Origin: Lepisosteus oculatus
Lineage: Eukaryota > Chordata > Actinopteri > Semionotiformes > Lepisosteidae
Reading direction: 5' to 3'
NCBI RefSeq assembly: GCF_040954835.1
Contig: NC_090712.1
Location: 2,179,284 to 2,243,283, forward strand
DNA: 64,000 nt
Below are positions 1-64,000 of this stretch, piece after piece (positions within the stretch are counted from its first letter, which is position 1; each line of letters opens with the position of its first letter). The position numbers were made by a program, and so were the translations under genes. The notes under the pieces were generated by a model. The model made no database searches and was not told where the DNA came from. It saw only the letters and a program-made list of their open reading frames with translations.

Positions 1-1047
1 CCTAAAAACACCCATTAAAGTGAATCTGATCTCGCTCTGAAAAGAAGCCCACACCTTGTTTGCAAGGTGTCTTGCTAAGCAGAAAAAGGAAACGACGTGG
101 AAGGTTTCTAAAGATTACTGGAGCTCCGGGGAGGTCATGTGCATATTTGTAGAATGTCAGCACATATGAGGCATTGTCAAAGGGCTTGTTTTTTGCTTGA
201 TCAAAGGTCTTTCTGCCAGAAACCATAATTCTTTCTAGGACAAATACACTCCCTGAAACAGCGGAACATTTTTGAATAATCACTCACAGTGTGAAACAAA
301 GAAACGACCTCACTTGTTAGCAGGCCTACATTTGGAATGTTTCCTCATCTGCTCTGGGTCAACCAGTCACTTTGTTAAACACGAATCTTTCAGGGCAAAC
401 ACAACCGAGAGACGCAATCCTGGTTTTAGTCACTGAAAATCTGATGATCACTTCTGATACCAACTTGTGAAAAACGTTCTACTTTAAAATACAGCTTCAG
501 AATACAATTCTTACATCGCACAAAAGACCTTATTCTTTGCAACCCACCACGTGCATCACCGACTAATCAATTCGGCTGTTTTTCTGAAGAAACTGCCATT
601 TCTACATAACCCACATCTTTCGGCCATATAGGGCCGATTCATACTGTATCTTGAAATATCAGAGCTCATCTTAAATGTCTCCACCTTATTTCTTAACTAA
701 CTCACATATTCCTATTTTGAAACAGAAAACCCAGCTGCCTGAGACCAAGGGCAGCTGTTCAACCCTCTCCTGGGCACAGAGTTCCCTAATTCACACTGCG
801 TGTCAATGTCATCCGCGCTGACCAGGCTCTGGAACAGTGCTTGAATTTGGATTTTCTCAAATTTTGCGCAACTGTCAATTAATTTATTTTGCTACAGAGA
901 CTTAATAACTGGTCTGAGAAATTGGGACTGCAGCTTTCATTTCTTTGGCAAATGCGGTTATCTTTTCTATTTTTCAGGACAAAACAGCAGCTACAATCGG
1001 GAGGGGCCTATCGAGCCATCATGCTCATTTGCTTCCGTTTCAGTCAC

Positions 1048-1305
1048 ATAGGCGCGGTGGCTCTGTGGCTCAGGATCGGTGCCTGTGCCCGCGGCCGGCA
1101 GAGGAATCCTACTACGTTGGGCCCCTGAGCAAGGCCCTTAACCCCAACTGCTCCAGGGGTGCTGTATGAATGGCTGACCCTGCGCTCTGACCCCAAGCTT
1201 CTCTCTCCCCGTCTGTGTGTCTCATGGAGAGCAAGCTGGGGTATGCGAAAAAGACAAATTCCTAATGCAAGAAATTGTCTATGGCAGATAAAGTGATCTT
1301 CTCTT
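1048..1305 (+). repeat. tRNA-headed SINE, copy 1
   Basis: A SINE with a tRNA-like head (A-box-like 'gtggctcaggatc'), a body containing 'gggcccctgagcaaggccc', and a tail ending near 'gcaagaaattgt' followed by 'gataaagtga'. Near-identical copies lie at about 27333-27600 and 37825-38095, and a truncated inverted copy at 47625-47713. This copy has lost part of the head, including most of the B-box region that is intact in the 37.8 kb copy. Seen directly by comparing the copies; the family name is not assigned. Confidence 0.85.
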
Positions 1306-2551
1306 ACCCAGGATAAGGTGACCCCAGTGAAGGGGGAACCTGACCTTCATTTCAAGTAGCCAATCAACTTTAAGCTGATTTAAGGGGAGAAGCCCAGAGC
1401 ACCAGCAAAAACCCGATGCCAATGCAGAAAAAACACAAAATCTCCTCTTCGACAGCAGTGTTTCACTTCCTGTTCAATCTGGGTCCCCATCACAACACTT
1501 CTGCTCTTTTTTTTTTGTCACTGAAATTCAAATGTCGTTGGGTTGTTTTTTTTTTAATAAACGAGAACATGGCTACAGAACTGCTAGCGTTCTCAGATCT
1601 GCCACAAGCAGAAGCCAGAAAAGAGAGGAAGTGAGCCCTGTTATTAGCTCTCTGCCTTGTCTGAGAGTGGAAGGCCTTGTGGAATGCATTTCTGTAGCAA
1701 AGCGCCATTCAGTGAAGTGCATGGGCTGAGAGGCAGCAGTGCAGAGATATCACTCATAATTCCTCAGTTCATCTCCAGGTTACTGTAAGACCATCTCAGG
1801 GATTTGCTGAAAACACTACTCCTGCTAGCAGCAGCCCTTGTCTCTTCTGTGAGCACTCAAATGCTTCTCATGCTGTTGAGACAGAGGCCTGTGGTGTTTT
1901 CTACATTTTCTGTGTTGAAGAAACTGACACATCTGTCCTGCTTCACCTTTCTGATAACCAGGCGAAAGAGACAGCTTGCTAGATTTTGTGGAGGATCAGC
2001 AAGCGCCAGATCTCTTTCAATGAACATTCCACTCAAACAGCCTAACAATGCAGTGCACAACTGGAAAATGCCAACTCCCAAACTCCAGCCAGCTCTTCTC
2101 TTTGCTATAAATAACTCATTTTACCAAGATCATCAGACATTTCTGCTGCTGCTCAAAGCATAGGCACAGCTAAGATGGGTGGGTGTTCGGTTTTTCTCTT
2201 GAGAAATCTGTACCGCACAACGCTCAATATCACACACCTATCCAGCACTATGAGCAGTGTCATTTCTTATAACACTATTTCCATGAAAGCTGAAGGACTC
2301 TTCCTTCTGTTTGAATGTAACAAGTGTGCACATCAAGTCTCCTTCCCAACAACACAGCTCATTTTAAAGATTGTTGAATTCCTACAGTGCAAAGCACCTC
2401 CTTGTTACTGCCAAACACACTCTCATACTTGTCTAGAGGAGCTAAACAGAATCAGCTGCTGTAATTTAAAGTACAATTGTGTCTGACTACTCAGAAAAAA
2501 TGTTTATGATCTAAGCTTTTTCTCAAGTATCCATAAGGAAAATAATTCAGG

Positions 2552-2770
2552 TGGGGAGCTGCGTCAGCATGCGTAGGCTGCAAAGGAACAAGTAATAGGT
2601 TTATTCCATGCTGAAAAAAAGAAGAAAGAAAACACAACATTTAAGCCGCGGGGCCTTCTTCAGGTGTGAGGTATGAAGAAGGTGTGAAGATGAAGAAGGC
2701 TCACACCCCACGGCCAAAACGTTGCGTTTTCTTTCTTCTTTTTTCAGCATTGAATAAACCTATTACTTGA
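2552..2770 (+). repeat. MITE-like hairpin repeat, copy 1
   Basis: Two arms (about 2590-2662 and 2691-2768) are inverted copies of each other: 'aagtaataggtttatt' on the left pairs with 'aataaacctattactt' on the right, with matching A/G-rich cores. Beside the left arm sits a segment of about 40 bp containing 'gctgcgtcagcatgcg'. The same segment recurs inverted at 39867-39910 beside a shorter hairpin, so this is a dispersed element and not a local palindrome. No coding capacity is seen. It could be a MITE or the remnant of a larger DNA transposon. Confidence 0.7.
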
Positions 2771-4229
2771 TCCTAATAAGGAAAATAAGTTTATCAGTAC
2801 TGTACCAAACCAAGTACTGTATTAACCCCACTTACATTACAGAGGAGACAAAAACACGATTCACTTCTTCACCTATTCTCCTTCACACCTGTAAAAACAA
2901 ATCTAAATAAGCCAATGGTTTAATACAGCAAAACAAAGTAAAAACAATACTTCTGGATTAGAAAATGCAACTTGTTCTCTCTTCTGAAAAGGACAGCATG
3001 TTCTTCAGAGGTCAGAACAGACACGTAGGTCTGCGTCTAAGGTTTCACTGCTTGCTGCCACTACAACACTGCCTACAGCAGCATTTTCCACGTGTGCCCC
3101 TCTGCCCAAAAGCAAATCATTATTTCCAAACCGTGACGCAGTCGCAGACTAACACCTACTTCAGTGCACAAGAGCACAGACCGCTCTGTTAACACGACGG
3201 CACAAATGTTCTGACAAGGTTACTTGGGCCACTTGCTCAACAGGACTGCAGGTGCCCCAAGCTGCACCTTTGACCCGCCTGCTGGGGAAACAGTACAGCA
3301 CCGCTTCCTGCCTTGGTGACGAAAGGTGGCGATACGAAAATAAGACGCAGGGGCCGGCGTCATTTCAAGAACAGCTCCTGCTCGTCCACGCTCACCGACA
3401 CACTTCACGCCCTTAAAGTATTCCTTTCTGAGGCTGATAAAAAGCCGGCTTGCCACCATGAGGGGGCAACTCATTCGCACCGTGTTCTCTCGGCTGCCCT
3501 GGGAACCGCAGGCCTGTCAGTCAACCTCTGGCTTCGCTCATCGTGAAGAGCTTGTTCAACCCCCGAGTGGTGCATTAACACGATAGCTCCGCATGGGCCG
3601 TCCCACACATGCAAACACTGCCCATTTGGCTTTGCAGAGCCTTTCCACCCTTCCTGGTGCTGCGGTGCGGCACGATGGCTATGACAGTCCTGTTGGGAGA
3701 GTACAGCTTAAAGCAAAGAGCTCTGCTGCAGGGGGAGATCTCAGACCTGGGAGGCTGAATCACTCTTTTAACACTTTTATGGCTGCACATAAAACCCTTT
3801 TACAAAGGCAAAGGTCAGGTGATGACAGGCCTGAAGAAGGCAATGCGCTCCACATGACAGCGCACATTCCTGTACAGGCAAGGTGGCCACGGTCTTCCAG
3901 AAGCAGGAAATTTCACCTCAAATCGCAGCTGCGCCTGCTGCAAGCACATCCAGACACCTGCTGCAGGATACTTTTAACACACCTCAGATTCTACAGGTGC
4001 AGCCTTTTGCATTATACTGATCAAGAAGAAAAGCCATTTATTTTACATCCTTACACGCAGAGACACACACGACCCAATAGTCTTAGAACATGCAGCATAT
4101 AGTGCTGGCTGGTAAAAATAAAATTAATTTGAATTCAACATAAATGAGAATTGTAATAAATAACGGGATGTTTGAATTGTAGAATGCACTAGAAATGGTC
4201 CATTTTGATTAGAAGGTACAATTTCTGTC

Positions 4230-4530
4230 TCTATGGCACAGAAAAGATATTGGTGCTCTGGAATCTATCCAGAGGTGAGAAACCAGATACATATGGAGCT
4301 AAAGGAAACACTGACAGGCCGAAGGAACGGAAACCTACGAGTCCTGAGTATTCATGTATTCAGAATACTCAAGGGCACTGATAAAGTCAACCCACTGGAC
4401 GTCTTTAGAACTAACAGTGAAACACGATCCAGAAAGCACAACTGGAAATTATGTGGAAAAGTATCTCGAACGGAGAACAGAAGGCACTTCTTTATCTACG
4501 ACAAGATAGGAAAATTCATGCCAGGATAAA
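4230..4530 (+). repeat. LINE 3' fragment (reverse transcriptase ORF C-terminus)
   Basis: The plus strand encodes a stretch with 'VFRILKGTDKVNPLDVF' followed by an Arg/Lys-rich segment and 'RRHFF'. This is typical of the C-terminal tail of ORF2 in CR1/L2/jockey-like non-LTR retrotransposons. A second copy of the family, with 'VFRILKGTNRVNPEDFF', lies inverted at about 28010-28395. Only the last 100 or so codons are left, so the copy is 5'-truncated and inactive. Confidence 0.7.
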
Positions 4531-7500
4531 GCTCTCTAATCAGCCCCCAGATTAACATATTTGATTCTAAACTCAGTGCTCTTGAAAGACAAAGAATAAT
4601 TAAAGAATGGCATTAATTATGCTAGCAGACACCAGGATGAGCGGCTGCACCCACAGACTACAAACTAAAATCTCATTTTCCCTGGGAGCCATGGCCACGA
4701 ATTCTCCATGCGACTCGACCACATTCCTCCCGGTTCCAGCCACACACCCAGGAGCCGCAACGCACAGCCCAAATCCTCCGGATCACAATTCTCACTAAAA
4801 CACGAATGCCGCCCGACCAGGGGAACTGCGGGCTCCATCACAATCAAGAACAATCCGAGCAGCAGGAAGGGAAACCAGTCCTCCCTCTGCCTCGTCGTCT
4901 GCTGGCACTGAATTCCATCTGCCACAAACACGCGGCACCGTTTAGCCACCTCACTTTTCCTGAGCAGCCACAAACGTCTCTCCCATGATCAAACTTTCAC
5001 CCTGCGCCAGCGCAACACCCCCCCCCACCCAGGACAAACAGATCGCCTCCCAGGGGCCACTACAAGACACTGTTAGAGGTTTTGCCTGGCTCTTAGTTTA
5101 AAGCAGCAGAGGTGGCTCAGCTGAAGTCAGGAGCGTTATTACAGAAGGCCCTGACTAGAGTTCACGGGGACCTGTTACCTTCTTCATACACAGTATTAGA
5201 CCAGGTTAAGAATTCTGGCACTGCAGAGGGTATCATCTCAGTGTGCGAACGAACAACAAGCCTGAAGTGGCGATATCAGGTAAGCACGTTTTCTTTGCAC
5301 TATATAAAGCTGCATTTAGAAATTGTGCACTGAGGCTTAACCTCCCCAAACTCATTACCACAGCACACACGTAGCTGTAACCTGATTCAAAGCCAGCAGG
5401 GGTGCTTGAAGGGATAAAGGGAATGTTGAGCTGTGGAGCTTCACTGCACCTCTTTCTTCATAAGGGAGGCTGAGCGAGCCATTCAGGAAAGCTCGGAGAA
5501 GATGCTTCCTCAGAAATGAGCTCCAAAATTTAAGTGCAGTGATTTTGTTTCATGACGGGACACAACTATACTCTTATGCTGACAAAAAACACAGTCTGAA
5601 ATTAAAACACCAGAGTCCAGAGATTCATTCTGATGTAGTCTGGATCTGTGTCTCACCAAGCTTATGCGGAGTCTGGAGGCCTATCTTGTCTTCATGTTAC
5701 TCCTCAGCAAAAAGGAAAAAAAGGAAAGTCTCTGGCGGTCTGACATAATAATGATTAAATTTAGATTTTCTATTCCAGTACTCTAAAACGTCCATTCTGA
5801 CCGAGAGTGTGGATCCTGCAGGTTTCAGACAGGAATTATTTCAGCTGGAACATCACCATAAGAAAGTGGCTGTGGCAGAATCCCTTGTGGTCTATGACAA
5901 CTGAGTAACTGAGCATCCCTGTCTTGTAAATGTGGCTTACAGGCACCTAGATACTAGTTTATAACTGCGGCAGCATTGATCTACCTAATGAGAACAGAGC
6001 TACTTAAGACACCTTCAGACACAAGTGACAGCAAAGGTAATCCCATCACAGGTGCACTCGGTTTATGGGACTGGAGCTGGAATCTCTCTGGTTTTGAACA
6101 CCAGCTTCAGCATTAACACAGGTAGCAAGTGTCTCCTCCTCAGCTGTGCTGAATTTGACTCCTGTAAAGGGAGGCAGCACTGGAACCTGAACTTACCCCT
6201 CTTTGTCTCCATTAATCAGTCAGCATTATCCTTTTGCTCTAGAAGGCGCATTTGTTTTCGAGTTCCTTGTCATTGTGAACGGCGTGGCTTAAAATAATCA
6301 GTCTTTTGTACATCTGAGTCCTAGTACATAAGACCTGCCCGGAAAACAATGTCTTAAACCTCTGGTGAAAATGTGTTAAAACAAGTAAGCTATTTTCCCC
6401 CAAATGCAGCATTTCAAATATACAGTGCTAGAAATTCTATCGCTTTGTCGATCTCGACGTACTGTTTCTGGCTAAATGGGAATGTCATTGGACTTTAGAA
6501 ACTATCCTGATGATGTGGAAGGCGCCCCGAACCTCGATGCTACTGGGACCTTATTTTATCGCTACATTTGACACTAAGCCACTGCATAAACAAAAACAAA
6601 AGGGAAAACAAAAAACTGCTAAACGTTACCAGATGAATTGCTGCAGTCTGTAGCCAACCAAAACAAGGTCAGTACGTGTATTTCTTTCCACTCACGGTTT
6701 AAAGATTGGCATACCCGCCTAGCACATCACAATTTTTATTCTGAATTCTGAACGCACCAATGATACAGCTGATTTAGAGAACGTCGAACCGCAGCTTGTT
6801 TCACAACACTACGGGGGCGAAATAAGAATAGGGATAGTACTGAAAAACGGAGATTTAACCACATCTGGGTACACTGTAAAACACAAGCACCCTAACACAA
6901 CAGCCAAAGTGAAAGCGAAGGAACTAATTTCTCCCCCTTGGACGGGCACTGATGGAAGCCAGCGTTTTATCGAAGCTTTCGGTGAAAAAATGCTGGATCA
7001 CCCGAGCATTGTTATACCGTCCTACTTGCAGATTTACAAGACAGAACCCACAACATCCGAACGGGTGATAAATAAAGGTTATCGTGCACAGTACATAAAG
7101 AACATTCAACCAGGCAGCCAACGACTGTTGGCAATTAACACTAATCCGAGACCACTGTGATGCAAAACGTGAAAATAGAAAATGTGTTTTTACACCGACA
7201 CACGCCACGGTGGAGTTTTAAAGAGATCCATTTCAACCAGACCACGGGGAAAAAAATCCCTTCGCACGTTAAATGAGGAAGGAAGGAAAACGCAAATTTA
7301 TTCCAAGTGAACGTCCCCGTTCCTCATCGCATTTTACCGATGTAGTCATGCCGTGCAGGCTTTTAAAACACCGACGCTTCCAAAGAAATTACAAGAAACA
7401 CACGCCACAATCCTGTTCTCCTTCACAAACTCCCTAAACTGAAAAGTCCCGAGCCATTCACTGACAGCTCTGACCTGAATTGCTTATCTGATATCTCGTA

Positions 7501-7545
7501 CGCTCCCATCAGGGGGAAAAAAAAAGAATAAAAAAAACCCCATAC

Positions 7546-7641
7546 CTTTCGGTTCAAAGCTGTCCCGGAATAGAAGTAATAAGCGATGCCAAGCACCCAA
7601 AGGACGGCGAAGCATAGCAGTATCCTGGACTTCCTTCGCAT
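7546..7641 (-). CDS. GALNT2: GALNT2 exon 1: polypeptide N-acetylgalactosaminyltransferase 2, N-terminus
   Basis: GALNT2 is a Golgi type II membrane enzyme that starts mucin-type O-glycosylation by moving GalNAc from UDP-GalNAc to Ser/Thr. This exon encodes 32 residues beginning [18 protein letters not shown]: a short basic cytoplasmic tail followed by the single signal-anchor helix (about residues 7-24). The exon ends with codons for Arg-Lys and then a GTATGG donor in phase 0. That matches the human gene, where exon 1 also ends Arg-Lys. The human protein has about ten extra Gly/Ala-rich residues before this junction; here the linker is only 'SGTALNRK'. The catalytic and lectin domains are encoded off the window to the left. 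The open frame continues past the donor, but that part is intron. Identity rests on the anchor sequence, the splice site and the gene order with URB2. Confidence 0.9.
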
Positions 7642-7930
7642 TGCTGGGAGTCGGAGCCGAAAACTGCTCGTGTGCGCCTGGTCCTGGTCCGGTGGCGGAG
7701 ACGGGAGCCGCAGACAGCCGAGCCGTGTGCGCCTTGTCGCTGTGTGTTCAACGCGGCTCCAGCAGCGGAGCAGAAAGAGCAGGAAACAGCCAACATCACC
7801 GGGTTAGAGGGGAAAGGGTAACCGGCTCTAATCCAATCACACTCCGCTGAGACTCCTCCGTGTACGGACGGGGGGTGGGGAGACGAGAGGGGGGGGGGGA
7901 CGGGACTGGACTGGCGGCGACAGTGTTGCG
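7642..7930 (-). promoter_or_regulatory. GALNT2: Probable GALNT2 promoter and 5' UTR (GC-rich)
   Basis: The DNA directly upstream of the GALNT2 start codon is GC- and CpG-rich compared with the AT-rich surroundings. It has a CCAAT motif at 7833-7837 (plus strand, so inverted relative to the gene). A long G-run tract lies at about 7867-7905 on the plus strand. This looks like a CpG-island promoter, but the transcription start cannot be placed from sequence alone. Confidence 0.6.
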
Positions 7931-8424
7931 CTGAGATGCGGGCTGTCAGAGATGACAGCCCCCACCGCCGGAGTCAAAGGAGACATTGTAGCGACGAGGT
8001 CCTGTGAGCTCTGTCATGATGTAATTAACCAACGCAGGGAAATACATGCCGGATGCACACTACTGTGCCGTAGGATAGAGGGTACATGCAAAAATGAACG
8101 CTGGTAATGTGGTGGAGGCTATACCATTTGAGAGTGGATGATTGATATGTGATAAATTATATATATATATCCTTCAGCTCTGTCCTCTTTCAGTGCCTGG
8201 GTCACATCGAGGGTGAGGCTTTCTCTTATCACAGTGTTCTACAGTATATACAGTAAATCACAAGATCATCATTAACATCATTAAATTGCACAGCTAGGTG
8301 ACCACTGCAGAGAGGACCTAGTTTTTAGCAATTCGCCGTCGCTGCGACTTCAAGGCGGCTGTTAATCTGTAAAGTGTGCCGAAGCTATTGTTTGAGACAG
8401 TAACAGACAAACGTTTCTTCTTAT

Positions 8425-8505
8425 AGCCTTGTATCTTGACTGGTTGATGTTGTAAATCGCTTCGGATAAAAGCTTCTGCCAAATGAATAGATGTAAATGC
8501 AGAGC
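8425..8505 (+). repeat. SINE 3' tail remnant
   Basis: The motif 'ttgtaaatcgcttcggata' followed by 'aaaagcttctgccaaatgaa' is the widespread 3' tail of fish V-SINE/HE1-type elements ('cgctttggataaaagcgtctgc'). The tRNA head cannot be made out, so this is a 5'-truncated or decayed copy. Confidence 0.6.
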
Positions 8506-11500
8506 GCTCGAGTAATCACAAAATCGAAAGCATCGTGTTTAGTGAAATATTGCATTTACTCTAGCCTTGCAGGTTTATAGTACGTTTAAAAACTGACATA
8601 CTTAATAGGCTGGCTATTTCACGGTGAGGTATTTGTGTGCATAATGTAGGACCTCTACAACATGGTATGCTAATTGCTTGATGTGTCTACCGGAGGTTTC
8701 CTCCAGTTCTGATGAAGGGATATTTTACCAGGAGCTGTCACTGCGTGCATTTGTCAGCTTAATGTTGTCCTGTATATCAATAATTTATTTTAGGCTTTAA
8801 ATGTTTAAAGGTCTCATTCTGTTCTGTTCTTACTATATTTGGGGTCTTCATTACTGTTTTTTTTTTCTAAATTCTGCTTCAGATTAAGAAAAAACAAACA
8901 ATTAAGAGTGATCCCAAAGAAAACTTTTATTGGCACGCACGATGTCTGTAGGCCAGACTGCAGCAATGAAATTAGGCCGTACTTCAATACTGTCCCCAAG
9001 CCAGAGCCTGGTTTCTCACTAATGGGCTTCAGAATATGGTGCAACACTGAACTAATTCCCATCGATCTCCAGTCAGCTCTGGGATGTCCAGAAATGTTTT
9101 GTTTTGGGTTTTGTTTCTGAAAAGGGTGACATATGTAGGAACTTACACAAGACAGCAGAGAGAACCCTGCAGAAAACACACAGTATTATGGACATGTAAG
9201 AGATGAACCATAACACAGATAAACGTTATTAAACAAAATACCTTTACAGTTGTGCCCTGTGCGACGGTCTGTTCCCCACATCAACACTGTAGGCAAAGTC
9301 TCCACAGGGGAGGTAACTTCCCACTGGGTGAAGAACTGGTGTCATAGCTTTTTTAAAATGCAGAAAGAAATTTTCAATACATAGCATGGAACTCCTTTGA
9401 TTATGTATGCTTTATAAGAGTAATCATGGTGTTGCTGACACTCAATAAAAATCTGTTCAGTTTTTCTTTTACTGAAATGAAAAAAAAACTCTGTTTCTAT
9501 TTATAAACATATCGGTGTTAAAAGCTAACAATTCAATAGATATATCATTTTAACCGGTGTGACTGAACTCAACTAGTAATTATGTCTGATACATCAACCT
9601 GAACTAATTTATTGCGCTTTAAGGGCTTCTCAGGAGCATCAGTAATATTGGGAAATGTGAAGAGTACAATATGATAATGTGTGTATTACTGAATAACAAA
9701 ATAACTGAGTATTACAAGAGACTCATTATTAACTTGTAAAGGATATGCATCAATGATACTTAAAAATATTATACAGAATGGTAACTGGCTTTTGTTTTCC
9801 TTGTTAATTAGGAACATTGAACTTCCACACTAATACAAGAGCACCAATTAATTAGATTTCATTTGCAGATACATTGTCTTTGTGCACAGAGTATTGGGCT
9901 GTAAGATTACCTGGGCATACAGAGGGAGTTCAAACTGATTTTATTTCTTGATCAGACAATCTTGACATAGTCTTCATACAATAACCTTGACAGAATTCCA
10001 TTAATTATGCTTTTAAAGTGTTGCTTTCAACTTCTGAAGCATCCCCGTATGTCCTTCTTCATTTACAAATGGGGCAGCTAAGGTGAATCCAGATCTGATT
10101 AGAACAGAAAACGGGGTACAAATTCATCACTGTGGATAAAAGCCGACACTTGTGTCTTTCAATGGTTTTTGAAGAAACTCTTCAACAGCCTTAGAACTCA
10201 GCACTGTGTGGCTGGGATTCAGCCACACGTCCAGAGCAAGATCTCAGCCTTGGACTGTTGGGGATAATATATGACTGAATACATGTGTCACATACCTTGT
10301 GCTCATTCACTGGTATCCACTGGGCAGAAGAAGGTCATGGGGAATAATTCGGTATGGCACCAAGCCCTTGTGCAGTCTCCTCTCAGACCCACACATTTCC
10401 GATCCAGTGTTAAAGACTGAAAGAGCTTGCAGATGTGCCCTCCATTCTGTATATTCTGCTCCAACTCTCCATGAGCGCAGATGGCAGTCAGCTAATGAGG
10501 AGTGATTCCCTGCGAGGTTTCCCCCAGAGGGAACACCTCTAGAGTCAGGTGCATTATTATGGTGAGGTACTGTAGTTCTCATTGATTCATTCGTTCATTC
10601 ATTTCTCGATAGAAAATGCCAAGCAAAAACCGATCGCGAGTAATCAGTGATATGTTTATTCTGCAGCAAGTGGATTAGTTCATTGACATGTAGCACTGTT
10701 CAGGATTGCTCATGTAGTCCCATGTTTTTTGGTTTAAATTGTTTGACCTCTGTGGTGGGGAGAATTCATTGCTGCTATCTCCTCATTTGAAAATAAAGGC
10801 TCCCTTGCCTCCCCAGTGCAAGGCAACAGATCAGGACAGGGATCAAGAGACCAGGACTCTGCAGAGGGGTCTCTCACAAGGTGATGTATGGGGGGTAAAA
10901 TTACTCGCGCATTTCCTGCTTATATTGACTCACGTTCTGATTTGAGAATGATCAGTGACTTTCCATCCCGGTTTTGACAGTTGTTCAATTTGAAGCCAGC
11001 ATCAAAGCCAGCCTAAAAGGAGTGTAATTAACTATTAATGAAGATTAAAATGTAAATACATTTGCTCGTGTTCATCATAAAAACTGAAATAAAATCACAT
11101 AAGAAGTTAAAGGAGAGCAGCGGAACTAAAATAAATGTAAAATAAATGACCCCGATAACTAATGGGTAAATATTTGAGAAATTGGCTTAAAAACTGGTCT
11201 TCTGTGACTTTGTTGTAAATATCCTTTAAAAAGTATAATCTGACAATCTGTATGAAAGGAAAAAATGTAGCAGTTCTTAAATGTTTCTTTCTAGTGTTGT
11301 ATAGAAAAATGAAAGGTTATAATGGTAATATAATGGCAATTATGTTACTGAAAGTTTGATTTTAATTCCATTGTAAGCAGAGGCACATCAGGGACAATAC
11401 AATCTGAAGACAATATTTTAAAAAGTATATCCCTGCAGGTAGCAGCAGCCTGCCTCCAAACTACTGCAGTCCAGATCTCAGCAAGAAAAGCTTCACAAGC

Positions 11501-14461
11501 AGATTGTCTGATTTTAGTACATATCTGTCTTCATTTAACCCCAGAATGATGATTCTTCTCAGTAGCATACCTCTCAAAGTACGCTATGTTGTGAAAAATA
11601 TAGTGTACCACCGAAATAAAGAATCTTCTGCCCTGCTGATTAAAACTATAAACAAATGGTCTGAAAACATGCACTAAATCATGATTATTAATAGTCCGCA
11701 GAATGTATGCTGTAGTACAGGTCTCTCTGCTATTGCTTTTGAACAGCTTTTTGCTTTTGCTTTTTATGTCTGTTTTGCTTTTTATGTCAGCTTATTTTAG
11801 AAACTTGTCTGCCTTACTGTATTCCACACACATGTTGCCAATCTGCGTATGTGAGGTGAAAGAACTGAGGGGTAATTTAGTAATTCTCGCTTCTTTAACG
11901 GTATAATAAAAAGAACAATGGTATTTTTATTGTCTTTCAAATGATCTCTGTCAATTGAGCTTAGCATACATATTGCCTAATGAGTCCGGTAACTATGATT
12001 CTGCTCAGTAACAGAGACCCTTGTGCAGTTTGGATGAAGGGAACTCTAGAAGGATCTAAGGAATGTCTGGATTATCCAAGGACAGATAAAACAGAAGCCT
12101 ACACCCTTTTACAGGTGGTTATGATTGGCATTGGTACATGCAAACGAACCCAGTTTTTCTAGAATTTCATTGCTGGTCTGTTTCTTGTGCTGTTAATTGG
12201 AGCCTGGTACTGACACCACCAGGATTCAGAGTTTGGCCACAGTCCAGACCCATTAAGTAAGGCAGATGGACACCCACTTTATTCTCCAGCCCCAACAGGA
12301 GTGGTCCTGACCTTTACAAGGAGACCTGGCTTGGGGACAGCAGCATGTGCACCTTTAAAGTTAATCTTATAGTCAACATTATACCTTGTGATGATTAATC
12401 TATTTCAGTCTTTTGTCTGTTGTTTGCCATACTTAGTTTATGGCTTCATTTTTGACTGTTGCTGTTGCTGTGACCATAGCAGAAAACTATGTATGTGCAA
12501 ATACAAGAAGAAACACTTCAGTCAACTGTTGGAATATTATCTTACTGTACCTAGAACCTTTCATAGCTGGCCATGGGATTCCCAGAGTGAAGAAAGAAAT
12601 GATTAAAACATTTTCATGTTGATCTGTCCAATTGTGATTCATGAGTACTCTAGGCAAAATAGTTTGTACAATACACACATATACAGGACACCATCAGTTC
12701 TTTATCAATGCAAAACTGAGCATGTTGCCTTTCTCTCAGTAATTATTGAAGGCGTACTGTCTGTGCGTTCTACTAGCCTGTAGGATTATTTTATTTTCCA
12801 TACCGTTTCCCATGACACTGTGTTGATCATCATTAATAGTAACAGGAGTACCACTAGTAGTAATAGTAGTGATTATTATGTCGTTGGTTGTGTCTGTGTC
12901 TGTGAAATATTTGTGATGAAGCACATGCACAAATTTACACTGGGTGAGAAACCCCCCGTTAGGTCAGGAGAAATTCGGAGGCTGTTGATCTCCAGTGTTT
13001 CTGCTTCATTTCAGTCCTATGAACTACAGAGGTCTGCGTGATTAAAGGACTCATCACAGTTTGATGATTAAGTTGTCGCAGTAAATTGTTCCGACCAACT
13101 GCCCAGTTACTGACTCCTTCACTGTAGCAACAGTCAAATGTTTCCCACAGAAGAGTAAAAATCGCTGACGCAGAAAATGCGATCAGCCTGACACAACCGA
13201 GCCGCACGCTCTTTCAAAACCACTGAAAGGCAAGACGATAAAAGGCTTTCTAAATCAACAACAACAGGGCCCTTCATCACCGAGACAAAAGAAAGAAATG
13301 AAATAAAACAGAGTGGGCTGTAATCTGTCAGTCTGGAAATGCGATATTTCCAGACCCCACAGAGAGGCAGACTGACAAATGAGAAGCACTTACCTGCAGC
13401 CTCCCACTTCCAGATTCTACTGCAGTGTGTCATTTAAAAGGAAATTACGGTATATGCCTATCAGCAAACACCCAACATACAGATCCTCTATTTATAACCC
13501 TGTAGACTTCATAACAGACATCACATTTGTCTTTGTTTAAGAACTGGTTTTGGAAATAATTTCAAACATGTCCGCAGCGTATTATGACGAGGTCTGTTTA
13601 TGGATTGAAGAAGAACAAACCTGATTCCTACCTGACTTGGAAATAAGGGGCTACAAGTGAAGCGAAGAAGGCGAAGAAAGCGAAGAACCCTATTTTGAAA
13701 GAACACCTGTTTCATCCTGCTGTCACATACAGCATGAATTGAGAACATATTCCTGGCACAAACTCTGTATTCAAGAGACCCAGTGTGCTGTGATCACACT
13801 ATATAGCTAAAGCTCAGATCTTCCCTATGGAGTTTTCTTTGCATCAGGTTTATTCTTTTTTTCCAGGGGTGCCTTCACAGGGGTCCATGGAGGTGAGCAG
13901 CACCCGGACTGTGAGGTCATAGCTCTTTGAAGCTGCCGCCAGTCCTGTAGGTCCGGGGCTTGAGCTCTCTGCCACACCTTGGAAAGGCCTGAGCATCCGC
14001 AGGTCCTTCTCTGAGTAATCTCTCTTAAAGCACCCCAGGAAAACACACTCCTCACAGTCCTGCAATTCAGATCCTGCTCCAGAAACAGGCTGCAATCCCA
14101 CTGACCAGAAGTGCTTATTTTAACCTCCCAAAGTATCAGAGCATGTCTGCCTTACTGAGGTCAAAGCCCTGAGCTGCCTAGGGTCAGCCTTGTCTGTTGA
14201 GTTGACAGGGGCACATGTATGGTTCCAAAATTAACACCTGTTTTCAGACACGAGCTTTGATTTTGTTATGTTTCTCTCTCTATGTATAAAACGTTTATTA
14301 ATGTTAAGGGCATTAACAGGGGGTTTTTATTTTGATAAAAAAAGGTTATATAAACAAATATGTCTCTTGCAAAAGCGATTCTTTTGGCCATATAATGCAT
14401 TTGTAGAAGCATTTGGCTTCTTTACACACTGAACTGCATGTCACTGCTGTAGGGCATTAGA

Positions 14462-14554
<93 letters not shown>
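14462..14554. repeat. (AAT)n-(ATT)n palindromic microsatellite
   Basis: About 17 AAT units run directly into about 14 ATT units, forming a self-complementary block that could fold into a hairpin or cruciform. Seen directly in the sequence; it lies in intergenic DNA. Confidence 0.95.
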
Positions 14555-14556
<2 letters not shown>

Positions 14557-15764
14557 TAATACAAATAAAAATAAACAGTGATTTCTCATTCTATTCCTGT
14601 GTGTAGATGACTGTTCTTTTAAAGCACAGTTGCTCCCAGTACAGCTCGTGTAGTGATTATGAGCCTGCATTATTCTGTGGGTTATTGCTTGGGAGCACAT
14701 CAAACGGACTTCAGAGGGCTGGAGGAAATAACAGCAGGTCTGCAGCAAATTTTATCTGGGCTAATTAAATTTTCAATAAAAAAAAATATGAAGATATTTC
14801 CTGCTATCCTTCTTAATAGAGTGTTCAGAAATTTCCATTTGAGAAGTTGTTTTAATTTCATATCAGATGTTAATAGATCTTGCTGGGTGGGGTCTGCATT
14901 AATGTGTGTTCCTGCAATTCTGTCTTCCCTGCTTTTTCATTAGTTCTTAAATAAAAATAATTTCTAAATGAAAATTAATAAAAAATACTTAATACCTCTA
15001 GGATCCATTGCATGTGTTTAAACTACATGCACATTTTTTGGATCCCTAAAATGTTAATTACCAACACGACGTTTCTTAGAAAATTAGCAATAAATTATTT
15101 TAAATCCCCACCCCTGCCCCAGGCTTGCTACCATCTGGCCATGTTTCTCCCATTATCTGAATAACTATTGCAAGATAATTCAGTTTTCTTTTGGGGATTT
15201 TATTCTTAGCAGCGAAGCTTGCCAACATGGGTTATGGAGGTGTGCTGGTCTGCCTTACAAGATGTCATATCTCTCTGCGTTTCCTGAAGATGTTGTTTTA
15301 AGCTCCGTTGTGTTATGTCATAGTGGAACATTCCTGTAAATGTATCATGTTGTTCTTCTCTGCACATATTCCATATGTTTTTTTGTATTGTGGTGATCCT
15401 GACTATACACAAGATTCACAGCAATGTCCATTTTTTACACAGCATTTCTTACACACAGATTTCACTCAATTCAAGCCAGGAGCTCTTGCGTTGCTCTGAC
15501 AAATCGCATGATCCACTGACTAACAGTGTTTTCACAGCTGTGATCATTAATACATTTAATTCCATTTCCATGTGGAAGAATAGTAGTCCAGGGATGTGGC
15601 AGAGTGGCAGAAAGAATGTGGAAAACCACCCAGGAAGTATTTCAGTCAACAGCGAGAAAAGAGCCCGTCCCCTGTCTAGGACACAGGAGGCACATTCCAG
15701 TTACTCTGTGTGAATCAGGAGTATCCAAAGCTTCCTGCTCCCTTAGTAAATGACATCAGACTGC

Positions 15765-15975
15765 AAGAACATAAGAAGGGTGGTAAATGAGAGGAGGCCA
15801 TTCGCCCCATCTAGTTCATGTGGCTGCTAGTTGCTCATTGACCTTAGGATCTCATCTAGCCATTTGTTGAAAGGAACCAAGGTATCATCTGCAACATCTG
15901 TTCCACACTCCCACCACCCTCAGGGTAAAGAAGTACCTTCCGCTCTCAGGTTTGAATGCATGTCTGTGTGGTTTC
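15765..15975 (-). repeat. LINE 3' fragment with terminal tail
   Basis: Read on the minus strand, this encodes 'FKPESGRYFFTLRVVGVWN' (ORF2 C-terminus of a CR1/L2/jockey-like LINE). A frame shift follows, then 'FNKWLDEILRSMSN' and a stop, then an untranslated tail with 'gaatggcctcctctca' ending in 'cttatgttct'. The same 'FKPESRRHLFT' motif occurs in the copy at about 28010-28395. A dead, truncated copy. Confidence 0.75.
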
Positions 15976-16444
15976 ATTTATGTCCTCTGCTATGTGAAAC
16001 ATGGTTTGTATTTTACAACTAACTGCTCCCTAAACCTGTCAACAGTTTTGACGGTGCCCAAGATACATCCTAATCTAGTCATTATTGTAACTGTGGGAAT
16101 GCAAGAAGTAACAGTGGGGTTAAGTGCAGTTTTGAAATACGTTTATTATGGAGTTATTATGGTTCCTAGAGAGGTGAGGAGAGAGAGACACCAGCGAATC
16201 TTGCATTTTATAAGCCAGGCACAGCCCAGGTCAACATCTTGTGCTACCATAAATGTCATATTCAGGACAAGGAGACACAGAATGTAGAAGAGCATAAGTC
16301 GTCTAGAAATATTTTAAACACCAGCAGAGAATGTAAATTATGATGTTCAGTTTTTCAAGACACTTTCTACTCAGCTAAATAGCACAGGTGGGGTATTGTC
16401 AAGTCCCCACACAAGGGACAAATTAAAATCAGACAACACAGACC

Positions 16445-16562
16445 ATCCATTCATTCATTTTCTCACTACTGTGTCCAATTCATGGTCACAAGAGAGCTGA
16501 AGCCTATCCCAGCAAGCAATGGGTGCAAAGCAGGATACACCCTGGACAGGACGCCAGTCCAT
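16445..16562 (+). repeat. Dispersed repeat, 'cctatcccagcaagcaatgg' type
   Basis: Contains 'ccattcattcattttctc' and then 'gcctatcccagcaag' and 'acaccctggacaggacgcca'. This is a very common fish repeat whose 3' side typically runs into CA-rich DNA, as here. A diverged copy lies at about 17370-17490. It is probably the 3' part of a non-LTR element; the family was not assigned. Confidence 0.7.

Positions 16563-16564
<2 letters not shown>

Positions 16565-16630
<66 letters not shown>
16565..16630. repeat. (CA)33 microsatellite
   Basis: An uninterrupted CA dinucleotide tract of 66 bases directly after the dispersed repeat, which normally ends in CA-rich sequence. Probably an expansion of the repeat's own tail. 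Confidence 0.97.
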
Positions 16631-16632
<2 letters not shown>

Positions 16633-17369
16633 CGCAGAGAGGCATTGTGGGAACTTTTTTTCAGGTTAATTATCCAGGCCAGCGTGTCTCCAGATCGTGT
16701 CTGGGGTTATCAAAAAGAAAAGAAACCTGAAAAGTATTCTTCTCAGCGTCTGCCTGGTTTAAAAAAAATAATTAATCCTGCCTCCAGCAGTGATTCTGAC
16801 AAGTTGTAATAAAATAATGGCATGTACACTTTAATAATTATTGTAGCTTAGTGGCTGTATAATCCATTATATGAGCTCTGAATCATCCAGTCACTTTTTA
16901 TTGTAAAGCACCATGGGAGGCCTTGCTCGCAGCTAAGCTATATAAGCATGAGAGTATTGTTCAGCGTTGCAAGGAGCTTTCCCTCAATTGCTATTTTACT
17001 TCTGAATTAATTCTCTGTTTTTGTGGAGTTTAGCATAAACATGTGCTGCTCACTCAAGTGAAAGGCCTCCCTGATTCATCGCCCATGTGTATTTGTTATC
17101 CTCTGCTGGGTAAGACACCCCTTAGTCAGACAGGTGAGTAGACTGGGAGCTGGGAAATCAAGCGAATGGGGAAGGTTCTGTGTAAATTTGTGCAGACCTG
17201 CTGCGACACTGTGAATATTGACTGGACAAATGCACGATGGAAGCAGAACTGTTACCTGCCCTGGGCAGGGCTCCTGTGCTGCTTCACTCCCGTTTCGTCC
17301 CTGCTGCCTGCAAAGAGGACAGAGGACACGAGCTGACACTGCTGCTCACCTGCTCCGTTAACACCAATC

Positions 17370-17490
17370 CCAAAGGCCATCAAGTTTCATCCAATTCATC
17401 CTTCAGGGCGGTAGTTGAGCCAGAGCCTATCCTGGCAAGCAGTAGATGCAAGTCAGGATCCACCCTGGACTGGATTCCAGCTCATCGCAT
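17370..17490 (+). repeat. Dispersed repeat, diverged second copy
   Basis: Contains 'agagcctatcctggcaagca' and 'ccaccctggactggattcca', matching the repeat at 16445-16562 in order and spacing, with many substitutions. Confidence 0.6.
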
Positions 17491-20400
17491 AAAGCGACTA
17501 ATGTAACAATTATTTCTAGCAGCATTTTCTAAAGTGCAAGTGTATAAAACGGCTGTATAGAGAAACAGTAAGTAGTGTGGTGTACCAAACTGTGGGACAC
17601 ATACAATGCAATAAGGTACACAGTGAAGCACAAATGTAGTGCAAAACAATGATCTGGCAGATTTACCTAAGAGGCGGCTCTGATAGTGATAGCAGTGATA
17701 GTGGGGTGGGGTTAGGATTCTTCAGCCTGAGCGCTTTCAGCTTTCCGCTGAGGAGGCCTGCACTTCCATCAGTCAGATGCGAGAGAGGCGCTACTCCTCT
17801 AATTGGTGCCAAGTATCCAGTTGTGGCGCATCGCAGCCCGCAGAGCATTAGATAACCTGGAGGTGGGCGTGTCTGCTTCCTCGACAGTGAGTGGGAATAG
17901 AACACAAAAAGGAACATTACTGGTAATCCTGGTACATGAGATGCAAGACTACAATACAATCGAGAGCTCTCACTGGATTTGCTCACTTGCTTTACACACA
18001 TGTAAGAGGATCTCTCACTGCTAAAACTAATCCATCCATTAACGGGAAGCGGCATATTCCTGGGAGGAGTCATGTCAGAGCCCACCCTGGCTGAACAGGG
18101 CTCATGGCAAGACTCCCAGACATGGAGCCAGGCTGGGCTACCTCCCCGCCTAAGGCTAATCTATGCCTGATCTGCACAAAAAAAGCCACTGGAAAAGCTC
18201 CCATGAGTTTGAAAGATCCATATGGATGAGCACCAGTCCTGCCAGCGCTCCAGTGATTCGGAGACAGACTGGTGTGAGCCTCCTGAATTTATTCTTACCA
18301 ACTGCACTCAAGTCATCAGAAGGGAGAAATTCAGCACCCACTCCCCAGTCTTACAGTGCTGGCTCAATGGCAGCATTACTCACAGTGTCACCCCAGCCTA
18401 AACAAACAGTCATCGCCACAAGCCTTTCCCATCAGTGTCAGCATTCTCTTCTGTGAGAATATTTCACTCAAGTGTATGGAAAATGGCTACATTTCACAGC
18501 TACAATTGCTTTAAAACTGATGACTTAAAGTACTACAGAAGCGCTGTTTTGACATATTTACGTGGAATCAGTATTAAATAAGTCATCATGGAATGAAGTG
18601 CTCAATATCACATTTAACATCCATTTTTATTGTGACAGAGCAAATGTTTCCAGAGAAAATAAACTACTCCTCTCACAAAGGCAGTTTGTAGAGCCAAAAC
18701 ACAGCAAGAAGAAATTAAGACAGACCTTTCATACTGATAGCCTGACTTATTTTTTCATTTGAATGACAGTTAGGATATGATGTATTGAGAAAGTCACTCC
18801 CAGGCGGTGACAGCTGAACAAAACAGCGCTGTAAAATTTAACAAAGCAAAGTTTGAACATAGTAAACATTACGAAACAATGAAAGGAACATTAAGAAATA
18901 ACACTTGGCAGTCTGTCAGAAAAAAACTAGCGGGCTAGATATTAAAAAAAGAGTTGAGTGTCTTACAGTGGAGCATTGAGACAAATATCGCATTTGCCAA
19001 TGCATTCCAGTGGGATATTCAATAGGGGGGAAAAAAGATGAACATTTTCACCAGCAATTTTTCTTCTTGGAGCTCTGAAGTAGGACATGTGAGCAGTTAC
19101 TAAAATCACGCACCATGCAAAATTAAAAGAAAAAATCCATAAATCACAATGCTGTGAATACATCTACTGCACCTGTTTTGACATCACTTAAATAATTCAT
19201 AGCCGCTATTTAAATATTGGCTGATTCTGCAAGATTTCCTATAAAGACTTAAATTAGCTTTACAAAAACTACATTGTACAAGACAACACTGACTGAACAG
19301 CGAGCAACAGCTAGGCGGTGCACATCAATACAACTTGTTTACTTCAGAGAATGATTTTAAAGATTTGTCTTGCATAAGCAGCCTCCATTTAATCACTGCC
19401 CTGATCTGCCGTAGGGTTTACAATACCTTGATGTTAATCAAAGTGCTGCTTCAGAATGTGTAACTCCCTGTGTCACTTCCATTAAACAAACACTTGCACA
19501 CCCATTGCAATAACAAAACAAACAAAAGATTGTCAACGTCTTAAAATAAATTGCAGACATTAATTCAATATTTAACAGGCAAGGCTTACAAACACACCTT
19601 TTTATTCATCCCAGCTGTGTGTTTCCAGCATTAAAATCTAAAGAACATGCCATATCAGTGTAAACATCATGTTACCGGCTCTTCCCTGGGATAAGCCATG
19701 AGACTTTGTCAAAGAAAATATATTTTAATAAATACTGCACATGATCATTTCACCCTCTGACAGAACAAGGCTTCATTATACCTTTCTTTCCTACAGTATG
19801 ACCATGGCAGATATAGGAGTACAAGCTAATTTGTAGTCCCTAAAGAAGCATCACATAAACTGTCTAAATAAGTCTCCTTTTATAGACATATAGAAACATT
19901 TTCTTTTTGGGGCATTATTATTATTGTTGTTATTATTTGTGCAAGTCTGCCTGTAACTGTTATTTTCTACCCAAGTGCTATGGCAAAAATATAGAATTCC
20001 TTGCATATGTCCATGTGAAGGATTGTAAAAGGTATTACCATTGACTGACATTTGAAAGGAAAGGGAAGATAACCACACTGACGATTGGATTTAAACCTAA
20101 GACTTGTATAATAGGAGTTTCACTGTCAACCTGGAATGAGGCACTAAGAGAACGCTGAAAATAAATGTTTTTGGAGAATTCTGATGTTGCTGCCAACTGG
20201 AGGGAAGTACCAGAGGTTTTCTGTTAAAAAAGCAGTAAAAACTGACACTGTCTTCAGGTTGGGAGTGCATTTTTTTTGCAGAGATATCTGAAGGTCTTCA
20301 TTGGTATTCTTATGCAGTGTTGTTGCCATTCTAGGGTCAAAGAGGAATGCCAACTATAAATCAAACATTAGCCTAATGCACTCAAACCACAGAAACACAC

Positions 20401-21777
20401 TTTTGTTATTGCCCTGCCCATCAGCTCGGACTTTCCGGTTTCCAAAATCTGGCACCCTGAAAAATGGAAAATGGGAAAAAACCAAATATTTCAGTAACTG
20501 TGAGTTACTTAAGTAAATCAACACTTCCAAACATGATCTGTCAATGAAAACAGACCTGATGGAGTCTTAGGCAACTATGTATTGACAAATTACATCACAG
20601 CTTTGTCATGTCTATTAGCTGGTTCCTCTGGAAAAATAGAGCCACTTAGATGTAAACAGATGATATTTGGCATTTTCAGGTAGTATATCCATGGGCGAGA
20701 TTTAGATATCATCAAACTTTATGCCTACATCCTCAAACTAAATTAAAAAGCCAGGAGGTAATGGCAGCTTTTCATTGGCCAGAAGCAAGAGGCATCTGGC
20801 CCCGAAAAATCCTCCATCCTAAGACCTGGATCTGGGGTTGTACTGTAATAGAAGGACAAAGGCTTAGATATGATCAGGCCTGTCTTCTCGCGATTCATTC
20901 ATGTCTTCTTCAACCAAACGGCTGAAAAATGTCATCATGTCTTGGTTTCAGTAAAAATGACAGAAATGACATGTAATTCCCCAAATAATTTCAAAAGTAC
21001 GCACCCGTCTTTGTACAGTTGTGCTGCATTTCTCGAGTCCTCCACACATTTTGTTCTGTTTTGATGATCAGAAAGTAAGGTCGCACATGAAAGTAATGTA
21101 ATATTCACTGATGCATTAGACTTAAGCAGGGGACTCTTTCAGCTTTTCTTCACAGAAAAGAGACAGAGACAGAAGGCACCAACCTGGCAGTAACCCATGG
21201 GGACACATTTTGCCATCATGATTGGTCACATCCATTTGCTAGACCTGGACACACCTGTGTTCAAAGCATAGTGGCAGATTGATAGCAGAGCTAAGTACAA
21301 CCTCGTCTGTATGAGCCTCACAGACTCCTGTGCTTTCATTAAAGCCTGGTGGCCACGACAGACCACTAACAGGGCGATTTCCAGTTTTTCACAGCAAAAT
21401 CAACTCAGGATTCTTTGATTGAACCATAAGAGAAAAATGCAAGAATAAAATGAGAAGATAAATATTTTTGTTTCTCCAAAATGTAAAGCTTTATATCCTG
21501 TACTGTGTCAAACCTTAACCTGATAGTTGCTGCGTTTGCCAGAACCCAAGGAAAAAGTGTTTTTTTCTGGGGGGTGTACATGTTTTTCTTTCCAAAAATT
21601 GTACATTTTACTTCACAAAAAAAAAACAACCAAAATGGCTTTTTGCCGAAACACCTTTGGTAAAACAGGGAAAGACACAGTTTAATTTCAGTATAAAAAC
21701 CAAAGTTTAGTATGACTTTTCTGAGTGACACAGCGGCTGTAGAGGTCAGTCAAGTCCTGGTGTGAAAGGGGGGATCT

Positions 21778-39088
<17,311 letters not shown>

Positions 39089-39559
39089 TTACATTAAATT
39101 AAATGTCTGTACAGCTTATCCTCACTCTCTATTTTTCACAGTTCCTCATTCTATTATCATTCTGATATCGATCCTACAATGATGAAAGCATCTATTAGTC
39201 TAGGAGATTGTTGCACTGTAAGCATCTATAAATATTTTAATAAGTATTAATAGTATTGCTAGGAAAATCGAGGCAGGACCGTACTTTGAAATACCGGCAA
39301 TTATTGAACTAAAGAATGCATTTCTATATTATGTCACTAGGGGGAGAAGAAGACACATCATTTCTCACATTTTGCTGATCGGGTTTATTCATCTTATAAA
39401 AGTACATTAATTGTCCAATGATGTTGTCTGGGTTCAATACATTAAAAATGAATTTTAATTATTTTATCACAAAAGTCATACCGTTTCACTAAAGGCGCTG
39501 CTGTTTTTCACATGGTCCTATTTCGCTCCCTTCTCCAGTGGTCATTCGTCTCCAGGAAC

Positions 39560-39661
39560 AGACTCCCGAGTACCAGATCTGATGAAGGACAGTGAGAATT
39601 TCAGCCGAGAACCGCTGGTCGTTACAGAGTAAGGACCTAACTGATTTCCGCGGGCACTTAC
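39560..39661 (-). promoter_or_regulatory. URB2: Candidate URB2 5' splice donor region / 5' UTR
   Basis: On the minus strand a strong donor, GATC|GTAAGT, begins at 39661. It could end a non-coding first exon of URB2, as in the human gene, where exon 1 is untranslated. This is only a splice-motif match; the transcription start is unknown. Confidence 0.25.
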
Positions 39662-39781
39662 GATCACCTTTCTTTCATGTCGCTGCAATACTGAAAGGCT
39701 GACGGTATATTGACAGGACTGGATATTGAGCGCCAACAAATTTCCAAGTGCAATTCTTGAACAGTTTATAAGTCAAAAGGA

Positions 39782-39912
39782 AAAAGTAAAGGTTTATTCC
39801 ATTCTTCAGGAGTGGCTCCACTGCCGAAACGTTGTTTATTTTCTTTTCAGCAGGGAATAAACCTTTACTTGTTCGTTGCAGCCTACGCATGCTGACGCAG
39901 CTCCCTACTTGA
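39782..39912 (-). repeat. MITE-like hairpin repeat, copy 2
   Basis: The inverted arms 'agtaaaggtttattcc' and 'ggaataaacctttact' flank a core with 'gccgaaacgttg'. They are followed by a conserved segment of about 40 bp with 'cgcatgctgacgcagctccc'. It is the same element as at 2552-2770, in the opposite orientation and with a shorter core. Confidence 0.7.
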
Positions 39913-40299
39913 ATGTTATAAATCAGCCTATTCATTAATTCCATGCCGTTTATTTCAAATAAAAACTGCTAATGGATACATGCAGAGTTTAGCACAGCAG
40001 CGTCCATGAAAAACATCTTAGTTTTTCATCGGTAATAAAACAATATGGAGACCCTATTACACATTCATAACTATAAACTAGTATAATAAATAAGAATAAT
40101 TTCAGTAGATACCGATTACCTGTGTACAAATATATGACCATTTAATGTATTTTTACACATAAAACAGAAACTGTAGTTTACAGATCGTCAAAACACAGCA
40201 ATCTAACGACTCGAAAGAACGATTGACATTTCATCTATAAACATTGCGTTTAAAAACAAAATAAATGTTAAAACTTATACATAAAAGACATTTTTCTCG

Positions 40300-40560
40300 T
40301 ACTCGGTTGCTGATTGCCTTCGCACGTGTTTAACCAGCCTGTTGCTTGAAAATTGACCTTTCACGTCTTGCCCTTCAACCCCAGACAAAACTAATCGACC
40401 GCGGGCGCTGATTGGCTAATCCGAGAGAAGAGGTCATATAATGGAGTCGGAGTGATGAAGTCGGAGAGACGAATCGCAAAAAGCAACGTTTTTGGTTTGA
40501 TCCTGCTTGTGTGTTGAACCCGATCTCACAGAGGAAGTAGACAGAACGATATGCAGTAAG
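40300..40560. promoter_or_regulatory. Bidirectional promoter between URB2 and TAF5L
   Basis: URB2 (minus) and TAF5L (plus) are head-to-head, as in human, where their starts are close together. This patch has an E-box CACGTG (40323-40328), a CpG-rich block 'accgcgggcgctg' and an inverted CCAAT box ATTGG (40411-40415). A likely TAF5L first-exon donor, GCA|GTAAGT, lies at 40556. The exact start sites are inferred. Confidence 0.6.
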
Positions 40561-41657
40561 TGGGGGAGGCCCAGAAATGTTCATTCGCGAGATTTAGGAA
40601 GAGGTACTGAAGGAAAAGCTCAATGATGGATAGAGCGGCAAACAGCTCAAGATAGGCCTAGGGAGACATCAATTGAAAACGCCGGCGGCTTGGAATATGC
40701 TGAGAGTGTGTCCCTTCCACAGGCAATCTGCGTGAAGTGTTTTCATGCTTTGCAAAATTCTGACTATATTTAGGAAGGGGGTCATGTAGACTTTAGTTTG
40801 GAGATTGAGCAACAGTACAACGTAATACTAGTTGTGGAGGCTGATCGGACATACAAGTGTATAGATGCCCCCGCCCATTTCCCATTAGACTCCAAGGGGC
40901 AACTACAGTACCGCTAATGAATTAACATACCTATCTGCACTTCCATTCGGTGGTTAAAGTCGATTATTCCACAGCACGTCACACCGAGTGCGCACTCAGT
41001 GGTCCTTTCCGCGTGTTGTTGTTAAAGCGTCTTGTCTAAACGACAAGTAAGTCATTGATGGTGTGCATAACTTCTGTTCCTGTTCATTTCATCTGGGATA
41101 TCCGATGTTTTGTGAATTACGCCTTTGAATCAATCTGCTTGTTTTTGTTTTGCTGTTCGGTTATTGAAACGTAAACGTTTATTAGCTGTAGTGTACTATT
41201 TATTAACTATACTTTACTTGTTGGATTGTTTTCTGTGAAAGTTACTTCATCAATATCTTTTGCCCCAGAATTCTATAGAGGACACCGTATTTATCTCTTG
41301 CAAATGGAAACCAAGTTGCCCCATCATATAATCTCATTTTTTCCCAGGCCTTCTCTCACTCAAACGTGATTTAGTGAACCCAGTAGAGTAAAAAATGAAT
41401 CCAAATCTATTCTGTGGCCATTCAGCGCGGCTGCTTCCAGGAATGATAAATCTGTTCCTGCTTTTCAATTTCTTTTCCTCCACTTTCATGCCAATTATGA
41501 GTCCCAGTTCCTTTCTGATTTTTGGGGAATTGGTTCTGAAGAGGGAATTGGAGCTGAGCCCCAGCCCCCTCTCCCCCACACTCTGGTTACTTCTGAAAAC
41601 CATCAGCCCATCTTAGACTGAGCCCTCCTTGCCCCTGACGGCTGCGGTCTTCCTCAG
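40556..41657 (+). other. TAF5L: TAF5L intron 1 (inferred)
   Basis: Runs from the candidate donor of a non-coding first exon to the CTTCCTCAG acceptor just before the start codon. No repeats or coding sequence recognised. The open frame at 41395-41616 has no known homologue. Confidence 0.45.
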
Positions 41658-41660
41658 GTG

Positions 41661-41799
41661 ATGAAGAGGGTGCGGGCGGAGCAGATCCAGTACACCGTGG
41701 CTCAGTACCTCAAGCGGCGGCAGTATGTGGATGTTGAGAGTTCCCTGAAGGGCGCCAAGCTCTCTCAGACTGCAGAGGAGATGGCAGCTAACCTCACAG
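41661..41799 (+). CDS. TAF5L: TAF5L coding exon 1 (start codon)
   Basis: [20 protein letters not shown]... to EEMAANLT plus one base, with donor GTAGAG. Human starts MKRVRTEQIQ, which fixes the ATG at 41661. The acceptor AG is at 41656-41657. Phase 1 out. Confidence 0.95.
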
Positions 41800-44700
41800 G
41801 TAGAGTGACCACACGTTGCCTGAAGGAGGGGGGGCACGCTGGCCCTGGGGGGGTCAAAGGTCTTTTCTGTGTTGTTTTTTTTCCACTCCTTTTTTAAAAG
41901 CAGCCCCTTGTATGTGAAATTGTTTGACAGTTTGCAGTAATAGCATGTTTTTAGTTAGCAAATAAGTCAGTGTGGAAAAGTGGTCAGGGTGCTGGACACT
42001 TAACTGGAAGGTTGAGGGGTCAAATGCCAGGTGGAACAGCGTTTTAGTCCACTTAAGTGAGGTATTGTACCCACCTTCTAAATTTACTAATGGCTGAACA
42101 TGTAAATCACTGTGGATAAAAGCATCAGTCAAATTTATAATAAGTATGAACTAACGGTGAGAACTGGTTCATTTGTAGCGATGATCTGGAGAGTACTTTC
42201 ATGCACAGATTAGAACTCTAACTCCAAACTGCTCAACATTGATCCAAGTCACAGCGATCATATACTGAAATATAAAGTGTGATATTTTGTGCTTTTCAAA
42301 TCAGATTTAATGTTGCATACTTTACAACACAGGACTGGTAAGAGTTGTGCTCTGTGTGGGTTATTAAATGTCTGATAAACTCAGTCTTCTCCAAGTAAAA
42401 TACGGTGTTTTATAGTATTGGTAGAGGTGTTATTAGGAATCAAAATGATTTCGTTTTCAAATCTTTCTTCTCTCCATCCCTGCAGTTCAGACAGAGTCTG
42501 GCTGTGCCAACGTTGTCTCGGCAGCTCCTTGTCAAGCTGACCCTCAGCAGTATGAACTGCAGTTTGGCCAGCTACACAGCTTTCTCTCTGGTAAGTTGAA
42601 TGTCATCTCTGAGCTACGTCCTCATGCTGACTCACTGAAGGGCTCAGTCTCTTCATAACTGGTGTCAAAGAAATCGACCGTTTTCTTTTCAACAGCTCCT
42701 GAAAGATGGTGAAAATAAATTGTCACCAAAAAAAATGGAAAAAAGAAACGCAACATTTTCTGGAATGAGAATACTGTAGTTTTAGCTTATGTACTTTCAC
42801 AAAAAGTTGTCAATTTGTTTTAAGCCCTCTGACCAGCAATACGGCTTGTGCAGTGAGGCATTGCAACTTGCCAATCACACGAAAGCTCGTTAGGTGCACT
42901 TTTTCCCCAACGAGGTCCAGGTGGGAAAAATGCCTGATCAGGTCACCTTTAAAAAGGCCTTAATTCAAAGCTTAGGTCACTGCAAGAAAAAGGCCACACT
43001 TAGTCAGTTTACTGTGCATCCCATAATGCCTCTAATGTCACCAGAAGCAAGGGAGAGGGCCATTGGTATGCTGCAGGCAGGCATGTCATGTGCCAGACAC
43101 TGTGGAGTAAGCCGCTCCAGTGTGTCCTGAGTGCAGAGAAGGTTTCTGCAGACCGGCAGGATCCAGTCGCCCTCGAGTGACCACACCAGAGCAGGACCGA
43201 CACATCAGACTGGTCCATCTGAGAGATTGTTTCAGATCTGCAGCCCTTACTGCTGCTGAAACTGCCAGCAGACTGCTGATGCCTGCATTAGTCACAGCAC
43301 AGCACAGGCTCCATGCTGCTGGTCTTAGAGCAAGGCGACCTGTCAGAGGTCCTCTCCTCACACCTCCTAGACATCACACCCGACTGGCTTGGGCCAGACA
43401 GAGGGGCTGATGGACTCGTCAGCAGTGGCATCAGGTCCTCTTCATGGATGAGTCACACTTCAGCCTGTTTCGTGCAGACGGGAGGGCCAGAGTGTGGAGG
43501 TGTTGCGTTTCTTTTTTCCATCACTACATACAGATATAAATTTATAATCAGTTAATTTGTATCAATAAATGAAGTGCGAGTGCAGTTTATAACACAGCAA
43601 ACATCTCTTTTCATATGTTCCCGAATTGATACTCTTTCATAAGCTCTTGAAAATCTGCAGCTCCAGCTCAGTCTCTCCCGGGCCTGACCTAGATTCCCGC
43701 TGTTCTCTGTTCCCAGAAGCGGACGTGCCGTGGAGCCGGGAGGTGTCTGCCGTGCTGTACCCCCTCTTCGTCTACCTCCACCTGGACATGGTGCGCTGTG
43801 GGCTGAAGGGCGCGGTCGACAGCTTCTACAGCCACTTCCACGGCCTGTTCCTGCAGGACGGGGAGCAGAAGGACATCGTGGAGCAGCTCCGCAACACCCT
43901 GGCCGTCCAGGACGTCTCCTCCAATCCCAAGCTCTGCGCCTTCCTGCACAACAAGTACGTCGTGCACCTGTCGGACGGCGCCTACAGCTACCTCCTGCGC
44001 TACCTGCAGAGCGCCGACCACACGGCCCTGTGCAGGGTGCTCAGCTCCCACATCCAGGTGGAGGTCACGGCCGGCCTGCCCCTGGACTTCCAGCTGCACG
44101 GCGGGGGCGCAGCGGGCGGCGGCGTGTCCCGGGCAGGCGAGGGGCTGGAGCCGGCCGACGTGCGGGCCGCCATCCTCCAGAACGAGGCGGCGCTGGAGTC
44201 GCTGCAGGACTGCCTCAAGCGCGTGAAGGAGGGGCCCCCCTCGCTCACCACCGTCTGCTTCTACGCCTTCCACCACACCGAGCAGCTCCTCAACACGGCC
44301 GAGATCTCCGGCGACAGCAAGCTGCTGGCCGCCGGCTTCGACTCGTCCTGCGTGAAGCTGTGGAGCCTGCGGGCGCGCCGGCTGAGGGCCCAGCCCCACG
44401 TGGTGGACGTGTCCCGGGTGCACCTGGCCTGCGACGTCCTGGACGAGGAGGTGAGGCGCGGGCCGGCTCAATATCGCAGGCGTGGCAGCCGACGGATATT
44501 ATTGACCCTCCACAGAGAGAACAGAGAACAGCGGGAATCTAGGTCAGGCCCGGGAGAGACATAGCTGGAGCTGCAGGTTTTCAAGAGCGTATGAATGAGT
44601 ATCAATTCGGGAACATATGAAAAGAGATGTTTGCTGTGTTATAAACTGTGTTATAAACTTATTTATTTACAGGCAAATGAAAGGACCTTGTACTTCTCCA

Positions 44701-45856
44701 GCATCTGCTGGATTACTGCACTTATTACTGACATCACGTTGAGCAACTTGTGGATGTCCTTCTGAAGAACTGGGTCTCCTTAGTGACGTTGATAGTAATA
44801 GTTCTAGGTCTTGTAACTCGAGATCTCGTTCCACCCAAAAAATCTCTTTTCAAATGTTCCTTTAATAATCGGTTAATATTCATACTCAATATTCGGGGCT
44901 TACAGGGCTGCAGCTGCAGAGTCGACTTCAGCAAGGCCTCTTGAGCCTCTTAAGCTCTTGAAAATCTGCAGCTCCAGCCCCGTCTCTCCTGGGCCCTGCT
45001 GATAAGATCTTCGCGCTGCGAGAGAAGGAGCCTACTGAGGTGTCTGTTGTGCCTGCAGGCCGATGACGAGGACAGCGCGGGCAGCGAGATGAAGATCCTG
45101 CGGGGCCACTGCGGCCCGGTGTACCGCACGGCCTTCCTGACCGACAGCTCCGGGCTCATCACCTGCTCCGAAGACACCACCATCCGCTACTGGGACCTGG
45201 GCAGCTTCACCAACACCGCCCTCTACCAGGGGCACGCCTACCCCGTGTGGGACGTGGACATCAGCCCCTGCAGCCTGTACTTCGCCAGCAGCTCCCACGA
45301 CCGGACTGCGCGGCTCTGGACGTTCGGCCGCACCTACCCGCTGCGCCTGTACGCCGGCCACCTGGCGGACGTGGACTGCGTCAAGTTCCACCCCAACTCC
45401 AGCTACCTGGCCACCGGCTCCACCGACAAGACTGTGCGGCTGTGGAGCTTGCAGCAGGGCAACTCGGTCCGCCTCTTCACCGGCCACCGCGGGCCCGTGC
45501 TGGCGCTGGCCTTTTCTCCCAACGGCAAGTACCTGGCCTCCGCCGGGGAGGACCAGCGGTTGAAGCTGTGGGACCTGGCGTCGGGCACCCTCTTCAAGGA
45601 CCTGCGGGGCCACACCGACACCATCACCAGCCTGTCCTTCAGCCCCGACAGCAGCCTGGTGGCCTCCTCCTCCATGGACAACTCGGTCCGGGTCTGGGAC
45701 ATCCGCAACGCCTACTGCAGCGCGCCGGCCGATGGCTCCTCCAGCGAGCTGGTGGGCTTGTACACGGGCAACACCAGCAACGTGCTGAGCGTGCAGTTCA
45801 TGGCCTGCAACCTGCTGCTGGTGACCGGCACGGCGCAGGAGAGCCAGGAGCATTAG
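41661..45856 (+). CDS. TAF5L: TAF5L, TAF5-like subunit of SAGA/PCAF histone acetyltransferase complex (whole gene)
   Basis: TAF5L (PAF65-beta) is a nuclear WD40 scaffold of the SAGA/PCAF coactivator complex. Coding exons: 41661-41799, 42486-42590, 43717-44450, 45059-45856. Joined they give 1776 nt, an open frame of 591 codons plus stop; human is 589. Domains: N-terminal helical region (1-80), TAF5 NTD2 domain (about 90-215), a variable Gly-rich loop encoded around 44100-44140, and WD40 repeats from about residue 269 to 570. The protein ends SQEH. Intron phases are 1, 1, 0 and all splice sites are GT-AG. The two large exons are strikingly GC-rich at third positions. ATTAAA at 46010-46015 and AATAAA at 46817-46822 are candidate polyadenylation signals. 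Confidence 0.96.
41800..42485 (+). other. TAF5L: TAF5L intron 2
   Basis: A 0.69-kb intron holding a tRNA-type SINE (41962-42145); GT-AG ends. Confidence 0.85.
41962..42145 (+). repeat. tRNA-type SINE in TAF5L intron 2
   Basis: 'gtgtggaaaagtggtcaggg', 'gctggacacttaactggaag' and 'gaggggtcaaatgccaggtg' follow a common tRNA-derived fish SINE head. The end 'aatcactgtggataaaagca' is the usual 3' tail motif. It is a different family from the 'gagcaaggccc' SINE. Confidence 0.75.
42486..42590 (+). CDS. TAF5L: TAF5L coding exon 2
   Basis: [20 protein letters not shown]... to LHSFLS plus one base. Acceptor CCCTGCAG, donor GTAAGT, phase 1 in and out. It matches human '[20 protein letters not shown]'. 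Confidence 0.95.
42735..43521 (+). mobile_element. Internally deleted Tc1/mariner-like DNA transposon
   Basis: A perfect 21-bp inverted repeat marks the ends (42735-42755 and 43501-43521; core 'agaaacgcaaca'). Between them are pieces of a Tc1 transposase in three frames. First '[18 protein letters not shown]' (helix-turn-helix start, about 43035-43090), then '[18 protein letters not shown]' (second DNA-binding part, about 43165-43230), then '[17 protein letters not shown]' (about 43435-43485, around the second catalytic Asp). The reading then jumps directly to the right inverted repeat, so the last third with the third acidic residue is missing. The frame is also broken by shifts and a stop, so it is inactive. 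It lies in TAF5L intron 3. Confidence 0.9.
43584..43712 (+). repeat. Exon-flanking inverted repeat, copy A (end of TAF5L intron 3)
   Basis: A 129-bp segment that is repeated as its reverse complement at 44519-44647, with about 5 mismatches. It includes the polypyrimidine tract and stops 2-4 bases short of the acceptor AG of the 734-nt exon. A third, direct partial copy is at 44952-44998. Confidence 0.95.
43717..44450 (+). CDS. TAF5L: TAF5L coding exon 3
   Basis: Residues 82-326: the TAF5 NTD2 domain ('[13 protein letters not shown]', '[13 protein letters not shown]', '[13 protein letters not shown]') and the first WD40 blade ('[16 protein letters not shown]'). Ends VLDEE before GTGAGG. Phase 1 in and phase 0 out. 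Very GC-rich, which creates a long antisense open frame that is not a gene. Confidence 0.96.
44519..44647 (-). repeat. Exon-flanking inverted repeat, copy B
   Basis: Reverse complement of 43584-43712 with about 5 differences in 129 bp. It lies 68 bp downstream of the exon donor, so the two arms bracket the exon with roughly 800 bp between them. Confidence 0.95.
44952..44998 (+). repeat. Partial direct copy C of the intron segment
   Basis: 'aagctcttgaaaatctgcag' followed by 'ctccag' and 'gtctctcc' repeats 43641-43687 in the same orientation with about 3-4 differences. It lies about 60 bp before the acceptor of the last exon. Confidence 0.9.
45059..45856 (+). CDS. TAF5L: TAF5L coding exon 4 (WD40 repeats, stop)
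   Basis: Residues 327-591. Five clear WD40 repeats follow each other, for example '[20 protein letters not shown]', '[13 protein letters not shown]', '[13 protein letters not shown]', '[13 protein letters not shown]' and '[13 protein letters not shown]'. The end is '[15 protein letters not shown]' and TAG (45854-45856). Acceptor TGCAG, phase 0. GC-rich throughout. Confidence 0.97.
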
Positions 45857-48800
45857 CAGAGAGACCGCCCTGTGACTGCTCTGCGGAGCCTCGCCCCAGA
45901 CCTCCTCCTTCAAACCCGGGAGGGCTTGGCGGGGAAATTTCTTAGCTCGTGCTCTAAGGGAGGCTGATCTGTGCCAAAATGTATTTGCTATTTTTTTAGC
46001 AGAAGAAGAATTAAATCTATTGACCCTAAAGGTTTTCGCTTTCCCTGCTGCTTCATTTCCGGCTTGCGGTGCGACTCGCGCTCGGGGCGTTTGTTCTCTT
46101 CCGGATGGAGGATTGTTTTGTGGGATGATTTAAAGGCTCGGCGAGTACCCCAGGGATATCGGCAGATCGCGTCCATTCCTGGAGACGGCCGGACGTATCC
46201 CTGTTTGTGTGGCTTCATTTATGTTGTGTAGACGTTTGCGTAGCCGAGGTCATAGATCGTCTAGGAGTGGAGATGAGATCAGGTCGCCCGGGATTTTGTA
46301 GCTTGGGTGCGATCATACTGTAGCTTCGTGTCCTAGCTAGTTTTCCACGTGACCCCCACATGGGAGTGCAGTAATGGGCCGAGACGGCCTGTACCCATGT
46401 CATCGCAGCGTCATGGCAACACACCGAAGTACAATATCATCCTTGTGGATTGGCATTCTGGTTCCTAAGTCACAGTGGAAATTGTACATGGTTTTATTCT
46501 CTCCGTTTGATTAATGAGTAAAACAGCTGTAAGAAGCACGCAGTGTTCCTTTGGACAATGCTTTTGGAGAATAACAGCGCATGGCAGGCACATGTCTGTT
46601 GGCGACATAATGGAGAGGGCACTCTGAGATGAATACAGTGGGAAAAATAACTTATCCTGAAGATTCCTCGAGCACTTTAGCCTGCATATACAAAAAAAAA
46701 AGAACCATTTCTGATCCTAAAGAAAAAACAAACCTCTTCTGACATTTTTTTCCAGGTACCTAATGCCATTCTGCACGGTCAAACTTCCATTCACTGTACA
46801 ACTCTCACTCCTGAGCAATAAAACGTGTGAGATTGTTTAAAAGCTGTATCAGGGCTGTGAGACATCAGGTTTTTCAGGAAGCAGTATCAAATCAGGCGCT
46901 TTAGGCCAGTTCGCAGTGTCTACATTCCTGTCTAAGTTTTAAAATAGCTTTAGGTCTCATACCTAATGTTGTGCATACCTGACTGATTTTACAGGCAGCA
47001 GATGAAGTCAGAACTTCTGCTTAAGTGTATTTGCCAGAATCATGAATGTGACCCTAAAATATGCCTTCAGAAAGGTGTTTTGAGGAGCAGGTTATCCTCA
47101 AGATGTCTTATTGCTGTACTTCCTCTTTGGAAGATTAGTTTCCGGCTTTCTGATTTCCAGCGGTTCTTCAGTTGAACACGTGAGTTGAAATGCACTTAAG
47201 GTGAAAATCTCCTGCGTTTTACACCTAGGGTTAAGTTCTGACCTTAAAAGGGGAACATTCAGATGTTTTAATGGAACACTTGGCCTTAACTGGCATTAGA
47301 AGAGAATGATTTTATGTCAAGTGTAAGAGCCCAGCTGCAGATGTAACTGGATGCAGTCAGTTTCTAAACTGAACAGGGGACGTCAGATAGACTCTCAGAG
47401 CCCCCGGACATTTTACACTTTCAAAACTAGTTCAGTTTGGAGAATAAAAATGTCATCATTTGAAGTTCTTGGAATGCTTTTTGTATAAACCTTTTTTTGT
47501 AGTGATGTATCCTTTTAAAGGCTTAGGAAGGTGGGCAGCTTTATTTAAAAAAATGGCTCTGTCTGCTATGAAGAAGGACTGCACCTTCATGGCAGCTACA
47601 CAGAAAGTCCCTTCAATTACACTTTTTAATAATAATATCACTTTATTAACCCTTTACAATTTCTTGCATTAGGAATGATCTTTTCGCATACCCCAGCTTG
47701 CTCTCCATGAGACGCACTTTCTGCAAGGAGGTGTGCATTCTCTGTGCAAAGGAAGAGGATTAAAGTACATGAGAACTTTATTCAGTCACTTGTGTAGAAA
47801 TGTACCTAGATTGCCATTTTAGAAGAGGGAGGGTAGAAATGAATTTCCTCCCTGTCACAGGGGTTAATTGATATTAAATTTGCTTTACAAGATGGTCTGA
47901 TGAAAACCCCCCATGGTGCCAGTGCAGTAACACTGCCCTTGAAACCACTAGTAAGTCATGCTGGCTCAGCACTGAGCTCTGAGGTGGGGTGTGTCTGCTT
48001 CAGGAAATGCTCACCCTCTGTGGGTGGAGATAAGTGTCCTTCTCGTCTCTGTGGTATGCAAGAGCCTGTTCCAGGGTGCTGAGCCCAAGCCAGCCTGACC
48101 AGTTTGGTTTCTGGTTTGCTTCAGCCTTCATCACTGGGATACTTCAAGGGAAAGAGTTCCTTGTTCTTACTGTCATCAGTCTGTGTAATTGTATATTATG
48201 TCTGATCTGGGAACGAGAACAAAAACTAAACTTCTGCTCACGCAAGGAGGTTTCAGGTTGCCATCCACACAGTTTGAATTTTAGGTGTGCAAGAACAATT
48301 TTAGTTTCTTAACATGATTCTGTATGAAAACGGTTTAAAATTGCACTCTTATTGTCCCTATTAATATTTAATGGGTCATTACAAGTAATCAAAGACATGT
48401 AAATGTTGGTGTACTGATTCACATTTATATCCAGATGATTTACATTTGTTACATTCATGTAGTGTATGTCCAGACCAGTGACGAGGTTGTTTCAATTACT
48501 CCAGAGGGCACAGTTAATTCCCAACATTGGAATTAACAGCAGGTTTTATAACTGAGCATCCATGAATTATTCAAGGTTGAAAGTATATAAGACTTTTGCA
48601 AAATGTGTATTTCTTGTTAGGAATCGGTTGGGAGGAATTCTTTGTCTTCAGGAGGATCTTCATTGTTGGTCTGGGTGGTACTGTCTGTCCTTAAACTACA
48701 GGAAAGAGAAAAGGAAGTAATATCCCTTTGCACAATAAGTAAATTCTTACAGCAGGTTGTTGGCTTTCTAGTTATTAGTCAGTGGAGAAAGGGGGCAGGA

Positions 48801-51800
48801 GAGGAAGTAGCACTGTTGTGGTTTGACCAAGTCTGAACTCTTCCCTGATACAGCAGACCATGTTGAAGAACCACCCTGCTCATCTCTGTCATCAGCTGTA
48901 CTTCTCAGTGTCTACAGCGCCGCTGGGTTACCAGGTGTCTGTACCCCCGGGCAGAGAGCTACATGGGTCCAGTTGGTTGAATAGTGGGCTCATGCTGCCT
49001 TATGCTGAGTGCAGCCAGGAGCAGAACCAGCAGAGCTGAAGACCGGTGCTTGAGAAAAGAGGATTCTGAAGTGCAAACTGTTTTTATTGAATGCTGGTTG
49101 CAAAAATGATTTTGTCTCTCTGTGGAGAAAATACCGCATCATACATCCTAAACATTTCCCCAGCAGTCAAAGTTAGAACAACAGGAGATGGCCAGATGCA
49201 GCTCCAAATGATGAATTTTCTTGTTTTTTTTTCCTCTTGCCATATTTGTAGCCCTTGCCTGTTGGCCTGTGTTTATTAAGGGGACAGAAAGGAAGGAGCC
49301 TCCAAACATAGTGGATTTGCTTGTTCTTTCTGTTTGGCTGTACATCCAGAAACCTTTTTCTGCCAGGAAATGTTTCAGTGTGACTATGCGTCTGAGCTTG
49401 AAGGCTAATTTAAACCATCACTGTAATCCCTTTCCTTTTGCATGTCTCCTGAATTAAAAGTAGCAGGGCTGTTTCTTCAATGAAGATGCAAACTTTCCAT
49501 AACACACTAAGGTGGTGAAAGGAGTGGAGCTCTCCAGGCTGTGCTTGGCGCTCTGCTTTATACCGAACACCTGGGGACTTCTTCACCTGCAGCAGGACTT
49601 AACAGAATACAATCCAGAAAGAGTTCTATTTAAAGGCTATGTTTTATGCATCTAACCAATTTGACAGATGGGCCTCAAACTTATTATCAGGAGATTAAAT
49701 GCCCTCAGACAAGTTTTTTTTAGTGTACTCTTTGACATGATAATTAAATATGAATCAAAATGGAAAGCCATAGATCGCTTGAGTTCAGAAATCCTGCAGG
49801 GTCAAAGGTTTCTTTGTTTTGTTTCCTTTGAAAACATGGAAGCATACATGTCATCATACAGGGAAGAAGCATATCAACACCTGCTTTATACCTCCTATAG
49901 GAGGCATTCTTGTTTTTGCTTAATAAGAATGTTCAAACCTTTCTCTTCCTGTACATATAATTTTATTGGACAGCAAAAGAAGAAAAATGCTCTCTCCTTA
50001 TAATAAGAGACTTTCTCGTAAGAAACATTTAAGGTGTCTCTGTGTTTTTTAAGATTACAGTTATGAATATCAAATACCTATTGAGGTATTGCCATTATCC
50101 AAGGTAACTAACAGGATACAGTAATACATTAAGTGCTCAGTGCAAGAGAAAAGTGTTGTATGATTAAAACTGCCTTTTGTAGGTCAATTTTAGGTAGTGT
50201 CCTTGTTTTCTTTAACAAGTGGGAATCACGTGATTTCACAAGGAAGATCAAGGAAGCATTTTTTTCACATTGTGCTTATACCTTGAACTGTATATCCCAA
50301 CTGGAATATTGGAAATAATCACACATGCAGTCAAAACTGATGTAAAAAACTTATTGGGATCGTTTTGGCATTCTAATGTGTTTTCACTATGCCTTTGTTC
50401 CATAGTTTCTATTCTCATTCGACTTTGGCGCCAGCCATCACTTTTAGTGTGCAGAATAATGTTTTATTTGGAATTGTTTCAACTCTGTTTTCTGAAATGA
50501 AGTCAGTAAAGCTGGCCTGTAAATATTTTGGAAGCTCTACATTGCAGAAAGTTTTTTGTATCAGAATTTGTATTAAAATGTCTTTTTTTTTTTTACAAGA
50601 AAACAGTACATGGCTTTGATTTGGGTAGGTGTTGCCTTTGGGGTGGAGAATGTGGACACGGTCCATCTCAATGTTTATGTTACAGCACGTGCATTGCTAT
50701 AGTAGAATTCTAATTATTTGATTAATCTGAGTAATTAAATGTACCTTGTGCTATATGGTTACATGTTTATATCCGTTTCTCTAAAAGAGACGGTGACAGA
50801 CGCATATAGTTGATATGTATGCAACATACTGACCCTATGGCTGTAACTGTACAGTATATAGCTCAGATTAGTCTGTAGGCATGTCACATATCTGTGGGGG
50901 CTGAACAGGGTACATTGATCTTGCAACTGACCTTTATGCAATAAATGTTACAAAATTCAAACTGACAAGGGAGATTGGGGGGGGGTGGGGGGCAGAAGTG
51001 TTGTTGGTTAATCTGGCATTAGCCCACTTCCCTTTGAAAGGAGCACATTCCATTGAATTTGTAATTCAGGGAAATTAATCATTTTCCGAGCACAGTTAAA
51101 GAACTTTGTGAAAAGCCAAGGAATTGCTGTACTACAGGGATGGGTGGTGGATTTTTCAAAGCTCAGCAGCAACTTTGAACACTTGTGCTTTTTCTTTTAA
51201 AACCACACACGCACACACACACATTTTTAGATTTACTAGATGCGCTGCAGTGTGTCTGACCTACTGATTTTTCCCCCATTTATCAAATATGTTGGCAGGT
51301 TAGTGGTTGTTGGTCAAGGATGACAATGGTTTCTGAATCCTCATCTTGGCCAACCACAGTGGTCTGTATTTTCGTCAAAGTCAGCCTGTTATATGTTATA
51401 TTGGAGCACATGCTAGTCACAAACTACAAAAACCCATTAGGTTAAATGAATGAATCAAGACTAGTTCACATTATGCATCATGCGAAAATGATGAGTGTGA
51501 TTGCTTTGAAGCATTTTGTATGATATATATCCCTGTGTATACAATTTCCTGTTTTTAATCCAATCATCAAATGTGGCTCTAGCTACCATCTGCTGAAAGT
51601 TGTTCCAAAGTGTGATTATATTTCAGGCCTGATTATTTCTGTTTGAAACAAGATTGAGTGGTAGTGTTGATCGGTTTTATTTGTTTGCTCACCTCCAGAG
51701 AAGCTAAGTTGGGTAAAATATTTGCCAGCTAAACTAATTTAAATGTTAATTTCAGATGTTTTAATGCCTCATTTTCAGTTTCTGAACAATGAGTCTGAGG

Positions 51801-52558
51801 CAGACAGACTAATGTGAAGTTTTCAGGACAACGTGAGGTAGTGGTCATTTTTCATCCTGTTTACTCTTTTTTCATCACGTGTCCACCAGTTTATGCTGAA
51901 AATAACTGAATGTTTTTTTTTATAGTTATTCAGGCAGTCAGAAAAAAAAGACATTGGATTAAGACCGTTCTCGACAAAAGTCTAACAAAATATTGCATAA
52001 AGAAATCGCGCACCCCAAATTAAAGTGAATGCGCCTGTGTGCGTTCATTTACGGTAACAATGGTGCGCCATCGATGTGTGGAGTTTGTTTGATCATGACT
52101 TTTTGTTATTTTTGTTTCGGCCAGTGGTAAGTAGTAGCGATCAAACGCCTCATGTATGCCAGAGGCAGTCAGGTGGTAGTAGGGGTGACCTTTAACTTTA
52201 AGAAGCTCTGTGTAAAGGCGTACTCTCTCGTAGGGAGGTATCGCCCGTTGTGCGCATCCATGTGTTTTAAGGCGATTGTAATGCAGATGCTGTCGATATC
52301 GAGGAGCACAGGCCGGTGAGGCGAGGAGCTGCAGCGATCGTGATAAGAGTCGGGCTGTGACACCGCGACAGATAGGCGCTGGAGCAACTGACAAAAAGTT
52401 ACAATGAAACGTAACTTCACAACCGCGGAGAGAAGGGGGAACTGAAGCCAGGGCAATTTCGTTCTCGTAGCATGAAGGTGTGCCGTGTGCGCGTTGGATG
52501 ATCGCTGTTTTAATGAAATCCATTCGCAGTCCGTAGGCTGCGTTTAAAAAAAATAAAT
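45857..52558. other. TAF5L 3' UTR and intergenic region to ABCB10
   Basis: About 6.7 kb without a supported gene. Candidate TAF5L polyadenylation signals are ATTAAA at 46010-46015 and AATAAA at 46817-46822. A truncated inverted SINE lies at 47625-47713, a G-rich run at about 50977-50994 and a short CA-rich tract near 51207-51225. The last few hundred bases should contain the ABCB10 promoter. The remaining DNA is AT-rich and unremarkable. Confidence 0.65.
47625..47713 (-). repeat. tRNA-headed SINE family, 3' fragment (copy 4)
   Basis: Read on the minus strand: 'ctcatggagagcaagctggg', 'gtatgcgaaaagat' and 'aatgcaagaaattgtaaagg' with 'ttaataaagtgatatta'. This is the 3' end of the SINE at 1048, 27333 and 37825. 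The 5' head is absent. Confidence 0.88.
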
Positions 52559-53054
52559 ATGAGCGCCCGGATTGTGACTCGGGGATATAAACGTGGTGTA
52601 ATGGACCTGGCGATCAGAACCCGAGTGATGTTGCCAGGGACGAGGTACATCGCTGCCGCCCCATTTAGGTGCTCGGCTACCGACGGCACATGGCGGCTGG
52701 GCTGGTGTCAACCCCGAGGAAGCGGACCCCTGGGCAGGCTCGGCGGCGGCGGATCAGCGCTCCCTGGACCCGCAGCCCGGCCGCTGTCCTCCCTGATCAG
52801 CCGCGCCGCCTCCTCTCCTCTGGCCGGTCACCTGTGGGGTGCCTCCCCCCGGAGCCCCTGGAGAACTCCCGGGAGGTCAAAGAGCTACAGCGGCTCGCCT
52901 GCTCCCAAGCAGGAGGCGGCCGCCCCCGTAGTGCACACGGACGGGAAGGCCGATGTGGCGGCCGCGGTGCCCGACGAGAAGCGCGACCGGCAGCTTGCAG
53001 AGGACGGGAGACGGCTGTTGCAGCTGGCTTACCCAGAGCGATGGCGCCTGGCTG
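52559..53054 (+). CDS. ABCB10: ABCB10 coding exon 1 (targeting region)
   Basis: 165 codons plus one base, from [13 protein letters not shown] to [10 protein letters not shown], donor GTATGG. The end matches human 'LAYPERRRLA'. The first part is poorly conserved between species but rich in Arg/Ser and lacks acidic residues at the start, as expected of a mitochondrial presequence. In-frame ATGs also occur at 52601 and 52628, so the exact start is less certain than the rest. Confidence 0.88.
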
Positions 53055-56000
53055 GTATGGGGGTCCTAGTGCCCGATTCGCCGTTGATCGTGTTGGGGTT
53101 AATCGCCGGGGTGCTTTAGACCTACTCCCCCTGTCCGCTGGGATACTGCCGTGAGCTGCGGTTCACTTAGCGTTGGCAGACTTTCCAAATGAAGTGGTTG
53201 GTCAGCGTGGTGTATGTGAAGGAACTCGAGAGGGTATATTAGAAAACCCACGGCTGGGTGTTAATTCATCTAGGGAGCAGAACTGGATAAATGACGTCCC
53301 CGTGCGTCTCTAGAGAAAACAGTCCCAGTCACTGAAAATAACGACGTGACAAAAATGCCTTCACCTTATTTTTATAGAAAATTCAAAGGTTTTATTTTTT
53401 TCTTTTCCTGTCCCGACATTTCTCACAGAGGGGCGACTAAAGTTTGCCCAGCAGGGAAGATAAGGCAGTAATGGAGGGCAGAGGAAGGGTTAACAATTGA
53501 ATGGTAGTTAAAATAGTTAATAATGCCCCGGTGCTGTGAGATTACTTGGCTTGAGGTGCCCTGACGTAACATCTGGACGGGCAGCTGGAAGAGCGTTTGG
53601 AACCGTCCTGATAGTCTCTCTTTCTCTCTCTCCTCCGCCTTCAGCGGCCATGGGGTTCCTGGCGGTTTCCAGCACGGTGACCATGTCGGCTCCCTTCTTC
53701 CTGGGCAGAGTGATTGACACGATCTACGCCAGCCCGGCCCAGGAGCTGGGCGCGTCTCTGACCTCCCTGTGCGCCGTGCTCTCGGGGGTGTTCCTCTGCG
53801 GGGCCGCGGCCAATGCGGCTCGGGTCTACCTCATGCAAACCTCAGGTACCGGTCCGGGCAGGGCGTTCCGCTCTGCACGTACCTCGATCCTGCCGGGGGT
53901 CTTGGTTTGTGAGCGTATTCCTAAACCTTTTTGTCGTGTTCATTCTTCTCCCCCCATTTGTTTTTTGGAAGACACAAACCCCAAATGTTTTCTAACTCCA
54001 AATGCTACAAAATATATGAGTTAAAAAGAACACCTGTTTTTTGTTTTGCTAACCCTCAAATTTGAATCCTTGAAGACTGGTGTCAGTTCCCAACTTTTTG
54101 TGTTGATGTACTGTAATGCAAGAAAATGTGTTAACTCTGGGTGGATTTTTTTACCAGTATGTCCCATTCTGGTTAAAAGAAGGTACTCAGAAGTACAGCA
54201 GATTGAGCTGGTATACAGAAAACATACAGATGACAAACCAATGTAGTGAGTTAATCTCAGTATAGCCTAAGGATTTTGAATTAATCCTCACATGAATTCT
54301 CTTTTGACTTTTGAAGGCTTTATTTCATGTGTAACCTACGTAGAACAAAACAGAGCCTTTATTGCACACTGAGTCAAGATGTCTGCTAACAGGACAAGTT
54401 TCTTGCACATGGATGCCAAGTCCAATGTATGCCCAGAAAATTGAAATTTTATTTTTTGGATAAGTCACTTCAGAAGCTTTTTTGGGCTGGGGGAGTTGCT
54501 TTGCAATTCTCCTGCCAAAAATATCCGCTGACCTTTCCCAAAACTGCAAGATTTTTTTGGGCACATTTCTATTTTCCGTCTCTTTGTTCACATTTAGTTT
54601 TTCACCCAGATCAGCCCCAATCCTGCAGGTTTTATAAGTCACCTTGCGTTCTAAATTCACCCAACAAGTTTGTAAACCTAATCACGTCTAAAGATTGGAA
54701 ACACTTCTAAGTTATTGATTAAGCAAGGAATTTGGTTGATTAAGAGCAGTGTAGGACTGAAGGTCTGTCTTCCTAATGATCTGAAAATTGTGTTAAATGA
54801 GTCTCCTGCAGTTTTTTCCATGCCTTTAAATCAGTAATATTTACTCCTGGTCCTGGGAGAGATTTTCATGTCTAGAAGATCTCATTCCACTGTGGACACT
54901 TCATGACTGTTTTTGAATCAATTGCTCATTTAATTGGTTCACACTGCCATTGTCTTCAGATCTAGTTATCTACAAAACCTGGAGGTATGCAGGAGTGAAG
55001 ATTGCTGCTTTAGATTAGAAAATGGTGACCAATTGTATAAAACATGCTGGATTGGGGCGATGTAGATGTCTAAATCTGCATTATCTCTTGCAGAATCTAA
55101 GAGATTAGGGCTCTGCAATGATTTTCTGAACCATTTAGTGCAAATTTCTCTCTCACCCAGATGTTGTTGTTGGGCTTTTGTTGCAATAAGTGTGTGTTTG
55201 CCCTTTGCAGTGACAAAAAGATGAAAGTGAAATATTTTGTCTGTGATAATTCTTTCAGGACAGCAGATTGTGAGAAATTTACGAGAATCCCTTTTTTCCT
55301 CAATTTTGAGGCAGGAGGTGGGCTTCTTCGACAAGACGCGCACCGGCGAGCTCGTTAACCGCCTCTCTGCGGACACCGCCCTCATCGGGCGCGCCGTCAC
55401 TGACAACCTCTCGGATGGCCTCCGCGCTGTGGCTCAGGCCACAGCCGGGGTCGGCATGATGGTAAAGTGCTGACCAGGCCAGCGTGATAGGCGGCTTTCT
55501 CGAAAACTGCTCACCTGAGTGCAAGTCTCTGTTGGGGTGCAGACTCTAGATTTGAGAGTCGTAATCTGCACGATTAGATGCAGACTCTAGATTTGAGAGT
55601 CGGTAATCTGCACGATTAGATGCAGACTCTAGATTTGAGAGTCGGTAATCTGCACGATTAGATGCAGACTCTAGATTTGAGAGTCGGTAATCTGCACGAT
55701 TAGATGCAGACTCTAGATTTGAGAGTCGGTAAACTGCACGATTATATGCAGGCTCTAGATCTGAGAGCCACTAATCTGCCAGATTACATACAGACTCAAA
55801 ATCCGAGAGTCAGTAATCCACAAGATTACAAGACGACGTTAGATTTGAGAATCGGTAATCTGCAGAGGTCTTAACTCCGACTGAAAAGAGAGTTCGTTTA
55901 ATTCTCTAGGGAGTAAGTGTTGGATGATCCTGTTCATGACCATGGATAATGCATGTCTGTTTGACATTTTACTTCATGGAGCATAATTGATCATTTCACA

Positions 56001-59000
56001 TTTTTCAAAATTTTAATTATTTCACATGATTTCCAAATATACACACATTTGATTATCGATGACTCTTGAAATGTAATGGTTTGTTTATATGCAGTAGTAA
56101 TTTCTCACGGGCTGTTCTTCAATGTTTTCTTTATTCTTTTTCTCTCCTGCATCAGTTCTTTGTGTCGCCCAGCCTGGCAGCATTTGTGCTGATGATCATA
56201 CCCCCGCTGGCTGCGCTGGCCGTCGTCTATGGGCGGTACCTGCGCTCACTGTCTCAGCGCACGCAGGACTCGCTTGCTGATGCCACTCAGGTAACGGCGG
56301 CACATGGGGTACAACTGTTCACAGCGTTGCACCAGTCCTGTGCTGTATTGTGAACCCCCTTGTACAGGTAGAGTGAAGAAATCTACAGGCTGTTTTAACA
56401 GGCGAGATGAGTCTTTGGTCAATCCCCAGAGACACTGTGCATCTCCCAGCTACCCTGTCCTGCCCGTCTGCTGTCCTCCTGCTCTGTGAGGCTAAGGAGG
56501 TCACAAGATGTGCATCAGTTGCACAGGCGTCGTTGTTTGGTCATTCCCTAGCTCACGAGAAAGGCTTTCCCTCTCCTCCCCTAGGAGTCCTGACCAGAGT
56601 ACGGTATTGTGAGTTCAGGAGATGAGTGATTCTCCTCCCAGTCGGTAGCTCTTTGTGCCTGATTCTTGAATACCACCTTGGAAATCCAGACATACTTTGA
56701 TCTCCTAGGGGAGAAAACTTTGTCTCAGTTCTCAGGCTTTCACTGGAGCTGTTTCAGTAGGGCCCTCGTGCCTTTGGACGAGCACACATGCCAGGGGTCA
56801 GGGGAGGAAAACTGGCCTCCCAGCCCGATGCCACGACCCTTGGATCAGGATGAAATGCTTGAGGTTTTCAAGAACAGTATGCGCAGGGTTCCACGTTTTT
56901 GCGGTTTAACATCGATGTACTTCCCTTTAAAAGGCCATAAACACTTCTTGTTCCTGCACTACATCTCAATGAGGTGAATAATAATAATTGCTTATACTTA
57001 TATAGCGTTTTTTCTGGACACTCCACTCAAAGCGCTTTACAGATAATGGGGATCCCCTCCACCACCACCAGTGTGCAGCCCCACCTGGGTGATGCGACGG
57101 CAGCCATAGTGCGCCAGAACGCTCCCCACACATCACCTCTCAGTGGGGAGGAGAGCAGAGTGATGAAGCCAGTTCAGAGATGGGGATTATAAGGAGGCCA
57201 TGATTGGAGAAGTGAAACTTACTAATTGCTCTCTGAGAGTGAAGATGTATTTGTATCATCATTAATGTGAATTATTTAAGTAGCTCAGTTGTCGAACAGA
57301 ACGCTGTCAGGTAATTGTTTTTGAGGGACGAATGAGGTGAAACTTAGGTTGGGATGTTCAGTGAAAAGCTGCACAGGCCTTGTTTTCTAATGAGCCGTTT
57401 AAGCGTTTTTAACTGGGGGATAGAATCGGACAAACGCGGGTTTTAAAGGGACGTCATGTGACAAAAATAAACACTGCAAACGCATAGCACTGTGTATCTG
57501 TTGCAAGATCCGTCTCCTGAATAACAGGAGAGTTGAAATGGCCGCTCTGGCGAGAGCCCGTTTTTCTAATAAACCTTCGCCGCCCTGTCTCCGCAGCTCG
57601 CCGAAGAGCGGATCGGCAATTTAAGAACGGTGCGAGCGTTTGGGAAAGAGTTCGTGGAAGTGGACAAATACGTGGAAAAAATCAACTATGTCCTCCAGCT
57701 GGCCAGGAAGGAGGCCGTGGTTCGGGCTGGCTTCTTCGGGGCTGTGAGTATGAACGCCGGCGGCCGTGAGATGCTGATCTGAGAGGGAGGGCGTGCCCGG
57801 TTGGCTAAGCGTTGCCCGTTGCTCGCGGGAGAATCAGCGTTGAGAATGAATTCATCCGAGCTGTGGCCAAGACCCGGGAGGGTGTCGTCTCTCTCTCCGG
57901 GCCACTCGCTGTCTGTCTGATGTCACGTGCAGCTGCTGGAGAAATTCCGACTTCGCTCGCGTCGGGCTTTGGAGGAAGACTTTCTTCTAGCAGCTGTGAG
58001 TGGCATCTAGCAGGCAGTGGCTTCGGAGGCTTCTGTACAGATCACACTGACCTGCTGAGTGTCGGGGCTCTCGTCAGCCCCTGGTTGGCCTGTACCACCG
58101 TCTCTTTCAAACCTCTCTCCAAAACGCCAACTTCACGGGAGATCTGAGTGCTGCTCGTGTTCCTTGCAGACGGGGCTGAGTGGGAACCTGATCGTGCTCT
58201 CTGTGCTCTACAAGGGGGGCTTGCTGATGGCCAGTGAGCACATGACCGTTGGAGAGCTCTCCTCCTTCCTCATGTATGCCTTCTGGGTAGGGGTGAGCAT
58301 TTCAGGTAGGAACCTTGGATTTGATTTGCCTGTACAGATTATCCCCTCCAGCGAATCAGAGTCCCATTCTCTGCTCGGTGGTCATGTCCTTCCTGTTTTA
58401 ATCGGGACAGGCAAAAAAACATGACAGTTGACGGTTTTGCGTCTTTGAGCCAAATGTAGCAAGCCTTTCAAACCAAAGCCGATTGTGCACTTTTTGGTGT
58501 TTGCTGGCAGCCTCCACCCAAGTAGATACAGAAAACAAAGCCCCGAATCTCAGCGATGTTGTTAATGTGTCTTCTGCTTGGCAAATTTGTGAAGAGGATT
58601 TTCTGTTGTCTCAGACAAAATTTCTCTCTTTTCCTTTCAACAGTTATTTTGCATAAATTGTTAGGACAGCTCTGAGCTTACTGTATGAAGCAGAACCTTA
58701 AATGTGCTTTGCTATTGGGGGAGGTGGATCAAGCAGGGACATCTCAGGGTGGAGTACCAGCCACTGGCGCGATTCGTAGCTGAAAGGATGCTCTTGGTTT
58801 CACAGGTCTAAGCTCCTTTTACTCCGAGCTGATGAAGGGGTTTGGAGCTGGGGTGCGACTGTGGGAGCTGTTGGACCGGAAGCCTGAGTTTCCTCTCAAT
58901 GGTGAGCCCCCGAATCTGTCAGGCACCTGTTCTTCATTCTTAATTGTGTAGTTCAACATAGAGAGCAGCCCACTCTGACATGAAGTCTAAAGAACAGAAT

Positions 59001-62000
59001 GACATACTGTATGCACACTTGGTTGGAAGGGTGTCGTCTGGGTGAGGTCCTTTCCATGTTGGGAATTATTGGATGACTGCTTTCAGCCCCTGACATCATT
59101 CAGTGGTTATCAGATATCGTAGTTCCGTCTTTTTGACTGGTTACCAACTCGTGATTCTCATGCATAGCCCTTCGGATGTTAATGTAAAGCCTCATATTGG
59201 ACACAACAGCCCCTGTCCACCAAATGACCTCGGTTTATCTTCTTTTGTAACCCGCTGCTTTTCTCAATAATTAAAAAGAAAGAGTGCAACACACTATGTT
59301 TCCAGCAGCCCTGGGATGGGAGACCTCCGAGGGAAACTGGGTCGCTGCTGCAAGTGGTGATGGTGAACCAATAGGGGGCGCTCTTCCCCTGGGCTATATT
59401 CCCAATCCACTGCATTTGTACAGTGACTGGAGATATGAGGTCCTTGAAGATCCCAGGGTGCTGTTGTAACGTTAGAGGCGTTACCCCAGAGTCCTGACTC
59501 GATTCAGATCTGGGTCTGGCCTTCCTGAGGTTCCCCTGTAAATCAGTTGGTGGCTCAGCCTGTCAATTCTCTCCCTGATCGATCGGCTGTGCAGAGGGGC
59601 TGCTGTGTATCGCCCAGCTGGGTGCTGTACTTCGCTGCTGGGTGAAGCCAGTCCCTTGCTTTATGTAAAGCTCTAATCCCTTGAGATTAAATTGCGTACA
59701 TTCAGGGAATTATGGGTTATTTTTTGTCTTTTTCAACCGCAGAAGGAATCGCGCTGAGGCCGGAGCAGCTGAAGGGGGAGCTGGAGTTCCGCGACGTGAC
59801 GTTCTCGTACCCGACCCGCAAGGACGCGCCCGTCTTCCGCGGCCTCAGCCTGTCTGTGCCCGCTGGCTCGGTGATGGCGGTCGTGGGCCCCAGCGGCTCG
59901 GGGAAATCGACTCTGGTGTCGCTGCTGCTAAGACTCTACGATCCGGATTCCGGTGAGCCGTAGGCCCAGGAAATTGAGCAGGCCTCTTTCATTCTTGGTT
60001 TTTTTTTTTTTGGAATTATTATTTGGTGATTTTCGTCATTGATCTGTTTGTTGTTTAATTACACATACTCATACCAGCTCGTACCCAATGAGACAACATT
60101 GACATGTGAATTGAAACCAAGTTTGGGTGCATGCAGGGAGACATGGTGTTGTCACTGGCAATGCAACTGCCTCAAAGCCTCAGAGTCCTCGGTTTGATTC
60201 TGATCTCATACGCCTGTGTGTCTGGAGCCTGCATGTACACTCTTGTTTGCACGGGTTATCTCTGGGTCTGGATCTGGTCTGAACTGTCCCCTCCCCTGTC
60301 GACTGCTGACCCCTCCTGTCTGAGCACAGTCACCTGCAGTATCTCCCAGAGCTTTGATTCATCACGACCCTCGACTGGAGAAGTGGCGTTCTCACAATAG
60401 ATGGACAAATTGCATATGCTTAATTGCAATTAAGAAAGTAGATTGAGTATTATGTCGTTGGCAAAACCCGACCACAAATTCCACAGTGAGCTGAAGAGTT
60501 TAGAATAGGAATTTAGTTTTTATCAAAAATGACTTGCTGCTGTACCGGACATGGAGCAGCATCGTTTTACCGTGCTCGCAGATCTGATGGGGAATCTGAT
60601 GGATCCGTCTGTCCTGCAGGTGTAATTGCTGTCGATGGTTATGATATTCGGGATCTGAATCCATACTGCCTACGGAGCAACATTGGGACTGTGAGCCAGG
60701 TGAGTCCCCAGTAAAACATCAGCTACAGATCCATCTTTTTTTTTTATTCCAAGGTTCTTTTTGTTGGTTGCATGAGCACATTATTGTGATTACGTCATCT
60801 CCACTGTGAAGATTGAAAGTAGCACTGTTAATAATAATAATAGTAATAATAATAGTAATTGCTTACACTTTATATAGCGCTTTTCTGGACACTCCACTCA
60901 AAGCGCTTTACAGGTAATGGGGATCCCCTCCACCACCACCAGTGTGCAGCCCCACCTGGGTGATGCGACGGCAGCCATAGTGCGCCAGAACGCTCCCCAC
61001 ACATCAGCTATTAGTGGGGAGGAGAGGTCAGTTAAGAGATGGGGATTATTAGGAGGCCATGATTGGTAAGAGCTAATGGGAAATTTGGCCAGGACACCTG
61101 GTTACACCCCTACTCTTTTCGAGAAACACCCTGGGATTTTTAATGACCACAGAGAGTCAGGGCCTCGGTTTTACGTCTCATCCGAAGGATGGTGCCTGTT
61201 TACGGAATAGTGTCCCCGTCTCTATACTGGGGCATTAGGACCCACATGGACTGCGGGGTGAGCTTCCAGCAGCAACCTTACTTTTTCCCAGGAGTCTCCC
61301 ATCCAGGTACTGACCAGGCTCACACCTGCTGAGCTTCGGTGGGCGACCAGTTGTGAGTTGCAGAGTGATATGGCTGCTGGAAAGTAGCACTGTTACTTGT
61401 AATCAGCTGGCTGACAGTGGTGTGTGTGCTATGATGAACAAGTGGCCATCTTGACATGTCTCCTTCTGCTCCCCTTTCCTCACTGCTGTGCGTTATGAAT
61501 CCGGTGTTTCTCACACATGGATCTTCTTAAAGACTCAGAAAGACTTTAGTCTCGTGATGCGCCGGCGCCTTTGCTCTCTGGTTCGGGCTTCCTCGCGATC
61601 TTGTCCTGTGTGTCCTCCCTGTGCCCAGGAGCCCGTGCTCTTCTCCGGCTCCATCGCGGAGAACATCGCGTACGGCGCGCCGGACCCCTCCCGGGTCTCC
61701 GCCCAGGACATCCACAGGGCCGCCCAGATCGCCAACGCCCACGGCTTCGTGCAGCACTTCCCCAGGGGCTACGACACCATGGTGGGGGAGAAGGGGATCC
61801 TTCTGTCAGGTGAGGGTGGCCTCCAGGGAGAGCTTTCGTCAACAGAGAATGACGAGCAGCTTTCACACATATGTCCATCCGTGCCTCCCAAGCCTATTCG
61901 AGAACATCTGTTGTTAACAGCAATAAAAGAAAAAGTACAACAAAGTTCGTCCTTTTCTTTAGAATGTTTATGCACTGAACACATTTGCTAGAGTGTCTGA

Positions 62001-63595
62001 CCACATGAAAATCAGTGGCTGTTCTATATAATCTGTTTAAAAATTCAAAATACTTTATTCATCTGCGAGGGAGAGTTTAAGACAGATCTTTAAGAAGACC
62101 TGGGCTGTCACCCTTTTTTGAATCGCAAACAAAACGTAGCCACTAGGGGGAGGTTTGGCACAATTTTACTCCTTCGCTAGAGCTGAAGTGCAAAAAGTAG
62201 CCACCAGTGAGATTCGTGCGTTTTAATTGGCGGCCTCTGCGAATAACGGTGTGACCCAAGACACGTCGGATAAGAACTGGCATCACCCTCACAAGTCTGT
62301 ATTAATGTATGATTCTTAATCTTTGACTTAATTAAAAGACTGTATTCATCTTTGAAAGCTGCCTTCATATCCCATTTATCAGAGAGTGCTGATGTTCAGT
62401 GCAAATCAATTGAGAAAGCACAGGATCTGATTGGGAAAGCATGTCATCAGATCTAATTGAATGTGTTTTTTTTAACTTGAAACAGGTGGTCAGAAACAAA
62501 GAATTGCAATTGCTCGAGCTGTGCTCAAGGTATTGTTTTAATACTAAACTCTTCTGTTTTTCCATAACCATGAACTCTCCAGTTTAGCGAGAGTGAATAG
62601 TGCCTTTCTCTGAATATGTTAATAACGTCTGATTTTTGTAGATTCGTTTTTATTATTTTGCACCTCACCATATGTCTAATTGCACAATAGCTCATATCAC
62701 CAGCACGTTTAAAAAGAGATGAAACATATACTGTTTTGATAACATATTTTAGCTTCAGTATATATTTGGAGCTTTCCCTAAACCACAAAGCAAAACTAGC
62801 CTATATATGGTATCAAAGTTATTTAAAAAAATACAAAAAGGATAGTTTTGTGAATAACTCTAGGAAGTGGGATCTCATTTATTTATCTCATTTTTTTTAT
62901 TCCGCAGAACCCCAAGATACTTCTACTTGATGAAGCCACCAGGTAAGATTTTAAAGATTTGATTTTTTGTGCTATTTTATAAAAGATTTGTTTCCTCGCA
63001 ATGTTCCTTAGTCATTCTTTACCTGTTTTATCTATAAGAAGAGGATTTTATTCATTTATTCATCTGACACTTCTATGGAATGTACCTCGCTCAGGGGAAA
63101 AACAGCAGTGTTTTACCCTGGATTTGAGCCCACAGCCTTCACATTACGCGACCTGAACCCTGCCCCTTGAAGAATTGACGTTTTACAGCGTCACAAGGAT
63201 CTTTCAGAATGATCATTTAAGAGTCCCAGCGGGCCCTGCAGACGATGCCCTGCATGTTGTAGAAGTGCTGTAAAGAGAGTACAAAGAGTGTACTGTACTG
63301 ACTTTCCCGGTGTGCGCCCTGTATTCCTGTCCCCCCCAGCGCTCTGGACGCAGAGAATGAGTTCCTGGTGCAGGAGGCCCTGGACCGGCTGATGCAGGGG
63401 CGCACGGTGCTGATCATCGCCCACAGGCTGTCCACCATCCAGAACGCCGACGCGGTGGCCGTCCTGGACCAGCGGCGCGTGGTGGAGTGCGGCCGGCACG
63501 AGGAGCTGCTGGCCAACAGGCAGGGCCTCTTCAGGAAGCTGGTGGAGAAGCAAGCGTTCCTGCAGAACAGCCAGAAGCACCTGCAGTGCGAGTAG
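52559..63595 (+). CDS. ABCB10: ABCB10 mitochondrial ABC transporter (whole gene, thirteen coding exons)
   Basis: ABCB10 is a homodimeric ABC half-transporter of the inner mitochondrial membrane, linked to haem synthesis, biliverdin export and protection from oxidative stress. Coding exons: 52559-53054, 53645-53845, 55259-55461, 56156-56290, 57597-57743, 58170-58305, 58806-58901, 59743-59952, 60620-60699, 61629-61809, 62486-62529, 62908-62942, 63340-63595. Joined: 2220 nt, 739 codons plus stop; human is 738. Residues 1 to about 165 are a basic, Ser/Ala/Gly-rich mitochondrial targeting region; exons 2-7 form the six-helix membrane domain; the rest is the nucleotide-binding domain. Visible motifs: Walker [10 protein letters not shown] (520-528), Q-loop Q568, signature LSGGQ (627-631), Walker B LLLDE (648-652), D-loop SALD (655-658) and H-loop His683. 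All splice sites are GT-AG and no break was seen. Confidence 0.96.
53055..53644 (+). other. ABCB10: ABCB10 intron 1
   Basis: A 590-bp GT-AG intron; nothing else recognised. Confidence 0.9.
53645..53845 (+). CDS. ABCB10: ABCB10 coding exon 2 (TM1-TM2)
   Basis: From [20 protein letters not shown] to VYLMQTSG. Acceptor GCCTTCAG, donor GTACCG, phase 1 in and out. It matches human '[16 protein letters not shown]' and '[11 protein letters not shown]'. Confidence 0.96.
53846..55258 (+). other. ABCB10: ABCB10 intron 2
   Basis: A 1.4-kb AT-rich intron; open frames in it lack support and no repeat family was recognised. Confidence 0.85.
55259..55461 (+). CDS. ABCB10: ABCB10 coding exon 3
   Basis: From [20 protein letters not shown] through '[20 protein letters not shown]' to GVGMM; donor GTAAAG. 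Human has '[20 protein letters not shown]'. The first 60 bases are AT-rich and the rest GC-rich. Phase 1 in and phase 0 out. Confidence 0.96.
55462..56155 (+). other. ABCB10: ABCB10 intron 3
   Basis: A 694-bp intron, nearly half of it taken up by the minisatellite at 55539-55866. Confidence 0.9.
55539..55866 (+). repeat. 42-bp minisatellite with two hairpins per unit
   Basis: About eight head-to-tail units start at 55539, 55580, 55622, 55664, 55706, 55748, 55790 and 55831; the first is 41 bp and the rest about 42 bp. The first five are nearly identical and the last three diverge. Each unit has GACTCT...AGAGTC (7-base loop) and TAATC...GATTA (5-base loop). There are no spacers, so it is not a CRISPR array. 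Confidence 0.95.
56156..56290 (+). CDS. ABCB10: ABCB10 coding exon 4
   Basis: 45 codons: [20 protein letters not shown]... to QDSLADATQ. Acceptor GCATCAG, donor GTAACG, phase 0 at both ends. Carries TM4 and the adjacent cytosolic helix ('[18 protein letters not shown]'). Confidence 0.96.
56291..57596 (+). other. ABCB10: ABCB10 intron 4
   Basis: A 1.3-kb intron that holds a 3' part of a SINE3-type element (56976-57212). Otherwise no feature is seen. Confidence 0.85.
56976..57212 (-). repeat. SINE3-type element, 3' part
   Basis: 'cactccactcaaagcgcttt', 'atggggatcccctccaccac' and 'tgggtgatgcgacggcagcc' match the longer copy at 60828-61385 almost base for base. The 5S-like head present in that copy is missing here. 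On the minus strand it is the 5'-truncated end, with an (ATT)n tail at 56976-56990. Confidence 0.9.
57597..57743 (+). CDS. ABCB10: ABCB10 coding exon 5
   Basis: 49 codons: [20 protein letters not shown]... to RAGFFGA. Acceptor CCGCAG, donor GTGAGT, phase 0 at both ends. Human has '[19 protein letters not shown]'. Confidence 0.97.
57744..58169 (+). other. ABCB10: ABCB10 intron 5
   Basis: A 426-bp GT-AG intron, nothing recognised. Confidence 0.9.
58170..58305 (+). CDS. ABCB10: ABCB10 coding exon 6
   Basis: [20 protein letters not shown]... to GVSIS plus one base. Acceptor TTGCAG, donor GTAGGA, phase 0 in and phase 1 out. Contains the TM5-TM6 hairpin ('[15 protein letters not shown]'). Confidence 0.97.
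58306..58805 (+). other. ABCB10: ABCB10 intron 6
   Basis: A 500-bp GT-AG intron, nothing recognised. Confidence 0.9.
58806..58901 (+). CDS. ABCB10: ABCB10 coding exon 7
   Basis: [20 protein letters not shown]... to KPEFPLN. Acceptor TCACAG, donor GTGAGC, phase 1 in and out. Links TM6 to the nucleotide-binding domain. Confidence 0.97.
58902..59742 (+). other. ABCB10: ABCB10 intron 7
   Basis: An 841-bp intron, about half of it a 5S-headed SINE (about 59300-59700). Confidence 0.85.
59300..59700 (+). repeat. 5S rRNA-headed SINE (plus strand)
   Basis: 'ctgggatgggagacctcc' matches the 3' part of 5S rRNA ('cttggatgggagaccgcc'). It continues into a body with 'caatagggggcgctcttccc', 'gaagatcccagggtgctgtt' and 'tcctgactcgattcagatct', and ends near 'gctttatgtaaagc'. 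The body shares 'gaagatccca' with the inverted copy at 22612-22803. The 5S head is truncated. Confidence 0.75.
59743..59952 (+). CDS. ABCB10: ABCB10 coding exon 8 (Walker A)
   Basis: [20 protein letters not shown]... to RLYDPDSG. Walker [10 protein letters not shown], and A-loop Tyr in 'FSYPTRKD'. Acceptor CCGCAG, donor GTGAGC, phase 1 in and out. GC-rich. Confidence 0.97.
59953..60619 (+). other. ABCB10: ABCB10 intron 8
   Basis: A 667-bp intron with a decayed tRNA-type SINE at about 60127-60270. Confidence 0.85.
60127..60270 (+). repeat. Decayed tRNA-type SINE
   Basis: 'caactgcctcaaagcctcag', 'agtcctcggtttgattctga' and 'tgtgtctggagcctgcatgt' follow the consensus order of fish HE1-type SINEs ('gctgcctcacagc', 'gggttcgattcc', 'tgtggagtttgcatgt'). 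Confidence 0.6.
60620..60699 (+). CDS. ABCB10: ABCB10 coding exon 9
   Basis: [20 protein letters not shown]... to GTVSQ (Q-loop). Acceptor CCTGCAG, donor GTGAGT, phase 1 in and phase 0 out. Noticeably AT-richer than exons 8 and 10. Confidence 0.97.
60700..61628 (+). other. ABCB10: ABCB10 intron 9
   Basis: A 929-bp intron, more than half of it a nearly full SINE3-type element (60828-61385). Confidence 0.9.
60828..61385 (-). repeat. 5S-headed SINE3-type element, near full length
   Basis: On the minus strand the element begins at about 61385 with a 5S-rRNA-like head ('catatcactctgcaactc', then 'gaagctcagcaggtgtgagc' and 'ctggtcagtacctggatggg'). It continues through a long body and ends with 'aaagcgctatataaagtgta' and an (ATT)n tail at 60828-60858. 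This is the best-preserved copy of the family in the window. Confidence 0.88.
61629..61809 (+). CDS. ABCB10: ABCB10 coding exon 10
   Basis: [20 protein letters not shown]... to GILLS plus one base, ending just before the signature motif. Acceptor TGCCCAG, donor GTGAGG, phase 0 in and phase 1 out. Very GC-rich. Confidence 0.97.
61810..62485 (+). other. ABCB10: ABCB10 intron 10
   Basis: A 676-bp AT-rich intron; no repeat recognised. Confidence 0.88.
62486..62529 (+). CDS. ABCB10: ABCB10 coding exon 11 (ABC signature)
   Basis: A 44-nt exon completing [18 protein letters not shown]. Acceptor TGAAACAG, donor GTATTG, phase 1 in and phase 0 out. AT-rich. Confidence 0.96.
62530..62907 (+). other. 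ABCB10: ABCB10 intron 11
   Basis: A 378-bp AT-rich intron; nothing recognised. Confidence 0.9.
62908..62942 (+). CDS. ABCB10: ABCB10 coding exon 12 (Walker B)
   Basis: A 35-nt exon coding [11 protein letters not shown] plus two bases. Acceptor TCCGCAG, donor GTAAGA, phase 0 in and phase 2 out. Confidence 0.96.
62943..63339 (+). other. ABCB10: ABCB10 intron 12
   Basis: A 397-bp intron with a polypyrimidine/C7 acceptor; nothing else recognised. Confidence 0.9.
63340..63595 (+). CDS. ABCB10: ABCB10 coding exon 13 (D-loop, H-loop, stop)
   Basis: Starts [20 protein letters not shown] and holds '[20 protein letters not shown]' with the H-loop His. Ends HLQCE and TAG at 63593-63595. Compared with human, the C-terminal tail after 'KLVEKQAFL' is longer by a few residues. 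Confidence 0.97.
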
Positions 63596-64000
63596 TGCAT
63601 TATGGGACTTGGGGCGCCCAGTGACCTGCGCCAGCAAAACTCACAGGGACTCCGGCTGGTGCCTTTGTCACTGTGGTTCACATTTTTAACTGCTCTGCTC
63701 TCCTGTAAACTAAACCCCCCATACCTGGTCAGTCATTCGTCCTGGACAGTTGAGAGATAAAAACCAACTTCAAGATCTACAAAACTACTATCACTACAAA
63801 ACTAGCCTTGGCAGAATGACACAGCTCTCGATATAGCACAGTGGTTACACCCCGTGACCAAACATTAACCTTGTTCTGCACTGGAGTGGGTGTCCGCTCC
63901 AGTGGACATCATTTGGTCAAATTATTTTGGACTTGGGAAGATCGTGCATTTTCGCAAAATGTTGCCGGAATGTGTCACTTTTTGGGTGTCGTTTTATAGC
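63596..64000 (+). other. ABCB10: ABCB10 3' UTR (start)
   Basis: No AATAAA is seen before the end of the window, so the 3' UTR probably continues beyond it. No other feature recognised. Confidence 0.6.

Follow-up and report, generated by a model that had tools for sequence, protein, structure and literature searches.

A near-perfect inverted repeat flanking coding exon 3 of TAF5L: probably a local duplication that is neutral and affects splicing weakly at most

Coding exon 3 of TAF5L is flanked by two inverted copies of one sequence, arm A at the end of the preceding intron and arm B in the following intron, which match over 130 nt with five mismatches and no gaps (96.2%, ungapped alignment). 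This arrangement is real and of a known kind; what it does to the gene is a prediction from modelled RNA folds. Overall, the repeat is best read as a local duplication, probably neutral, that affects splicing weakly if at all. The account that, on balance, appears probable is that B arose once as a local inverted duplicate of A near an older related copy, C, that it has no selected function, and that TAF5L splicing is mostly normal. The window referred to below is the whole 64-kb stretch of DNA that was analysed, and positions are numbered from its first letter.

The gene and its inverted repeat

The TAF5L gene model was built by sequence. An open frame of 591 aa results when 41661-41799, 42486-42590, 43717-44450 and the sequence from 45059 on are joined; three candidates were tried for the end of coding exon 1, and 41799 yields this frame. 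The 244 codons of exon 3 match the TAF5L chain of PDB 7ktr at E 5.1e-98, 11 distinct PDB sequences match the exon at E up to 0.001, and Pfam places TFIID_NTD2 in exon 3 and WD40 repeats in coding exon 4; the PDB match and the open frame confirm that the repeat brackets a true TAF5L coding exon, as the earlier note had proposed. The acceptor of exon 3 reads CAGAAG, and a site 3 nt later is also possible, with the frame kept and a product of 590 aa. Third-position G+C is 0.98 in 43719-44450 and 0.96 in 45062-45891 (a range that extends past the stop codon at 45854-45856), compared with 44.8% G+C for the window. The upstream intron, second when counted by coding exons, also holds a decayed Tc1-like element at 42735-43521, with 21-nt perfect terminal inverted repeats and a match to HTH_Tnp_Tc3_2 (E 1.6e-07, 31.9 bits; cut-off 31.5).

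The repeat itself closely follows its first description as a near-perfect pair of about 129 bp with about five mismatches, the second arm beginning 68 bp after the donor of the exon: B does start 68 nt past the exon end at 44450, and A stops 4 nt short of the exon, with the AG at 43715-43716. Complementary arms are thus present in both introns adjoining one exon. The longest exact run common to A and B is 52 nt, and the 3' 42 nt of A (43671-43712), which contain a candidate branch point recognised by eye (CTGAC, 43684-43688) and the polypyrimidine tract, have no mismatch to B; the exon's own tract does lie within the arm, as had been claimed. A looser extension of the match covers 149 nt at 91% (43564-43712 and 44519-44667, spacer 806 nt), of which the extra 19 nt are poorly matched. 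Coordinates are collected in Table 1.

Table 1. Positions, strands and character of the TAF5L exons and of the related copies around exon 3
Feature	Position	Strand	Description
Arm A	43583..43712	+	End of the intron preceding coding exon 3
TAF5L coding exon 3	43717..44450	+	734 nt; A-B pairing would loop it out
Arm B	44519..44648	-	Copy of A in reverse orientation, within the intron following coding exon 3
12-nt unit at outer edge of B	44635..44658	+	Tandem, twice (once in A); seen by eye, visible in the alignment
C block 1	44838..44860	+	Against 43599-43621, 21/23 (91% to A)
Weak third A/C block	44862..44891	+	Against 43541-43567; order swapped relative to A
C block 2	44948..44995	+	Against 43637-43684, 44/48 (92% to A); against B, 41/48 (85%)
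TAF5L coding exon 4 to stop codon	45059..45856	+	WD40 repeats (Pfam, open frame)

Within the window the A/B match has a BLAST E of 5e-55. The window contains 13 inverted pairs of at least 40 nt spaced within 5 kb: A/B, a pair formed by B and C, eight inside an AAT repeat at 14462-14554, and three at 73-78%. At 80% identity or above BLAST leaves two, A/B and B/C, its pair filter removing the self-overlapping AAT repeat; ten windows shuffled within 200-base blocks gave no pair of at least 60 nt at 80% or above. With this E-value and no such pair in the shuffled windows, A/B is not a chance match.

Two small features found by eye adjoin B. A small imperfect palindrome, TCAATATC ... GATATTATTGA, occupies 44468-44505 between the donor and B, and an acceptor-like AT-rich tract followed by CAG, located at B's outer edge (44659-44673, AG at 44671-44672), could define a cryptic exon.

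A third copy and the direction of copying

A third, diverged copy, C, which the earlier note missed, shares its intron with B, upstream of coding exon 4, and is oriented like A. It consists of two blocks (BLAST E 1.5e-14 and 0.001) whose spacing exceeds that in A, and A, B and C all fall inside 1.42 kb. The weak third block shared by A and C gave p=0.004 in 500 shuffles, about 0.03 once corrected as one of seven comparisons; it lies outside the 130-nt A/B core, which fits B being copied from only part of A. A profile built from A, B and C was run against the 64-kb window with nhmmer, without any filters, and gave no further copy below E=1; six additional hits had E 1 to 9.9, one of them within C. 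Because the C blocks are part of the profile, their E-values in this search are biased and the BLAST values are the unbiased ones. An exact 26-nt pattern from the repeat had no match in viral contigs, a weak comparison since that collection is non-vertebrate and near records may have been left out.

Other repeated sequences occur in the window. A dispersed family at 1088-1306, 27343-27594, 37832-38095 and 47632-47717, its members about 85-92% alike, was not matched by the A/B/C profile; direct, tandem-like repeats about 80-86% alike occupy 55538-55864; and a 5S rRNA-like sequence on the minus strand at 61264-61381 (Rfam score 43.2, gathering score 38) may be a pseudogene or a SINE derived from 5S.

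Across the 71 positions aligned in all three copies, A and B agree against C at five, A and C against B at three, and B and C against A at none, with all three different at one; the fifth A/B difference falls outside the part covered by C. C therefore sides with A at three of three resolvable A/B differences, a small count for which the two-sided chance is 1 in 4. This is suggestive, not strong, evidence that the resolvable changes sit on B, and, since A agrees with C at every site that can be judged, B probably arose from A by local inverted duplication.

The edges of the core differ. On the exon side A/B homology stops abruptly (flanks, p=0.36). The outer edge of B is less clean, as the 149-nt extension indicates, and the best flank match there, at a different offset, agrees at 11 of 12 AT-rich bases (p=0.048). 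Comparisons of the A and C flanks on the exon side (p=0.29), of the middle of A with reversed C (p=0.088), of the left flank of C (p=0.98) and of the A and B flanks on the same strand (p=0.15) gave no support for homology.

Origin of the repeat

The pattern is best accounted for by a single inverted duplication of A, which would have created B, probably when the polymerase switched templates or in a related repair process, at a site where the older relative C was already present; B itself would have no selected function. The earlier note had raised ongoing gene conversion as a source of the high identity, and the corresponding alternative is an old inverted pair whose arms stayed similar through conversion, or through homogenisation by template switching. 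The available part of a yeast survey describes such arm homogenisation, with numerous cases for long inverted repeats as well (PMC8604942), but the spacers given there reach 70 nt and that between A and B is 806 nt. The similarity beside the core is marginal, and the 149-nt extension, the patchy matches of a global alignment and the outer flank match (p=0.048) leave room for some older homology there; convincing diverged homology next to the core was nevertheless not found, the exon-side flanks giving p=0.36 and the outer match being a 12-nt AT-rich stretch. Ongoing conversion is therefore unsupported, and the old pair is quite improbable. The resolvable differences, all three on B, fit a single duplication followed by drift, as against gene conversion, and the single duplication is favoured over a homogenised old pair.

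More weight, though still on the unlikely side, is given to A, B and C being three insertions of an unrecognised dispersed repeat, such as a low-copy mobile element. Three related copies in two orientations speak for such an element, and the decayed Tc1-like element in the upstream intron indicates that introns here do accept insertions; yet the rest of the window holds no other copy below E=1 (nhmmer), no common ends or target duplication were seen by eye, and A ends just 4 nt short of the exon, where an insertion would be unusual. A fold-back artefact of assembly is scarcely credible as the source of the A/B pair. The arms differ by five gapless substitutions and B carries an additional 12-nt unit, whereas a fold-back copy of one molecule usually has neither. 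A one-off local duplication of A thus remains the preferred origin.

Predicted pairing and the acceptor

That the arms could pair across the exon, and that pairing could hide the splice site, had both been anticipated, and structure prediction agrees on each point. The calculated duplex energies are -249.4 kcal/mol for A-B and -107.7 kcal/mol for B-C, and in the minimum free energy fold of 42591-45059 (both introns and the exon) 127 of 149 A positions, and no C position, are paired with B. The candidate branch point and the tract are predicted to be closed in the hairpin: adding B lowers the mean unpaired probability of 43684-43716 from 0.36 to 0.06, and shuffled-B controls give 0.35 (sd 0.03, n=15). 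When the transcript was folded at 15 growing 3' ends, the same region had a mean unpaired probability of 0.28 to 0.49 for the six ends preceding B; it was 0.35 at 44530, fell to 0.12 at 44545 and was 0.06 for all seven ends from 44560. The fold model is thermodynamic and ignores proteins and timing, and the unpaired probabilities were computed with 194 nt of the upstream intron. In the model, then, B closes the acceptor region, and does so only once more than 800 nt past it have been transcribed, which takes about 15-30 s at usual polymerase speeds.

Energies calculated after deletion of A, B or C were set aside because the deletions alter length too. For known structured RNAs in 42591-45059, Rfam gave two hits with E no higher than 1, neither of which reached the gathering score.

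Consequences for splicing

In the pre-mRNA, A and B could form a hairpin of about 130 bp that closes over the polypyrimidine tract and candidate branch point serving exon 3. Most transcripts would have this acceptor recognised before or despite pairing and would be spliced normally; in some the hairpin would prevail, so that exon 3 is skipped or an intron is retained. Near neutrality is suggested by the consideration that a conserved gene keeps such a hairpin only if most of its transcripts splice properly. Skipping of exon 3 would leave 83 codons followed by a stop at the beginning of coding exon 4; a premature stop in a last exon, if coding exon 4 is the last, might spare the transcript from nonsense-mediated decay.

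The earlier note had also suggested that the flanking repeats favour a circular RNA. Its premise of stable pairing is upheld in prediction, with A-B pairing stable and B-C pairing nearly absent, but the case for circularisation itself is weakened, the candidate branch point and tract lying inside the arm and being closed in the predicted hairpin. Skipping or weak splicing would accordingly rank above circles, since back-splicing requires the acceptor that A covers. Flanking inverted repeats do promote circularisation, and the accessible part of one review describes constructs in which repeats of 30-40 nt and introns of less than 100 nt sufficed, so that arms close to splice sites need not prevent circles (PMC11766002); an exon-containing lariat is another route (PMC4479058, as far as its available text goes). 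Mammalian circle-forming genes tend to low G+C, and many mammalian circles resemble by-products linked to young transposable elements, according to the part of PMC8516420 available; exon 3, at a third-position G+C of 0.98, is unlike such low-G+C genes. A literature search, judged by titles and abstract openings, found no circular RNA of TAF5L. Back-splicing to a 734-nt circle of exon 3 is distinctly unlikely. Very improbable as a whole is a working splice switch, in which closing of the acceptor would replace the SAGA subunit with an 83-codon product and ADAR editing, helicases or polymerase speed would set the balance. Mostly normal splicing, with the hairpin prevailing in some transcripts, remains the preferred outcome.

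If the hairpin does affect splicing, the locus is a natural test of a flanking-repeat arm that contains the acceptor itself, where the structure expected to favour circles could equally stand in their way. Should it be without effect, the locus would show how well splice-site recognition in a conserved gene tolerates a highly stable hairpin that competes with it. In both cases this is a single locus, of a known kind.

Relation to known systems

The RABL5 minigene (PMC2533698, cited here from the available part of the report) shares with TAF5L long inverted copies able to pair near an acceptor. There the near Alu lies 24 nt from the exon, which turns alternative. Constitutive inclusion was regained when 800 nt were inserted between the exon and the Alus, and insertions of less than 68 nt brought skipping back. 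By that measure A, at 4 nt, would be near enough to matter. Skipping increased when 800 nt more separated one Alu from the other, and inclusion is said to be suppressed by the near Alu on its own, so that RABL5 is no proof of pairing acting alone. Both RABL5 Alus are in the upstream intron and belong to a common mobile element, whereas the TAF5L copies flank the exon and the splice signals lie inside the arm.

Local inverted duplications attributed to template switching or templated insertion, as described in the partial accounts available, likewise consist of an inverted copy of nearby sequence, although at TAF5L the event itself is deduced from its product. Exon loop-out by stems between flanking introns (PMC7404189, available part) has the geometry predicted here, with skipping as the expected result; alternative splicing of TAF5L is, by contrast, a prediction. 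The flanking repeats that promote circular RNA (PMC11766002, available part) resemble the TAF5L pair in having arms in both introns beside one exon, and differ from it in that the upstream arm at TAF5L includes the acceptor signals.
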